64,000 bases of DNA from Sphingobacterium bovistauri (GTDB taxonomy: Bacteria > Bacteroidota > Bacteroidia > Sphingobacteriales > Sphingobacteriaceae), in the NCBI RefSeq assembly GCF_020295405.1, contig NZ_JADEYP010000001.1:124001-188000 (forward strand). Direction: 5' to 3'. Positions 1-64,000 of the stretch are shown one piece after another. A program made the position numbers and the translations under genes. Numbering within the stretch: position 1 is the stretch's first letter; every line of letters starts with the position of its first letter. The notes beneath the pieces are model-generated. The model did no database searches. It was given only the letters and a program-made list of their open reading frames with translations, and was not told where the DNA came from.

Positions 1-2
1 TC

Positions 3-539
3 ACCATCATAGATTTCACAAGACCTTCGACTGAAAAGAGAATGTTCGTTATTGATATAAAAAACAAAAAAATATTATTTAACAACATCGTATCACATGG
101 TCGTAATAGTGGGGAAAAATATGCTACCTCTTTTTCTAATAGACATGGATCGTTCCAAAGTTCATTAGGGTTTTATACAACAGGAAATACATATATGGGT
201 GGAAACGGCTTTTCGTTGGTTTTAAATGGTTTAGAGGATGGAATTAATGATCAGGCAAAAGCGAGAGCTGTCGTTATTCACGGAGCAGATTATTGTAGCC
301 AAAAAGTTATAAATAACACCGGTAGATTGGGGAGAAGCTACGGATGTCCCGCTCTACCTAGAGAACTAAACAAACCCATCATCAATACAATAAAAAATGG
401 CTCAATGTTATTTATTTATGCAGAAGACAAAAATTATTTAGCCAATTCAAAAATTCTTAAAAAAGGATCTGAGACAATGCTAGCACAGCTAAATGATAAA
501 GTAGTTGATGATATCGACACAACATATCAATCCTATTAA
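3..539 (+). CDS. L,D-transpeptidase catalytic domain protein (3' part)
   Basis: C-terminal part of a murein L,D-transpeptidase (YkuD_2-type) that would cross-link or modify peptidoglycan in the periplasm. The reading frame is open to the left edge of the window (TIIDFTRPSTEKRMFVIDI...), so the Met at base 42 is internal and the true start lies outside. Visible motifs are the catalytic-region VVIHGADY (around bases 270-290) and RSYGCPALP, whose Cys codon is at 345-347 and is the expected nucleophile. The gene ends just before a bidirectional terminator shared with the convergent aldo/keto reductase. The family call is firm; its exact cell-wall role is inferred. Confidence 0.85.
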   Translation, partial: TIIDFTRPSTEKRMFVIDIKNKKILFNNIVSHGRNSGEKYATSFSNRHGSFQSSLGFYTTGNTYMGGNGFSLVLNGLEDGINDQAKARAVVIHGADYCSQKVINNTGRLGRSYGCPALPRELNKPIINTIKNGSMLFIYAEDKNYLANSKILKKGSETMLAQLNDKVVDDIDTTYQSY

Positions 540-566
540 ATTTATAGAAGTTATATTTTAGTAGCT

Positions 567-604
567 AAAAAGGTCTTCATAATTCTATTATGAAGACCTT
601 TTTT
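567..604. terminator. Bidirectional intrinsic terminator
   Basis: Two perfect 16-base arms, 567-582 and 588-603, with a 5-base loop. The arms begin with A-runs and end in T-runs, so the hairpin works in both directions. It lies between the convergent L,D-transpeptidase and aldo/keto reductase genes. Confidence 0.85.
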
Positions 605-607
605 ACT

Positions 608-1504
608 TTAATGTATATGATCCGTATACAAGATCTGGGGTAATTTCAACGTTTCAAAATTTATTGACAAATTTTGAATTTCATTTTGCGCTAATAGTAT
701 ATTATCTAGCTGTTGCTCTGTTCTTATCCCTACTAGAGTTGAAGTTACGTTTTGATATTTCAACAAAAAAGCCAATAGAACCGATTCTTTCGATATACTA
801 TATTGTATAGCTAAATCTTCAACACAACTTGCTACATATTGTACATCATATTGACTATGGCTTAAATATTGTTTAGGATTTTTTCCTAATAGAAGTCCTT
901 GTGCAAAACCTCCTCTTGCCAATATTGACACTTGCTCACTTTTTAGCTGGTCAATATATGGAATAGGACGACTGTCTAATAAACTGAATTGCATCATATT
1001 GGATACAATATTAGACTCCTTTGCGAATCGTAAAAAAACATTGGGGCGAATAGAAGAAATACCGTATGCTTTAATTTTACCTTGTGCAACTAAGTTTTCC
1101 AACGTATCGACTACCTCTTCAAAATTATCTTCTTTGGTACCCCCATGAATCTGATATAAATCAATATAATCAGTCTGCAGACGTTTTAAAGATTGATCAA
1201 CAGCCAATTTAACATAGTTTGCTGACACATCCCAGTTCCAACCAGATCTATCTTCATTCCATTTGTTACCCACTTTTGTTGCTATAACGACCTGTTCACG
1301 GATATGCTTAGTAGCATTCCCCAATAGCACCTCATTTTCGCCATAATCATACAAATCAGCCGTATCAAAGAAATTAATCCCAAAGTCAATAGCTTTATGA
1401 ATCAAACGAGTATTTGTATCAATTGAATTCTGCTGTAAAGACATACATCCAAATGCGACTTCTGAAATTTGAATTTCCGATTTACCTAGTTGATTATATT
1501 TCAT
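608..1504 (-). CDS. Aldo/keto reductase
   Basis: NAD(P)H-dependent oxidoreductase of the aldo/keto reductase superfamily, cytosolic TIM barrel. The tetrad is visible as Asp47 and Tyr52 (FFDTADLYDYGENE), Lys77 (ATKVGNK) and His120 (DLYQIHGG). The first possible codon (1505-1507) is TTG; the ATG at 1502-1504 gives the usual MKYNQLGKSE start and is preferred. It follows the FKBP isomerase after three bases and is probably the last gene of a three-gene minus-strand operon. The substrate cannot be told from the sequence. Confidence 0.9.
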   Translation of the reverse strand: MKYNQLGKSEIQISEVAFGCMSLQQNSIDTNTRLIHKAIDFGINFFDTADLYDYGENEVLLGNATKHIREQVVIATKVGNKWNEDRSGWNWDVSANYVKLAVDQSLKRLQTDYIDLYQIHGGTKEDNFEEVVDTLENLVAQGKIKAYGISSIRPNVFLRFAKESNIVSNMMQFSLLDSRPIPYIDQLKSEQVSILARGGFAQGLLLGKNPKQYLSHSQYDVQYVASCVEDLAIQYSISKESVLLAFLLKYQNVTSTLVGIRTEQQLDNILLAQNEIQNLSINFETLKLPQILYTDHIH

Positions 1505-1507
1505 CAA

Positions 1508-2236
1508 TTATTTTATACCTAATAGCTCAACATCAAAAATCAACGCACTATAAGCAGGAATAGCGCCAGATGCTCTCTCACCATAAGCCAAATTGTAAGG
1601 AATAAAAAATCTATATTTAGCACCTACTTTCATCAAAGGAATTCCTATTTTCCAACCTTCAATTACACGGTTTAAATCTAATGTCAATGACTCATTACGG
1701 TCGTATGAACTATCGAACTGCGTACCGTCAATTAAGGTTCCCTTATAATGCACCTCAACTTCAGAATCTGGGGTAGGTTGTGCACCATTGCCCTCTTGCA
1801 ATATTTCATATTGAATACCTTCTGTGGTAGTTTTAACCTCTGGTCTTTGTTTATTTTTTGCTAAAAAGGCTTCTCCAGGCTCCCTTAATTCAGCATTTTT
1901 CTTCTCATAATTAGCCATAAGTTGTTTTTGGATAACATCCATATTTTGATCTTCAGTGAGCAACAATTTTTCACCTTTAATGGCTGCATTCAAACCTTTA
2001 TAAAACACTTCAGGAGTAATCTCAAAGCCCGCATTTTTAAAATTACTTACAACATCCACACCTAATGCATAGGACAAAGAGTCATTCGCTGTATTTAGCA
2101 CAAATTCTTTAACTACCGTTTTTTTAACTGGAGTCTTACTTGTTTTAGTTGTTTTAGTTGTTTTTTTTGTCTGTGCGTAACTATGATTTAGACCTGCACC
2201 AATAACTAATAAACAGTAGAAAAATTTTAATTTCAT
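1508..2236 (-). CDS. FKBP-type peptidyl-prolyl cis-trans isomerase
   Basis: Secreted prolyl isomerase of the FkpA/Mip type. It has a signal peptide (about residues 1-21), then a Lys/Thr-rich linker (residues 23-43) with repeated TKT units, an FKBP N-terminal helical dimerisation region (about 50-125) and a C-terminal FKBP domain (about 140-242) with VEVHYKGTLIDGTQFDSSYD and the loop AYGERASGAIPAYSALIFDV. Its ATG overlaps the stop of the upstream glycosyltransferase by four bases (ATGA), so translation is probably coupled. A role in folding envelope proteins is the family expectation. Confidence 0.92.
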   Translation of the reverse strand: MKLKFFYCLLVIGAGLNHSYAQTKKTTKTTKTSKTPVKKTVVKEFVLNTANDSLSYALGVDVVSNFKNAGFEITPEVFYKGLNAAIKGEKLLLTEDQNMDVIQKQLMANYEKKNAELREPGEAFLAKNKQRPEVKTTTEGIQYEILQEGNGAQPTPDSEVEVHYKGTLIDGTQFDSSYDRNESLTLDLNRVIEGWKIGIPLMKVGAKYRFFIPYNLAYGERASGAIPAYSALIFDVELLGIK

Positions 2237-3219
2237 GTATTCTTATTTATAATTGTTTCAACGATTTGCATCGTATTATTAGGATAATCAACTTTTACAA
2301 TATTCGTACTATTGAGCCAGAGTTCTATATCATATTCATATTTTCTCTTCAAGCTTTTTATGACAGGAACTCCGATATCTTCCAATGCGGCAGCATTTAA
2401 ATGTTGCTCATATTGATTTTTCATTGGAATGGCCAAAATCTTTTTACCTAAATATAATGCTTCAGCAGGTGTTTCGAATCCAGCTCCACACAATACACCT
2501 TCTGCAGATGCCATACTTTTAACAAATTCTTCATTGTTAATAGGCTGAATATTCACATTTTTAAAATGTAAAGGTTTTGTATTGTGTTTAGAAAAAACTT
2601 TCCAGCGAATATCTGAAAATTTGGTAAGATGTTTTAATAAATGTGCATCATCATAGGATGGCAAATAAACCGTATAATGACCTTGATTAGTAGGTTGAAG
2701 ATTGCGAATAGACTCTCTAATGACAGGTGTAAAAATAGATTTATGGTATTGTTTGAAATGAAAACCATAAGCCTGCGATACGGGAGAATAATTTTTCATT
2801 ATAAACTTACCCATCATATCCGTTTCATCTGGTTTTGGACTATCAGGATGCATCGCTCCTATTTGATGGCTCAAACCAATACAGGGTATATCCTTCGTCT
2901 GACAAGCCCAAGCGGTAATAGGTTCAAAATCATTGATTACTAAATCATATTGCTCAACCGGAACTTCATTTATTTCTTGCATCAATTTCCGGATGGTAGA
3001 ACTCATAAAAGTCTTCCATAAATCTACACCTCCCGACTTACCGAAAATAAAACTTAAACCATGAAGTCTGTATTTAATTTCGAATGGCAAAGAAATATCA
3101 GCCTGAATACCACTAATCAATACATCTACTTCACCAAAGGCTTGAAGACAAGGAATAATATCCATTGCACGGCATAAATGCCCATTTCCTGTTCCCTGAA
3201 TAGCATAAAGTATCTTCAT
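2233..3219 (-). CDS. Glycosyltransferase-like protein, GT-B fold
   Basis: Protein of 328 residues resembling the MurG/UDP-glycosyltransferase (GT-B) superfamily. The N-terminal GTGNGHLCRAMDI glycine-rich loop and the C-terminal GAGFETPAEALYLGKKILAIP donor-binding segment are both visible. No transmembrane segment or signal peptide is seen, so it is probably cytosolic or at the membrane face. It is first in an operon with FKBP and aldo/keto reductase, overlapping the FKBP start by four bases. Acceptor and donor are unknown; no cell-wall or lipopolysaccharide genes lie nearby to suggest one. Confidence 0.8.
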   Translation of the reverse strand: MKILYAIQGTGNGHLCRAMDIIPCLQAFGEVDVLISGIQADISLPFEIKYRLHGLSFIFGKSGGVDLWKTFMSSTIRKLMQEINEVPVEQYDLVINDFEPITAWACQTKDIPCIGLSHQIGAMHPDSPKPDETDMMGKFIMKNYSPVSQAYGFHFKQYHKSIFTPVIRESIRNLQPTNQGHYTVYLPSYDDAHLLKHLTKFSDIRWKVFSKHNTKPLHFKNVNIQPINNEEFVKSMASAEGVLCGAGFETPAEALYLGKKILAIPMKNQYEQHLNAAALEDIGVPVIKSLKRKYEYDIELWLNSTNIVKVDYPNNTMQIVETIINKNT

Positions 3220-3334
3220 CTAAGCAATTAGTATATGAGTCGAAAATACATATTTTTATCCAATTGCCGTCCTATTTTACAACAAACAATTTTTAAGATT
3301 TTTTTTCTTAAATTAACAATACAATTCACTAATT

Positions 3335-4270
3335 ATGAAACCATTCCCTTTTATATTAATAATTATAGGTATTCTGTTATCATCTTGGGGATTCAATCCG
3401 CATAAAAAAATAAATGAGACTGCAGTATTTCTATTACCTAAAGAATTAGCCATATTTTACAAAAAGAACATAAAAACAATTACCGAAAAAGCAGTAGATG
3501 CAGACAAGAGATGCTATATAGATACGATAGAAGGTCCAAAGCACTATATTGATCTGGATAAATATGAAAATGTAGATAGCATACCAATACATTGGTCAAA
3601 AGCTAAAGAAAAACTAACTGAAAAGAAACTGTTAGCACAAGGCATTGTTCCGTGGCAAATTAATAGAACCTATATGAATCTTGTGGAAGCTTTCAAAATC
3701 AAAAATTTGAGACGTATAATCCAGTATAGTGCAGATCTAGGACATTATGTTGCAGATGCTCATGTCCCATTACACACAACTAGCAATTATAACGGTCAAT
3801 ATTCAAATCAAATAGGAATACATGCCTTATGGGAAACTAGAATACCCGAAATGTATATGAAAAAGTATGATTTATTTATTGGATCAGCAGTCTATATATC
3901 AGATCCAGTAGATTATGCTTGGAAAATAGTTAAGCAAAGTAATAGTTTGGTTGATTCGGTCTTGCATATCGAAAAACAACTATCGATGAAATTCAAATCA
4001 TCAGCTATCAAGACTTACATTGAAAGAAATAATCAACTTATACAAACCTATTCTGATAGCTACACAGAGGCATATGACATAGCTATGAATGGAATGGTCG
4101 AACGTAGATTTAAAGCGTCCATTCATGCTGTTGCTTCATTTTGGTATTCGGCTTGGATAGATGCTGGTCAACCGAATTTGAATAATGTTAATTTCAACTT
4201 CAGTGAAGAACGTATTGAAATTAATGTTGACAGTAAAAAGTCTTTAGGAAGAGAAGAATGGCATGAGTAA
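3335..4270 (+). CDS. Secreted zinc-dependent phospholipase C / S1-P1 nuclease-like protein
   Basis: Exported protein (hydrophobic residues 5-17) whose mature part would start near the metal-binding Trp18 of WGFNPHKKINETA. Candidate trinuclear-zinc ligands in order are Trp18, His23, an Asp near 55-57, His70 (PKHYIDLD), Asp134/His137 and Asp141/His147 (LGHYVADAHVPLHTTS) and His163 (GIHALWE). This pattern belongs to the zinc phospholipase C / S1-P1 nuclease fold. I cannot tell lipase from nuclease activity. It converges on the next gene with a single base between stop codons and no hairpin between them. Confidence 0.8.
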   Translation: MKPFPFILIIIGILLSSWGFNPHKKINETAVFLLPKELAIFYKKNIKTITEKAVDADKRCYIDTIEGPKHYIDLDKYENVDSIPIHWSKAKEKLTEKKLLAQGIVPWQINRTYMNLVEAFKIKNLRRIIQYSADLGHYVADAHVPLHTTSNYNGQYSNQIGIHALWETRIPEMYMKKYDLFIGSAVYISDPVDYAWKIVKQSNSLVDSVLHIEKQLSMKFKSSAIKTYIERNNQLIQTYSDSYTEAYDIAMNGMVERRFKASIHAVASFWYSAWIDAGQPNLNNVNFNFSEERIEINVDSKKSLGREEWHE

Positions 4271-4271
4271 T

Positions 4272-7200
4272 CTAATTCAACAGCTCTCTTGTGATTAGTA
4301 TTGAACCTTTTTTTATAATTGTCTTAGTTCCCTTTTTATTTAATTTCAATATATAAAAATACGTTCCGTCTCGCACTGTATTACTTACTTGCCAATTATT
4401 TTTATAATTTAAATCATGATGGATTAAATTCTTAAAACGATCAAACAATTGTATTTCTACCGTTTCAAATTGATATAATCCTATTATTTCAAAAGTATCA
4501 TTTAAACCATCTCCATTAGGCGTAATAACATTAGGAATCAAAAAACCCGAGACATCAACTTTGACTGTAGCGGGATCAGACCAATTGCCATTCTTGTCCA
4601 TGATACGATATGTAAATTCATCTACTCCCGAAAATGTTTTATTCGATTCATACTTAAACTCACCATTACCAAGATACCGAAGAGTACCATTTAATGGTTG
4701 ATTTATAATTGTGATACTCTCAAAATCTAATTCACTGTATTCAACAGAATCATTTTGCGCAGGGGTCATAGTTGTATTTGAATTGTAATGTTGAATAAAA
4801 TAATCATCTATAGCTTTCGGAATAGTCTTGACAATGGTTAATTCTACACGTACAATATTACTCATGAGCCTACTATTGTCATATACCCTATATGTAAAAT
4901 AATCCAATCCACTCTCAAAGTTATTAAATTGGGTATACTGAACTGTCAACCCATCTACTGCTAAATTTCCTAAAGTTGGCTGCTCAATAATTTCGATATG
5001 GCCATCACTCCAATTGCTATTACCCTGTTTATCATTTTTCAAAATATCCAACGTAGAAATATTACCCTGGTATATTTCTAAAAAATCTTCCACAGCAACC
5101 GGAGCCGTAGCAACTAGCGTTATGGTCTTTTCGTCATTTTCAAAAGTTGTTCCTGAAATATCATGTAGGCTATTATTATACTTTGAATCAACCACCTCTA
5201 CTAATGCTGTATTTTCGACAAACCCCACCTGAACATCAGCATTATTCAAGGGATAGGAATACTCAAAAACCATCGTTTGATTCTTCATCTGGCCAGCATA
5301 AACCAACTGAGATTCATTAAATAACAAATGATCAGTAATCTTGATTTTTTCTATTGGAATGTCACCTTGATGCTTAACTTCAAGAGCATATTTTATGGAA
5401 TCACCCAAGGTAAATCTACCATTCTCTCCTGACCCTCTATTTACCACTATTTTTCTTAGTTGTATCAAGGGAGATTTGTCAATATCTATGATTGTAAGAT
5501 CATCCGAGTTGAATTGTGTTCCTGAAACATCCGTAACATTAAAATTTCTTGGGTTTTGACCAATTATGGAAGCTGTATTTTCTACATGTTTTTTTTGAAC
5601 ATCATCTTCAGTAATCGTATACTGTACAGTAATAGAGTGCTCTTGTGTAGGCATAAGTACTATATCTTGTAAGGAAATCGGCTGAGATGACAACAAACTA
5701 TCCACAATAACCAATCCTTTCAACTGAACAAATCCAACATTCTTTACAGTAAATGTATATTCTAGCATTTCACCAATTTCCTGAAATCCATTTTTATCTG
5801 TATCTATATGTCTTACGCTTTTTCTTAAAGCCACTTTTCCTCTTTCATTAACTGGCTCAAGAAGAAAAACATCTCTATTTATTTTTACATTATTACATCC
5901 ATCAGGAGAGCACTCCTCTCGTGCAGACTTCGGTGCTAACTCTGCATTATCAGTTGATGTAGCATCAGGATCGGTTATTCCAACCGGACGGACTATACCT
6001 GCCTCAGTGTTGACGAAGCCATAAGTAGCATCGGGGACGTTATTTGCGTATGCTTTTATACTAAATTCAACCAAACAACCATTTTTTATATTTATAGGTA
6101 CCAATAACGAATTAGATGAAATATTCACAGCCCCAATATTAGCACAATCAGAGTCCTTAAATGTTATATTTTCTATAATAAAACCCAATGGTAAACTATA
6201 TTCAAACTTCGCACCTATAGCATCTGAGGGCCCATTGTTGCGAACGCTTATGGTATAATTAACCTGTTCATTTAACTCAATTGTATCCTTATCCACTTCT
6301 ATACCCACCACCTCTAAATCGGCAACTGCTACAACAATATCTTTGGCTATAGATTCTTCAACATGAACAGCATAGGACCACGTATCCATCGCCATATTAT
6401 TCCCAAAACTATTTGATCCAGTAAATAGGTTATTGTTCAAACCTCCTCCAGGAGTTGAAATATTATATGTTCCCCAACGATGTCCATTTATATTACTTGG
6501 TATGCCGGACAGATTGACAATTGGATTGGAATGCTCTGCTAAAAATGCCCCCTTTGGAATATCACTATCATCCCAATATAAAATAGCGGGCTGTACGGTG
6601 TTACTTGTTCGATCCACTCGTTCGAGCTTTAATCCATTTGGATTAATCTCTGTATCAAAATACGGAAAATGAACCTCACCCTCTATTGATGCAATACTTG
6701 CCTCAATTCGATAATCACCACTAGGAACCATTTTTCCCTCACCATCTTTCGCGTCCCACACGACTAAATTTGCACCAACTGTAGCTTGATAAATAATTTC
6801 ACGATACGGAAAAGAAACCAAACTATCAGTACTTCTTATCGTAATCTTGTAACGTCCGGAATAATTAGTTACAAAACCAATTTTTGCTCCCTTCGCGTTT
6901 ATATTCTTTTCTGTCTCCTCTGAAGAAATAAAATGTATATCCTCTACAGTAGGAATTTCGATTTCATTAAGCAACCAAGTGTTTCCTCTATAACTAGAGC
7001 TTTGGGTTGGTAGATCATTATTTGGTAGCGAATAAAATATCTTGTGTGTTATATACTCCGTACCTACATCATTCGTATTCGGATCATGAACCGATGCTCT
7101 ATAACCATCAATTGAACTTTTATAACTTGGTGATCCGTCATCATTTAATATTCCTGAATTATTCACAAAATATGTGAATTTTAAACCTATACCACCATTT

Positions 7201-7892
7201 CCGTCTACCTTATAATAATAGCCATCTTTCGTCAATACATAATTAACACCATAAAATGCACGGGTAGGATCTGCCATATTGCCACCATTCATATGGATAT
7301 TTAACACATTGACAAACACTCTACCTTGAAGCCATTCTGAATCCTGGGTATTTCGTACTGATACATCCCAAGCAGCTATAATGTTTAGACCATCTGGTTG
7401 ATTCCAATTTTCATCAGCTAATATATTTGGAATATTATTATTGGCAAGCAAACTATCGGGTGTAAAAAACTCTACAGTCCAAATACCTTCTTCATCAGAT
7501 TTCACTTCAAACGGTTCATAGCCACTTCGAGGTCCCGCTAATTCGGCATCTCTATTACTCATCCCATTTGACCCAATAATTTTTCCCTTCACCAAATTAT
7601 TTCCATTACTAAAAACAGCACCTGTTGGACTAATGATGCGTATCGTTCCATTCCGAACCCCCTGTGCACTTGAGGCTACTGCTAAAGTCTCTCCATTCCT
7701 AACATAGGCAAAATGCTTAGCATGATTATAAAATTTATGAGATAAGTTGACCCCAGCATACGTCATACTTTCCATAAAGGCACGACCACCTCTGACACCT
7801 TTTGGGTATAAGTCTTTTGAACCGTCAGCCAAAGCTTTAAAATTGCCAAATACAAAAAGAAGTAGGTATACAGTGTTTAGGAATAACCTCAT
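4272..7892 (-). CDS. Large secreted protein with DUF11 and Ig-like repeats and a type IX (type B) sorting domain
   Basis: Protein of 1206 residues with a signal peptide (about 1-22). The N-terminal ~500 residues are of unknown fold. Then come DUF11-like repeats at about 520-660, 690-800 and 815-920 (for example ITVQYTITEDDVQKKHVENT), cadherin/Ig-like repeats at about 940-1110 (SGLDYFTYRVYDNSR; SGVDEFTYRIMD) and a C-terminal gliding-motility-associated domain from about 1113 (NVITPNGDGLNDTFEI). The last is the type B signal of the type IX secretion system, so the protein should be exported and held at or released from the surface, probably as an adhesin or matrix protein. A TATATTTG box lies about 25 bases before the ATG. 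Confidence 0.88.
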   Translation of the reverse strand: MRLFLNTVYLLLFVFGNFKALADGSKDLYPKGVRGGRAFMESMTYAGVNLSHKFYNHAKHFAYVRNGETLAVASSAQGVRNGTIRIISPTGAVFSNGNNLVKGKIIGSNGMSNRDAELAGPRSGYEPFEVKSDEEGIWTVEFFTPDSLLANNNIPNILADENWNQPDGLNIIAAWDVSVRNTQDSEWLQGRVFVNVLNIHMNGGNMADPTRAFYGVNYVLTKDGYYYKVDGNGGIGLKFTYFVNNSGILNDDGSPSYKSSIDGYRASVHDPNTNDVGTEYITHKIFYSLPNNDLPTQSSSYRGNTWLLNEIEIPTVEDIHFISSEETEKNINAKGAKIGFVTNYSGRYKITIRSTDSLVSFPYREIIYQATVGANLVVWDAKDGEGKMVPSGDYRIEASIASIEGEVHFPYFDTEINPNGLKLERVDRTSNTVQPAILYWDDSDIPKGAFLAEHSNPIVNLSGIPSNINGHRWGTYNISTPGGGLNNNLFTGSNSFGNNMAMDTWSYAVHVEESIAKDIVVAVADLEVVGIEVDKDTIELNEQVNYTISVRNNGPSDAIGAKFEYSLPLGFIIENITFKDSDCANIGAVNISSNSLLVPINIKNGCLVEFSIKAYANNVPDATYGFVNTEAGIVRPVGITDPDATSTDNAELAPKSAREECSPDGCNNVKINRDVFLLEPVNERGKVALRKSVRHIDTDKNGFQEIGEMLEYTFTVKNVGFVQLKGLVIVDSLLSSQPISLQDIVLMPTQEHSITVQYTITEDDVQKKHVENTASIIGQNPRNFNVTDVSGTQFNSDDLTIIDIDKSPLIQLRKIVVNRGSGENGRFTLGDSIKYALEVKHQGDIPIEKIKITDHLLFNESQLVYAGQMKNQTMVFEYSYPLNNADVQVGFVENTALVEVVDSKYNNSLHDISGTTFENDEKTITLVATAPVAVEDFLEIYQGNISTLDILKNDKQGNSNWSDGHIEIIEQPTLGNLAVDGLTVQYTQFNNFESGLDYFTYRVYDNSRLMSNIVRVELTIVKTIPKAIDDYFIQHYNSNTTMTPAQNDSVEYSELDFESITIINQPLNGTLRYLGNGEFKYESNKTFSGVDEFTYRIMDKNGNWSDPATVKVDVSGFLIPNVITPNGDGLNDTFEIIGLYQFETVEIQLFDRFKNLIHHDLNYKNNWQVSNTVRDGTYFYILKLNKKGTKTIIKKGSILITRELLN

Positions 7893-7917
7893 ATCATAAT
7901 TTAGAACACACCTTTAC

Positions 7918-7949
7918 CAAATATAGCATTTTGACAATTAAATAACCAA
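7918..7949 (-). promoter_or_regulatory. Probable promoter of the large secreted protein gene
   Basis: On the minus strand, TATATTTG (7925 to 7918) fits the Bacteroidota -7 consensus TAnnTTTG, with a TTG at 7949-7947 some 21 bases upstream as the -33 element. The expected start of transcription leaves a leader of about 20 bases. Identified by pattern only. Confidence 0.5.
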
Positions 7950-8000
7950 GACATTACAACTTTCCTAAATGCTTAACCATAACTTAACAGTAATAAATCG

Positions 8001-8008
8001 TACCTTTG
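8001..8008 (+). promoter_or_regulatory. -7 promoter box of queE
   Basis: TACCTTTG matches TAnnTTTG 18 bases before the queE ATG. No good -33 TTG is present at the expected distance, so only half of the promoter is supported. A short AGGA lies right before the ATG. Confidence 0.45.
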
Positions 8009-8026
8009 CATTCAAAAAAATAGGAA

Positions 8027-8650
8027 ATGTCACATCAAGTACCAGAAGATGGATCGTTGTTGCCCTTAATGGAGGAGTTTTACACAATTCAAGGAGAAGG
8101 ATATCATACAGGCAAAGCTGCTTATTTTATCCGTCTAGGTGGTTGTGATATAGGCTGTCATTGGTGTGATGTCAAAGAGAGCTGGGATGCAACTTTACAC
8201 CCCTTAACCTCAGCAGAAAAAATTGTAGAAACTGCTAAACTTCACCCATCTAAAACTGTTGTTATTACGGGCGGTGAACCTTTAATTTACAATTTAGACT
8301 TACTGACAAAAAGACTTAAAGAAGAAGGGATTAAGACTTTTATTGAAACATCTGGAGCTTATCCTTTGAGTGGTCATTGGGATTGGATATGTCTTTCTCC
8401 TAAAAAATTTAAAGGTCCAAGACCTGATGTATTAGCTGCTGCAGGAGAATTAAAAGTAATCGTTTTCAATAAGTCAGATTTTCAATGGGCAGAAGAGCAC
8501 GCTAAAATGGTTAGCGAAAACTGTAAGTTATATTTACAACCAGAATGGTCAAAAGCTACGGAAGTAACTCCTATGATTATTGAATATGTAAAGGATAATC
8601 CAAAATGGAATATCTCATTACAAACGCACAAATACCTGAATATCCCATAA
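8027..8650 (+). CDS. queE: 7-carboxy-7-deazaguanine synthase
   Basis: Radical-SAM enzyme that contracts 6-carboxy-tetrahydropterin to 7-carboxy-7-deazaguanine in the queuosine/preQ0 pathway, cytosolic. The cluster motif is CDIGCHWCD (Cys-x3-Cys-x2-Cys, residues about 37-44), preceded by EEFYTIQGEGYHTGKAAYFI, the QueE substrate/SAM region, and followed by VVITGGEPLIY. The length of 207 residues is normal for the short QueE form. It stands alone here, with its own promoter box and a terminator; queC, queD and queF are not in the window. Confidence 0.95.
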   Translation: MSHQVPEDGSLLPLMEEFYTIQGEGYHTGKAAYFIRLGGCDIGCHWCDVKESWDATLHPLTSAEKIVETAKLHPSKTVVITGGEPLIYNLDLLTKRLKEEGIKTFIETSGAYPLSGHWDWICLSPKKFKGPRPDVLAAAGELKVIVFNKSDFQWAEEHAKMVSENCKLYLQPEWSKATEVTPMIIEYVKDNPKWNISLQTHKYLNIP

Positions 8651-8704
8651 GCAACTAAACTACAATGAATTAAAGCTAACTTTCATTGATAAATAGAAAT
8701 ACAT

Positions 8705-8744
8705 AAAATCAGTAGTAAATATGATGTTACTACTGATTTTTTAT
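8705..8744 (+). terminator. Intrinsic terminator after queE
   Basis: Perfect 14-base arms 8705-8718 and 8727-8740 around an 8-base loop, followed by TTATTTAT. Confidence 0.8.
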
Positions 8745-9135
8745 TTATAAGCTAACACCTTCCCATTCAATCCTGCCAATACTTACTATTGATTAATAAT
8801 CTAATCAGTAATTCTTGATCATATATTGCTTTACATAAAAATATTACTATTTAAAATTAACAAGCCACAAAGTAATATTTTATGATATTTTGGCAACGAT
8901 TTCGTTATTTTATTTTAATAATTGCATTTTTTTTAATCAACTTTGTCAAAGTAATTATCTGATATAAAATTTGGATACTTCATTAAAGAGGCAATATTAA
9001 AATGTATTATCTATACTATCTGAATTTTGATAATACGCTAAACCTTGAACCATTAAATACAAAATTGCTGAGCAAGCGATATTATTTAATCAATTATTTT
9101 GTTAATTATTAACAGTTATAAATTTCAATTAAAAA
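8745..9135. other. AT-rich non-coding region before the GAPDH gene, with an inverted repeat
   Basis: No reading frame of interest. An 11-base perfect inverted repeat, AAAATATTACT at 8837-8847 and AGTAATATTTT at 8871-8881, separated by 23 bases, could be an operator or an mRNA hairpin for the downstream gene. No clear TAnnTTTG promoter was found. Confidence 0.4.
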
Positions 9136-10755
9136 ATGAAAATTGAATTGCAAAATGTCTTTCCGAGTGAAGATGAAATTCCTAGTGAATTTTTACTAGC
9201 ATCGGAAGTAGAACAAAGAGAATTTCTCTGTAATGGGGAAATGATTGTGTGGAATGGAGAAGTCAGTGAGGTATACTCTCCTATTTGCATAAAAACAGTA
9301 GAAGGTACAAATCGTAAGCGAATCGGGAGCTATCCACTAGCTACGGTAGTAGAATCTCAAAAAGCATTAGATGCTGCTGTAGCGGCATATGATTATGGAA
9401 AGGGAGAATGGCCTTCGATGAGTGTTGAACAGCGTATTGAATGCCTAGACAATTTTACTCAAAAAATGATTTCCAAAAAAGATATCATTGTAAAATTGAT
9501 TATGTGGGAAATAGGTAAGTCTTTTGCTGACTCGAACAAAGAATTTGATCGTACGGTAGAATATATTTATGACACTATACAAGCACTTAAAGATATAGAT
9601 AGAGATTCATCACGTTTTCAAATAGAACAAGGTATCATCGCACAAGTTCGACGAGCTCCATTAGGAGTAGTGTTGTGTATGGGACCATTCAATTACCCAC
9701 TAAATGAAACTTTTACAACGCTAATTCCGGCTTTAGTGATGGGGAATACAATTTTATTCAAACCACCTAAACATGGTACGTTGTTATTCTCGCCACTATT
9801 AGAGGCCTTTCAAACGAGCTTTCCTAAAGGTGTCGTGAATACTATATATGGTCGAGGAAATAAGATTGTTCCAGATTTAATGAAATCAGGAAAAATTGAT
9901 GTACTAGCTTTAATTGGATCAAGCAAAGTTGCGAATGACTTGAAAAAATTACACCCAAAAGTGAATCGACTGCGCGCTATTCTTGGGCTTGATGCGAAAA
10001 ACGCAGCTATTATTGACAAAAAAGCAGACATTAACCTTGCTGTGCAAGAAACCCTGATCGGTGCATTATCATTCAACGGACAACGTTGTACAGCATTGAA
10101 AATAATTTTTGTAGATCGCAATATTGTTGAAGATTTCTTAGAGAAATTGAAAGCTGAATTACAAAAAATAAAAATTGGTATGCCATGGGAAAGTGGTGTT
10201 ACAATTACTCCTTTAGCTGAAATCAATAAGCCACAATACTTGAATGATTGTGTGGAAGATGCCAAAGCACATGGAGCTACTGTTATTAACGAAAATGGAG
10301 GTGAAATATGTGAATCATTTTTCTACCCTGCAATAGTATATCCTGTTACAAAAGAGATGAAACTATATCGTGAAGAACAGTTTGGACCTATAATTCCAGT
10401 TGTTCCCTATGATAATATTGAAGAGCCTATAGAATATGTAATTAATTCATCACATGGACAGCAGGTAAGCTTATTCAGCAATGATGATACAGTCATTACA
10501 TCATTGATCGCACCATTAGTGAATCAAGTAGGAAGAGTAAATATCAATAGCCAATGTCAACGAGGTCCTGATAATTTCCCATTCACAGGTCGTAAAGATA
10601 GTGCAGAGGGCACACTTTCTGTCAAAGATGCATTACGTTCATTTTCTATCAGATCTATTGTTGCCACAAAAGCAACAGAACAAAACAAAGCCTTATTGAA
10701 TGAAATCATCGCAAACAATAAGTCAAATTTCCTTAGTACTAAGTTTATATTCTAA
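9136..10755 (+). CDS. gapN: NADP-dependent (non-phosphorylating) glyceraldehyde-3-phosphate dehydrogenase
   Basis: Aldehyde dehydrogenase superfamily, 539 residues. It matches the long GAPN-like branch that oxidises glyceraldehyde-3-phosphate straight to 3-phosphoglycerate with NADPH formation, bypassing ATP synthesis. Visible: MGPFNYPLN with oxyanion Asn186, cofactor-binding FKPPKHG with Lys209, nucleophile Cys318 in FNGQRCTAL, and REEQFGPIIPV. The usual general-base motif ELGGK reads GLDAK (284-288) here, so the Glu position is Gly; I recall related GAPN-like proteins with GLxAK, so this may be normal for the branch. It is monocistronic, with a terminator right after the stop. Family call firm; substrate by similarity. 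Confidence 0.85.
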   Translation: MKIELQNVFPSEDEIPSEFLLASEVEQREFLCNGEMIVWNGEVSEVYSPICIKTVEGTNRKRIGSYPLATVVESQKALDAAVAAYDYGKGEWPSMSVEQRIECLDNFTQKMISKKDIIVKLIMWEIGKSFADSNKEFDRTVEYIYDTIQALKDIDRDSSRFQIEQGIIAQVRRAPLGVVLCMGPFNYPLNETFTTLIPALVMGNTILFKPPKHGTLLFSPLLEAFQTSFPKGVVNTIYGRGNKIVPDLMKSGKIDVLALIGSSKVANDLKKLHPKVNRLRAILGLDAKNAAIIDKKADINLAVQETLIGALSFNGQRCTALKIIFVDRNIVEDFLEKLKAELQKIKIGMPWESGVTITPLAEINKPQYLNDCVEDAKAHGATVINENGGEICESFFYPAIVYPVTKEMKLYREEQFGPIIPVVPYDNIEEPIEYVINSSHGQQVSLFSNDDTVITSLIAPLVNQVGRVNINSQCQRGPDNFPFTGRKDSAEGTLSVKDALRSFSIRSIVATKATEQNKALLNEIIANNKSNFLSTKFIF

Positions 10756-10763
10756 TAAATACA

Positions 10764-10795
10764 AAAGAGCTGAGATTAATTTCTCAGCTCTTTAT
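10764..10795 (+). terminator. Intrinsic terminator after gapN
   Basis: Perfect arms 10764-10775 (AAAGAGCTGAGA) and 10782-10793 with a 6-base loop, followed by ATTTTA. Confidence 0.8.
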
Positions 10796-10966
10796 TTTAC
10801 ATCTTGAAACAATGTTTCTAAAGTTTAATTTTTATAATTTGAAATAACGCGAACTTTCATTTTTCAAATTGACGTAACCTAGAAGACATTCCCAATTATA
10901 CATCCTAAATTTCATATATCAGTTAAAATAGCTTCAGTCATATACCTAAATCATGGAAATTCTTAA

Positions 10967-11388
10967 ATTACCAACAATATACTAGTACTAAGAAAATCAA
11001 CAATAAACTATTATGTTGTAAATTCGCGATTTGATTGTTTTAGACCACCTCTTAAAAACTTGATAAGCGAATACCTACTTCCCGATACAGGTAATAACAG
11101 ACTTACAGACGAAATACTAAAGAAATAGCCAGATACATTTTATTTCTGCATTCTGACTTCGAATACGAATGGCCATATCTTGATCCGACAAATCCGCTTA
11201 TCCGATTTTCATTTAAGGACTTGTTATTAAGTGTAATGACTTTAGGGAAACATTACCGAGAAAAAATAGCGGAACGAAAGCAACAGTTTGACGAATTCAA
11301 AAATTCAGGCGACTATGACTTGTGGCCTTTTATCGACAAAGATCAATACGAACAACAATTAAAAAATAATCCCTTTTTCTTACGGTAA
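10967..11388 (+). pseudogene. Frameshifted gene of unknown function
   Basis: A coding-like stretch in two frames. Frame 2 is open from 10967 and reads ...FDCFRPPLKNLISEYLLPD... up to a TAG at 11126-11128; frame 1 takes over near 11115-11126 and reads ...ARYILFLHSDFEYEWPYLD... to the stop at 11386-11388, ending DQYEQQLKNNPFFLR. Joining the frames gives about 120-135 residues of soluble, acidic, aromatic-rich protein that I do not recognise. No good start codon is visible. It sits just before the long palindrome and the cassette-like quinone reductase gene and may be an older cassette or transferred fragment. Confidence 0.5.
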
Positions 11389-11401
11389 AAAATAAATTAA
11401 T

Positions 11402-11600
11402 TTAGCGTTATGTTTTTGTCGCTTAACACAAACGTAATCCACTACAAGGATTTTGCAATAGAGGACGAAACTGCTAAGTTCAACGGTAGTTATTCGGTTC
11501 AACATATGTGCAAAAAAAATTTGTGTTTCGATTGCCCAACCATCGCATAACTCCAAAACTTTAGCAGTCATAATACGGACGACTCAAACATAACGACACA
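11402..11600. repeat. Long imperfect palindrome upstream of the quinone reductase gene
   Basis: Nested inverted matches: GCGTTATGTTT (about 11405-11415) against AAACATAACGAC (about 11586-11597); ACTGCTAAGTT (about 11470-11480) against AACTTTAGCAGT (about 11547-11559); AGTTAT and GGTT (11488-11499) against AACC and ATAACT (about 11538-11552). Together they could fold about 200 bases into one bulged hairpin. It contains the motif ACGAAACTGCTAA that recurs after the next gene. It may be an attC-like recombination site or another mobile-element boundary. No convincing open reading frame lies inside. Confidence 0.5.
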
Positions 11601-11608
11601 ATAAAAAA

Positions 11609-12187
11609 ATGAAAAAAATACTTCTCATATACGGACACCCAGACAATGAAAGTTATTGCAATGCACTTGCCGAGGCATATAAGAAAGGAGTTTTGACAAC
11701 AAATGCTGAACTCAAAGAAATTATAATTGCAGACTTAAAATTCAATCCAAACTTACAATTTGGTTACAGAAAACGAACTGAACTTGAACCCGACTTACTT
11801 GAAGCGTGGGACAAAATTCAGTGGGCCGAGCATTTGGTTTGGGTTTATCCTGTTTGGTGGGCTTCACTACCAGCAATTATGAAAGGATTTATCGACAGAC
11901 TGTTTTTGCCTGGATTTGTTTTTCAAAAACGTGAAAACTCACTTTTGGCGGACGGACTCTTAAAAGGGAAAACCGCAAGAATTATTTCTACACTTGACCA
12001 ACCGGTATGGTTTTATTGGTTAGTAAATCACAGACCAAGTTATTGGGCTATGAGCAGAAATACTTTGTATTATTGTGGTGTTCGTAACATAAAAGCGACA
12101 ACGATTGGACCAATACGTTTATCTAAGCAAGTGAGGCGTGAAAAATGGTTGACAAAAATTGAACTATTAGGACAGAAACTAAAATGA
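11609..12187 (+). CDS. NAD(P)H dehydrogenase (quinone), flavodoxin-like fold
   Basis: Small flavoprotein (192 residues) of the NQO/YwrO family, expected to reduce quinones or other electrophiles with NAD(P)H and FMN/FAD in the cytosol. Motifs: LLIYGHPDNESYCNALAEAY at the N-terminus (phosphate-binding loop), HLVWVYPVWWASLPAIMKGF and DRLFLPGFVF. The start ATG at 11609 begins MKKILLIYGHPD as in homologues. The gene's base composition and codon choice look less AT-rich than its neighbours, and the same CTGCTAA...AACGGT pattern lies before and after it, so it may be a transferred cassette. Function by family; physiological substrate unknown. Confidence 0.88.
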   Translation: MKKILLIYGHPDNESYCNALAEAYKKGVLTTNAELKEIIIADLKFNPNLQFGYRKRTELEPDLLEAWDKIQWAEHLVWVYPVWWASLPAIMKGFIDRLFLPGFVFQKRENSLLADGLLKGKTARIISTLDQPVWFYWLVNHRPSYWAMSRNTLYYCGVRNIKATTIGPIRLSKQVRREKWLTKIELLGQKLK

Positions 12188-12194
12188 AAAAACT

Positions 12195-12240
12195 ACGAAC
12201 TGCTAACATTGTATTGGCAATAGGCGGGATGAACGGTTTC
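12195..12240 (+). repeat. Second copy of the CTGCTAA...AACGGT motif
   Basis: ACGAACTGCTAAC at 12195-12207 followed by AACGGT at 12232-12237, directly after the quinone reductase stop. It matches ACGAAACTGCTAAG (about 11465-11477) plus AACGGT (11482-11487) inside the palindrome before the gene. This is the arrangement expected of cassette recombination sites, but no integrase is in the window. The rest of the gap up to 12408 shows nothing else. Confidence 0.45.
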
Positions 12241-12408
12241 GTATCAACAGATGTTCAAAATTTTAAATTCTGAATCAAAAAACACGATCGCTTACCCTTA
12301 CGCTAAAAGTAATTTTCAACTATTTATTTCGTGAATATTTCTAATAAAATAGTCTTCAATCAATGCAGCAATTACAATAAAATCTTACTCTTAAATTATT
12401 GATAATTG

Positions 12409-14832
12409 TTAACGTCGAAACTCATAAACACGTCCAGCATTAGAAATAAAAGTAGTGAGGTAGTAATGTCCATTCTTTTCTGTTTTACTTTTTACTCCTT
12501 TTACTTTAATTGGTACATCTGTGCGGATTTTGCACTCGCTGTTACTTGATGCTTTAATCTTCCCTGATAAGATTTTATTGTTTTCCCATTTCATATCTAC
12601 AATAAAGCCACCTCTTGCTAGCATCCCTTCAATGGAACCATTTTCCCATTTTTTTGGCAATGCCGGTAGTAAATGAAGTTCATTAAGATGACTTTGTAGC
12701 AACATTTCGCCTATGCCTGAAATACCACCAAAATTGCCATCTATCTGAAACGGTGGGTGGTTATCAAGCAGGTTGTTTAACGTTGAAGTCGAAAGCAGCT
12801 CTCTATACATTTTATAGGCATGCTCTCCATCCAATAACCTAGACCAAAAATTCACCTTCCATGCTTTACTCCATCCGGTTCCACCGTCACCTCGTATTTC
12901 GAGTGTTTTTCTCGCTGCTTTTGCTAAATCTGGCGTCAGGATGGGAGACAATTGTCTTCCCGGATGTAAGCCAAACAGGTGAGATACATGCCTATGCTGA
13001 GGATCGTCATCTTTAAAATCTTGCGACCACTCCATGATATTGCCTGCTATACCTATCCTCATAGGAAACAGTTTGTCTCGTTTCTGGATCCATTCATAGC
13101 GAAGTACTTTATCAATATTGAGCGTTTCGGAAGCCTCAATTAAGTTGTTATACAGATCCCATATAATTTGCATATCCATGGTGGAGCCAATAGTTACAAC
13201 ACCTTTATTGCCATTGGTATCTATAAACACATTTTCGGGAGAGGTCGAAGGAGATGTTACATAATATCCTTTTTTTAGTACAAGCCAATCGTCGCAGAAC
13301 CTTGCTGCCTCTTTCATGAGTGGATAGGCCTTTTGTTTCAGATACGATTTATCCATGGTAAATTGGTAATGCCAATAAAGGTGTTGGCTTAGCCAGGGAC
13401 CACCTAATGCCCAATTAGCGTACTTGGGATCACCTTGAACTGGATTGGCTGTAGCCCAAATATCAGAATTGTGATGCACTGTCCAGCCGTTCATTTTGTA
13501 ATAGTTCTGTACTATTTCCCTACCATTTTGTGCCCATCTCTCTATTTGGTCGAGTAATGGAGCGTTCATCTCTACCATATTAAACATCAATGCAGGCCAA
13601 TAATTCATTTGAACATTGATATTTGTTGTATAATTGCTACCCCATGATGGTCGTTGGTTTTTATTCCAAATACCCTGTAGATTTGCTGGAACACCCCCTG
13701 GTCGGGAAGAACTGATCAACAGATACCTGCCGAAGTTGAAATACAACACTTCAAGTCCTTTGTCTTCGCTACCCTTTTTATAATTGGCCAGACGTTCATC
13801 TGTTGGTATGACATTTTTATCAGACAAACCCAAATCCAAATTTACCCTATTGAAATATTTTTGATAGTCTAAAACATGAGCTTCTCGGATTTTTTTAAAA
13901 TTCTGTTTCGTCGCTTCTGTTATGTATTTTTCTGCAAGTTTATTTTCATCAACGCCTTCGGTATCTGGTCTATTTCGAAAACCGTTATAACTGGTTGTAG
14001 CTGTAATATAAACGAGAGCTTCCGTCGCATTAGAAACCGAAAGTCCATTAATTTCTTCTAATTTCCCATCACTATTTGGCAATAAGATTTTGATCCGCAA
14101 TTGATACCGCATTCCCTTTTGACCATTGGCAGAAATTTGCTCCATTTCAATCCGTCTATTAGAGTTTATATGATAAGGTAATTGACCTTTCAGAATCATT
14201 ACTCCTTTCTCAAAGACTACCTGGCTACTGTCAAATTGCGTACTTATTCCAAGCGAAAAATTCAGTTTCCCAACTTGCGATGCAGTCATTCTCATTATGA
14301 TAATTTCGGATGGTTTAGAAACTAAAACTTCTCTCGTGTAATTCACTCCCCCTACTGAAAATTGTGTTGTCGCGATAGCTGTTGATAGGTCAAGGTTTCT
14401 TTGGTAACTACTTACATCGCCGTCTAGCGTCTGTTGGATGTTCACATCTGCCAGTGGTACATAAGAATTCACATTGGGACCCTGCATTTTCTGTAAAGTT
14501 CTAGATGCCTGCTGCCAGTTACCATCATCTAAATAGCTGCGTACACTACTTAGAAATTGAGATGCATTTGGATTGGGATTATTATTAGCTGGACCTCCGC
14601 CCCAAAGTGTTGCTTCGTTGATGTTTAAAGTTTCATTTTGTAAGCCGCCATATACCATTGCTCCAATCCTTCCATTACCTATTGGTAAAGCTTCATTAAA
14701 ATCAGTAGCAGGCTTTTTATAAAACAACACTTTATCTGCTGATTGTTGTGCATGCAAGAAAAACGGTATAATTCCAATCAGCAAAAAAAATATAGATAAA
14801 AAATTTCTCATATTCATTAGTCTTCGATTCAT
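12409..14832 (-). CDS. Glycoside hydrolase family 95 (alpha-L-fucosidase-like)
   Basis: Large secreted glycosidase of the GH95 family, which removes alpha-1,2-linked L-fucose (some members L-galactose) by an inverting mechanism. The N-terminal domain carries ALPIGNGRIGAMVYGG and INEATLWGGGP; the (alpha/alpha)6 barrel has PANLQGIWNKNQRPSWGSNY, NINVQMNYWPALM, HHNSDIWATANP and QIDGNFGGISGIGEML, all GH95 signatures. Signal peptide RNFLSIFFLLIGIIPFFLHA. The longest frame starts at 14868; Met codons at 14832, 14817 and 14811 are all more plausible before this signal peptide, and 14832 is given. It has no SusCD neighbour; a dead IS3 element lies upstream. Confidence 0.9.
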   Translation of the reverse strand: MNRRLMNMRNFLSIFFLLIGIIPFFLHAQQSADKVLFYKKPATDFNEALPIGNGRIGAMVYGGLQNETLNINEATLWGGGPANNNPNPNASQFLSSVRSYLDDGNWQQASRTLQKMQGPNVNSYVPLADVNIQQTLDGDVSSYQRNLDLSTAIATTQFSVGGVNYTREVLVSKPSEIIIMRMTASQVGKLNFSLGISTQFDSSQVVFEKGVMILKGQLPYHINSNRRIEMEQISANGQKGMRYQLRIKILLPNSDGKLEEINGLSVSNATEALVYITATTSYNGFRNRPDTEGVDENKLAEKYITEATKQNFKKIREAHVLDYQKYFNRVNLDLGLSDKNVIPTDERLANYKKGSEDKGLEVLYFNFGRYLLISSSRPGGVPANLQGIWNKNQRPSWGSNYTTNINVQMNYWPALMFNMVEMNAPLLDQIERWAQNGREIVQNYYKMNGWTVHHNSDIWATANPVQGDPKYANWALGGPWLSQHLYWHYQFTMDKSYLKQKAYPLMKEAARFCDDWLVLKKGYYVTSPSTSPENVFIDTNGNKGVVTIGSTMDMQIIWDLYNNLIEASETLNIDKVLRYEWIQKRDKLFPMRIGIAGNIMEWSQDFKDDDPQHRHVSHLFGLHPGRQLSPILTPDLAKAARKTLEIRGDGGTGWSKAWKVNFWSRLLDGEHAYKMYRELLSTSTLNNLLDNHPPFQIDGNFGGISGIGEMLLQSHLNELHLLPALPKKWENGSIEGMLARGGFIVDMKWENNKILSGKIKASSNSECKIRTDVPIKVKGVKSKTEKNGHYYLTTFISNAGRVYEFRR

Positions 14833-15425
14833 ATTGCTATTTACAGAATACAGGTATATGTACCACAAGCTGCAGCATACAATAACTTTTCGAATTCGAT
14901 AAAATATGTTTTTCTTTCTGATAATATGTTCATCGATTGTTAGGTTAGGTTAGATGTTGGTTATTTTGGTAGATATAGTATATATACCATTATTTAGCAC
15001 AAGCAAATATTCTCAATATTGTGAATTGTAAAGAATAATCCATCCTGCACGTACCTGCTCATCCCTATTTAATCTCCGGAAATTCCACCAAAATGCTAAG
15101 GCTTCTATAGATGTTTATTTAAAACAGAGCAATTAATTTTTTAAAACACCTTTAAATTGGCCAAATGTGAGGACTTTTTTTATTATAGCAGTTTCCTGAG
15201 CCGCTCACTCAAACGCAAAATGTACGATTGCCACTAAAAAATACTTAGTGCCCCTCCCCGTACCTCTGCTGTAATACATAAAACCATTGTTATAGATTTG
15301 ATAAAAAAATCAAAATGATTAATGAACAAAGCTTTTCTAATTATAGTTGAGCTCTGGTCGTTGAAGAGAAATGCGCAAGCATGATTCAACGATAACTATG
15401 AAATAGACGAAAACTGTTGGTGGTA
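14833..15425. other. Gene-free region upstream of the fucosidase gene
   Basis: About 590 bases with no convincing reading frame, tRNA or terminator on either strand. It probably holds the GH95 promoter (not located) and, from about 15300, further decayed sequence belonging to the IS3 remnant that follows. Confidence 0.5.
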
Positions 15426-15691
15426 TTTTTGAAAAATGGATTGTGTGATGGTAATATCAAAAATAGTGACAACATCGAAGACTAAGCAATCCGCAGGCGA
15501 GCCAAACACTAAAAGCAGTTGGATTTTGACCACGTATGCTAATACTTTGTCAACAGGAAGAGTGCAAAGCTAGAATTGTTCAGGTACATTGAAGAATTAT
15601 CAATGCCTAAAGGATACATTCTGAAATTGGATATGGAACTCCAAATGAAATGGAAATGATCTACCGATCAACACAAAAATTAACAGTATAA
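15426..15691 (+). pseudogene. Remnant of an IS3-family transposase (OrfB C-terminus)
   Basis: One frame reads FLKNGLCDGNIKNSDN, three in-frame stops later NRKSAKLELFRYIEEL; after a frameshift near 15600 the next frame reads RIHSEIGYGTPNEMEM and ends STQKLTV-stop at 15689-15691. Joined, this follows the IS3 OrfB end pattern (CYDNAxAESFFKxLK ... YIExFYNxxRxHSxLGYxTPxE). Only the last ~85 residues survive and neither the rest of the integrase core nor OrfA is readable, so the element is dead. Its presence marks the GH95/sigma-factor junction as a past insertion site. Confidence 0.75.
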
Positions 15692-15930
15692 AAAATCTCC
15701 ACTTTTAAGTTGTAATTCCACAGATAAGTTTTGTGTTTTGCGCATCACTTTTAGCTTAGCAGTTTAGAATACTTATTTCCAGTTGTATTATTGCATTATA
15801 TTTAAAAAAAGTTAAAAATATTTAACATTTTTTTAACAGTACACGAATGATATTAAGAAAAAGAGTCAATTTTATGTATTATTGCACTTGATTACTACAT
15901 GAATGAGTACTTAGTCTATGAAATAAAACT

Positions 15931-16500
15931 ATGGAGGGTATAAACCAACATATTTTTTTAAAATTATTATCAAAAAAGGACAATCAAGCCTACAAATTGA
16001 TGTATTCTCAATATTTTGTAGCACTGAAAAATGTCTCTTTAAATTACGTTAAAGATACTGATGTTGCTTATGATATTGTTCAAGACGTATTTATGTCAAT
16101 CCTAGAAAGTAACAAAAAGTTTGAATCTATAGATCAAGTTAAATATTTTCTATTCGCATCTTTGAAAAACAAATGTATAAGTCATCTTCGCAAAGTAAAT
16201 GTGAGAAATAAGGCTGAAGAGCCATTAAAAATTCATTTCGAAATACTGGAAAATTATTGGGAGGAAGTTTTTGAAGAAGATATATACAGTCAATTAGCCG
16301 CGGCAATACATACACTTCCCCCACAGTGTAAGTTAGTTATGCAATATACTCTCGAAGGGTTAAAAATTTCTGAAATTGCTCAAAAGATGCAAATATCCAC
16401 CGATACAGTAAAAGAACATAAGTCAAATGGTAAGAAAAAACTATTGAAGTGGTTCAAAGATGCTGAAATGTTAGCATTAATTTATTTTTTACTTATTTAA
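15931..16500 (+). CDS. ECF RNA polymerase sigma-70 factor (Bacteroidota FecI-like)
   Basis: Extracytoplasmic-function sigma factor of 189 residues. Region 2 is at about 20-85 (YDIVQDVFMSILES for -10 binding) and region 4 at about 125-175 (LPPQCKLVMQYTLEGLKISE and the helix-turn-helix IAQKMQISTDTVKEH). It precedes a FecR-type anti-sigma factor, so it should be held inactive until the TonB-dependent SusC protein downstream binds its ligand. A run of C8T7 lies right after its stop. It probably drives transcription of the locus up to 28134; no target promoter could be read. Confidence 0.93.
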   Translation: MEGINQHIFLKLLSKKDNQAYKLMYSQYFVALKNVSLNYVKDTDVAYDIVQDVFMSILESNKKFESIDQVKYFLFASLKNKCISHLRKVNVRNKAEEPLKIHFEILENYWEEVFEEDIYSQLAAAIHTLPPQCKLVMQYTLEGLKISEIAQKMQISTDTVKEHKSNGKKKLLKWFKDAEMLALIYFLLI

Positions 16501-16502
16501 TA

Positions 16503-16517
16503 CCCCCCCCTTTTTTT
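16503..16517 (+). repeat. C8T7 homopolymer tract between sigma and anti-sigma genes
   Basis: Eight C followed by seven T directly after the sigma-factor stop codon, a striking tract in such AT-rich DNA. It lies 45 bases before the FecR start. It could slip in replication or form part of a weak attenuator; no matching hairpin arm was found. Confidence 0.8.
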
Positions 16518-16561
16518 AGTAAAGGCGTATTACTTCTATATGCCTAATCTGTATTTATTTT

Positions 16562-17731
16562 ATGTCGAACTATTCAAAAAAAGATATTGATTTTGAAATT
16601 TCAAGATTATTAGCAAAAAAAATAACTGGAGCTCTAAATAATCAAGAATTTTATCAGTTAAATCAATGGCTAAATGATCCAAAAAATCAACACGTATCAA
16701 AAAAAATTGAGGATAAGAATCTTTTCAAACAAAAAATTGAACAATATCACAATGAAGATGTAGATGCTGCATTCGAAAAATTTGTAAATAAAAGAAAACA
16801 AAAATCAAGAAAAATAATCTTGAGACGTACACTTATTGCGGCATCGTTATTATTGCCTTTGATCTATTTTATACCTCAATATATTCAGGGTCCTCAAACT
16901 CCTGAAGTAGCAAATACAGAAATAGAACATCATGTAATTGATAAATCAAAACCAAGACTTATACTGGCGGATGATTCACAAATTATTCTTGATGGCACGA
17001 CAGCAGTTAATAATGTTCCCAAAAAAGGTGTTTTGGTAGGTGACAATTTTACGCTTGACTACACTAAATCTAACTTAATCCCAGAAGATAAATCTCAATT
17101 TAATATACTTGAAATTCCTGCTAAATACACCTATAAACTTATTCTTTCAGATGGATCTAAAGTTTGGCTTAATTCAGTTTCCTCTTTAAAATATCCTGTA
17201 CAATTTGGTCAGAAAGATAGAATTGTAGAGGCAGAGGGTGAACTTTTCTTCGAAATTAAAAAGGATCTGAAACGTCCATTTTATGTAATTACTAATGGCG
17301 TAAAAGTTGAAGTAACGGGTACTAAATTTAATGTAAACAGTTACAATAATGAACCCTATTCACACATTACGCTAAGTGAAGGAAGTGTTAATATCCACAG
17401 TAATGTAGGTAAACATAAACTTACGCCAGGTCTTCAATTTAAAATAGATCGAAATCAAACTAAATATTCAATCAAAAAAGTAAACCTCAATGAATACATT
17501 TCATGGAAGGATGGCACCTACATTTTCAGAAATAAAAATATAGATGAAGTGTTATTATACGCGCAAAGATGGTTTAATGTAGATATACTATTTATCAATC
17601 AAACAGCTAAATACACCAAGTTTACGGGTTTGCTAAACAAAGAAGAATCATTAGAAGAATTTTTATTAAGACTTCAATCTACCTCTAAACTAAATTTCAA
17701 GAAAAGAAATAATCAACTAATAATATTTTAA
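16562..17731 (+). CDS. FecR-family anti-sigma factor
   Basis: Membrane-anchored regulator, 389 residues: N-terminal cytoplasmic sigma-binding part (about 1-80), one transmembrane segment at about 84-105 (RRTLIAASLLLPLIYFIPQY), periplasmic FecR beta domain (about 130-280; LILSDGSKVWLNSVSSLKYP and VEVTGTKFNVNSYNNEP) and C-terminal DUF4974 (about 315-389; NIDEVLLYAQRWFNVDI). It should relay the SusC signalling state to the sigma factor just upstream. Twenty bases separate it from the TlpA gene, consistent with one operon. Confidence 0.93.
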   Translation: MSNYSKKDIDFEISRLLAKKITGALNNQEFYQLNQWLNDPKNQHVSKKIEDKNLFKQKIEQYHNEDVDAAFEKFVNKRKQKSRKIILRRTLIAASLLLPLIYFIPQYIQGPQTPEVANTEIEHHVIDKSKPRLILADDSQIILDGTTAVNNVPKKGVLVGDNFTLDYTKSNLIPEDKSQFNILEIPAKYTYKLILSDGSKVWLNSVSSLKYPVQFGQKDRIVEAEGELFFEIKKDLKRPFYVITNGVKVEVTGTKFNVNSYNNEPYSHITLSEGSVNIHSNVGKHKLTPGLQFKIDRNQTKYSIKKVNLNEYISWKDGTYIFRNKNIDEVLLYAQRWFNVDILFINQTAKYTKFTGLLNKEESLEEFLLRLQSTSKLNFKKRNNQLIIF

Positions 17732-17751
17732 AAAACAGTTCAATCTTACAT

Positions 17752-18879
17752 ATGAAAAAACAAATACTTCTAACATTCGCTACTTGCCTAGGATTTTATG
17801 CAAGTATGGCCCAAAACAGCAAATATGTTATTAACGGTGTTATTAGTGGAAATTACAATGCAGATAAAGTTTATCTCATATCTGAAGAATTCATTAATGG
17901 ACCTCAAAAAACTATAGATAGCTCTTTAGTAAATCAAGGGCGATTTAAATTTGAAGGGCAGACACCAGAATATTCCGTTATCCACTTTATTAAAAGTGCC
18001 GATAGCACCTCGAGAACGAATTTAACCCCTGTATTTCTTGAACCTGGAAATATAAATGTGACAGTTTCTGCAGAACATTTTTATCACAACGCATCCGTAA
18101 CGGGTACAGCGAACAATTTATTATTGACTCAATACTCAGCATTAGTGAAAAATGTGATGGATAGTGTCCTTTTGGCAACAAGCATTGACTGGACGATCAA
18201 TGGAAGAGATGATAAAAAGGAGCAGGTGGAATTTCCTAGACGTACAAAATTGATAAATAAAAGAAACCTAGATATTCAGCGTGAAATGGTTTCTAGATAT
18301 AATAATCAAGTATTTGCTCCATTCATGATCTATTGGGAAATGCGTAGAGATCTACCACCTTCAGATTTGACAGCACTCTACAATCAACTAGATCCAAAAT
18401 TATCATCTCACCCATATACTATTTTATTAAAGGATTTTATATCAGCATCTTCATTTGCTGTAGGAAATCAAATGCCAGATTTTAGCTTGCCTAATCATGA
18501 AGGCAAAGAAGTTAAATGGAATGAGTTTAAAGGTAAGTATGTACTTATTGACTTTTGGGCGTCATGGTGTGGTCCTTGTTTACGTGAAATGCCCAACATC
18601 GTTAAACTTTATGAAGAATGTAAAGATAAAAACTTTGAAATCATAGGGATAACCGTTGATGACAACAAAGATAAATGGCTAAAAGCTATTAAAGAAAATA
18701 ATATGACATGGACCCAGTTAGGTGATATGAAAGCTTGGGACAGTCATATTGTAAAATTATGTAACGTTAGTGCTGTTCCATATACGGTACTTATTGATCC
18801 TACTGGAAAAGTTATCGCTTTAGATTTAAGAGGCGAGGAATTAATTAAAAAAGTAAAAGAATTAGTAACTAAAAAATAA
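17752..18879 (+). CDS. TlpA-family thioredoxin-like protein with DUF4369-type N-terminus
   Basis: Exported thiol-disulfide oxidoreductase of 375 residues: signal peptide (about 1-20), a DUF4369-like beta domain (about 25-125; YVINGVISGNYNADKVYLIS), a helical linker, and a thioredoxin/AhpC-TSA domain (about 235-375) with active site WCGPC (Cys273, Cys276) and cis-Pro in SAVPYTVLID. Such proteins reduce disulfides in the periplasm or at the outer membrane. Its stop overlaps the next start (TAATG), so it is translationally coupled to the unknown protein that follows. Position between FecR and SusC ties it to this uptake system; its client is unknown. Confidence 0.9.
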   Translation: MKKQILLTFATCLGFYASMAQNSKYVINGVISGNYNADKVYLISEEFINGPQKTIDSSLVNQGRFKFEGQTPEYSVIHFIKSADSTSRTNLTPVFLEPGNINVTVSAEHFYHNASVTGTANNLLLTQYSALVKNVMDSVLLATSIDWTINGRDDKKEQVEFPRRTKLINKRNLDIQREMVSRYNNQVFAPFMIYWEMRRDLPPSDLTALYNQLDPKLSSHPYTILLKDFISASSFAVGNQMPDFSLPNHEGKEVKWNEFKGKYVLIDFWASWCGPCLREMPNIVKLYEECKDKNFEIIGITVDDNKDKWLKAIKENNMTWTQLGDMKAWDSHIVKLCNVSAVPYTVLIDPTGKVIALDLRGEELIKKVKELVTKK

Positions 18880-19832
18880 TGAAAATTCATCAATTAATAC
18901 TAGTAATACTCCTTGGTGTTTTTGGAGTAGAGGAACTTTACGCGCAGGGAAAAGCAAGTGTTACCGCGCGTTTCAATAATACAACTCGCTCAAAAGTTTT
19001 TTTTCATTTTAATGAAAAACCAAGTGAAAATATGGAGTTTCCATATAAGGCTGGCCAAACAATAGAATTTAATGTTGAATTGGATGGTATCACCACTTTA
19101 AAAATCAATACGTTCATTGTCGCGTTTATCCAACCTGGTGATAGTCTCGTTGTTGATATTGATTATGAAGGCTCTAATTATAGAGACGCAAGGTTTACTG
19201 GGAAAAATCCGTCTTCCATATTAGCATCAAATACCATAAATAAGATACGCTATCAACGTGTAAATCAAGCTAAATACAAAACAAATATACCCGCTGCACT
19301 TGCAATACAAACACCAGCAAAAATATTCTATAATTCTACTATTGAGCAGTGGAAAACAGAAATTTCGATGCTTGATGAAATAAAATCTGATATCACACCA
19401 GAATTGTATCGTTTTGTACAATCCGAAATTGATGGCATTTTTATTCCAAATCTTATCAATTATCCGGATAATGATAAGCAAGAGGGGTATTGGAATGCAC
19501 TTGATAAATACATTATTCGTGATGATCATAGCTCCCTATCAAATAATGCATACTTAGGTATACTGAACACATACATGGAGTATAAACTTCGTAAAGAAGC
19601 ATATGAGAATAATAAAAGCTATGAAAGATCAAAAGATCTAAATGAGCAATACCATAAAATAGCAAAATTTTATGATGGAAGAACTAGAGATGCAGCACTT
19701 TTAGTTTTTCTATATGGTGCAATGCAAAACGGGAAAGATTTTGAAACAGCTGAAAAACTCTTTCAGGATTATGTAAAGCATCACAATATCAATCCTAGAT
19801 ATAAAGCTTTGCTAATAGAAATAATGAAATAA
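18879..19832 (+). CDS. Secreted protein of unknown function, DUF4369-like N-terminus without thioredoxin domain
   Basis: 317 residues with a signal peptide (about 1-22, ending LYAQ). The first ~110 residues are beta-rich (TIEFNVELDGITTLKINTFI; FIQPGDSLVVDIDYEG) and look like the N-terminal domain of the TlpA-type neighbours; the rest is helical, with many Tyr, Asn and Lys. No Cys remains in the mature part and no thioredoxin domain follows. It shares its first base with the stop of the TlpA gene, so the two are probably made together. I do not recognise a family with certainty. Confidence 0.75.
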   Translation: MKIHQLILVILLGVFGVEELYAQGKASVTARFNNTTRSKVFFHFNEKPSENMEFPYKAGQTIEFNVELDGITTLKINTFIVAFIQPGDSLVVDIDYEGSNYRDARFTGKNPSSILASNTINKIRYQRVNQAKYKTNIPAALAIQTPAKIFYNSTIEQWKTEISMLDEIKSDITPELYRFVQSEIDGIFIPNLINYPDNDKQEGYWNALDKYIIRDDHSSLSNNAYLGILNTYMEYKLRKEAYENNKSYERSKDLNEQYHKIAKFYDGRTRDAALLVFLYGAMQNGKDFETAEKLFQDYVKHHNINPRYKALLIEIMK

Positions 19833-19870
19833 TACTATAAATATCTAACCTAATATCAATCAACTAATCA

Positions 19871-22800
19871 ATGCTTAACCAGACAATCAAAAAAAGCCTT
19901 TTTGGCATTTTGGGAGGCCTAGCACTTATACTGCTTATTAGTCCTCACTTAAAAGCTCAGCAAAAAGAATTGAGTCAAACAAAAATTACATTAAAAGTAA
20001 AAGAAAAGACTATTGAATCACTTTTAGACACAATATCTAAAATTACAAAATCAAATTTCTTTTTCAATCACGATCAAATTAATGTAAATAAGAAAAAATC
20101 TATAGACATAAAAAACACACCTCTAAAACAGGCCATTCAAGAAATTTTTTCTCAACAAAATGTTGAAGTAGTTTTTCAAGACTCTAGATTAATATTATTG
20201 AGACCACAAGATGTAGCTAAAGCACATAAGCAGGTCTTAAAATTCACATTACAAGGAGAAATAGTGGATATTACCACGAAGATGCCACTCCCAGGGGCCG
20301 CTGTTGTACTTTTAGAAAATAAGGGTATTGGAGTATCGGCGGATCGTGATGGTAAATTTTCGATAGAGGTGGTAGAAGGTATTTCTAGCATTGTAATTTC
20401 TTATATGGGTTTCCAGGAAGAAATTATTCCTATCGAAGGCAATGTGAAAAATTTAGTAGTGCAATTAACACCTATCCAAAACGAATTAAATGATGTGGTA
20501 GTGACTGGTATGGCGCCTAGAAAAGCAGATAGCTTTACTGGAAGTTATATTACAGTTAAAGGTGATGAATTGAAAAGGTTAAATCCCAACAACTTACTTG
20601 ATGCACTTCAATTTTTTGATCCAAGCTTTAGAATTGTAGAAAATAATGCAAGAGGTTCTGATCCCAATGCAATGCCAGACTTCAGGTTGCGAGGGGATGC
20701 ACAATTAGGTTCAGTCGCGTCATCTGACCTGCAAATGTTAGTTGGTGACTATTCGAATCGTCCGAATATGCCTTTATTGATACTAGATGGATTTGAGGCA
20801 ACATTGCAAAGAATTGTAGATTTGGATCCAGAACGTGTAGAATCAATTACCATATTAAAAGATGCAGCCGCTACCGCTATTTATGGTTCTAGAGCATCTA
20901 ATGGAGTTATCGTATTTGAGACAAAAAAACCTTTACCTGGGAAAATCAACATTAATTACTCCATGAATTATGGTATCTCGATGCCAGACTTGCGAGATTA
21001 TAATTTGATGAATGCTGGAGAAAAATTAGAATACGAAAATCGTGCAGGATTATTCCCAAGTACGCATGTTCCTCAACAAAACTACTATAATCACTACAAA
21101 TCGGAAATACTAAAAGGTGTCGATACATATTGGATTTCAGCACCTTTACAAACGGCACATAACCATAGGCATACTCTATCTATGCAAGGTGGTGATGATG
21201 CTATTCGTTATAATTTAAGCTTAAATTATGGTAGCCAACCTGGGGTAATGAAAGAATCTACAAGAGATAACATGGGTTTATCACTTAATCTACAATACCG
21301 AAGAAAGGCCTGGAATATTAATAATCAAATATCCATAAATGACGCGACTGGTAAAAATTCACCTTACGGTACTTTCCAACAGTATTCTGCAATGAATCCT
21401 TATTATCGTAAGTATGATGGAAATGGAAATTATACATCCTATATAGAAAATAAGTCTATGGGTACTGGTGAACAGTTAGTACAAATATTCAATCCGTTAT
21501 ACAACACTAATTTTCCAAATAAAGACTTCAACAAAAACTTTAGTGTTACAGAAAACTTATCCATTGAATGGAACCCAATTCAAAGCCTGAGATGGTCTAC
21601 AAATGCTAGTATTACGAAAGGTACAGCGCGTAGTGAGCGTTTCATTTCAAGTAATAATAGCACTTATTTTTTCGAGGATGATCTTTTGAAAAGAGGCTCT
21701 TATAGTAAGAATACTGGAGAGACTTTCGCTTGGAATGCAAATACCTCTGTAAACTACAATCATGTAAGTGGGCCTCACTTAATAAGTGCCTTCTTACGTG
21801 GTGAAATTTCAGAAACGCAGAATAATGCCGTCAATTTGTTAGCGACAGGATTTCCTAGTGATGCTATGAATGACTTCCTTTTTGGTTTCGAAATGCAGCA
21901 ACGTCCTAATGGTGCAGAGACTACTGTCAGAACAATAGGTACTACTGGACAAATAAGTTATATGTTGCACAATAAGTATGCTGCTGATTTTAGCGTACGT
22001 GGAGATGTATCTTCCCAATTTGGTGATAATACGGGTATGGCGCCATTTTGGGCGACAGGTGTTCGATGGAATATAGATAGAGAAAAGTGGTTACAAAATA
22101 CCATTTTCAATACTTTAGTATTACGAGCGTCTATAGGAAAAACAGGTTCACAAAATTACAGTCCTTATCAAGCCATTGAAACGTATAGCTTTAGTGAGCT
22201 CATGTTTCCATACCTGTCAAGTGATGTCTTAGGAGCTGAACTAATGGGATTAGGCAATAAAGAATTGGGATGGTCCACAACGAATGACAGAAGTACGTCT
22301 TTAGATTTTGGATTATTTAAAAACAGAGTCTCAGGTAGTGTATCTTACTATAATAACTTAACAGATAACCTGCTTTTAGATTATACACTAGCACCTTCTA
22401 CTGGTTTTGAGACATTAACAATGAATGCCGGAGCTTTAGAGAATAAAGGTGTAGATGTAAGATTAAACTTTACTCCTATTGCTAATTATGATAATCGCTT
22501 TCAATGGATAATTTCTGCGAATGCTGCTCATAATAAAAATACGATAAAGAAAATCTCAAATGTATTGAAAAAGCTTAACGAAGAGAATCTTCTGCGTGAA
22601 AATGCACCTTTACCAATTTACGAAGAAGGGAAATCTACTACTCAACTATTTACTGTTCGTTCATTAGGAATTGACCCTGCTACAGGCAAAGAAGTATACT
22701 TAAAGCGAAATGGTAATAAAACTTTCGTTTGGGATCCTGCGGACAAAGTATCTGTAGGCGATACAGAACCTAAATTTAGAGGGGCAATTAATAATTCGAT

Positions 22801-23233
22801 AATGTATAAGAATTTTAATTTATCTATGGCTTTCCAATATCAGTATGGCGGCTATAGATACAATTCTACTTTGGTTGATAAATTGGAGAATACAAGTATT
22901 GCTTATAATTTGGACAGAAGAGCTATTGAAGGTAGGTGGTCTGAAGATAACAGAGAAGCAGCGTATAAATCAATATCTATCTTAGGTAATTCTACTCCAC
23001 AGAGTTCAAGATTTGTTCAAAAATTCAACGAATTTTCATTGGCAGCATTAGCTGTGGGATATAGATTTGAACCTAAAGATTTTCCATTCCTTAAAAAGAA
23101 TAAAATTGCAAGTATAAATACAAATTTCTCCATGCAAGATGTATTTAGATTTTCAACAGTGGAGCAAGAAAGAGGACTTGAATATCCATTTGCTCGAACT
23201 TATAATTTAACACTTTCATTCTTATTCAATTAA
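19871..23233 (+). CDS. SusC/RagA-family TonB-linked outer membrane transporter with STN signalling domain
   Basis: 1120-residue outer membrane transporter. In order: signal peptide (about 1-30); an STN/secretin-TonB N-terminal domain (about 38-115), the part that contacts FecR in ligand-inducible transducers; a carboxypeptidase-regulatory-like domain (about 125-210); the SusC box NDVVVTGMAPRK and TonB plug (about 215-360; ILKDAAATAIYGSRASNGVI); and a 22-strand barrel to the C-terminal Phe (NLTLSFLFN). It moves a SusD-captured ligand across the outer membrane with TonB energy. The SusD gene follows after eight bases. Substrate unknown: no glycosidase or protease is encoded in the locus. Confidence 0.95.
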   Translation: MLNQTIKKSLFGILGGLALILLISPHLKAQQKELSQTKITLKVKEKTIESLLDTISKITKSNFFFNHDQINVNKKKSIDIKNTPLKQAIQEIFSQQNVEVVFQDSRLILLRPQDVAKAHKQVLKFTLQGEIVDITTKMPLPGAAVVLLENKGIGVSADRDGKFSIEVVEGISSIVISYMGFQEEIIPIEGNVKNLVVQLTPIQNELNDVVVTGMAPRKADSFTGSYITVKGDELKRLNPNNLLDALQFFDPSFRIVENNARGSDPNAMPDFRLRGDAQLGSVASSDLQMLVGDYSNRPNMPLLILDGFEATLQRIVDLDPERVESITILKDAAATAIYGSRASNGVIVFETKKPLPGKININYSMNYGISMPDLRDYNLMNAGEKLEYENRAGLFPSTHVPQQNYYNHYKSEILKGVDTYWISAPLQTAHNHRHTLSMQGGDDAIRYNLSLNYGSQPGVMKESTRDNMGLSLNLQYRRKAWNINNQISINDATGKNSPYGTFQQYSAMNPYYRKYDGNGNYTSYIENKSMGTGEQLVQIFNPLYNTNFPNKDFNKNFSVTENLSIEWNPIQSLRWSTNASITKGTARSERFISSNNSTYFFEDDLLKRGSYSKNTGETFAWNANTSVNYNHVSGPHLISAFLRGEISETQNNAVNLLATGFPSDAMNDFLFGFEMQQRPNGAETTVRTIGTTGQISYMLHNKYAADFSVRGDVSSQFGDNTGMAPFWATGVRWNIDREKWLQNTIFNTLVLRASIGKTGSQNYSPYQAIETYSFSELMFPYLSSDVLGAELMGLGNKELGWSTTNDRSTSLDFGLFKNRVSGSVSYYNNLTDNLLLDYTLAPSTGFETLTMNAGALENKGVDVRLNFTPIANYDNRFQWIISANAAHNKNTIKKISNVLKKLNEENLLRENAPLPIYEEGKSTTQLFTVRSLGIDPATGKEVYLKRNGNKTFVWDPADKVSVGDTEPKFRGAINNSIMYKNFNLSMAFQYQYGGYRYNSTLVDKLENTSIAYNLDRRAIEGRWSEDNREAAYKSISILGNSTPQSSRFVQKFNEFSLAALAVGYRFEPKDFPFLKKNKIASINTNFSMQDVFRFSTVEQERGLEYPFARTYNLTLSFLFN

Positions 23234-23241
23234 TAACCGTT

Positions 23242-24651
23242 ATGAAAAGATTAATTTTTGCATTAAGCATTTCTACACAACTTTTATTGATGAGTTGTGA
23301 ATCATGGATTGATGTATTACCTAAAACAGAAGTAAAAAGTAAGGAGATTTTCTCCAATGAAGCGGGTTTCAAAAGTGCATTAATAGGTATTTATGCACGC
23401 ATGACTCAAGATGAAACTTATGGTAAGAATTTGAGTTATGGATACATAGAAGAGCTAACACATCGTTATGATAATTATCATACTGGAATTATTCCAACTG
23501 ATGAACAAAGAGCGGAAATTTACGACTATAGAAATCATGCGTATTCCAAAAACATCCAAAGTACCATTTGGAAGGAGATGTATAAAACCATTGCCAATAT
23601 CAATAATTTAGTATATAATATTGAACTAAGTGGTGATGAAATTCTAATTACTCCGAATTATAGAGAAATCATTGCTGGAGAAGCCTATGCTTTACGAGCA
23701 TTTCATTATTTCGATTTACTACGTCTATGGGGACCAACTTATTCATTAGATCCGACATCAAAAACACTTCCATGGCGAAATACTGTAGGAAATGAAAAAA
23801 TTGAGTTATCAGCTGCTAATGACCTAATAGAACACATTATTTCTGATTTGAAAAAGGCGGAGCAATTGCTAAGCAATGACAATATGAATTATGAACGTGA
23901 TAATGAGAATATCTTTTTAAGTAAACGTGGATTCCGATTAAACCTATTTGCAGTAAAAGCATTATTAGCACGTGTATACAACTACACTGGAGATAAGGAA
24001 AATGCAATCAGATATGCGAGTGAGGTTATTTCTAACAGCAAATTGACATTGGTAAACAATAATTCCGTTGATGCACCATTTAGCAAAGAAGCTTTATTTA
24101 GTATCAATGTTCATAATATGGTTGAACATATTATGAATGATTGGAAAAACACTGTCACTTTAGATACAGAAAGATGGATTTCTACAGATAATATCAGAAC
24201 GGTATATGAATATTCGACGATTGGTGTCAATGATATTCGCTACAGAAGTGGTTATGGTTTTATACATGGATCGGGTAGATATTTGAACCGTAAATTTTTG
24301 AGTTCTGACTTAAACTATCAAAACATTATTCCAATGATTCGATTGAGTGAGATGTATTTAATAATGGCTGAATCCGTAGCCTTAGGTGAGAGCTACAACT
24401 ACTTAAACACATTAAGGACAACTAGAGGTATCTCACGGAATAATAATATAGGAACTTCAATCACAGAAGAACAACGTGAGAGTTATATTAATAAGGAATA
24501 TCAGAAAGAATTCTTTGCAGAAGGTCAATGGTTTTATTATTTAAAAAGAAAAAATAAAAATACATTTCATAGGTCTCCTGTTGAAAATATGATTTATTAT
24601 AGATTACCAATTCCTGATGATGAGGTAGAATTCGGCAATGTAAATCAATAA
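23242..24651 (+). CDS. RagB/SusD-family outer membrane lipoprotein
   Basis: Surface lipoprotein of 469 residues that forms the lid on SusC and captures ligand. Lipobox LLMSC with Cys19. Typical SusD features: TPR-type helices with AGEAYALRAFHYFDLLRLWG (about residues 147-165) and the C-terminal helical region with MIRLSEMYLIMAESVA and the ERE-like EYQKEFFAEGQWFYYLKR. Slightly shorter than glycan SusDs, as often seen in DUF4843-linked sets. Coupled in an operon with SusC (8 bases upstream) and DUF4843 (11 bases downstream). Confidence 0.94.
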   Translation: MKRLIFALSISTQLLLMSCESWIDVLPKTEVKSKEIFSNEAGFKSALIGIYARMTQDETYGKNLSYGYIEELTHRYDNYHTGIIPTDEQRAEIYDYRNHAYSKNIQSTIWKEMYKTIANINNLVYNIELSGDEILITPNYREIIAGEAYALRAFHYFDLLRLWGPTYSLDPTSKTLPWRNTVGNEKIELSAANDLIEHIISDLKKAEQLLSNDNMNYERDNENIFLSKRGFRLNLFAVKALLARVYNYTGDKENAIRYASEVISNSKLTLVNNNSVDAPFSKEALFSINVHNMVEHIMNDWKNTVTLDTERWISTDNIRTVYEYSTIGVNDIRYRSGYGFIHGSGRYLNRKFLSSDLNYQNIIPMIRLSEMYLIMAESVALGESYNYLNTLRTTRGISRNNNIGTSITEEQRESYINKEYQKEFFAEGQWFYYLKRKNKNTFHRSPVENMIYYRLPIPDDEVEFGNVNQ

Positions 24652-24662
24652 TCTTTATAATT

Positions 24663-25403
24663 ATGAAAAAATTCTTAAATCTATATATACTATCCATTGC
24701 ATTGTTTATTTCATGTGCAAAAGAAGAAATTAAACTCTTTGAAATAGAAAAGGATGGAATTCAATTTGAACCCATATCTAATCAATTTAATTCAAGTGTA
24801 GATTTTTCTTTTCAGTCGATCGAAGAATTGGATGAATGGGGCTGGCCTATGAAATCATATTTGGGAGACTCTATTCAAGAATACCCAACAAAATTAATCG
24901 TTTCAATTTTGGGACGTGAGATGGATAAGGACAGAAATTTTAAATTAATAGCCAAAGAAGGTGAAGGTTTATCTCCAGAGCTCATTGAGTTCAAAGAGAA
25001 TTACGTTTTTAGAGCTTCAAGACGTACGGATACGATCGATGTTATCTTAAAGAGACCTGCGCAAAGAGGAAAATTTAAAGTGGACGTCACTTTCCTTAAT
25101 GAGGATAACTCTGGTGATTTTTCATTGGGTGCTGAAGAAAAATTAAACTTCACATTCAACATAACTGATCAATATCCAAAGCCAAGTGACTGGGATGGAA
25201 GAAAAGATTGGTTAGGAGAATATAGCGAAGAAAAATACGCATTTATTGTAACAAAGCTAAACATCATTTATGGCTATTATGTTGATTGGGGTGCACATAA
25301 CCTTTTTCTTCGTAATGCACTTGAGGAGTATAATCGTATAAACCCAGGTAATCCTAAGAACTTCACATTTCCTGTAAATACGAAAAGTATATGGGTATGG
25401 TAA
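24663..25403 (+). CDS. DUF4843 lipoprotein
   Basis: Predicted lipoprotein of 246 residues, lipobox LFISC with Cys18. Its position directly after SusD and the pattern (Ig-like beta region FDFSFQSIEELDEWGW-like start, then the SDWDGRKDWLGEYSEEKYAFI segment) fit DUF4843, a family of unknown role found after SusD in many Bacteroidota loci. It probably sits on the cell surface as an accessory to the SusCD complex. The following gene begins within 24 bases of its stop. Confidence 0.82.
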   Translation: MKKFLNLYILSIALFISCAKEEIKLFEIEKDGIQFEPISNQFNSSVDFSFQSIEELDEWGWPMKSYLGDSIQEYPTKLIVSILGREMDKDRNFKLIAKEGEGLSPELIEFKENYVFRASRRTDTIDVILKRPAQRGKFKVDVTFLNEDNSGDFSLGAEEKLNFTFNITDQYPKPSDWDGRKDWLGEYSEEKYAFIVTKLNIIYGYYVDWGAHNLFLRNALEEYNRINPGNPKNFTFPVNTKSIWVW

Positions 25404-25426
25404 TCTTTAATTCAAAGTATACAATC

Positions 25427-27031
25427 ATGAAATATATAAATATTTTAATATGCATTATAACCTTGTATGGCGTGACTAGTTGTTATAAAGACAAGGGAAA
25501 TTATAACTATAAGGAAGTAAATGAATTGCAAGTAGAGATGACTCCTATTGCAAATAGTTATAATGATGATCTTTATATCTATTATTATAACTATAGACAA
25601 CCATCGAAGGATACCCTAACGGTTACTTATACACCGCAGATAGTACAAACATTATCTGAAAGTGATGAAAACATTGATATTGAATGGATTGTCAGTAAAA
25701 TAGGTGTTAATAAAAAAGATACAGTAAAACAAAAGAACTTAACTTTAAAATTTGCTCCTAAAGTAAAAACAGAATATACAGTTTTATTTAAAGCTACTGA
25801 TAAAACAAACCAGATCAGTATACATAGGCAATTAAACTTAAAAACTCAAGTCCCATTTATAGGATCTTGGTTTGTACTGCATGGTCAACCAAACGATCGT
25901 AAATTGGGGACAATAGAATATCCAAATAGTGGTAATGATGCAGAGATTTTGCTTGACACTTATCATACCATCCATGGATTAGAAAATCCATTTAAAGAGG
26001 TTAATGATATCTTGTACTTATCCGCAAATGGAAGTAACTATAATACGCAAGAAAACATCAATATGTTATCCCCTACCGAATCTAAATATATGCATGCCTT
26101 TGACATGAATATTAGCGATTTGGGTTATAATTTGATGGTTCCTGATCCTGCAGCACGAATTAGATTATCATACAGTGTAAACAATCCATCAACAGGTCGA
26201 TATGCAGCTATAGTTACCGATGATGGAAAATTCATTCATGGTGGCCCGGGAGGATTTTACTATACCCCAAATACAGATCATGAATATACCATTTCTAATG
26301 CTGCAATAACTTCAAGAGACTATTTAATAATTTGGGATGATTCGCGAAAGAGGTTTTCTTATTTTAATTTTGCCGATAATTGGTACGGCTGGCCTTCATG
26401 TATAAATAGACCGAATGGTATTAGTAATAATGCTATTTTAACTACATTTCCTGAAGAATTATTCGGTCAAAATGAACTAAATAGTAAAGAAGTTTTGTGG
26501 ATGGGAAACACTATAAAATCAGGTGTTGAATCTGGAATTATGGTTGTCCTTAAAGATAAAATCAGTCATCAATTGTGGATATACAATATTCGTATTGGAG
26601 GCAGTGATAAAGGAAAATCTACGGATCAAGGTTTGGTATCTATCACTAAGCAATTGTTGCAAAATATTAGTGTAGATGAGAATTCATTATTTGTTAACTC
26701 TGCTGCTTTTGCAAATCAATTTTTTTATACGAGAGGCGAGACTTTGTATCATTATAACTTAGTTTCTATGACAAGCTCACAAATCTTTAATATCCCTTCA
26801 GGAAATTCATATTCACATTTAAAATTTAGAAATCCTACCGCACACTATATGGTAACGGATGAAAATAATAAATTAGCAATTGCAACATTATCAGCAGATG
26901 GTCTTGAAGGTCAATTTCATGAAATAACTTTTAATCAATCTGGAGATCTTATTCAAGAAGTTACATTTCCACAGAAATTTGGTCCTATTAAGGATTTAGA
27001 ATATAGTTTTATACAACGAATAATACAATAA
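25427..27031 (+). CDS. PKD-like family lipoprotein
   Basis: Lipoprotein of about 534 residues. The reading frame is open from 25391, inside the preceding gene, but the ATG at 25427 gives a clean lipoprotein signal (MKYINILICIITLYGVTSC, Cys19) and is preferred. It opens with KDKGNYNYKEVNELQVEM and a PKD/Ig-like domain, then a long beta-rich region, possibly a propeller, with repeated strand motifs. This type regularly accompanies DUF4843 in SusCD loci and is thought to bind ligand at the surface. Its stop overlaps the start of the second TlpA gene (TAATG). Confidence 0.82.
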   Translation: MKYINILICIITLYGVTSCYKDKGNYNYKEVNELQVEMTPIANSYNDDLYIYYYNYRQPSKDTLTVTYTPQIVQTLSESDENIDIEWIVSKIGVNKKDTVKQKNLTLKFAPKVKTEYTVLFKATDKTNQISIHRQLNLKTQVPFIGSWFVLHGQPNDRKLGTIEYPNSGNDAEILLDTYHTIHGLENPFKEVNDILYLSANGSNYNTQENINMLSPTESKYMHAFDMNISDLGYNLMVPDPAARIRLSYSVNNPSTGRYAAIVTDDGKFIHGGPGGFYYTPNTDHEYTISNAAITSRDYLIIWDDSRKRFSYFNFADNWYGWPSCINRPNGISNNAILTTFPEELFGQNELNSKEVLWMGNTIKSGVESGIMVVLKDKISHQLWIYNIRIGGSDKGKSTDQGLVSITKQLLQNISVDENSLFVNSAAFANQFFYTRGETLYHYNLVSMTSSQIFNIPSGNSYSHLKFRNPTAHYMVTDENNKLAIATLSADGLEGQFHEITFNQSGDLIQEVTFPQKFGPIKDLEYSFIQRIIQ

Positions 27032-28134
27032 TGGTAAAATTACTTAATTATACAATATCAATTATTTATCTAACCTTGAGCATGAATAACATTCATGCTC
27101 AAGAGGTAAGTAAAATCTCAGGTGAAATTCCTGAGATAGAAACTGGGAAAATCATTCTATTAACCCCAACACCAATGGGTATGGATACTTTAGGTTCTGG
27201 TTTTATTAGAAATAACAAGTTCTCAATTGACATCGACTTAAAAGAGCCATTAATAGGTCAACTAAAGGTTGATGGATATGAAGGTGGATTTATTGCAATA
27301 CTTGAACCTGGAGAAAATTATAATGCACTCTTAAAGCAAAATGAACCCAGCCAAATCAGAGGTGGTAAATTACAAGAGGCATATATCAATTATTTAGACA
27401 AAATTCAACAGCATAATTCAACTCTTCGCAAAATAAGAGCTGAATTGGCAGAGGCTAATACTGCTAAACATTACAGAACTGCAAGTACTTTAAATAAGAA
27501 ATTAGACTCAGCACAAAATAGTGCTAACTCTGAATTAGAAGCTATAGTAACAAAGTACAGAGGAACATATCTTGCTTCATACATTCTAACAAAAGGTGTA
27601 CAGAAAGCAGATCTAGCTACCATGGAGAACATATATGCTTCGTTAAATGAGAAAGAACGAAATCTACAACCTGGCAGAATTTATGCCGCTTATATTAAAG
27701 ATTTAAAATCTCTCAATGTCGGTTCTTTAGCTCCTGATTTTACACTGAAAGATAATTATGGTAAAGATCATAATTTACATTCTACAGCTGCCAAGATAAA
27801 AATCATCGACTTCTGGGCATCGTGGTGTGGTCCATGCAGACTCGAAAATCCCAACATGATTAAGCTTTATAATACTTATAAAGCATCGGGACTACAGGTG
27901 ATAGGTGTTTCTCTTGATCAAAAGCATGAGCCATGGCTTAAAGCAATACAAGAAGATAAAATCAACTGGACTCATTTAATTGTAGAAAATGCTTGGCAAA
28001 GTAAAGTGGTAAAGCAATATAATATAGATGCTGTTCCAACTATTTATGTTTTAGATAGTAATAACAAAATTATTGCAAAAAATCTGAGAGGAAAGGCATT
28101 ACACGATTTTGTCGAAGATTATTTAAGCAAATAA
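27031..28134 (+). CDS. TlpA-family thioredoxin-like protein (second copy)
   Basis: Exported protein of 367 residues with signal peptide (about 1-24), DUF4369-like domain (about 27-120; VSKISGEIPEIETGKIILLT), a coiled/helical middle (about 125-215) and a thioredoxin domain (about 228-367) with WCGPC at Cys266/Cys269 and cis-Pro in DAVPTIYVLD. It resembles the first TlpA of the locus in layout but the sequences differ clearly, so they are old paralogues rather than a recent duplication. Translation is coupled to the PKD-like lipoprotein by one shared base. A strong terminator follows and closes the locus. Confidence 0.9.
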   Translation: MVKLLNYTISIIYLTLSMNNIHAQEVSKISGEIPEIETGKIILLTPTPMGMDTLGSGFIRNNKFSIDIDLKEPLIGQLKVDGYEGGFIAILEPGENYNALLKQNEPSQIRGGKLQEAYINYLDKIQQHNSTLRKIRAELAEANTAKHYRTASTLNKKLDSAQNSANSELEAIVTKYRGTYLASYILTKGVQKADLATMENIYASLNEKERNLQPGRIYAAYIKDLKSLNVGSLAPDFTLKDNYGKDHNLHSTAAKIKIIDFWASWCGPCRLENPNMIKLYNTYKASGLQVIGVSLDQKHEPWLKAIQEDKINWTHLIVENAWQSKVVKQYNIDAVPTIYVLDSNNKIIAKNLRGKALHDFVEDYLSK

Positions 28135-28168
28135 CTTATATAATTATAACCTCATAATCTACTGAATA

Positions 28169-28214
28169 AAAAAGGTAATCATACATATTTTGATAACGTA
28201 TGATTACCTTTTTA
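28169..28214 (+). terminator. Intrinsic terminator closing the SusCD/TlpA locus
   Basis: Perfect 16-base arms 28169-28184 and 28198-28213 (AAAAAGGTAATCATAC and its complement) with a 13-base loop and a U-run in the second arm. Confidence 0.85.
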
Positions 28215-28993
28215 TAATTTGTAATAGACACCACTTTATTTTATTCGATTATATGTTCTGAACTTAATATATCTTCGTACTCATCTATTATGATTGAATT
28301 ATTTAACCTCTCCTGCCTGCAAAGAAGAAAATTTTATTACATCCATAGTTAAAAAACGGTGTATAACATTTATTAAGGATTTTAGTATACCTTTCCTCAT
28401 AAAACAAAATAACACTAATTCCAGATTAACATATTTACTAAGGTTTTTCAAGATCAGATCAAATATCCCTCTTTATTTATCATTATTATATAACTAGCAA
28501 TATTGTAGATTCTAATGGTTCAATAATTAATTCCGCTAAACTCTATTTATATACTATCCTATCATTCTCTACGTCATCAGCGGCTAAATAAATAGTTAAC
28601 ATCATTTCAATAAATCTAAGGATTGTTGTTCCTCTAGGCTTTACACCTCATTTTTAAGTGTATTAATTATTTTTAACAGGAATCTCCATCTTTTTATAAA
28701 AATTGGTTTTATCATTATTTATATTGTGTCAATAAAATGCCTCTAATTGACAATTAATAGGATATAATCAGAATTACTCCTACAATAAAATATTCAAAAT
28801 CTGAATATTCAATTTCATGGCATAAGTGATCTTTAGTGTTCCTGTCTAATGCACAAAAACAACATGCTTACGCTCATTTGAATACAGCTTGTCGAAAGTG
28901 CACGGAGGAATAATATTATTGTCTATTATATTGTTATAAATCCAATAATACAATCCTTTTTACGTAGAATTGTAATATCAAAACATAGTAAGA
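28215..28993. other. Gene-free AT-rich region before truA
   Basis: About 780 bases. The one 67-codon frame in it (28294-28497) has no recognisable domain and no start signal, and is taken as chance. No tRNA, clear promoter or repeat was found. It may contain old decayed sequence. Confidence 0.5.
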
Positions 28994-29794
28994 TTGAGAT
29001 ATTTTTTTCATATAGCCTATCATGGTAAACAATATGGTGGTTGGCAAAGACAGCCTGATGTGCTGAGCGTTCAGGAGCTGATCGAGAATGCATTGCACAA
29101 AATATTAAAAACACCAACCACTATATATGGTTGCGGTAGAACGGATAGTCAGGTGAATGCAAGTCAATATTTTTTTCATGCTGATATCGCGGAATCATTT
29201 GAATATGACTTAGTTTATCGACTTAATAAAGCACTTCCTAGTTCGATATCCATATATGAAATCCTACCAATGGAGGGTAAACCTCATGCGCGATTTGATG
29301 CAACACATCGGCAATACGATTATTTTTTACATACTTATAAAGATCCTTTTTTGAATATGCAGAGCTCTTTGTATCTCCATCCTAATTTGGACTTAGCAAA
29401 GATGAATGAAGCAGTAAATTTGCTTCCCAAGTATCAAGACTATCGTGCATTTTGCGTGCATCCTGACAAAAATGAACATACGCTATGCCATGTTTCCCAA
29501 GCCAATCTGTATGTGAATGCTGCTGGAGATAGAATACGATTTAATATATTGAGTAATCGTTTCTTAGGAAAGATGATACGTATTCTTACAGGAAAGCTTA
29601 TACAAATAGGAAGAGGTCGAATGTCGGTTTCAGAATTTGAACATCATCTTATCACCAAAGAAATTCCCAAAATATTAACCCCCGCCTACCCTGTGGGTCT
29701 TTACTTATCAAAAGTGACTTACCCATACCTAGACTTGGCACCACGCGCCTCTTTAATGTCACCTGAGCAGAATACAGAATGGCTCAAGCTTTAA
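28994..29794 (+). CDS. truA: tRNA pseudouridine synthase A
   Basis: Enzyme that isomerises uridines 38-40 of the tRNA anticodon arm. It starts with TTG (28994), giving the family start MRYFFHIAYHGKQYGGWQRQ; no in-frame ATG fits. The catalytic Asp lies in GCGRTDSQVNA, a variant of the common GRTDAGVHA. FNILSNRFLGKMIRILTGKL is the C-terminal active-site region. Length (266) is normal. The variant loop suggests the Bacteroidota TruA-like branch; activity on tRNA is by family. Confidence 0.9.
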   Translation: MRYFFHIAYHGKQYGGWQRQPDVLSVQELIENALHKILKTPTTIYGCGRTDSQVNASQYFFHADIAESFEYDLVYRLNKALPSSISIYEILPMEGKPHARFDATHRQYDYFLHTYKDPFLNMQSSLYLHPNLDLAKMNEAVNLLPKYQDYRAFCVHPDKNEHTLCHVSQANLYVNAAGDRIRFNILSNRFLGKMIRILTGKLIQIGRGRMSVSEFEHHLITKEIPKILTPAYPVGLYLSKVTYPYLDLAPRASLMSPEQNTEWLKL

Positions 29795-29949
29795 ACTGGC
29801 TTAATGGTGTATAATATTATTAAGTAAGTACATAATCTTAGTCCAATTGAATTCGTATAAAAATTCTTATTAATCTCATATATACTAGACCTGTCTATAT
29901 AAGAAAATTCAAGTAATATTATCCCACAAATGGCTAATGAATTAAAAAA

Positions 29950-30312
29950 CTAACAATCGCCCTGTTCGATATCATCAATACAGACTAAAAGTATTTTTTT
30001 GACTGCCTTTAATTGGCGAATCTTACCATCAATTTCCTTGATTTTATCATGTACGATTTCAACTTTCTTATCAACTGAAAGACGTTTATTATACCAACTG
30101 TCCAATAGTTTTTTTATTTCAGATAGCGTAAAACCTGCTTCCTTTGCTCCCTTTATCATTTCCATTTTTTCTACAATACTTTCATCGTAATCTTTGTAGT
30201 TGTTTGTTTTAACCTTTTCATCTTTGAGACCTTGGAACAAACCGTAATTTTCATAGTACCTCAATGTAGGTATTGATACACCTGTTCGCTTTGATAACTC
30301 GTTTATTAACAT
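29950..30312 (-). CDS. MerR-family transcriptional regulator
   Basis: 120-residue MerR regulator with N-terminal winged helix (LINELSKRTGVSIPTLRYYE), a dimerisation coiled coil (about 78-108) and two C-terminal cysteines, Cys111 and Cys120, spaced as in metal-sensing members; Ser79 stands where Zn/Hg sensors have Cys and CueR has Ser. This hints at a monovalent metal or another soft ligand, but is only suggestive. It is transcribed away from the metallo-beta-lactamase-fold gene, with a palindrome in its own promoter region. Confidence 0.88.
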   Translation of the reverse strand: MLINELSKRTGVSIPTLRYYENYGLFQGLKDEKVKTNNYKDYDESIVEKMEMIKGAKEAGFTLSEIKKLLDSWYNKRLSVDKKVEIVHDKIKEIDGKIRQLKAVKKILLVCIDDIEQGDC

Positions 30313-30341
30313 AAATACTAAATTGTTGATAAAAATACATC

Positions 30342-30358
30342 AAGTATAAACTATACTT
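30342..30358. promoter_or_regulatory. Candidate MerR operator
   Basis: Perfect dyad AAGTATA-AAC-TATACTT in the 139-base divergent gap between the merR-like gene and the metallo-beta-lactamase-fold gene, 30 bases from the regulator's ATG. MerR proteins bind such dyads inside long-spacer promoters. Assignment to this MerR is inferred from position. Confidence 0.5.
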
Positions 30359-30451
30359 AATACTTGTTACTTATAAATGTACAGCATATTTTTGTCACTG
30401 ATCGTACAAATCATCAACGTGGGTAAATAATAATTATTCCACAGACAAATA

Positions 30452-31585
30452 ATGAAAAAGAAACCTTTAAAAATATTCAAGCGCATAATGCTAACATTAG
30501 TCATCATCATTGCAGTAATACTTGTCGCAACTTTAGGGTATATGCAACAAGCTAAATTTGGAAAAAGTCCTAGTGGGACAAGGCTTGAAAGAATAAAAAA
30601 ATCACCAAATTTTAATGATGGTAAATTCCAGAATCTAAGTCATACACCGACGCTTGCTGAAGGACACAATTGGTTTAAAGTGCTTTACGAGACCTACATC
30701 AAAAATAAACCGAGACAATATCCTACCCATAACATCCCTTCTGTCAAAACAGATATATTGAATTTGCCTATTGATTCAGCTGTTTTAGTTTGGTTTGGAC
30801 ATTCTTCATATTTCATACAAATAGATGGAAAACGAATTTTGGTAGACCCAGTTTTTAGTGGAAACGCTTCACCAATTCCAGGAACAACAAAATCATTCAG
30901 GGGGACAGACATTTATACTTTAGCTGATCTACCTGTAATTGATTACTTGTTTATCTCCCATGATCATTACGACCATATGGATTACGACACACTAATTGCT
31001 TTAAAAGACAAAACCAAAAACGTGATTTGCGGATTAGGAGTAGGATCTCACTTTGAATATTGGGGATATGACAACAGTAAAATTATCGAAAGAGATTGGA
31101 ACGAATATGTAGCATTAGACAACGGATTTACAGCTTTTTTTGAACCTGCAAGACACTTTTCTGGCAGAGGTTTATCAACAAACAACACACTGTGGACTTC
31201 GTATGTATTACAAACACCAAGTATGAAAATTTACATTGGTGGCGACAGTGGCTACGATAAACATTATTCAGATATTGGAAAGAAACACAATTCTATTGAT
31301 TTAGCCATTTTAGACAATGGGCAATACAATGAAGCATGGAAATACATTCATAATCTGCCCAAAGATGTAATGAAAGCCGCTCAAGACTTAAATGCTAAAC
31401 GAATTTTTCCTGTCCATTCCTCAAAGTTTGCATTAGCGAGTCACGATTGGGATGAGCCATTAGTAAAATTATCCGAACTAAATAAGTCGTTTAACATTCC
31501 AATGGTAACCCCCATGATCGGGGAAATTGTATATCTAAAAGACAATACGCAAATATTTACGCAATGGTGGTTAGGAATGAATTAG
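30452..31585 (+). CDS. Metallo-beta-lactamase-fold hydrolase, membrane-anchored
   Basis: 377 residues: one N-terminal transmembrane segment (about 12-31), then an MBL-fold hydrolase of the UlaG/NAPE-PLD-like COG2220 group. Metal ligands are visible in LFISHDHYDHMDYD (HxHxDH), the later IGGDSGYDKHY Asp and the C-terminal FPVHSSKF His. Also VWFGHSSYFIQIDGKRILVD, the family's first strands. The active site would face the periplasm. Substrate unknown; N-acyl-phosphatidylethanolamine-type lipids are handled by relatives. Probably controlled by the divergent MerR regulator. Confidence 0.88.
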   Translation: MKKKPLKIFKRIMLTLVIIIAVILVATLGYMQQAKFGKSPSGTRLERIKKSPNFNDGKFQNLSHTPTLAEGHNWFKVLYETYIKNKPRQYPTHNIPSVKTDILNLPIDSAVLVWFGHSSYFIQIDGKRILVDPVFSGNASPIPGTTKSFRGTDIYTLADLPVIDYLFISHDHYDHMDYDTLIALKDKTKNVICGLGVGSHFEYWGYDNSKIIERDWNEYVALDNGFTAFFEPARHFSGRGLSTNNTLWTSYVLQTPSMKIYIGGDSGYDKHYSDIGKKHNSIDLAILDNGQYNEAWKYIHNLPKDVMKAAQDLNAKRIFPVHSSKFALASHDWDEPLVKLSELNKSFNIPMVTPMIGEIVYLKDNTQIFTQWWLGMN

Positions 31586-31779
31586 AAAAAACAACTAATT
31601 AACAACAAAAATTAGATTACGAACAGGAATTTTCCGTAATGGAAGGTTTAGGGTAAAGTTTTGATTTAAATACTTCTACTATAATTCAGCATTGATTTTA
31701 ATTACTGTAAAATTGTTTATTTCCGTAGGTTGTAGCTTTTAATGTTCAATTTCTTACCCCAATATAAGTCGCTTAATTT

Positions 31780-32155
31780 CTTTTCTATTGAATCTTGATT
31801 ACTGTATTTTGGATATGCTGGAGTATATCTTCAATTTTATCTCCTAATTTGGTGAAGATCGCATCTTTCCATTCTTTTGAATTCCAAGAATTCATTCCCA
31901 TTTTAAAATAAAGTAAGCCAGAACCAACATTTTCATATGTTCACCGAAAATATTTTGGGTTTTCTATTTCTATACGATTCTGTTTCTTGCAATAATTTTT
32001 CAAATGTTTCACCACTATATATTACAAAACCCCTTGATAAACGAATCAAAGGGCTTTTTAAAATAATTACCGTATGTAACTCTAGGAACAGTTCAATTAA
32101 TTCTTTAGATAAAAGGCATTTCTATATCGCTATAAAAGGCAATATTAGGATGAGT
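31780..32155 (-). pseudogene. Decayed minus-strand gene, identity unknown
   Basis: On the minus strand one frame (32121 down to a stop at 31933-31935) reads like protein: KELIELFLELHTVIILK, then PLIRLSRGFVIYSGETFEKL, then QETESYRNRKPKIFS. Overlapping it in another frame is IFGEHMKMLVLAYFILKW, and a third frame (from 31895) reads MNSWNSKEWKDAIFTKLGDK to a stop near 31780. The pieces look like one gene broken by frameshifts and stops. I do not recognise the family. The rest of the gap from 31586 shows no gene or terminator. Confidence 0.4.
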
Positions 32156-33055
32156 TTAAAATTCTAAAACCAATTTACCTCTATTGTGTCCTTGAAGGAT
32201 TTTTTCATATGCCTTTATGGCGTCATCGAATTTGTAGGTAGCATCTATTTCCCATGTAAATTTGCCTTGGGCAATTCCATCAACTACATATTTTAGATTT
32301 TTAGGATCTCTTTTAACCCAAATGTTTTGAATTTTTGAAGATGAAACTGGTCTACCAGCTATTGTAGCCATTTTTCCGTTTGGATTTACAGTTGCAAGAC
32401 TTGTTTGCGTCGCTTCTTCAGTACCAGCCATATCTACAGATGCATCAAATTCGCCTGAAAAAACAGCATTGATTTGCTCAACTAATCCATGACCATAAAC
32501 CACAGGTATTGCTCCCAAGCTTTTTAAATAATCTTGATTTTTTTCTGAACCTGTTGCTACGACTTCGATTCCTTTTTCTTTAGCTAATTGAATAGTTATA
32601 GAACCTACACCTCCAGACGCTCCATGGATAAGAAGTGATTTGATATCACCTAATTCATCCAAAATTGTCATAGCAGTCTGTGCTACTCCAGCAACAGAAC
32701 CTGCTGTTTGCCATGACATGTTTTCAGGTTTTAAAATTAAATTCGTTAATGGTACATCGATTACTGTGGCATGTGTGAAGCCAGCTCCAGAACCTAGAAC
32801 TTCATCGCCTATTTTAAAATTTGATGAGCCGTTAATTTCTAAAATTACTCCAGCAAATTCAGTCCCAAATGTTTGTGGTAATGCGGAATGACGGAATTCA
32901 CCAGTCATTCTTCGTGCATCTATAGGATTTATACCTGCCGATTTAACTTGAATACGAGCAAAGCCGGGGGTTAATGCTGGAAGCTCTTGTGTGTAGAATT
33001 GTAGTACTTCACTTGCTTTTCCAAAGTCTGTACCAATTAATATTGTTGATTTCAT
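32156..33055 (-). CDS. Zinc-independent medium-chain alcohol dehydrogenase / quinone oxidoreductase
   Basis: NADPH-dependent MDR-family reductase. GroES-like domain (KSAGINPIDARRMTGEF, FGTEFAGVILE) followed by a Rossmann domain with LLIHGASGGVGSITIQLAKE. The catalytic-zinc Cys/His ligands are absent, as in quinone oxidoreductases. The frame opens at 33088 but the ATG at 33053-33055 (MKSTILIGTDFG) fits the family start and is used. A Crp/Fnr-type regulator lies 160 bases upstream on the same strand and may control it. Confidence 0.88.
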   Translation of the reverse strand: MKSTILIGTDFGKASEVLQFYTQELPALTPGFARIQVKSAGINPIDARRMTGEFRHSALPQTFGTEFAGVILEINGSSNFKIGDEVLGSGAGFTHATVIDVPLTNLILKPENMSWQTAGSVAGVAQTAMTILDELGDIKSLLIHGASGGVGSITIQLAKEKGIEVVATGSEKNQDYLKSLGAIPVVYGHGLVEQINAVFSGEFDASVDMAGTEEATQTSLATVNPNGKMATIAGRPVSSSKIQNIWVKRDPKNLKYVVDGIAQGKFTWEIDATYKFDDAIKAYEKILQGHNRGKLVLEF

Positions 33056-33217
33056 GTCTATTAATTTTGTTATGAATTTATATAACAAAGATAGATTGGG
33101 TTGTTCTCACAGACCAATGACTTTTGTTGGAAAAAACTATTGACATTTGTCAATAAATGGAGTATATACTAATTAAATGGTTAAATACTTTTAGATTAAA
33201 GCTTTCTTACCAAGGCT

Positions 33218-33796
33218 TTATTTTTTTGTTGTATTGCTTCTAATCCGGCTTAGCGTTTCTGGTGAAATCCCGATATAAGATGCAATCATATGTTGAGGGA
33301 TTCGATTGGATATATGCGGGTGTTGTTTTAAAAAATTAAGATATTTTTCTTCTGCTGATAGCGTTATATTAGCATAAATTCGTTCTTCTAATGCTAAAAC
33401 ATTTTTATTGGTAATACGAGATACAAAATCATTAAGGGCAGGTATTTCATTTCTAAGTTTGATAAAATCTACATTTTTAAATAAAATAACCTCACTAGCT
33501 TCTATAGCTTCAATATTAAATTTTGAAGTGATTCCTGTAATCAAACTTTCTCTATCACCAGTCCAGTGATTTTCTGAAGCAAATTGCATAATATGTTCGT
33601 AACCTTTAGTATCAACATAATACGATCTTAGTAAACCTGTACTCACAAAAGCTAGATGTTTCCAAACATCTCCCTCTTGTAGCAAATATTGTTTTTTACG
33701 TAATTTTTTGATACTTGCAAAGGATTCAATATAGTCAAAATCAGAAATACTAAATTCTCCTTTATCACTTAAATATTTTCTAAAATTATCAAACAT
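33218..33796 (-). CDS. Crp/Fnr-family transcriptional regulator
   Basis: 192 residues: N-terminal cyclic-nucleotide-binding-like beta barrel (about 20-115; KKQYLLQEGDVWKHLAFVST) and a short C-terminal winged helix with recognition helix IASYIGISPETLSRIRS. The barrel lacks the canonical cAMP-binding RxAx signature, common in Bacteroidota members. It precedes the MDR reductase gene on the same strand and is a reasonable candidate regulator of it. Effector unknown. Confidence 0.88.
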   Translation of the reverse strand: MFDNFRKYLSDKGEFSISDFDYIESFASIKKLRKKQYLLQEGDVWKHLAFVSTGLLRSYYVDTKGYEHIMQFASENHWTGDRESLITGITSKFNIEAIEASEVILFKNVDFIKLRNEIPALNDFVSRITNKNVLALEERIYANITLSAEEKYLNFLKQHPHISNRIPQHMIASYIGISPETLSRIRSNTTKK

Positions 33797-34002
33797 TGCA
33801 TTCTAGTTTGTAGTAAGTTTATACATTCAATCACTATCAAATAAAACATATTGTTGTTGAATTTCAAAATTAGTATTTAGTAACACTTAATTATTTCTAA
33901 AATTAATCTTCAATTACAATTAGATAGTCAAAAATGTTTCAACAAGTTCTCCGATTCGCAAGCTAAAATTCTCACAGCAAGGTGGGTATTTTGTATTTAA
34001 TA

Positions 34003-34998
34003 TTATAATTCAATTTCTGGCCAGCCTTCCCTATTCCAAGTTATTTTCCTAATTAAGAGTTTGGCTTTACCGTTGTCATTTGCGTCGTAGCCATGAAAAA
34101 CCACATAATCATCACCGTCGTTTTCGACAACAGCATTATGCCCTACCCCATGCCAATTCTTATTGCCTGTGAGCAAAATCTTACCACCAGCCTTAGCTAA
34201 ATTCAAACCCTTATCGTCAACGAATGGTCCTTTCAGATTTTTAGATCGTCCAACAATCATTTTGTATGTACTATTTACCCCTTTGCAACAGTAATCAATA
34301 GATGCAAAGAGATAGTAATAGTCTCTATGCTTATATACGAAAGGAGCCTCAATAGCATTATCCCCTGCGGTATGCTTATTATTTAAGGACTGTAAAGAAG
34401 TATTTAATCTACTTGCTATGTTAACAAACTTTGTGTTTTTAGCGAGCTGTAACCCATCCCGTGAAAGTTCTAAGAGCATTAATCCTCCCCAAAAAGAACC
34501 AAAACTCATATAAGGAGTTCCTTTTTTATCCAAGATTATATTTGGATCTATTGCATTCCAATTGGTCTTTCCCGGAAAAGACTGTATGACCATTCCATGA
34601 TCGACCCATTTGAAGTTTGGATCTGTAGAGTCCAACGTTTCGTTTGTCGCAACCCCTATGCAGGATGTATTTTTACCAAATGCTGATATACTATAGTATA
34701 AATAATACTTACCATTGAAAAAACTAATATCAGGAGCCCAAATATGACCTTTGAAAGTTGGAACTTTATCGACAGCCCACTTTGGAGGATGTTCAAACAC
34801 TCGTTTTTCCCTGTTCCAATTCTTCATATCATTGGAGCTTGCTACTGAAATACCATTACCGGTATAAAATAGATAATACTTATCCTTGTGCTTAATCATA
34901 ACAGGGTCATGCACATACATCTGATTTACAGACTGTGCGTTTAACGCTGAAAAAAACAACACAAAACATAGTAAAATATTAAACTGAAAAAAAATCAT
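34003..34998 (-). CDS. Glycoside hydrolase family 43 (endo-arabinanase-like)
   Basis: Secreted five-bladed beta-propeller glycosidase, 331 residues, signal peptide about 1-21. The three GH43 carboxylates are visible: Asp31 (YVHDPVMI, base), Asp151 (WNAIDPNI, pKa modulator) and Glu217 (DNAIEAPFVY, acid). GHIWAPDISFFNGKYYLYYS and SFGSFWGGLMLLEL resemble arabinan endo-1,5-alpha-L-arabinosidases. It stands alone, divergent from a sensor kinase gene across 250 AT-rich bases. Arabinan as substrate is inferred from similarity. Confidence 0.88.
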   Translation of the reverse strand: MIFFQFNILLCFVLFFSALNAQSVNQMYVHDPVMIKHKDKYYLFYTGNGISVASSNDMKNWNREKRVFEHPPKWAVDKVPTFKGHIWAPDISFFNGKYYLYYSISAFGKNTSCIGVATNETLDSTDPNFKWVDHGMVIQSFPGKTNWNAIDPNIILDKKGTPYMSFGSFWGGLMLLELSRDGLQLAKNTKFVNIASRLNTSLQSLNNKHTAGDNAIEAPFVYKHRDYYYLFASIDYCCKGVNSTYKMIVGRSKNLKGPFVDDKGLNLAKAGGKILLTGNKNWHGVGHNAVVENDGDDYVVFHGYDANDNGKAKLLIRKITWNREGWPEIEL

Positions 34999-35238
34999 AA
35001 TTAGTTTTTAATAGGTTGATTGCCCTGAAAGGTATGACTATCAGGAATTACAAAAATAATGAAGTTACTCAAATTAAAAACTTTTATAATCACCTATTAC
35101 AGAAACATAGGATGTAAAACCAACTATTGTATTCAACGTATCCTTCAATTAATAAATTGATAAAATAATAAATTTTTAAAGTTTAATTATTAAATTGTTA
35201 TTATATACAAGGAGATATAACTATATTTAGTAAAATAA

Positions 35239-37053
<1,815 letters not shown>

Positions 37054-37260
37054 ATACAATCAAGAATATTATTAGCAATTTGTAAGAGCTCTAGGACGTG
37101 TATCATTGGAATACATTATTGCAGGTTTCCCTCCGACCATTTTTGAATTATAGATTTATTGAGGATATATGTAACTGGAATTTCAAAAGCTATGTTACTC
37201 CAGTTTTCACTGTCAGAATATCAAATTGTCCAAAGGAAAAATAGGTGTTAATAATCTTCT

Positions 37261-37306
37261 ATCATACAAGAAAAGCTACCAAATTTGGTAGCTTTTCTTG
37301 TATGAT
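37261..37306. terminator. 46-bp perfect palindrome, bidirectional terminator
   Basis: Two perfect 23-base arms meeting with no loop; the core AAAAGCTACC...GGTAGCTTTT has A- and T-runs for termination both ways. It lies between the convergent sensor kinase and GH92 genes, 14 bases from the GH92 stop codon. Confidence 0.85.
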
Positions 37307-37319
37307 ATTATTCAAATTT

Positions 37320-39617
37320 TTATTTTTTTGCAGTGCTCAATGAGAAAGGATAATCTGCTGTTTTGATTCCTCTAGATTTATTAGGTGAGCCATCCATTTC
37401 AAAATGGATTTTTGATCCTTTTACCAATTCACTATGTTTTAAATAGTTTTTAGTATAATTTACACCATTCACCTTCATAGCTTTAATATACCTGTTATCT
37501 TGAGAATTATTGTTTGATTGTATCTCAATTTTCTTGCCATTTGACAAATGCAAAGTTACTTTATCAAACAAAGGTGAACCAATAACATATTCATCAACAG
37601 CTGGTGTGACAGGGTAAAATCCCATAGCTGAAAAAACATACCAAGCAGAAGTCTGTCCATTATCTTCGTCACCACAATAGCCATCAGGATTAGGTGTATA
37701 CATTTTATCCATGGTCTCACGAATCCAATATTGAGATTTCCACGGCGTACCCACATAATTGTATAAATATGTCATATGCTGGATTGGTTGATTACCATGT
37801 GCATATTGCCCCATGTTCACAATTTGCATTTCACGAATTTCATGAATAGGAAATCCATAATAACTATCATCAAATACGGGTGGAAGTACAAATACAGAAT
37901 CTAATTTATTTTCCATCGCTTTATCTCCACCCAACAAATTGGATAATCCCGCGAAATCTTGAAATACCGACCAGCTATAATGCCAGCTATTCCCTTCGGT
38001 AAAAGCATCTCCCCATTTGAAAGGATTAAATGGACTTTGCCATTTTCCATCTTTCATTTTGCCTCTCATCAACCCTGTACTTGGATCAAATAATTTTTTG
38101 TAATTGTAAGAGCGATTTTTATAAAAAGATAGATCTTCCTCTTTGTCTAAAGATTTTGCTAATTGATATATTGCAAAATCATCGTAAGAATATTCTAAAC
38201 TACGTGCCACGTTCTCATGTATTTTCACGTCGTAAGGAACATACCCTAGTTCATTATAATAATTTGCTCCTGCACGACCTACAGCAGTAAGTGGGCCTGC
38301 ATTTTTAGAACCTTTTATTACGGCTTCGTATAATGTCTCTATATCCTTAGATCGTACTCCTTTTACCCAAGCATCAGCTACTATTGATGCAGAATTATTA
38401 CCCACCATTATGTCTCTATAACCTGGACTAGCCCATTCTGGCAACCAACCTCCTTCACGATAAGCATTTGCCAATCCCTCTTGCATTTTGAGATTCATCT
38501 CTGGATACATCAAATTTAAAAATGGAAACAAGCACCTAAACGTATCCCAAAATCCTGTATCTGTAAACATATAGCCAGGTAAAACTTTACCATTATAGGG
38601 AGAATAATGCACGACTTGATGATTAGCATCATATTCGTAAAACATACGAGGGAACAACAAAGAACGGTATAAACACGAATAGAAAGTGCGCAGTTGATCT
38701 ATTTCACCTCCCTCAACTTCTATTTTACCCAATTCCTTATTCCATACATCCTCTGCTTTTTGTTTTACTTGTTCGAAAGTAAGATTATTCACTTCTCTCA
38801 AATTCAACTTAGCTTGCTCATGAGAAATAAATGATGAAGCAACTTTCAGCAAAACTGGATCATCTTTACCTGTTGTTTTAAAACCCAAAATTGCACCTAC
38901 ATGATCCGCCTTCACTATATAACGCCCATCTTGCAATACTGAATCTGCAAAAGTAGAAACTTCATTAAACGATTTATTGAATTCTAATACAAAATAATTT
39001 TTGAAATTTGTTGGAACTCCACCACTGTTCTTTGTCGAATAGCCAATGATTTTATTTTCCTTTGGTATCACTTCTACATAAGACCCCTTATCAAAAGCAT
39101 CTAACAAAACATAAGATTCATCAGATTTTGGAAATGAAAACCGAAAATACGCAGCACGTTCTGTGGGAGTTACTTCTATCTTTGTATCGTAGTCAGCTAA
39201 ATACACTGAATAATAATGGGGTTTTGCAATTTCTGCTTTATGTGAAAAATAGCTAGAACGCTTATCTTGATCAAAGGTTTTATTGCCAACCATAGCCATA
39301 ATACTAAACTGACCATAATCATTCATCCAAGGTGAAGGCTGATGCGTCTGCTTTATTCCTCTAATTTTTTCAGCAGTATAAGTATACATCCATCCGTCCC
39401 CCATTTTACCCGTCTGAGGGCTCCAAAAATTCATACCCCAGGGCACAGCAATGGCTGGATAAGTATTGCCGCTTGATAAAAAGTAGGTCGATTGCGTTCC
39501 GACTAAAGTACTTACGTAATCTAATGGCTTCCCTACATTCGTAATCCTCTGTGCAAAGGTCACTGAAATAGTAAAAATGCTCACTAGAAATAATGAAATA
39601 ATCTTTGGTTTCATCAT
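37320..39617 (-). CDS. Glycoside hydrolase family 92 (alpha-mannosidase)
   Basis: Exported 765-residue GH92 enzyme, a calcium-dependent exo-alpha-mannosidase family typical of Bacteroidota that trims host or fungal mannans. Signal peptide about 1-22. N-terminal beta domain starts YVSTLVGTQSTYFLSSGNTY and has PAIAVPWGMNFWSPQTG; the (alpha/alpha)6 domain has GFWDTFRCLFPFLNLMYPEM, GLANAYREGGWLPEWASPGY, GNSWHYSWSVFQDFAGL and the catalytic-region YCGDEDNGQTSAWYVFSAMG. All are GH92 signatures. TAAATTTG lies about 25 bases before the ATG on the minus strand. Linkage specificity cannot be read. Confidence 0.93.
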   Translation of the reverse strand: MMKPKIISLFLVSIFTISVTFAQRITNVGKPLDYVSTLVGTQSTYFLSSGNTYPAIAVPWGMNFWSPQTGKMGDGWMYTYTAEKIRGIKQTHQPSPWMNDYGQFSIMAMVGNKTFDQDKRSSYFSHKAEIAKPHYYSVYLADYDTKIEVTPTERAAYFRFSFPKSDESYVLLDAFDKGSYVEVIPKENKIIGYSTKNSGGVPTNFKNYFVLEFNKSFNEVSTFADSVLQDGRYIVKADHVGAILGFKTTGKDDPVLLKVASSFISHEQAKLNLREVNNLTFEQVKQKAEDVWNKELGKIEVEGGEIDQLRTFYSCLYRSLLFPRMFYEYDANHQVVHYSPYNGKVLPGYMFTDTGFWDTFRCLFPFLNLMYPEMNLKMQEGLANAYREGGWLPEWASPGYRDIMVGNNSASIVADAWVKGVRSKDIETLYEAVIKGSKNAGPLTAVGRAGANYYNELGYVPYDVKIHENVARSLEYSYDDFAIYQLAKSLDKEEDLSFYKNRSYNYKKLFDPSTGLMRGKMKDGKWQSPFNPFKWGDAFTEGNSWHYSWSVFQDFAGLSNLLGGDKAMENKLDSVFVLPPVFDDSYYGFPIHEIREMQIVNMGQYAHGNQPIQHMTYLYNYVGTPWKSQYWIRETMDKMYTPNPDGYCGDEDNGQTSAWYVFSAMGFYPVTPAVDEYVIGSPLFDKVTLHLSNGKKIEIQSNNNSQDNRYIKAMKVNGVNYTKNYLKHSELVKGSKIHFEMDGSPNKSRGIKTADYPFSLSTAKK

Positions 39618-39685
39618 GGTTATAATTTATTACTTAAAAGTGCAAATTTAAAAAGATAAAAACAAAGCTAAATTATTTTAGCAAC

Positions 39686-40654
39686 CTAAAAAACCAAGAC
39701 TAGCTTACCTAAGAAATCTCCACTCTCCATCAATTCATGTGCTTTGGAAGCATCGTTAAAAGCGAATTCTTTATAAATATTCGCTTTCAGATTACCCTCT
39801 TCTATAAATGGTAAAACTTTCTTTACAATCTGATCCGTTAGTTCCATTTTAAAATCAGAAGACCTATTTCTCAATGTACTACCCGTAATAGTTAAGCGCT
39901 TTTGCATCATTTTCAGCAAATTCAACTCAACTTTGGCACCCTTCATAGCATTAATATAAATAAGGTGTCCATCTTCTTTGAGGACATTAATATTCCTATT
40001 GAAATATTCTCCACCGACAAAATCTAAAACGACATCTACTTGATAACCTTGTAAAAACTCATCAAAGCTAGTCGTGCGATAATTAATTACCAAATCAACT
40101 CCCAATGATAGTACAAAATCCTCCTTTTCTTTAGTACTAACTGTCGTAATAACCTTTGCTCCATACAATTTGGACATTTGTATAGCTGTAGCACCAATCC
40201 CTCCTGCTCCACCGTGAATCAAAACAGATTGTCCGGCCTTTAAATTTCCACGCTGAAATAAATTATGCCAAACGGTATAAATGGTTTCTGGTAACGCAGC
40301 TCCATCCTCATACGAAAGACCAATAGGCATAGGAATAACAGAGCCAAAATGTGCATTTACATATTCTGCATAGCCCCCTCCAGATACCAAAGCTATCACT
40401 CTATCACCTATTTCTATATTTTGAACATTATTACCCTTTTCGACAACAACACCTGAAACCTCTAAGCCTGGTATATTTTGTACTACCCCCACAGGTGCTG
40501 GATATTTACCTTGGCGTTGAATTATATGAGGCCTATTAATACCTGCTGCCTTTACTTGAATTAGAACTTCATCTTCCTTTATTGTAGGTTTTAAGACCTC
40601 TTCTACGACCAACACTTCAGGCCCACCATATTCTTTTATTACAACAGCTTTCAT
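39686..40654 (-). CDS. NAD(P)H:quinone oxidoreductase (PIG3-like MDR family)
   Basis: 322-residue zinc-free medium-chain reductase. GroES-like N-terminus (VLIQVKAAGINRPHIIQRQG) and Rossmann domain (SVLIHGGAGGIGATAIQMSK). The phrase NRPHIIQRQGKYPAP matches the PIG3/QorB subgroup. Cytosolic NADPH-dependent reduction of quinones or enals is expected. It starts six bases after the stop of the large barrel protein and could be co-transcribed with it, an odd pairing functionally. Confidence 0.9.
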   Translation of the reverse strand: MKAVVIKEYGGPEVLVVEEVLKPTIKEDEVLIQVKAAGINRPHIIQRQGKYPAPVGVVQNIPGLEVSGVVVEKGNNVQNIEIGDRVIALVSGGGYAEYVNAHFGSVIPMPIGLSYEDGAALPETIYTVWHNLFQRGNLKAGQSVLIHGGAGGIGATAIQMSKLYGAKVITTVSTKEKEDFVLSLGVDLVINYRTTSFDEFLQGYQVDVVLDFVGGEYFNRNINVLKEDGHLIYINAMKGAKVELNLLKMMQKRLTITGSTLRNRSSDFKMELTDQIVKKVLPFIEEGNLKANIYKEFAFNDASKAHELMESGDFLGKLVLVF

Positions 40655-40659
40655 TCTCT

Positions 40660-43374
40660 TTATTTCTGCATTCTAATATTCAAAGACAACATAAAATATC
40701 TTCCTAATCTATTTTTCCTTTCTTCGAACACATCATTACCAATGTATTCTGAATATATTCCCATTTGTTTATTTTGATCAAACAAATCATATACTTGAAG
40801 CCGTAGTAGCGCAGTACGGTTTTGTAAAAAAGTGTATTCCATAAATGCGTTCATCATAGTCTGATTTACATTCATAAATTTACTAATATACCCATCGTTA
40901 TAACGCTGTGACATCTCAAAACCAAGTGAATAATTATCCTTGACATACCCCTTCGCTCCTAGTCCTAAGAATAATGTTTCTACATTAATTTTTGTTCTAT
41001 AAGGTATATCATAACTTGCATTGTTCAAAGAATAATTAGTATTAAAGATACTCTCCAAATAATTATTAAAAGAGTACTTTAGTTGAATTGATTGATTAAA
41101 TATCAATTGTTTAGTAGTTCTTTCTCTGTCTTCTATAAAAGAAATATTATTATAATAATCTACCCCACCATTTAAATCTAGCATCCAATTATCATTTTCA
41201 AAAGGAGTATTGAAAATATAATTCCATTTCCAATCATAATAACCATTTGCGTTTCTAAAAGTAGTCTTTTGAATTGTTGAATTCTCAACGGGCCTTTTAT
41301 CTGTTACAATTTTATCTTTGATCAAATTATATGAAAAATTTGTCTCCAAATATTGCATTTTAACAGGCAAAAAAGCTCTAAATGTGGTAACGATACCATG
41401 TGCTAGTTCTGCCTTCAATTCTGGATTTCCTAATACAATATTTCTGGAGTTTGTATTATTCAAAACGGGTGCAATCTGATAAAAACTTGGTTGGTTGTTT
41501 CTTCCCTTATAACTAATTTGAAAATCTACATTATTAGATAACTTATAACTAAAATTTGTAGTTGGTATCAAATTGATATTCTCGTAGTTATAATTCAATG
41601 TATCATAACCTAGATCACCACTCATTTTAATTGGTTGAACAGCAAAACCAATATTAAATTTCAATCTTTTACTTGGTGCAAATTGATAAATAACTCCTAT
41701 CTTATTACTTCTGAACTTATACCCGTAATCCATTGTTAATGAATCAATGATGTTCATTTCATCTTCCTTCATCCAATTGTACACATAACGCCGAGCATTA
41801 ATTTTATTATAATCTAACTCATATTTAAACTCAAATAGACTATTATTCAAAAAAGGTTCTACAAATGATAATGACAAATTGCTGCTTGCATTATTATTAT
41901 TATGATTAATAAATTGATGATTTAATTCATCGGTATAATCAATTACATTTTTGCTATAAACTGAATAATTTTCTCGAACAAACTGCTTATTTTTTAACGA
42001 ATTTGAACGAGAATTAAATTTGCCTACTAATTTTCTATCCTTCTTTTTAAAATACTTTGAATATAAGACATCAATATCAACGGTTGGGATATTATGTTTA
42101 GCAGAATCTTGAATGATACCCTTATTTACTTTTTGAAAGTTACTTAAGACAGATTCCTTATTATTTATTACGGATTTTGTATTAAACGTAAGATTCCCTT
42201 CAACTTTCAAGATATCCGCATTTTCTAACTTACCATCAAACAAAACCTTAAACCTCTGGTTATCATCAGTTTGATCTTGATCGTAATTTTCACTCTTTGA
42301 AATTGTGTTACCTATATACGACGACCTCATTTCAGAGTATCCACTAGTAATGGTATTTTTTTTGATATAGTTATAAGAAGTCGTAAGTCTTGAGTTCTTT
42401 CCTACCCTATTAGCTAAGTTGATCCCTACAGATGATGTCGTATTTATACCATCAATAGGATCAATAAATTCACTCATTTCTAAATTATTTGCAGACCTTT
42501 TACCTCCTACTATATCACCATAGGAGAATAAATTTGTATTCGTATTATTAAATGAGCCTAATATGGACAACTCATTTCCATCATTGAATCTATTAAAACC
42601 AAAACTACCCAAATAACGAGAGTTTGTACCCGCACCTATGGTAAACTGTCCGAAATGAAGTATTTTCTTATCTTCCTTCAGATTTATATTCAATAATTTT
42701 TCCTTTTCCTGAAAATCAGCAATACCTGTTTCTCCACCTTGACTTGTAGTCTGAAGTTCAATCAATTGTATATTATTTATATAATCGACAGGAAGGTTTT
42801 TTGTAGCTGTTATGATATCTCCACCAAAAAACTCATTATTATTTACTTTTACCTTTTTAATTTGGTTACCATTATAGTAAACTGACCCATCTCTTGAAAT
42901 ATGAAAACCTGGAATTTTCTTCAATCCATCTTCTAGCAAGGTTTGTTTCCTAAAAGTAAAGGCACCAAAATTATATTGGATTGTATCACCATTTAAAATC
43001 ATAGGAATTACTCTTGTGACCGAAACATCCTCTATTCTAAATGCTACTTTATTCAAGATAATATCTGGTAAAACGAAGCTTTTTTGAGTGATATCAATTT
43101 TATATTTTTTCTCTTGAGCTTCATAGCCGAGCATGCTGTACCTTATCGTAACATCCTCGCTTTTTGAAAGATTAAATCTATAAACACCCGAACTATTCGT
43201 GACATGAGTTATTGAATCATTGGGGGTATAGAAACGGACTATTACATCTTTGATAGGTAAATTTAAACTGTCTTTGACGACGCCTAAAATTTGGTTCTGA
43301 GCAAAAAGCAAATTTGTTGTTACGAGCATAACAAACAAATATAATACGACTATTTTTAGCTGCTTTAAAACCAC
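40660..43374 (-). CDS. Outer membrane beta-barrel protein (TonB-receptor-like, OMP_b-brl_3 type)
   Basis: 904 residues. Signal peptide (about 1-26), a carboxypeptidase-regulatory-like domain (about 28-110; ILGVVKDSLNLPIKDVIVRF), a plug-like segment (about 115-215; DGLKKIPGFHISRDGSVYYN and KVKVNNNEFFGGDI), then a long barrel ending in YFMLSLNIRMQK. This is the Bacteroidota barrel family related to TonB receptors but without a SusD partner. Start is GTG at 43374; no better ATG precedes the signal peptide. Cargo unknown. Confidence 0.85.
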   Translation of the reverse strand: MVLKQLKIVVLYLFVMLVTTNLLFAQNQILGVVKDSLNLPIKDVIVRFYTPNDSITHVTNSSGVYRFNLSKSEDVTIRYSMLGYEAQEKKYKIDITQKSFVLPDIILNKVAFRIEDVSVTRVIPMILNGDTIQYNFGAFTFRKQTLLEDGLKKIPGFHISRDGSVYYNGNQIKKVKVNNNEFFGGDIITATKNLPVDYINNIQLIELQTTSQGGETGIADFQEKEKLLNINLKEDKKILHFGQFTIGAGTNSRYLGSFGFNRFNDGNELSILGSFNNTNTNLFSYGDIVGGKRSANNLEMSEFIDPIDGINTTSSVGINLANRVGKNSRLTTSYNYIKKNTITSGYSEMRSSYIGNTISKSENYDQDQTDDNQRFKVLFDGKLENADILKVEGNLTFNTKSVINNKESVLSNFQKVNKGIIQDSAKHNIPTVDIDVLYSKYFKKKDRKLVGKFNSRSNSLKNKQFVRENYSVYSKNVIDYTDELNHQFINHNNNNASSNLSLSFVEPFLNNSLFEFKYELDYNKINARRYVYNWMKEDEMNIIDSLTMDYGYKFRSNKIGVIYQFAPSKRLKFNIGFAVQPIKMSGDLGYDTLNYNYENINLIPTTNFSYKLSNNVDFQISYKGRNNQPSFYQIAPVLNNTNSRNIVLGNPELKAELAHGIVTTFRAFLPVKMQYLETNFSYNLIKDKIVTDKRPVENSTIQKTTFRNANGYYDWKWNYIFNTPFENDNWMLDLNGGVDYYNNISFIEDRERTTKQLIFNQSIQLKYSFNNYLESIFNTNYSLNNASYDIPYRTKINVETLFLGLGAKGYVKDNYSLGFEMSQRYNDGYISKFMNVNQTMMNAFMEYTFLQNRTALLRLQVYDLFDQNKQMGIYSEYIGNDVFEERKNRLGRYFMLSLNIRMQK

Positions 43375-43479
43375 TGTCTACTTCGTCAATACCGTTCTTC
43401 AAGATACCAAATTTTATACTTAAAAAGAATGGAAACGGTATTTTATGTAATAAACGACAAATTAGAAATTATAGTATAT

Positions 43480-43518
43480 AAAAAAAGAAGATATCGTTTA
43501 TTAATATCTTCTTTTTTT
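43480..43518 (-). terminator. Intrinsic terminator after ferritin
   Basis: Perfect 15-base arms 43480-43494 and 43504-43518 with A/T runs and a 9-base loop, just beyond the ferritin stop. It could also stop transcripts from the other side. Confidence 0.8.
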
Positions 43519-43536
43519 ACCAAAATATTTTTTTTA

Positions 43537-44064
43537 TTATTCGCCGTCGAAACAAACTTTAACTAAATGTCTGTCAATTTCCCAACGTCCCGTTCCTTCT
43601 TCACCGATTACATCAAATAATTCTAAAATACGACGACATACAAATTCTTCTTCAACTTGTTCTGACAAGAACCAACCTAAGAAGTTGAAAGTAACATAAT
43701 CCTTTGCCTTCGTACATTTATCAGCAATATTATTAAATTGCTCAGTTACAAACATCTCCTGCTCCAAAGCTTGTTCGAATACACCACGGAATGATTCAAA
43801 ATCTGTAGGGATATTAGTAACTTCTGGTGAAATAGCTTTACCACCACGACTAGATACATAATTGAATAATTTCAACATGTGCTCACGCTCTTCGTCAGAT
43901 TGCTTAGCAAAAAATTTAGAAGCATTATCTAAACCTTGTTCACCACACCAAGCTGACATAGCTAGGTATAATGATGATGAATGAGCCTCTACTTTGATTT
44001 GTGCATTTAATATATTTTCAATCTCTTCTGTTAAAGATGATTTTAGTTTCAATAAATCTTTCAT
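43537..44064 (-). CDS. ftnA: Ferritin (FtnA-type, non-heme)
   Basis: Iron-storage 24-mer subunit, 175 residues. The ferroxidase residues line up with E. coli FtnA at a constant offset of nine: Glu26, Glu59, His62, Glu103 and Gln136; third-site residues Glu58, Glu135, Glu138/139 are also present. It oxidises Fe(II) and stores the Fe(III) mineral in the cytosol. A TATCTTTG box lies about 75 bases upstream, leaving a long leader; the gene is followed by its own terminator. A small conserved protein gene sits just upstream on the same strand. Confidence 0.94.
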   Translation of the reverse strand: MKDLLKLKSSLTEEIENILNAQIKVEAHSSSLYLAMSAWCGEQGLDNASKFFAKQSDEEREHMLKLFNYVSSRGGKAISPEVTNIPTDFESFRGVFEQALEQEMFVTEQFNNIADKCTKAKDYVTFNFLGWFLSEQVEEEFVCRRILELFDVIGEEGTGRWEIDRHLVKVCFDGE

Positions 44065-44136
44065 ATGAATATTTTTTTTAATTTACAATATGGACTATAA
44101 TCAATAGCAATAGTTATACCAGTTGATTTACTAATA

Positions 44137-44144
44137 CAAAGATA
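44137..44144 (-). promoter_or_regulatory. -7 box of the ferritin promoter
   Basis: Minus-strand TATCTTTG fits TAnnTTTG, about 75 bases before the ferritin ATG. No -33 element at the right distance, so support is partial. Confidence 0.4.
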
Positions 44145-44243
44145 ATAGCATTGAAGATGAAATGTATAAAAAAAGTGCAATACAAATTCAGTCTAAATTA
44201 GACTTTAAAAACGTAAGTTATTTAGAACCAGTATAATTAAAAG

Positions 44244-44606
44244 TTAGAAAGCTAGAACAGCTCCACGACGAAGGATAGTCTTAACTTGTCCATTCAATTC
44301 AATCATAAACTTAGCACCGTCTAAGATTTCGCGAAGATTTAAAATATCTTCTACAGACAAAATAAAACAACGTTCTGTACGAAATGGCATTAAGATTTCA
44401 AAATCAGCAGTTCTTGAAGAGTCACAAAGCATCTTCTCTATATCGATAGAATCTACTCTCTTTTTGAATAATAAAAAATCACTTACACTAAATGAAGTTG
44501 TAGTTTCTTGGAATTCTAACCAATAACAGTTTTTTCTGCTGCATTGATAAACAGCTCCTAATTCTGTCTGAAAAACCTCTTCTACGTTAGCTAATGGACA
44601 AATCAT
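44244..44606 (-). CDS. Small conserved Bacteroidota protein (possibly DUF6686)
   Basis: 120-residue soluble protein with no signal peptide. It has Cys at positions 3, 22, 27, 61 and 80, including the pair in VYQCSRKNCYWLEFQ, and ends in a region LSVEDILNLREILDGAKFMI. I associate it with a small uncharacterised Bacteroidota family (DUF6686), but from memory and with limited certainty. It has its own promoter and lies 180 bases before ferritin on the same strand, so a link with iron is possible but unproven. Confidence 0.7.
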   Translation of the reverse strand: MICPLANVEEVFQTELGAVYQCSRKNCYWLEFQETTTSFSVSDFLLFKKRVDSIDIEKMLCDSSRTADFEILMPFRTERCFILSVEDILNLREILDGAKFMIELNGQVKTILRRGAVLAF

Positions 44607-44639
44607 TTTTATTCTCTACTTCTTTTTAAGTTGATATAA

Positions 44640-44671
44640 CAAAGATATATGTTATTAAGAATTAATCCAAA
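44640..44671 (-). promoter_or_regulatory. Promoter of the small conserved protein gene
   Basis: Minus-strand TATCTTTG (44647 to 44640) with TTTGG about 20 bases upstream (44671-44667), a good fit to the Bacteroidota TTTG / TAnnTTTG pair. The leader would be about 27 bases. Confidence 0.6.
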
Positions 44672-44702
44672 TAAAATCACTAAACATTTTACATCCATTA
44701 TT

Positions 44703-44731
44703 TTGTTTTATCTATCAATATTGTACATTTG
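44703..44731 (+). promoter_or_regulatory. Promoter of the Cys-rich small protein / MbnP-like locus
   Basis: TTG at 44703-44705, 18-base spacer, then TACATTTG at 44724-44731. The ATG at 44738 lies six bases after the box, where transcription should begin, so the mRNA may be leaderless. This box also covers the TTG at 44729, arguing against that codon as the start. Confidence 0.6.
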
Positions 44732-44737
44732 CCTGAA

Positions 44738-45109
44738 ATGAAAATTTTTTTGTTATATATATTAATCCCCATCATGTTACTTCAATGTAACATGACCTTA
44801 GTTATATCAACATCTTTCTATTACAATCAAAACTATATCGAAAAATATCTATGTGTGCAGCGAAGCATGCAAAACAATACGTGTCATGGACAATGTTACT
44901 TGATGCAAAAGCTAAAGAAACAACAAGAAAAAGAACAGCAAAGTTTTAAAATCAATTTCCAAGAAGGTATAGCTGTCCAACATCAATTATTTTCATTTGA
45001 TATAAATTTGGCAGTTCAAAAAAGCACACCCCAATATAATCTATATAGTACAAATCTTAATCCGCGAGATTATTCATTTAATCTATATCACCCTCCCGTT
45101 TTCGGATAA
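44738..45109 (+). CDS. Small exported Cys-rich protein of unknown function
   Basis: 123 residues from ATG 44738, with an N-terminal hydrophobic segment (about 2-25). The mature part has CVQRSMQNNTCHGQCYLMQKLKK in brief: a Cys, nine residues, then CHGQC followed by a Lys/Gln-rich helix, and it ends with YHPPVFG. I recall small Bacteroidota proteins with a similar C-x(n)-C-x-GKC-YL core and terminal HPP motif, without an assigned function. The Cys/His core suggests metal or heme binding. It leads the MbnP/di-heme peroxidase locus, 79 bases upstream of MbnP. Confidence 0.75.
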   Translation: MKIFLLYILIPIMLLQCNMTLVISTSFYYNQNYIEKYLCVQRSMQNNTCHGQCYLMQKLKKQQEKEQQSFKINFQEGIAVQHQLFSFDINLAVQKSTPQYNLYSTNLNPRDYSFNLYHPPVFG

Positions 45110-45188
45110 TAACTTTCACTTATATTTTCACAAATGCATTTAAACTCAAATTAGATGCATAATATTTCATGTTATTATCTCTTCATTG

Positions 45189-45989
45189 ATGAAAAAAATT
45201 ATATTGGCTATCACATGTATAGCGAGCCTGTTAAGCAGTTGCGAAAAAAGCAAAGACCTACAAATTGACAACAATAAACAAGGACAACTTAAAATCAAAT
45301 TTGACCATATCGTAGGTAGTAAAAAACTAGTTTTAAATGAGTACACCTATTCTAATACTAGCAACGAAACTTTCAATATCACTATGTTGAGATATTTTGT
45401 AAGTAATATTAAACTTACAAAACTGAATGGGGATGTATACAGCCTTCCAAAAGAAAAGTCATTTTTCCTTATAGATGCTGCTAGTGATTCTTCCTTGTCT
45501 CCGAAACTATTGATTCCTGAGGGAGAATATAAAATTTTGGAATTCAATTTGGGCGTAGATAGTCTTACTAATACTTTACCTATTGAACAACGTACAGGCG
45601 TTTTGGATATTGCAACAAATGGCATGTATTGGGCATGGAACTCGGGGTATATACATTTCAAATTAGAAGGAAATTCACCTCAATCCACAAATGCTAACAA
45701 AAGTTTCAAATATCACATAGGTCTATTTGGTGGATATGATAGTCCAACGGTAAATAATAATCGTAAAATATCAGTTGATCTGACAAAGGCTGGATTAAGT
45801 AAAGTTCAACAAAATCTATCCTCAGACATTCATTTGATGGTAGATATTGGTAAAATATTCGACGGAAAGCACACTATATCTATTCAAGAGACACCAGTAG
45901 TAATGACTTCTGGTCCACATACCAAAATAGCGGACAACTACGCCACAATGTTCAGTCATGATCATACTCATAATTTTCAAAAATTGTAA
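45189..45989 (+). CDS. MbnP-like copper-associated lipoprotein
   Basis: 266-residue lipoprotein (LLSSC lipobox, Cys18) that fits the MbnP family, periplasmic copper-binding proteins whose Trp is converted to kynurenine by the partner peroxidase MbnH. Features: GQLKIKFDHIVGSKKL start, LRYFVSNIKL, and the GMYWAWNSGYIHFKLEG segment with two Trp; candidate ligands His39 and the C-terminal HDHTH. The first possible codon is TTG (45186); ATG 45189 is preferred. The peroxidase ATG follows its stop codon with no gap. Which Trp would be modified, and whether copper is the metal, is inferred. Confidence 0.85.
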   Translation: MKKIILAITCIASLLSSCEKSKDLQIDNNKQGQLKIKFDHIVGSKKLVLNEYTYSNTSNETFNITMLRYFVSNIKLTKLNGDVYSLPKEKSFFLIDAASDSSLSPKLLIPEGEYKILEFNLGVDSLTNTLPIEQRTGVLDIATNGMYWAWNSGYIHFKLEGNSPQSTNANKSFKYHIGLFGGYDSPTVNNNRKISVDLTKAGLSKVQQNLSSDIHLMVDIGKIFDGKHTISIQETPVVMTSGPHTKIADNYATMFSHDHTHNFQKL

Positions 45990-47024
45990 ATGATGAGAAT
46001 TAAGAAGAAGTTAAGTGTAATTCTTCTGTTGATATGTACGATATGGGCCTGTAAAAAAGCAGACGACCTGAACCTCTATACATTTGTAGGATTCATAAAA
46101 CCAGCTCATTTTCCGGAACCGACGTACAAGTTTACATCGACAGCATTAACAGAGGAAACGTTCAATTTGGGCAGAAAACTGTTTCATGATGGTATTTTAT
46201 CTCGTGACAATAGTATTTCATGTGCCAGCTGTCACATCAGCCAAAATTCATTTACACATCATGGTCATGATGTAAGTCATGGTATAGATGACCAATTAGG
46301 CGTACGCAATTCATTAGCGCTAGTGAATTTAGCCTGGTCAACATCATTCTTTTGGGATGGTGGTGTCCAACAATTGGATTTGACCTCCATAGTACCTATT
46401 CATAGTGAAATAGAAATGGATGAGACTATAGACAATATAATCAAAAAGCTGCGTGCACAAGAACAATACCCTAAGTTATTTGAAAATGCCTTTGGATCTA
46501 CTGAAATTAGCTCCAACAACGTGCTAAAAGCTATATCCCATTATATGGTTTCTTTGGTATCGGACAACTCTAAATATGACGAAGTCAAAAGAAATAAAGC
46601 CATATTCACTACCGAAGAAGCTAGTGGATATAAAATCTTTCTTGCTAAATGTAATTCCTGCCATCAAGAACCCCTATTCACTGACTACAGTTTTAGAGAT
46701 AATGGATTAGGAATTAATCCTGCAAAAGATTTGGGCAGGTACGAAATCACACTAAAAGAAGAAGACAAACTGAAATTTAAGGTCCCAACACTTAGAAATT
46801 TAAAATATACAGCGCCATATATGCATGATGGTAGAATTTACAACCTGCAGGGGGTCTTAAATCATTATGCAAGAGAGGTGGTTCAGACTCCTACTTTAGA
46901 CCCTATAATTCAGCAAAACAATGGAATACCATTAACCCAACAAGAAATGAAAGATCTTCTGGCATTTCTGAATACATTGAATGATGATTCTTTCGTAAAC
47001 AACAAAACATTTATGCAGCCATGA
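45990..47024 (+). CDS. Di-heme cytochrome c peroxidase (MbnH/CcpA family)
   Basis: 344-residue lipoprotein (TIWACKK, Cys21) with two c-type heme sites, CASCH at 78-82 and CNSCH at 221-225, and Met278 (APYMHDGR) as the likely axial ligand of the high-potential heme. The motif FFWDGGVQQLDLTSIVPI is typical of the family. Next to an MbnP-like gene it is most simply an MbnH-type enzyme that modifies MbnP with peroxide, rather than a general peroxidase. Start ATG 45990 directly follows the MbnP stop; its stop overlaps the next ATG (ATGA). Confidence 0.9.
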   Translation: MMRIKKKLSVILLLICTIWACKKADDLNLYTFVGFIKPAHFPEPTYKFTSTALTEETFNLGRKLFHDGILSRDNSISCASCHISQNSFTHHGHDVSHGIDDQLGVRNSLALVNLAWSTSFFWDGGVQQLDLTSIVPIHSEIEMDETIDNIIKKLRAQEQYPKLFENAFGSTEISSNNVLKAISHYMVSLVSDNSKYDEVKRNKAIFTTEEASGYKIFLAKCNSCHQEPLFTDYSFRDNGLGINPAKDLGRYEITLKEEDKLKFKVPTLRNLKYTAPYMHDGRIYNLQGVLNHYAREVVQTPTLDPIIQQNNGIPLTQQEMKDLLAFLNTLNDDSFVNNKTFMQP

Positions 47025-47932
47025 AAAAATTAATTAGTATATCAGTATTAACTCTATTTGCTATAAACTGTTCCTTAGCGTGTGATATTTGCGGTGGTGG
47101 ATTAGGAAATACGTACACAGGATTACTTCCCAATTTTAACAAAAGATTCATAGGTATTCGGTACCATTTCAATCAACTATACACACAACTGGATATTCAT
47201 GGAAATCGTACAGCAATTAGTAATAAAGAAAAATATAATACCGTAGAACTCTGGGGAGCATGGAATGTAGGTTCACGTTGGCGTGTAATGGCTATTGTCC
47301 CCTATAGCCAAATCCAAAAATACAGTTATGGTAGTTCTGAAAAAAATCAAAAAAGCGGTCTAGGTGATCTTAATATTAGTGGTTTATACAATTTAATAAA
47401 CAAAAGCTCAAATTCATTCAGACAATCATTATGGGTTGGTATAGGTGTAAAATTACCTGTCGGTACTTATAACAAAAATGAATATTCCAACACTAACTCT
47501 CCAAATATTTACCAATTGGGTACAGGCAGTACAGATTTTACAACCTCTATTAATTATGACATACGCTATAATAATCTAGGGCTGAATACGAATATGAGTT
47601 ATAAGATAAATACAGAAAATAAAGACGATTATTTATATGGAAATAAATTAACAGTCAGCGGAAGTATATATTACAATACAGTCATTAGCGAATCGATTAC
47701 ATTACGACCAAATGTAGGTTTAATGCACGAAACGCAAGAAAAAGATCATACTATGGGTTATAAAATTGATGGTACTGGAGGCTACAACACAAATATTAAT
47801 ATGGGAATAGAAGCTAATATTAAAAATATAGCTTTAGGATTTACTTATCAAAAACCAACTAAACAAGAAATTAGTCAAGGTAGGACTCAGCTGATAAATA
47901 AATTTTTGACACACATTACATTTACATTTTAA
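47021..47932 (+). CDS. Small outer-membrane barrel protein of the MbnP locus
   Basis: 303 residues: signal peptide (about 1-20) cleaved just before CDICGGGLGNTYTG, giving an N-terminal CxxC with a glycine run, then an all-beta region of alternating aromatic residues (GIRYHFNQLYTQLDIH, GLGDLNISGLYNLI, LGFTYQKPTKQEI) ending in Phe (THITFTF), as in small transporter-like outer-membrane barrels. It overlaps the peroxidase stop by four bases and ends in a terminator, so it closes the locus. Role in metal passage across the outer membrane is conjecture. Confidence 0.75.
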   Translation: MKKLISISVLTLFAINCSLACDICGGGLGNTYTGLLPNFNKRFIGIRYHFNQLYTQLDIHGNRTAISNKEKYNTVELWGAWNVGSRWRVMAIVPYSQIQKYSYGSSEKNQKSGLGDLNISGLYNLINKSSNSFRQSLWVGIGVKLPVGTYNKNEYSNTNSPNIYQLGTGSTDFTTSINYDIRYNNLGLNTNMSYKINTENKDDYLYGNKLTVSGSIYYNTVISESITLRPNVGLMHETQEKDHTMGYKIDGTGGYNTNINMGIEANIKNIALGFTYQKPTKQEISQGRTQLINKFLTHITFTF

Positions 47933-47936
47933 ATGC

Positions 47937-47970
47937 AAAAAGAGCTTCAATATTTTGAAGCTCTTTTTTA
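47937..47970 (+). terminator. Intrinsic terminator closing the MbnP/peroxidase locus
   Basis: Perfect 14-base arms 47937-47950 and 47955-47968 with a TATT loop and flanking A/T runs; it can also serve the convergent SRPBCC gene ending at 47993. Confidence 0.85.
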
Positions 47971-47992
47971 TAATGTTTGAAAAACAGAAATA

Positions 47993-48391
47993 TTATCCTA
48001 ATTTTTCTTTCAATTTACTCACTTGATGGTCAACTAATTTCTGTAAAGGACCTGAAGCCATCATTTTCATCATCATGTTCAATTGTGCCTCAATTACGAA
48101 AGTTGCTTTTGTTTCATTCGGAGACAGCTCTTCCACCTTCCAAATTAATTGAACTTCAAAGGGAGCTTCTTCTGAGGGAACACATACTATTTCTTTATTT
48201 TCTATACGCTGACTAACTTTTAATGCCAATTTAGCCATATTTTTAATTGTAAAACGAGCTTCATCAGCAGTAGAAGACCAATTATAAATATTTTCTGGCA
48301 TTAATTGCTCGTGATTATTCAAATCACTTAAGAAATTGTAGACTTCATGAATAGAGCTATTGATAATAGCGTTGTTTTGAATAACAGTCAT
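47993..48391 (-). CDS. SRPBCC (START-like) superfamily protein
   Basis: 132 residues from the ATG at 48389-48391 (MTVIQNNAIINSS); the frame is open further upstream into pyrE but that part is not protein-like. Helix-grip fold of the polyketide cyclase/coenzyme Q-binding type: SSIHEVYNFLSDLNNHEQLM and a C-terminal long helix GPLQKLVDHQVSKLKEKL. It follows pyrE by 25 bases and is probably co-transcribed. Ligand unknown. Confidence 0.85.
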   Translation of the reverse strand: MTVIQNNAIINSSIHEVYNFLSDLNNHEQLMPENIYNWSSTADEARFTIKNMAKLALKVSQRIENKEIVCVPSEEAPFEVQLIWKVEELSPNETKATFVIEAQLNMMMKMMASGPLQKLVDHQVSKLKEKLG

Positions 48392-48416
48392 AGATAGAAA
48401 AAGATCAATTACGTAT

Positions 48417-49064
48417 TTATTGTGCTGGCGTCCAGCTTGCTGGGTCTTTTCTCCAAGATTGTAAGAATTCAACATCAGAATCCAACACATAACTATTCTT
48501 TACAGCTATATGAATTAATGCATCGTAACTACATAAACTGAACATAGGGCATTTGGCATCTGCAAAATTCTTAACGGCCTGATCTAATCCATATGTAAAT
48601 ATAGAAACTAATCCAACCACATTACACCCTGCATCACGCAAAGCTTGCACAGCTTGCAAAGAACTCTTACCCGTTGAAATCAAATCTTCGATAACAACTA
48701 CACGCTGACCTTCTACAACCTCTCCTTCAATAAGATTTTGACGACCGTGATCTTTAGCACTACTACGTACATAAGTAAATGGCAATCCTAAATCTTGAGC
48801 AACTAATACACCTTGTGGTATACCTGCTGTAGCTACTCCAGATATCATTTCTACGGAACCAAATTCTTCTTGAATTAACTGCGCCAATTTCTGACGAATG
48901 TACGTACGGATCGCTGGATGCGACAAAGTGATACGATTATCACAATAAATTGGAGACCTCCAACCCGAAGCCCATGTAAAAGGACTTTTAGGTTGTAATT
49001 TTATTGCTTTAATTTGCAATAAGGATTCAGCAACTTTTTGTTCAACCTCATTAAAATTATTCAT
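48417..49064 (-). CDS. pyrE: Orotate phosphoribosyltransferase
   Basis: Pyrimidine biosynthesis enzyme converting orotate and PRPP to OMP, 215 residues, cytosolic. Visible: SPFTWASGWRSPIYCDNR, the flexible loop YVRSSAKDHGRQNLIEGE and the PRPP-binding VVVIEDLISTGKSS. Its ATG (49062-49064) overlaps the ATG of the divergent NUDIX gene in one CATG. A minus-strand TAAATTTG (49076 to 49069) ends four bases before the ATG, which suggests a leaderless transcript. Confidence 0.96.
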   Translation of the reverse strand: MNNFNEVEQKVAESLLQIKAIKLQPKSPFTWASGWRSPIYCDNRITLSHPAIRTYIRQKLAQLIQEEFGSVEMISGVATAGIPQGVLVAQDLGLPFTYVRSSAKDHGRQNLIEGEVVEGQRVVVIEDLISTGKSSLQAVQALRDAGCNVVGLVSIFTYGLDQAVKNFADAKCPMFSLCSYDALIHIAVKNSYVLDSDVEFLQSWRKDPASWTPAQ

Positions 49065-49668
49065 GGCACAAATTTATAAAATTTATATGAACCAAAGCCT
49101 GCTTATTTTGGCAGATTTTGCTCCAAAAATTAAAAAAAACATCCAAACAATTGGATTACAAGAGATTGACCTTGAAAAACTTTTCAACATATCCTCTAAA
49201 AACCAACAAATTACCTATTTGTTTGTACATCAAGATATTCAATCAATTTTCAAAAAACTATTACTTGAGGTAAAAATTATCTATGCCGCAGGAGGTTTGG
49301 TGCAAAATGGAGATGGTGATTATTTATTCATCCATAGGTTAGGCAAATGGGATTTGCCAAAAGGAAAAGTAGATGAAGGTGAAAAAATGCGTGAAGCTGC
49401 TGTAAGAGAGGTGGAAGAAGAATGTGGAATCAAGGTTGATTACTTAGGTGATAAAGTCGCTACAACTTATCACACGTACATAATGCGTGGAAAATTCGTG
49501 TTAAAACAAACAAAATGGTATAATATGGGAGTTAATAAAATCCCAAAACTGATTCCCCAAGCAGAAGAAGATATTACTGAAGCCGTTTGGTTAAACAAAA
49601 AAGATTTAAAAAACGTCGAAGAAAATACATATCCGCTGATTCAAGATATCTTGAGTAAAATAAAATAA
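49063..49668 (+). CDS. NUDIX hydrolase
   Basis: 201 residues. NUDIX box GKVDEGEKMREAAVREVEEE followed by CGI fits GX5EX7REUXEEXGU fully. N-terminal ~65 residues precede the domain (MAQIYKIYMNQSLLILAD). ATG 49063 begins inside the pyrE start codon; ATG 49087 is possible, but the segment YKIYMNQSLLILAD looks like the family N-terminus, so the longer form is given. Cleaves a nucleoside diphosphate-linked compound; which one is unknown. A terminator follows. Confidence 0.88.
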   Translation: MAQIYKIYMNQSLLILADFAPKIKKNIQTIGLQEIDLEKLFNISSKNQQITYLFVHQDIQSIFKKLLLEVKIIYAAGGLVQNGDGDYLFIHRLGKWDLPKGKVDEGEKMREAAVREVEEECGIKVDYLGDKVATTYHTYIMRGKFVLKQTKWYNMGVNKIPKLIPQAEEDITEAVWLNKKDLKNVEENTYPLIQDILSKIK

Positions 49669-49674
49669 GCAATT

Positions 49675-49699
49675 GGGAGCAAAATATTGCTCCCTTATT
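49675..49699 (+). terminator. Intrinsic terminator after the NUDIX gene
   Basis: GGGAGCAA (49675-49682), AATA loop, TTGCTCCC (49687-49694), then TTATTT. Confidence 0.7.
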
Positions 49700-49749
49700 T
49701 GAAACTTTTTCATTGTCCCTGTTGTTTTGTTCGTAATAAAAATAACATT

Positions 49750-50298
49750 ATGAGCAAGAGAATAGGAATTTTGATAGGAAGTCTTCGAAAAGACTCTTTT
49801 AATAAGAAATTTGCAGAGAATATTGTAATCCTATTGGATAAACGCTACAATTATGAATTTATAACAATTGGAGATCTTCCACTTTACAATGAAGATATAG
49901 ATCAAACCACTCCACCAACATCTTATATAAATTTCAGAAATAGAATTGCATCATTTGATGCCTTCCTCCTATTTACTCCAGAATACAATAGATCTATCCC
50001 TGCTGTATTGAAGAACGCTTTGGATGTTGGTTCTAGACCTTATGGACAAAGTAAATGGGATGGAAAACCTGCAGCTGTTGTATCCGTATCGCCTGGCAAC
50101 ATAAGTGGTTTTGGAGCCAATCATCACCTACGACAATGTCTTACTTTTCTAAATATGCCTACCCTTCAGCAGCCCGAAATGTATATAGGTAATGTCGCAC
50201 AATTGTTGAATGATAATGGTCAAATTACTTCTGATAGAACGGCAAATCTGTGTCAGAAATTTGTTGCGGCTTATGAAAGTTGGATTGAAAAATTTTAA
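49750..50298 (+). CDS. NADPH-dependent FMN reductase family protein
   Basis: 182 residues from ATG 49750 (MSKRIGILIGSLRKDSFNKK). The frame is open from 49687 but that part overlaps the NUDIX terminator and is not protein-like. Flavodoxin-like fold: GSLRKDSFNK phosphate loop, LLFTPEYNRSIPAVLKNALD and VVSVSPGNISGFGANHHLRQ. Reduces flavin or quinone-type compounds in the cytosol. It ends two bases from the stop of the convergent DUF3810 gene, with no hairpin between. Confidence 0.9.
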   Translation: MSKRIGILIGSLRKDSFNKKFAENIVILLDKRYNYEFITIGDLPLYNEDIDQTTPPTSYINFRNRIASFDAFLLFTPEYNRSIPAVLKNALDVGSRPYGQSKWDGKPAAVVSVSPGNISGFGANHHLRQCLTFLNMPTLQQPEMYIGNVAQLLNDNGQITSDRTANLCQKFVAAYESWIEKF

Positions 50299-50300
50299 AT

Positions 50301-51389
50301 TTAATTTATTTCCTCTTGTTGCTTCTTCTCCCAAGCCACAAGAAGTCTTGTCATCATGCTATACCGCTCCATGCCTTCTGGTTGGTTATTATGTTTCAAA
50401 AATTGATTGTAAAACATCCCAGACACTTTATTCACCCATCCTCTATAAGACATCCAAAACTCTCTATCCACTTTAAAATCGTTTAATACGAGTGGAGATA
50501 ACTTCTCTTTATATATTTTAAGAAGTTCTTTATCTCCATACAACGGATACATTAAATATTCCACGGCAGTGTAATAAGCTGAATATTTATACCACAAATC
50601 TTGATTATCCTTTAAAGTCAAAAAAGCAATAAAATTACATTCGTCTTCAAAGCCCACGCCCATTTGGTGTGCCAGTTCATGCACATTCACAAAAGGATAT
50701 GAAGCATTCGGAATATGCTGATTAACCTGGACTTCTAAGGTAAAAGGATTAAAATAACCTGAAACAGTAAAATATGAAGCTAAACCACTCGAGATAGGTG
50801 ACTTCGACTGTATTTGTGTTTTGCATAAATAATCATCCAATAGTGTATCTTGAATAACGAGCTCTTCTATATCCCCCTTTACACCATTTTTAGATTTTGC
50901 TGTTATATCAACCTGTTCACGTAACACATTAGCTATCGCAATGTATCGATCCAAAACAACTAAATACTCCTCTCTAGTTATTTTATAATCGCTAATACCT
51001 AATTTTTCTGAGACTGAAACTCTATAATAATTTAGCCCCCAATTTACATTAAACAAAACATAAACAGCTAGTAAAAAGACGACTAACCTTAAAATAGAAA
51101 TTTTTAATTTAGGTAAATTTCCTAAAAATAAATTCTTAAATAGTGTTATTATACTGTATATCAAAAACAATGCAGCTCCTGCATAGAATAAATCTCCTAC
51201 ACTAAATGGAATCCAAGAGAATAGAATTATATAGAGATATGAAACTGCAGGATAAAAATGTTGAGCATAGTACTCCTCCACCCATACACTATTTGATGTT
51301 AATCCTTCAATTAGAAAGATCAAAATCAAACATACAGTTATACTGTAAATATATTTTTTCAAACTGCCATTACTAGCTTTGTGTTTCAT
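50301..51389 (-). CDS. DUF3810 membrane protein (putative zinc metallopeptidase)
   Basis: 362 residues with three N-terminal transmembrane segments (about 13-30, 45-68, 88-108) and a soluble domain carrying NVHELAHQMGVGFEDECNFI, an HExxH zinc motif with a downstream Glu, as in DUF3810. The domain should face outside. Protease activity is suggested by the motif, not shown. Its ATG lies within the 3' end of the nucleoid-associated protein gene (17-base overlap), so the two are likely coupled. Confidence 0.85.
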   Translation of the reverse strand: MKHKASNGSLKKYIYSITVCLILIFLIEGLTSNSVWVEEYYAQHFYPAVSYLYIILFSWIPFSVGDLFYAGAALFLIYSIITLFKNLFLGNLPKLKISILRLVVFLLAVYVLFNVNWGLNYYRVSVSEKLGISDYKITREEYLVVLDRYIAIANVLREQVDITAKSKNGVKGDIEELVIQDTLLDDYLCKTQIQSKSPISSGLASYFTVSGYFNPFTLEVQVNQHIPNASYPFVNVHELAHQMGVGFEDECNFIAFLTLKDNQDLWYKYSAYYTAVEYLMYPLYGDKELLKIYKEKLSPLVLNDFKVDREFWMSYRGWVNKVSGMFYNQFLKHNNQPEGMERYSMMTRLLVAWEKKQQEEIN

Positions 51390-52434
51390 TTTCGTAATAC
51401 AACTTGTAATAATTCATCCCTTTATCTTCGTCAAAGCCTTGTTCTAAATATTCACGTTTGCCGTGTACATAAATGTGAAAATTCTTATCCAATTTGATAA
51501 CAGACTTGTACGAACTAGCCATTTTTTTGACTGCCGGTGTTGCAATTTCAAAATTCGCTTGAAAAGGCATATCAAATTCATCTTCGAAGGATTGTTTATA
51601 ATCATTGAAAAGCGAAACAGCTTGCGGATTTGCAATTACCTCTTCTTCGAATTCGGCACTGTCAAAGGTCTCTTTAGTCTTGAAATAGTTCATCGATCGA
51701 TTCAACAAATCAATTTTATCTGCCGTTTCTAATTCAAAAACCTCGTCCAATTTTTCGTTAACAAAGTTTTTATAGACTTTCATCAAATTTCCTGTCTGTT
51801 GAAAAGCATCATTGCGCGACTTCAATTTCAAAAAATTGTCTTTCCAATATACAGCTTCGGATTGATTCGTTTGGTCGACCACAAGCACTTTAAAACCTTC
51901 TTCCTCATCCGTATGCACTATTACAACACCTTTGTCCAACTTATTGATGTTAATAGCCTCTTGTTCATAATTAAGTTGAAAGCCACCTTGTTCAGGATAG
52001 ACTTTAAGATAAGCTTCTTTATTTTCTGATTTAAATATACCAACCGCAGCATGATCCTCTCCTTCCATTTGTACATTTTTGAGCGCTACAACATACACCT
52101 CTCCTGATTTTATCTTAGGATGATCAGAAACTTCATACAAATGTTTGGTCACTTGCTGTGAGAATTCATGAAAACTTAGATTACCATCAAAAAACTTCTT
52201 GGAGAAATGGTATACTTCATTCAATTCTAATTCTTCATTCGGATGAAAAAATCGGTAAACCTCAGTAAGTTTTGCAAAAGGTTTCATAAAATACTGCATC
52301 AATAAATCAGGCAATATTTCATCGGATGAAAGATCTATTGGATTTTCAGATAATATATAGAACTCATCATTAGCTTTATTACCTACATGATGAATAGAAA
52401 GATTTTCGAACGTTGCGTCTTGATGAAAAAACAT
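51373..52434 (-). CDS. Nucleoid-associated protein (NdpA/YejK-like)
   Basis: 353 residues, soluble and acidic. Matches the 37-kDa nucleoid-associated family: NLSIHHVGNKANDEFYILSE at the N-terminus, SGEVYVVALKNVQMEGEDHA and AVGIFKSENKEAYLKV in the middle, and a C-terminal part ending YYKLYYENETQS. Probably binds DNA in the nucleoid; target unknown. A weak TATTTTTG box lies about 20 bases upstream. Overlaps the DUF3810 gene by 17 bases. Confidence 0.82.
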   Translation of the reverse strand: MFFHQDATFENLSIHHVGNKANDEFYILSENPIDLSSDEILPDLLMQYFMKPFAKLTEVYRFFHPNEELELNEVYHFSKKFFDGNLSFHEFSQQVTKHLYEVSDHPKIKSGEVYVVALKNVQMEGEDHAAVGIFKSENKEAYLKVYPEQGGFQLNYEQEAININKLDKGVVIVHTDEEEGFKVLVVDQTNQSEAVYWKDNFLKLKSRNDAFQQTGNLMKVYKNFVNEKLDEVFELETADKIDLLNRSMNYFKTKETFDSAEFEEEVIANPQAVSLFNDYKQSFEDEFDMPFQANFEIATPAVKKMASSYKSVIKLDKNFHIYVHGKREYLEQGFDEDKGMNYYKLYYENETQS

Positions 52435-52474
52435 AGTTAAAAGTTAAAGGAACAAAAATATAAAAGTATTTTGG

Positions 52475-53380
52475 CTAAAAATCAAAAATATCAATTGCAG
52501 TTTTATAGGTAGCGATGTGTGCATCTAAAATATCTTTGATATCTGCGGAATATCCACCTCCCATCGAAACCTGAATTGGCACACCGAATTCTTTACATTT
52601 TTTAAAAACAAGATAATCACGCATTTTACAACCTCCCTTAGAAACTTTTAGTTTACCTAATTTATCTGTTGATAAAATGTCTACTCCAGCTTGATAAAAT
52701 ACAAAATCGGGTTTTACCGTAATAAATAACATTTCTAAATGACGCTTAAGTAAAGTCAAATATTCCTCATCCTCCATCCCATCTTGCAATTCTACGTCCA
52801 AATCTGATTTTTCTTTGAGGAACGGAAAATTCTTAGCACTGTGCATTGAAAAGGTAAATACATTCGGATTATCAAGAAATATATGCGCAGTACCGTTACC
52901 TTGATGAACATCCAAATCAATAATTAAAATCTTTTTAGCAAGCCTATGTTTAAGAAGGTATTGAGCAGCCACCGCCTGATCATTCATTAAGCAAAACCCT
53001 TCACCATAATCATAACCTGCGTGGTGTGTCCCTCCTGCGGTATTGAAAGAGACACTAAATTCAAGAGCAAATTTAGCAGCTTGAATGGTCCCGTCTAAGA
53101 TATACCTTTCACGATCAATTAATGATTCTGACAAAGGAAAACCTATCCGTCGAACCATCTTTGGATCTACAGTCAACGCAAAAAGATGTTGTACATAATC
53201 TTTACTATGCGCCAAACAACAAGTATCGAAATCAGCTAAATCAGGCTTAAAGAAATTCTCCCTTTTCACGATTCCTTCGTACAACAGTTGCTCTGGTATC
53301 AATTCGTATTTGAGCATAGGAAAACGATGTCCCTCACGTAAAGGATGTATGTAAGCAGTATGATGAGCAATTTTTAACAC
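52475..53380 (-). CDS. Histone-deacetylase-family protein (acetoin utilisation/APAH-type)
   Basis: About 301 residues. Zinc-dependent deacylase fold: HRFPMLKYELIPEQLL, the His pair in GGTHHAGYDYGEGFC, the zinc ligands in DLDVHQGNGTAHIF and the Asp in QAGVDILSTDKLG. The frame begins with GTG at 53398; GTG at 53380 gives the usual family start (M)LKIAHHTAYIHPL and is preferred. No ATG is available. Substrate in bacteria is unclear (acetyl-lysine, polyamines or other acyl amides). Confidence 0.9.
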   Translation of the reverse strand: MLKIAHHTAYIHPLREGHRFPMLKYELIPEQLLYEGIVKRENFFKPDLADFDTCCLAHSKDYVQHLFALTVDPKMVRRIGFPLSESLIDRERYILDGTIQAAKFALEFSVSFNTAGGTHHAGYDYGEGFCLMNDQAVAAQYLLKHRLAKKILIIDLDVHQGNGTAHIFLDNPNVFTFSMHSAKNFPFLKEKSDLDVELQDGMEDEEYLTLLKRHLEMLFITVKPDFVFYQAGVDILSTDKLGKLKVSKGGCKMRDYLVFKKCKEFGVPIQVSMGGGYSADIKDILDAHIATYKTAIDIFDF

Positions 53381-53458
53381 TATATTTTTTATTAGCACAC
53401 GAAAATACGAAGAACTAAATAATTCTTATCTTAGAAAAATATTAACCTCAATGAACAC

Positions 53459-54118
53459 ATGGAAACGCAGAAATCAACACCTACTTTAAATGCAGAACAA
53501 ATACGTGTATTAGGCTCACTCTTAGAAAAGTCTAAAACTACTCCTGAATATTATCCAATGACGATTAATGGTCTACAAACGGCTTGCAATCAAAAAACTT
53601 CGCGTAAACCAGTAGTAAATTACGACGAGAATACTGTTATAAATACTTTAGATTCATTGAAAAAAATTGGATTAGTATCTACTGTAGTGGGCGGAGGATC
53701 AAGAGTTACTAAGTACAAACACAATGTGGCCATTCAATATCCACTAGTCCCATCAGAATTAGCCATATTATGTTTATTATTTTTGAGAGGTCCACTTACA
53801 GCTGGTGAGATCAATTCAAATTCAGGAAGACTTTATGAGTTTGAGGATATTGAAGAGGTACAAAACATTTTAAATAAACTTGCTGAAGAAGAAGTGCCTT
53901 ATATTAAACTATTACCCAAACGTCCTGGACAAAAAGAGGCGCGATATGTACACTTATTTACAGAATTCAATGAAGAAGAATATGAAAACGCAGTGGTTTC
54001 AATATCATCAAATAGTAATGGTCAAGTTCAACAACTCGAAGAGCGAGTTGCCTCATTAGAAACAGAGCTTTCCAAATTACGCGAAGAATTTGATAACTTA
54101 CTTGCTCAATTAACATAG
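53459..54118 (+). CDS. YceH family protein (DUF480)
   Basis: 219 residues. Two tandem winged-helix domains (about 10-90 and 95-180): LNAEQIRVLGSLLEKSKTTP, YYPMTINGLQTACNQKTSRK, and LCLLFLRGPLTAGEINSNSG. A C-terminal coiled coil (about 188-219; QQLEERVASLETELSKLREE) may oligomerise it. DNA binding is suggested by the fold; function unknown. Eleven bases separate it from the next gene. Confidence 0.9.
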   Translation: METQKSTPTLNAEQIRVLGSLLEKSKTTPEYYPMTINGLQTACNQKTSRKPVVNYDENTVINTLDSLKKIGLVSTVVGGGSRVTKYKHNVAIQYPLVPSELAILCLLFLRGPLTAGEINSNSGRLYEFEDIEEVQNILNKLAEEEVPYIKLLPKRPGQKEARYVHLFTEFNEEEYENAVVSISSNSNGQVQQLEERVASLETELSKLREEFDNLLAQLT

Positions 54119-54129
54119 GAAAAAATCAT

Positions 54130-55143
54130 ATGCTATCAAAAATCGTATTAAGCACAATACTACTTTTTAGTGCTTTCATTTCTTCTTCTGCGCAGACACT
54201 GACTCCTTTGGTAGAAAACATCACAGCAAGCTTTAGAGGGATGTCTACTGTAGGCAAAAATACAGTTTGGGTAAGTGGTAGTAACGGTACAGTTGGATAC
54301 ACCAAAGACAAAGGTCTTACCTGGAATTGGGTGAATCCACAAGGATATGAAAAGTACGATTTCAGAGATATCTATGCTTTCTCTAATAAAGAAGCAATTA
54401 TTGTCAATGCTGGTTCTCCGGCAGTCGTGCTACGAACTACAAATGCGGGCAAAACGTGGGAGAAAGTATACGAAGATACACGGGCTGAAATATTCCTTGA
54501 TGATATGGATTTCGTTGGAAAACAAGGTTATATCCTTGGTGACCCAATCGATGGTAAATTTCAACTTTTAAAAACGACAAATAAGGGAAAAACTTGGAAA
54601 GACATTAGCAGTAATTATTTCTTAATTGCTGATGAAGGAGAAGCCGCTTTTGCAGCTTCAGGCTCTTCGATGAAAATGTTTAAAGATAGATTGTATATCG
54701 GAACAGGAGGCAAATATTCCAGTTTCTTTAACTACTTTCCAAAAGGTTTGAAAATTGACAAATACGATGTGCCTATTTGGTCAGGTGAATCTTCAACAGG
54801 CATCTTTGCTATTGACTTTTGGAACCATAATAAAGGAATTGTGGTAGGTGGAAATTATACGCAGGACACCAATAATCAAAACAATATACTTTTAACGAAT
54901 GACGGTGGAGTCTCTTGGTCAAAGCCCAATACTCCCGTTTACGGTTATCGTTCGGATGTTTTATATCTAACTGAAAATTTGTTGATAGCTACAGGAACTT
55001 CTGGAACTGACATATCCTACGACGGTGGTTATAATTGGAAAAATATCTCAAAACTAAGTTTTAATACTATCGCAAAAAGTTCCGATAATAAAATGATATA
55101 TCTTACCGGCTCTAAAGGAAATGTCTATAAATTGACTTTTTAA
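54130..55143 (+). CDS. Secreted Ycf48-like beta-propeller (BNR/Asp-box repeats)
   Basis: 337 residues with signal peptide (about 1-21) and repeated propeller blades: SGSNGTVGYTKDKGLTWNW, LRTTNAGKTWEKVY, LKTTNKGKTWKDIS, LLTNDGGVSWSKP, DISYDGGYNWKNIS. These Asp-box-type repeats resemble Ycf48/sialidase-like propellers. The protein is often listed as an oxidoreductase, but no cofactor site is seen. Probably periplasmic, binding or assembling another protein. Palindromic terminator after it. Confidence 0.82.
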   Translation: MLSKIVLSTILLFSAFISSSAQTLTPLVENITASFRGMSTVGKNTVWVSGSNGTVGYTKDKGLTWNWVNPQGYEKYDFRDIYAFSNKEAIIVNAGSPAVVLRTTNAGKTWEKVYEDTRAEIFLDDMDFVGKQGYILGDPIDGKFQLLKTTNKGKTWKDISSNYFLIADEGEAAFAASGSSMKMFKDRLYIGTGGKYSSFFNYFPKGLKIDKYDVPIWSGESSTGIFAIDFWNHNKGIVVGGNYTQDTNNQNNILLTNDGGVSWSKPNTPVYGYRSDVLYLTENLLIATGTSGTDISYDGGYNWKNISKLSFNTIAKSSDNKMIYLTGSKGNVYKLTF

Positions 55144-55182
55144 ATCGTATAATCACTGTCAATTACACGAATAGCAAGAATA

Positions 55183-55224
55183 ATAAAGAAAGGCTTAGCA
55201 AATATTTGCTAAGCCTTTCTTTAT
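55183..55224. terminator. 42-bp perfect palindrome, bidirectional terminator
   Basis: Two perfect 21-base arms (TAAAGAAAGGCTTAGCAAAT core and its complement) with no loop, between the convergent Ycf48-like and oligoendopeptidase genes. Confidence 0.85.
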
Positions 55225-55237
55225 GAAGAGTACAAGT

Positions 55238-57112
55238 CTACTTACCCAATCTTGTCAGAATAGTTTCCATTTCTGCAATTACCTTATTGATTTTGGAAAT
55301 TGTAAGATCAAAAGGTTCTTTAGAATTCATATCCACACCTGCATCAATTAATAATTCTACTGGATATTTGGTACTACCAGATGATAAGAAGTCCAAGTAT
55401 TTCTTACGATCTTTATCCGAACCATTCAACACTTTTTCCGATAGTGCGGCCGAAGCTGTATAAGACGTTGCATATTGGTAAACGTAAAAATTATAGTAGA
55501 AATGTGGAATATAAGACCACTCTGATTTTACATTTTCATCTACGATACAAATATTTTTGTCGTGACCATAATATTTACGTGTCAATTCCAAATACATTTT
55601 ATCGAAGTCCTCTCCTGTGATCGCTTCACCTCTACCAGCTTTTTCGTGAATCATTAATTCAAATTCAGCAAATTGTGTTTGACGGAATAACGTTCCTTTA
55701 GCGCCTTCTAAATAATTACCCAAAATAGCTAAACGTGTATTATCATCTTTGATTTGCTTTAACATATAGTCATTTAACAACTCTTCATTCAATGTCGAAG
55801 CTACCTCCGCTACAAAGATTGAATAATCAGCATTCACAACATCTTGCTTCTTATTGGTCAAATAACTGTGCATCGTATGCCCTAACTCATGTGTCAACGT
55901 TGACATATCGTTGTATTTTCCATTATAATTCATCAGAATATATGGATGCACATCATATGCCGAACCATTCGAATAAGCACCAGAACGTTTTCCTTCATTT
56001 GGATACATATCAATCCATCTTTCGTTGAATGCCTTTGTAGATACATCTACATATTCCTTACCAAGTGGTTTTAGCGATTTAATAATATTATCAATAGATT
56101 CTTCAACAGTATAAGAAAGGTCAACTTTATCTACCAAAGGTGCGTACAAATCATAGTAATACAATTGGTCAACCCCCATCATACGTTTACGAAGGTTCAA
56201 ATAGCGATGAAAAGTCTCTAAATTGCTATTCACATTTTTTACCAAATTATGGTATACATCAGTAGGAATATTTCCTGCATCTAATGCACTTTCTAAAGTA
56301 CTATTGTAATTACGAGCTTTGGAATAAAATAAAGCTGAATTAAGATTTCCATATAATGTAGATCCTAAAGTACGTTGGAATTCATTAAGCTTACTAAAAT
56401 AAATTTCAAAAGCTTTTTTGCGAACTTCTCTATTTTGGCTAGCTCTATATAAAGAGAAATTTGAAGCATTAAGTTTTACTGTCTTTCCGTCTACTTCAAT
56501 ATCACCATATGGGAACTCCGCATTTGAAAAAGTGCTGTAAATTGATGACGCATTACCTGACATCAAAGATGAATACGCCAAGACTTTCTCTACATCTTCC
56601 GAACCTCTATGTGCTCTTTTACGAAGTAAATCTGTAAGATAAAATTTGTAGGTACTTAACCCCTTCTCGCTATCAAAAAAAGCTTTAATTTGATCATCTT
56701 TCAACGTTAGTAACTCCGGCTCCATAAAAGATGTCAAAGCCGCATATTGCGAAAACAATTGGCTCATCTCTTGTTTCATTCCGGCATATTTCGTTACACG
56801 CGTATCTTGATCTGACTTCATCGACGCATAAGAATACAATCTTGTCATTTCTTTCGAAAGTTTAGCATTGAATTCTAGCGCTGCTAACAATGTAGAAGAA
56901 GATTGTGTCAATTTACCTTTGTACGAAGCAATTTTCTGCATTTCTATTTGGATACGATCCTTTTCGCTTTTCCAAGCTTCATCAGTCACATACAAATCCG
57001 TCAAATTCCATTTGTATTTTTCTGGTAATCCTTCTCTAACCTTCATTTGGCTAACTGCTACTGTTGTAGAAAATAGCATAACAGCTGTCATCAATTTTGT
57101 CTTTATAAACAT
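55238..57112 (-). CDS. pepF: Oligoendopeptidase F, exported (M3 family)
   Basis: About 624 residues. Zinc metallopeptidase with TLTHELGHTMHSYLTN (HExxH) and the downstream Glu region DYSIFVAEVASTLNEELL. Unlike cytosolic PepF it has a signal peptide (MFIKTKLMTAVMLFSTTVAVS), so it should act in the periplasm on short peptides. The frame is open to 57181, but ATG 57110-57112 is preceded by AAGGGGTAAT, one of the few strong Shine-Dalgarno sequences here, and gives the signal peptide. Ends at the palindromic terminator. Confidence 0.92.
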   Translation of the reverse strand: MFIKTKLMTAVMLFSTTVAVSQMKVREGLPEKYKWNLTDLYVTDEAWKSEKDRIQIEMQKIASYKGKLTQSSSTLLAALEFNAKLSKEMTRLYSYASMKSDQDTRVTKYAGMKQEMSQLFSQYAALTSFMEPELLTLKDDQIKAFFDSEKGLSTYKFYLTDLLRKRAHRGSEDVEKVLAYSSLMSGNASSIYSTFSNAEFPYGDIEVDGKTVKLNASNFSLYRASQNREVRKKAFEIYFSKLNEFQRTLGSTLYGNLNSALFYSKARNYNSTLESALDAGNIPTDVYHNLVKNVNSNLETFHRYLNLRKRMMGVDQLYYYDLYAPLVDKVDLSYTVEESIDNIIKSLKPLGKEYVDVSTKAFNERWIDMYPNEGKRSGAYSNGSAYDVHPYILMNYNGKYNDMSTLTHELGHTMHSYLTNKKQDVVNADYSIFVAEVASTLNEELLNDYMLKQIKDDNTRLAILGNYLEGAKGTLFRQTQFAEFELMIHEKAGRGEAITGEDFDKMYLELTRKYYGHDKNICIVDENVKSEWSYIPHFYYNFYVYQYATSYTASAALSEKVLNGSDKDRKKYLDFLSSGSTKYPVELLIDAGVDMNSKEPFDLTISKINKVIAEMETILTRLGK

Positions 57113-57122
57113 ATTACCCCTT
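57113..57122 (-). promoter_or_regulatory. Strong ribosome binding site of pepF
   Basis: Minus-strand AAGGGGTAAT directly before ATG 57112. It decides the start against the longer frame and is unusually strong for this region. Confidence 0.6.
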
Positions 57123-57245
57123 AATTGTATAAATATCGTACTAAAATAAGAAAAAGTTAGGTTAGTTAATGTGTTAACCAAAATGATATTGATTCAAGTT
57201 CATTCTTATGACCTTTCATACAGTGCATTCATCAGTACTGGAAAT

Positions 57246-57261
57246 GCTAGCTAGCTAGCTA
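57246..57261. repeat. (GCTA)4 tandem repeat
   Basis: Four GCTA units in the gap between the divergent pepF and OsmC genes, also self-complementary and rich in CTAG, a tetramer often rare in bacteria. No function seen. Confidence 0.8.
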
Positions 57262-57377
57262 TTCTATATTACGACTATTACGACCAAATTCATAAATGAA
57301 TTATTAAAATTTATAGGGGCAAATAATCATTACTTGTGATAAACTTATATGTTTTAAGTTTACTAATTTTAATCCCA

Positions 57378-57842
57378 ATGAAGAAGATACACAATTTTGA
57401 AGCAAAACTCACTTGGCAAAAGGTCGAATTAAATACAAATTCAACACAAAAAATCTACGAAAAGACGCATGTAATACATGTAGAAGATAAGCCCAAACTT
57501 CAGCTATCAGCAGCCAAAGCATTCAAAGGAAATCCAAACTTATATAATCCTGAAGACCTATTGTTAAGTAGTCTAATGTCTTGCCATATGATGTCATATC
57601 TTTATGTCTGTGCACAATACCAAATAGAAGTCCTTTCGTACACAGATGAAGCAATTGCCAAATTGGAGACCTACGTGGATGGTTCTGGTAAAATTATAGA
57701 AGTTGTATTAAACCCTCAGGTCATAATTAAAAATAAGTCTCAAGTTGAATTAGCAACATCAATTCACAAGGAAGCCAACAAATTGTGTTTTATAGCGAAC
57801 TCTTGTAATTTTTCAATTAAGCATAATGCGATATGTACTTGA
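57378..57842 (+). CDS. OsmC-family peroxiredoxin-like protein
   Basis: 154 residues from ATG 57378 (MKKIHNFEAKLTWQK); the GTG at 57336 would add an unlikely hydrophobic leader. OsmC/Ohr fold with the two conserved cysteines in LLSSLMSCHMMSYLYVC and EANKLCFIANSCN. Expected to reduce organic hydroperoxides in the cytosol; some Bacteroidota members are of untested activity. Confidence 0.88.
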   Translation: MKKIHNFEAKLTWQKVELNTNSTQKIYEKTHVIHVEDKPKLQLSAAKAFKGNPNLYNPEDLLLSSLMSCHMMSYLYVCAQYQIEVLSYTDEAIAKLETYVDGSGKIIEVVLNPQVIIKNKSQVELATSIHKEANKLCFIANSCNFSIKHNAICT

Positions 57843-57936
57843 AGCCCCTATTGATACGCTGATGGAAATTTATCTAAAAATCTCAAAACATAGCGATTTA
57901 TATTAAAAGTGATATTAATGCATAAATTATACTTAA

Positions 57937-57972
57937 AAAAAATCCCTAACGTATTCGATTAGGGATTTTTTA
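57937..57972. terminator. Bidirectional intrinsic terminator
   Basis: Arms 57937-57949 (AAAAAATCCCTAA) and 57959-57971 with a 9-base loop, between the convergent OsmC and M48 genes. Confidence 0.85.
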
Positions 57973-57986
57973 TATTGATATAAATG

Positions 57987-58793
57987 TTATTTTTTATAAT
58001 ATTTCATCGCTTCTGGGACTAAAGCTTGAATCTGTGATATACGTCTTGCATCACTAGGATGTGTACTTAACCATTCTGGAGGAGTATTAGCGCCAGATTT
58101 TGCCGCCGCCATTCTTTCCCAAAATTTCACTGCATCATTTGGATTGTATCCTGCCATAGCCATAATAATTAATCCTGCTTGATCTGCCGCCAATTCGTCA
58201 TTACGAGAAAACTTAAGCATCCCTATCGGAGCACCAATACCATACACCTGATTCAACACAGCTACACCTCTACTATTTGACATCTGTGATGCTGCACCTA
58301 AAACCTGAGCACCAAGTTGTAAAGCCATTTGATTAGAAACTTGTGCGACAGAATGTTCTTCTAAAGCGTGAGCAATTTCGTGTCCCATAATAGTAGCAAG
58401 GCCACCTTCAGTACCGGAAAGAGGCAAAATACCCGTGAAAACAGCTACCTTACCACCAGGCATACACCATGCATTTACGTCATCATTCTGAATGAGATTG
58501 AATTCCCAATTGAAATTAAACTTATCAGCAAGACCTTTTTGTTGTAAATATCGTTGAGTCGCGGCAGCTATGTTATTCCCAACACGCTTGACAGCTGTGG
58601 CTTGTGAAGTACCAGTCACAACTCTCGTACTTTTGTCCGTCAAAAACTCTTTATAAGCTAAAGTAGCTTGTTCATTAATTGTATTACTATCTACTAACTT
58701 AAGGTATTTTCTACCCGTGATTGCAGATGTAGCACACGCCACCATTGTTGCTCCCAACAATATAAATGAAGCGTAAGTAAATATCTTTTTCAT
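57987..58793 (-). CDS. M48-family metallopeptidase lipoprotein
   Basis: 268 residues. Lipobox MVACA with Cys20; zinc motif MGHEIAHALEEH and the third ligand in RNDELAADQAGLII. Similar to the periplasmic BepA/LoiP group of Ste24p-type proteases, which clean up misassembled outer-membrane proteins, but without TPR repeats. Last gene after plsY in a minus-strand row (71-base gap). Confidence 0.92.
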   Translation of the reverse strand: MKKIFTYASFILLGATMVACATSAITGRKYLKLVDSNTINEQATLAYKEFLTDKSTRVVTGTSQATAVKRVGNNIAAATQRYLQQKGLADKFNFNWEFNLIQNDDVNAWCMPGGKVAVFTGILPLSGTEGGLATIMGHEIAHALEEHSVAQVSNQMALQLGAQVLGAASQMSNSRGVAVLNQVYGIGAPIGMLKFSRNDELAADQAGLIIMAMAGYNPNDAVKFWERMAAAKSGANTPPEWLSTHPSDARRISQIQALVPEAMKYYKK

Positions 58794-58864
58794 AATTGTG
58801 TTATTTGAATGAATACCCTTTGTACATTATACAATAATGATTCCTAAAAGTTTAAGGATATAAA

Positions 58865-59512
58865 TTATTTTGTACTTTTTTTAAATAAATAGATCTTTGA
58901 TTCCTTTCCTTTTAGTAGCCGTTCAATATTCTTTTGATGAGTTATTAAAATCAAAATACATATTGCAATAGCATAAAGCATTACAGATGGTACAGTTGTC
59001 TTAATTATTAAAGCCAAACTAATTGGAAATGTAAATCCTGCAGATATAGAACTTAAAGATACATAATGTGTAATTATCAAGCACACGAGAAAAACGGTGA
59101 CACAGCATAATGCTGCTAATGGTTGAATTGCTATTACCATACCGAATAATGTAGCAACCCCCTTCCCTCCACGAAAACCAGCAAAAACTGGGAATAAATG
59201 TCCTAATACGGCAATTACACCTAACGCCAATTGAAAATTAACAAAATGAATTGAATCAGAAGCGCCTACAATCTCAGAATCAAGCAAATAAGGCAAATTA
59301 GTAGCTGTCCACCCTTTGAAGATATCAACAAACATAACAATGATACCAGCCTTTTTTCCTAAAACTCGAAAAGTATTCGTTGCCCCAGCATTACCGCTAC
59401 CATACTCCCGCACATCTACCCCATAAAATGCTTGACCAAACCATACTGCTGTAGGTATAGAGCCAAACAAATAAGCTAGTATAACAATACCAAATAAATA
59501 TAATGAAATCAT
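58865..59512 (-). CDS. plsY: Acyl-phosphate:glycerol-3-phosphate acyltransferase
   Basis: 215-residue inner-membrane enzyme that makes lysophosphatidic acid, the first step of phospholipid synthesis. Five or more hydrophobic segments and all three motifs: GSGNAGATNTFRVLG, FRGGKGVATLFG and HQKNIERLLKGKE. Lies 28 bases after nadC and is probably in one operon with it. Confidence 0.96.
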   Translation of the reverse strand: MISLYLFGIVILAYLFGSIPTAVWFGQAFYGVDVREYGSGNAGATNTFRVLGKKAGIIVMFVDIFKGWTATNLPYLLDSEIVGASDSIHFVNFQLALGVIAVLGHLFPVFAGFRGGKGVATLFGMVIAIQPLAALCCVTVFLVCLIITHYVSLSSISAGFTFPISLALIIKTTVPSVMLYAIAICILILITHQKNIERLLKGKESKIYLFKKSTK

Positions 59513-59540
59513 TAAAATATTTAAATCCTAAACAAAAATA

Positions 59541-60398
59541 CTAAATAAGCTTAGCTTTTAAACTCAAATCTAAACTTTTCACAGAATGAGTTAATGCCCC
59601 TACAGACACAAAATCAACTCCAGTTAGTGCATATGATCTTATTGTACTTAGATCAATACCACCTGATGCTTCTGTCACTAATTGCCTTCCAACTAGCTCA
59701 ACAGCCTTTTTAACATCCTGCGGTGTAAAATTATCAAACATAACCCTATCCACACCTTCACACCTCAACAACTCATTTAACTCATCAAAGTTACGTACTT
59801 CTACTTCAATAGGAATATTAATTCCCTTTTCTTTTTTATAGGTCACAGCATTTGACACAGCATTTGACACAGAGCCTGCATAATCAACATGATTATCCTT
59901 AATAAGAATCATATCGTATAAGCCGAATCTATGATTTGCCCCGCCTCCCAAAATCACTGCTCGTTTTTCTAAAAATCTCAACAACGGCGTAGTTTTACGC
60001 GTATCTAACACCTTCGTATTAGTCCCTTCTAATTGTTTAACATATTCAGCAGTTCGTGAAGCAATTCCAGACATACGTTGCATCACATTCAGCACTAAGC
60101 GTTCCGCTTTAAGAATAGAATGAATCTTTCCTTTTACATAAAGTACTATATCACCATGAGTAACGGTTGTTCCGTCTTCGATAAGTACATTAACATCGAG
60201 TGAATCGTCGATTTGCCTAAAGATCTCTACACCAACTTCTACCCCTGCTATTATTCCATCATCTTTAACCAATAATTTAGCTTCGCCTAATTTATCTTCT
60301 GGCAATGAAGCTAATGATGTATGGTCACCATCCTGAACATCCTCCACTATTGCTTGATCAACAAAAGTCTTTAAGAGATTTTTATATGCAATATCCAT
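59541..60398 (-). CDS. nadC: Nicotinate-nucleotide pyrophosphorylase (carboxylating)
   Basis: Quinolinate phosphoribosyltransferase of de novo NAD synthesis, 285 residues. Clear motifs: RMSGIASRTAEYVKQLEGT, KVLDTRKTTPLLRFLEKRAV, GGGANHRFGLYDMILIKDNH and the C-terminal EASGGIDLSTIRSYALTGVD. nadA and nadB are not in the window. Lies between the DUF4783 gene and plsY on the minus strand. Confidence 0.96.
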   Translation of the reverse strand: MDIAYKNLLKTFVDQAIVEDVQDGDHTSLASLPEDKLGEAKLLVKDDGIIAGVEVGVEIFRQIDDSLDVNVLIEDGTTVTHGDIVLYVKGKIHSILKAERLVLNVMQRMSGIASRTAEYVKQLEGTNTKVLDTRKTTPLLRFLEKRAVILGGGANHRFGLYDMILIKDNHVDYAGSVSNAVSNAVTYKKEKGINIPIEVEVRNFDELNELLRCEGVDRVMFDNFTPQDVKKAVELVGRQLVTEASGGIDLSTIRSYALTGVDFVSVGALTHSVKSLDLSLKAKLI

Positions 60399-60470
60399 TT
60401 CTATTTTCTAATATTCAATAAAAAAATTAAGCTAAGATGAGTAAAATATACCTTACGTTAAAATAAATTT

Positions 60471-60848
60471 CTACTCAATTCTCAATTCAGAGATATATTC
60501 GCTATCACGGATCTTAACAAGTTTAATAAAAATCTTTATATCTTTCTTATTTGATTTCGCTTCAAAAAGCAAAAAATTAGTGTTGCTATCTTTAGAATAT
60601 TGTCTATGTTCTACCTCTAGCAATTTATTGTCATTCAAATAATCTGATACAATAATCTCTGCTTGTGACTTAGATGCTATTTGTTCATTTCGCTCTATAG
60701 AAACTTTCACCGAAGATGTAAAGTATCGGCTAATTGTTTTTGCATCCCCCTTTTTAAATGCACTTGTTATATACTTTTCAATATCAGAAGTTTCAGAGAA
60801 ACTAAAAATAGAAAATATAGAAATGTATATATAAATTAACAATTTCAT
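60471..60848 (-). CDS. DUF4783 exported protein
   Basis: 125 residues with a signal peptide (about 1-18) and an NTF2-like fold: IEKYITSAFKKGDAKTISRY, a beta-rich remainder ending EYISELRIE. DUF4783 is a small Bacteroidota family commonly placed before nadC, as here (72-base gap). Role unknown. Divergent from gpmI over about 130 bases. Confidence 0.85.
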   Translation of the reverse strand: MKLLIYIYISIFSIFSFSETSDIEKYITSAFKKGDAKTISRYFTSSVKVSIERNEQIASKSQAEIIVSDYLNDNKLLEVEHRQYSKDSNTNFLLFEAKSNKKDIKIFIKLVKIRDSEYISELRIE

Positions 60849-60974
60849 AATCTTAAATATTTGCGAATATAATCAATACCAATACATAGAAACAACTATA
60901 ATAGCATAAAATCCCATTTTTTCAGAATTGAATAATTTCATTTCAGTTTTTAATAACTTAAGCTAAGGATTTTT

Positions 60975-60982
60975 TATATTTG
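60975..60982 (+). promoter_or_regulatory. -7 promoter box of gpmI
   Basis: TATATTTG fits TAnnTTTG and ends three bases before the GTG at 60986, so the transcript probably begins at or next to the start codon. No clear -33 TTG was found. Confidence 0.5.
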
Positions 60983-60985
60983 TGT

Positions 60986-62524
60986 GTGGACAACTTAAAT
61001 CAAAAGAAAGTAGCCTTAATCATCCTGGATGGATTAGGTTATGGCAAAAACGATAATTCTAATGCTGTATTGGCATCAAAGACTCCTTATTTAAATTCAT
61101 TACTGCAACAATACCCAAATTCAAAACTGGAAGCTTCGGGTGAAAGCGTAGGGCTGCCGGAAGGTCAAATGGGAAATTCCGAAGTAGGTCATATGAACTT
61201 AGGTGCAGGAAGAGTGGTATATCAAGAATTAGGGCGTATAAATAAAGCAGCTAAAGATGGTATTTTTGAATCTCATCAAGTAATTCAAGACGCGTTTGAT
61301 TATGCAAAACAAAACAATAAAAATGTACATTTCATAGGTTTATTATCTGATGGAGGTGTACACTCTCATATATCACATTTGAAATCACTTTGTGATGCTG
61401 CAAAAGTAGCAGGGTTTTCAAGTGATCAAGTATTTATCCATGCATTTTTAGATGGTCGTGATACAGATCCTAACGGAGCACTGGGATATGTACAAGAATT
61501 AGAAAATCACTTAACACATTCTACAGGTACGATTGCTTCAGCTATTGGTCGATATTATGCAATGGATAGGGATAATCGTTGGGAACGTGTAAAAGAGGCA
61601 TACGATCTATTGACGAAGGGCGTAGGACAACATTCATCAAATTTACAAGAATCAATTACAGAGTCTTATAAAAATGGGGTTACAGATGAATTTTTCAAAC
61701 CTGTATTTTTGGCAAATCATGATGGTTCTCCCAAAGCAATTATCAAAGAAGGTGATGTCGTATTCTGTTATAATTTCAGAACAGATCGTGGACGCGAGAT
61801 CACTATTGCGCTAACGCAAAAAGAGTTTCCGGAATATAATATGAAACCATTGGATTTATATTATGTGACAATGACATCATACGACGATACATTCAAGAAA
61901 GTTAAAGTTGTATTCCAAAAAGACAATTTGACAAACACATTAGGTGAAGCTTTGGAGGCGCAAGACAAAACGCAAGTACGTATTGCTGAGACTGAAAAAT
62001 ACCCTCACGTTACATTCTTTTTCTCTGGTGGTCGAGAAACAGAATTTAATGGAGAACGCCGTTTATTGATTCCTTCACCGAAAGTTGCGACATATGATCT
62101 ACAACCAGAAATGAGTGCTTTTGGAATAGCGGACACGATATGTCATGATATAATAGGTAATAAACCTGATTTCATTTGTTTGAATTTCGCAAATCCGGAC
62201 ATGGTTGGTCATACAGGGGTTTTTGAAGCAGTTGTTAAGGCTGTAGAAACTGTTGACACTTGCTTACAAAAAGTAGTAGAGACAGGATTAGATAATGGTT
62301 ATTCATTCATCATTCTTGCTGACCACGGTAATTCGGAATTCATGATGAACGAAGATGGTTCACCAAACACAGCTCACACAACGAATTTGGTTCCTTGTAT
62401 ATTAATTGATAATGAATTTAAAAATATCGCTGATGGAAAATTAGGTGATGTTGCACCTACTATTTTACGTTTATTACATCTAGATATCCCATTAGAGATG
62501 GCTGGCAATGTATTAGTAAGCTAA
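60986..62524 (+). CDS. gpmI: 2,3-bisphosphoglycerate-independent phosphoglycerate mutase
   Basis: Glycolytic enzyme interconverting 3- and 2-phosphoglycerate using two manganese ions, about 512 residues. Phosphorylated Ser in GQMGNSEVGHMNLGAG; metal ligands in VALIILDGLGYG, HAFLDGRDTDP, NFANPDMVGHTG and FIILADHGNSE. No ATG is available: TTG 60980 or GTG 60986. The TTG overlaps the promoter box, so GTG is preferred, giving a likely leaderless mRNA. A lipoprotein gene follows three bases after the stop. Confidence 0.95.
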   Translation: MDNLNQKKVALIILDGLGYGKNDNSNAVLASKTPYLNSLLQQYPNSKLEASGESVGLPEGQMGNSEVGHMNLGAGRVVYQELGRINKAAKDGIFESHQVIQDAFDYAKQNNKNVHFIGLLSDGGVHSHISHLKSLCDAAKVAGFSSDQVFIHAFLDGRDTDPNGALGYVQELENHLTHSTGTIASAIGRYYAMDRDNRWERVKEAYDLLTKGVGQHSSNLQESITESYKNGVTDEFFKPVFLANHDGSPKAIIKEGDVVFCYNFRTDRGREITIALTQKEFPEYNMKPLDLYYVTMTSYDDTFKKVKVVFQKDNLTNTLGEALEAQDKTQVRIAETEKYPHVTFFFSGGRETEFNGERRLLIPSPKVATYDLQPEMSAFGIADTICHDIIGNKPDFICLNFANPDMVGHTGVFEAVVKAVETVDTCLQKVVETGLDNGYSFIILADHGNSEFMMNEDGSPNTAHTTNLVPCILIDNEFKNIADGKLGDVAPTILRLLHLDIPLEMAGNVLVS

Positions 62525-62527
62525 GCT

Positions 62528-63055
62528 TTGAGAAACTCAAGTAAAATATTACCAATACTAGTGGCAGCTTTGATCTTTCAAAGCTGCCATACTTCTATAT
62601 CAAAACATGACCAAACATCATATTTTGATATACCAAAATTCTTTAAAAATGAAGCTCTTCGCTTACAAAAGCTAAGCCCTACTATTACAAAAACTGTTGC
62701 CACAAATACTTCAACAGAAACTAAGGAAATAAATATTAAAAACTGGAATAGTGAACTTGCTCAATTTATGACTGTAGATCTTAATAAAGCAGGAAATATA
62801 GAATTCCAAATGACAAGAGAAAAAGATACCTTAGTATATTCCTCACAAACAGACTCACCAAATAGAATAGTAGTTAAAATAGTCAATTCAAATGAGAGGA
62901 CATCTTATATATCTATTGAGAAACAAACAAAAAATTTACTTTTCAAAAATAACGAAACTCTAATCTATTCTCTTGATGATTTTTATTCGATTGAAAAAAA
63001 TCAATCGGTTAAAGGACTAGGCCACAATTCGTATTTAATTACAAGTAAACTTTGA
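62528..63055 (+). CDS. Lipoprotein of unknown function
   Basis: 175 residues starting with TTG (62528), three bases after gpmI. Signal ILPILVAALIFQSC gives lipobox Cys20. The mature protein is beta-rich with no recognised domain. It is probably co-transcribed with gpmI. A family placing after gpmI in Bacteroidota seems likely but I cannot name one. It ends 11 bases from the convergent repair gene. Confidence 0.8.
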   Translation: MRNSSKILPILVAALIFQSCHTSISKHDQTSYFDIPKFFKNEALRLQKLSPTITKTVATNTSTETKEINIKNWNSELAQFMTVDLNKAGNIEFQMTREKDTLVYSSQTDSPNRIVVKIVNSNERTSYISIEKQTKNLLFKNNETLIYSLDDFYSIEKNQSVKGLGHNSYLITSKL

Positions 63056-63066
63056 ATATAACACTA

Positions 63067-63828
63067 TTAGTTTTTTTCTGGTAAATATTTCCAATACCTA
63101 CGAGGCACATGCTTCAGGTGGAGTTTCAGATTTCTTCGAGCCTCAATATTAGTACTTTTAAAATATTGTTGCCATAAATTTTTATAATATTCTTCCTGGT
63201 CATCCAATGAAACTAAAGTCGAAGTGTGCATCACATCTCCGATTTCACCAGCATTCAATTCCACTTCAATAAGATTTACTTTATCCCAATAAATTCCATA
63301 ATTCCTTTTTAAATCATAAATGATCCAAGATTGATCAGTATATCGGTTTTTAAAAAAAGCAGCAATTAATGGCAATACATTAAAGTCTGGTTCTACCACC
63401 GCAAAATATAATCCATCTGTAGACTGCTGAAATCGAACAAACGCTTTCATTCTATGCCTTTCACGACTGACTTTGCGCAACGCATCTGAGAATTTCATCA
63501 CAGCATCATTCCCAAAATTGGAAAGTATATGCTTATTACCTTTAAAGATCTGAACTGCTAAATAATATGCAGCTTGCCACACTGCCGGATGTTCAAACAA
63601 AAATGCACGATAAAAATCTTGGGCCATATTTTTACCAACATGTCCTTCCAACCCTCTAATTATTCGTATAGCTTTTTCCTTGCTCGTTGTTATAACTCTA
63701 TCGTCTGCAAAAATATCAGGAAGATGGAACTCTTTAGTAATAGGTTTAATTGAAAATTCTTTACGTTCAAATGCTTCAAAAACACAGGTCAGCCATCCAT
63801 AATATGTTCCATCGAAAATATAATACAT
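63067..63828 (-). CDS. Putative DNA repair protein (TIGR03915/DUF4130)
   Basis: 253 residues. Starts MYYIFDGTYYGWLTCVFEAF and ends HVPRRYWKYLPEK, both typical of the DUF4130 family known as the partner of a radical-SAM putative DNA modification/repair protein. Related to uracil-DNA-glycosylase-linked sets, so a role in base repair is proposed, not proven. Its ATG shares the last base of the upstream gene's stop (TAATG), so the two are coupled. Confidence 0.88.
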   Translation of the reverse strand: MYYIFDGTYYGWLTCVFEAFERKEFSIKPITKEFHLPDIFADDRVITTSKEKAIRIIRGLEGHVGKNMAQDFYRAFLFEHPAVWQAAYYLAVQIFKGNKHILSNFGNDAVMKFSDALRKVSRERHRMKAFVRFQQSTDGLYFAVVEPDFNVLPLIAAFFKNRYTDQSWIIYDLKRNYGIYWDKVNLIEVELNAGEIGDVMHTSTLVSLDDQEEYYKNLWQQYFKSTNIEARRNLKLHLKHVPRRYWKYLPEKN

Positions 63829-64000
63829 TAGACAAATAAGCTCATTTGATTTGTAATGCTAGATTTTGCTTTCGAAGCACCATTATGCAAAATTTGTCCA
63901 CGAACAGAATCCATTGTAGCAAAACCCAATTGTATTGGTGTGTCTGCACAAATCATAAAATGACGTGCACGATTAAAAGCAATCCCCATCTTCTTAATCT
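63828..64000 (-). CDS. C-terminal end of a probable radical-SAM DNA modification/repair protein
   Basis: The last ~56 codons before the stop at 63830-63828; the rest lies beyond the right edge. It reads KKMGIAFNRARHFMICADTP and ends SSITNQMSLFV. The end pattern (RARxF, C-terminal QxSLF) and the strict pairing with the DUF4130 gene fit the TIGR03916 radical-SAM partner; the radical-SAM domain itself is not in the window. Identity is mainly by context. Confidence 0.6.
   Translation of the reverse strand, partial: IKKMGIAFNRARHFMICADTPIQLGFATMDSVRGQILHNGASKAKSSITNQMSLFV

Follow-up and report, generated by a model that had tools for sequence, protein, structure and literature searches.

The window analysed here is a 64,000-nt stretch of the 4.05-Mb genome of Sphingobacterium bovistauri, and positions are counted from its first nucleotide. 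Four open reading frames were confirmed in the order small Cys-rich gene, MbnP, MbnH and outer-membrane barrel, with 79 nt between the first two, 0 nt between the next two and an overlap of 4 nt at the last junction. The first-pass annotation had described a tight operon with its own promoter and terminator, and this description was borne out: the ORFs lie where it placed them, the last three are joined by the 0-nt and 4-nt-overlap junctions, a Bacteroidota-type box precedes the first gene, and a 14-bp stem with a T-run follows the last. The start codons of the downstream genes and the transcription starts are inferred positions. The features of the locus were as follows.

44702..44731, forward strand: predicted promoter, with a -33 TTTG (44702-44705) and a -7 box TACATTTG (44724-44731)
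44738..45109, forward strand: putative leader peptide gene (123 aa), with an N-terminal export signal, C39-x9-C49-x3-C53, a linker and a C-terminal HPP-VFG-stop
44852..44896, forward strand: CVQRSMQNNTCHGQC, putative metal-sensing motif, its three Cys invariant in 26 diverse homologues
45089..45097, forward strand: His-Pro-Pro codons, putative arrest site, with Pro-Pro (PP) in homologue C-termini
45104..45113, forward strand: 5' arm of the RNA helix, GGATAATAAC, spanning the last codon of the leader and its stop
45171..45180, forward strand: 3' arm of the RNA helix, GTTATTATCT, 18 to 9 nt upstream of the MbnP ATG (45189)
45189..45989, forward strand: MbnP-family lipoprotein with MxWxW (MYWAW) and HxG motifs, assigned by PF20243, AF2, Foldseek and motif conservation
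45990..47024, forward strand: MbnH/MauG-type di-heme enzyme with two CxxCH, assigned by CCP_MauG, TIGR04039 and the PDB match 6e1c
47021..47932, forward strand: 12-strand outer-membrane β-barrel, mature N-terminus CDICGGG, assigned by AF2, Foldseek and CxxCG conservation
47937..47968, forward strand: strong intrinsic terminator closing the operon (14-bp stem, T-run)

The closest named relatives at this locus were Sphingobacterium species, and the MbnP proteins of S. litopenaei, S. cavernae and S. alimentarium were 71-73% identical to that of the window. The four-gene order was kept in nearly all related loci. In these loci the gene-neighbourhood check that the annotation had proposed came out in its favour, with the small protein and the barrel conserved alongside MbnP and MbnH. 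An Rfam search returned nothing relevant.

The second gene product is a true MbnP-family protein. The HMM search suggested for 45189-45989 matched PF20243 with an E value of 1.4e-50 (172 bits against a cut-off of 27). The AlphaFold (AF2) model had a pLDDT of 91 and gave MbnP 7l6g as its best Foldseek hit (1.3e-9); its sole significant PDB matches were this MbnP of Methylosinus. A profile search against the PDB also matched 7l6g, while phmmer with the single sequence found no match there. The MxWxW and HxG motifs (M146, W148, W150, H176) were invariant across 37 homologues. With a view to a possible LES surface-export signal, acidic residues after the lipobox Cys were counted; 19 of 33 MbnP sequences had at least two, a crude count in which the pattern often took the wrong Cys.

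The third gene was likewise placed by the HMM search of 45990-47024, which matched CCP_MauG (PF03150) at 1.6e-51. Two CxxCH motifs were present, both invariant in 36 homologues, and the best PDB match was 6e1c. The N-terminus of this protein in the window resembles a lipobox. MbnH scored 210 bits against TIGR04039, under the cut-off of 362.85 although this was the best of all NCBIfam models, and MbnP scored 58 bits against a cut-off of 140 for the MbnP_like_WxW equivalog TIGR04052. The two proteins are therefore relatives, not strict members, of these equivalogs. The claim that the locus lacks methanobactin held for the whole genome, in which a search for the biosynthesis protein MbnB found none. 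Such pairs are not novel as such: passages of Kenney and Rosenzweig 2013 (PMC3621798) already describe the MbnP/MbnH pair as conserved far beyond methanobactin producers. The new part of the locus is its first gene, the putative leader.

The last gene had been read as an outer-membrane barrel, and the AF2 model (pLDDT 84) agreed with this, showing a 12-strand channel fold with Foldseek matches to FapF (2e-12) and the COG4313 channel 4rl8 (1.8e-10). No Pfam family matched the window protein. Compared with the FapF and COG4313 channels (5o65, 4rl8), it shares the 12-strand fold by Foldseek and differs in a short N-terminal CDxCGx segment. The N-terminal Cys motif pointed out earlier proved to be an invariant CxxCG in 28 homologues; its exact form needed correction, as CDICGGG occurs in this strain and CDICGCG in most relatives. 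A metal relay from MbnP to the barrel is possible.

The promoter has the spacing TTTG, 18 nt, TACATTTG, 6 nt, leader ATG. Of 87 homologous leaders, 51 had TAnnTTTG 4-13 nt 5' of the ATG, where a total of about 0.5 was expected, and the TACATTTG box recurred in Rhinopithecimicrobium and in the majority of the other named Sphingobacterium species. A sigma-70 promoter scan, to which a Bacteroidota-type box is invisible, gave 28 hits against 25.9 expected. The enrichment of TAnnTTTG just before the ATG indicates that the promoter is real and that the leader-operon mRNA probably has no 5' untranslated region, being leaderless or near-leaderless.

The first gene product showed a very regular C-terminus. 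Pro-Pro occurred within the last 12 residues in all 145 unique leader homologues across Bacteroidota, compared with 2 of 329 downstream-encoded proteins, and sat 1-8 residues before the stop, usually 2-4. The residue preceding it was His in 85 leaders and Arg in 29 (together 114 of 145), and the residue two before it was Phe in 105 of 145. The distance from C-x9-C-x3-C to Pro-Pro was 65.7 ± 1.6 residues, although the linker itself varies. Among about four to five close species, the gene was under strong protein-level selection, with pN about 0.15-0.18 against pS about 0.8-0.9 and no indels. The signal peptide was judged by eye from the hydrophobic N-terminus. Set beside the published filters for CutF-like proteins, the leader has 123 aa (filter <150), Pro-Pro at residues 119-120 (within the last 15), and a next gene on the same strand after a 79-nt gap (<1,000).

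The Pfam matches of the leader to DAN and Cnd2 were both under their cut-offs, and we disbelieved that to DAN, a Cys-rich family. The DUF2946 profile (PF11162) matched neither the window leader nor 25 homologues, nor anything in its own genome. Membership of DUF2946 was also rejected on the motifs, which are C-x9-C-x3-C about 66 residues from F[H/R]PP, not CXXC 45 residues from RAPP. True DUF2946 leaders, with RAPP or RGPP at their ends, were seen at separate loci in a few Bacteroidota.

In the window, GGATAATAAC at the end of the leader can pair with GTTATTATCT shortly before MbnP. We assessed such pairing by duplex energy, independently of any fold, comparing the own arms of each leader with arms swapped between genomes. 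Own arms were far stronger than swapped ones (z -11.8, 69 non-redundant loci), and 0 of 5,000 permutations were as good. This held by operon type, with z values of -6.6 for MbnP (n=34), -6.0 for TonB-receptor-size genes (n=16) and -4.8 for the others (n=19). As a control, 51 other adjacent gene pairs from the same loci gave no signal (z -0.3, p 0.37). The helix covaries: in the named Sphingobacterium species, the pairing was preserved by helices of different sequence. In a sliding scan, the signal peaked sharply where the 5' arm spans -12 to +6 relative to the leader end and the 3' arm spans -24 to -6 relative to the following start codon. The arm scans, the swaps and the Sphingobacterium comparison thus identify an mRNA structure of the kind that a stalled ribosome would alter.

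The position of the helix followed the Pro-Pro codons. In the median, the 5' arm started 0-1 nt past the second Pro codon, and it did so too when the leaders were split by tail length, so that a ribosome halted at Pro-Pro would cover it. Tail length and helix position showed a weak rank correlation (rho -0.18, p 0.21), while the medians by tail length tracked Pro-Pro. The helix was weak or absent in a minority of leaders, and Rho or another step may therefore dominate there. A plain intrinsic attenuator between leader and MbnP was discarded, as no T-run stands behind the helix in the window, and no Shine-Dalgarno sequence was evident in the window. The last 120 nt of the leaders were C-rich and G-poor, with a C-G skew of 0.27 compared with -0.01 (p 3e-36).

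The leader model matched 153 of 395 sampled Bacteroidota genomes (39%), frequently with several hits in one genome. Of 88 leaders sampled, about 27 headed operons with MbnP, 26 of these with MbnH, and about 47 headed operons with a TonB-receptor-size gene; the examples tested proved to be a TonB receptor followed by PepSY_TM. Leaders also headed SCO1/SenC and YtkA loci, with COX1 further downstream and less tightly linked. In genomes of the same family, a leader headed nearly every MbnP locus examined. Among distant named genomes, a leader was detectable near only 8 of 37 MbnP loci, and the link between leader and MbnP is therefore not universal.

The first-pass annotation had placed the small Cys-rich protein in a metal relay, and here we depart from it. 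The fixed Cys-to-PP spacing, the C-terminal Pro-Pro, the helix anchored on its codons, the C-rich 3' end and the occurrence at the head of otherwise unrelated copper operons argue for a cis-regulatory role. From these features, the gene looks like a metal-sensing arrest-peptide leader of the CruR/CutF type, not a relay protein.

We think it probable that the operon is a copper-acquisition module controlled by its own nascent leader peptide. RNA polymerase would start at or beside the leader ATG. The leader would be exported, and its C-x9-C-x3-C would leave the ribosome early, 64-68 residues ahead of Pro-Pro. Under copper scarcity, the nascent chain would arrest at His/Arg-Pro-Pro just before the stop, and the stalled ribosome, covering the 5' arm, would keep the helix open so that MbnP, MbnH and the barrel could be translated. 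Copper bound to the Cys motif would relieve the arrest; the leader would then be completed and released, and the helix would close, hiding the region immediately 5' of the MbnP start codon and shutting off initiation. The untranslated C-rich, G-poor RNA would at the same time be exposed to Rho and perhaps terminated. A Trp within the MxWxW motif of MbnP would be oxidised by MbnH, giving a copper site at the outer membrane, beside the COG4313-type channel. The direction of the switch, with low copper as the on state, is suggested by analogy with CruR and by the fact that copper represses CorA and MopE, which are functional analogues of MbnP.

We lean, with less assurance, towards a wider reading in which F[H/R]PP arrest peptides form a class that lies outside DUF2946, extends across the phylum and controls copper acquisition and cuproenzyme assembly (MbnPH-barrel, TonB receptor/PepSY, SCO1) in many Bacteroidota. 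These peptides would read copper on the nascent chain, on leaderless mRNAs, through a helix joining the arrest codons to the next start.

Other explanations fit part of the evidence. If the sign of the switch were that of CutF, copper would promote arrest, the operon would be on in copper excess, and MbnPH and the barrel would serve detoxification or sequestration. This is how CutF operates in Rhodobacter, where a CxxxC motif is combined with a stem-loop that masks the start of the next gene, and our helix belongs to the same type. Nevertheless, we consider this unlikely, since most of the partner genes serve uptake or the assembly of cuproenzymes (TonB receptor, PepSY_TM, SCO1), as with CruR, and CorA and MopE are copper-repressed. 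The signal read by the same arrest-and-helix machinery could also be iron, zinc, redox or the status of export: iron, too, is served by TonB receptors and PepSY reductases, the Cys motif could respond to redox, and other Bacteroidota uORFs with a C-terminal Pro lie upstream of sec genes. The MbnPH, SCO1 and YtkA partners point instead to copper, which leaves this reading quite improbable.

Much the same low probability attaches to control solely by Rho-dependent premature termination, in the manner of CruR, with the helix as a by-product or mere mRNA stabiliser. The strong excess of C over G towards the 3' end of the leader and the use of Rho by CruR would agree with it, but the helix is found specifically at leader junctions, where it is anchored on the Pro-Pro codons and centred on the initiation region. 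It is very unlikely that the small protein is a periplasmic metallochaperone passing copper to MbnP and the barrel in a full periplasm-to-outer-membrane relay. Such a protein would need neither Pro-Pro at most 8 residues from the stop in every homologue, nor a constant Cys-to-PP length despite a variable linker, nor an mRNA helix anchored on those codons, and its family also precedes operons without any MbnP. Its invariant Cys residues, the protein-level selection on its gene and its co-occurrence with MbnPH would nonetheless suit a metallochaperone. Regulation by a copper-responsive nascent leader remains the reading we prefer.

To our knowledge, the sensing of copper scarcity in Bacteroidota has been little described. 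If the leader model is true, one recognisable peptide marks a copper-uptake regulon across the phylum, many small 'hypothetical' genes gain a function, and F[H/R]PP joins the arrest motifs. The anchoring of the helix on Pro-Pro makes the mechanism testable by a few point mutations.

We found no description of the F[H/R]PP motif, of a helix anchored on Pro-Pro, of a probably leaderless transcript or of the Bacteroidota MbnPH-barrel cassette in the main-text passages of the literature consulted. According to the passages of PMC9973294 that we draw on, the published CutF-like list holds 5,334 proteins, 19% of them from Bacteroidota, and the leader family is therefore probably listed there already. 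The 2025 EMBO J survey of RAPP/RGPP peptides reports no Cu-related arrest uORFs in Bacteroidota; the use of F[H/R]PP, which a RAPP-based search misses, would explain this.

As far as the cited passages go, the cassette resembles MbnP/MbnH, CorA/CorB and MopE/SACCP (PMC3621798, PMC3912023) in the MbnP fold (7l6g), the MxWxW motif and an adjacent gene for a di-heme MauG-like partner. It differs in its Bacteroidota lipoprotein forms, the lack of methanobactin, the extra barrel and leader, and scores below the TIGR cut-offs. Like SecM and other RAPP/RAGP arrest peptides, in the excerpts of PMC10987492 and PMC12992588, the leader has a C-terminal arrest-like Pro motif and a helix that a stalled ribosome could open. 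Those peptides monitor Sec/YidC, and RAPP/RGPP are known to arrest strongly, whereas the window family carries F[H/R]PP. CutF and CutF-like proteins, as presented in passages of PMC9973294, share with it a length under 150 aa, a signal peptide, a CxxxC, a C-terminal Pro-Pro and a stem-loop over the next start; CutF itself precedes a multicopper oxidase and is turned on by copper, which promotes its stalling, the opposite sign to the scheme proposed here.

The comparison with CruR of Bordetella pertussis, again from passages of its report (PMC9426467), covers the most features. CruR is a copper-sensing leader peptide in which a fixed spacer separates a CXXC from the RAPP arrest motif at the C-terminus, and its gene has a Rho site; the reported partners of cruR include TonB receptors, PepSY_TM, ScoC-type and MbnPH-like genes. 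The window leader differs from this DUF2946 protein in its lack of a profile match, in C-x9-C-x3-C instead of CXXC, in F[H/R]PP instead of RAPP, in a spacing of about 66 instead of 45 residues, and in a short intergenic region with a helix on a probably leaderless mRNA. Both are first in the operon and exported, with a Cys motif at a fixed distance from a near-stop C-terminal xxPP; both have a C>G-rich 3' end, as at the cruR Rho site, and both families head TonB receptor/PepSY_TM and MbnPH-like operons.

Two genes lie upstream of the operon in the window, both on the opposite strand:
40660-43374, minus strand, OMP_b-brl_3 outer-membrane protein gene
43537-44064, minus strand, ferritin gene

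In L214, L215, L227 and L231, one leader was followed by a duplicated MbnP-MbnH-MbnP-MbnH-barrel operon, and the two MbnP copies fell into clearly different score classes. Tandem pairs of F[H/R]PP-family leaders stood at L046:6940-7924, before a single MbnPH-barrel operon, and at L083:7972-8976, before one operon with a gene of TonB-receptor size, an arrangement that looks like two sensing steps in series. At L098:993-4471 and in L157, a leader lies upstream, without tight linkage, of a locus that carries COX1 (cytochrome oxidase subunit I) and DUF2911.

The leaders of family f18 (L133, L137, L138, L143, L150 and L160) end in DHPP. None matched the three-Cys pattern C-x9-C-x3-C, and a different sensing motif may be present in this family.

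Genuine leaders of the CruR family DUF2946 were found in a few Bacteroidota, with a His-rich middle part and a C-terminal RAPP or RGPP:
L234:1387-1791, DUF2946 leader, in a Sphingobacterium relative
L235:1381-1710, minus strand, DUF2946 leader
L236:1390-1821, minus strand, DUF2946 leader
L237:1363-1773, DUF2946 leader
The loci of these DUF2946 leaders are separate from those of the F[H/R]PP family.
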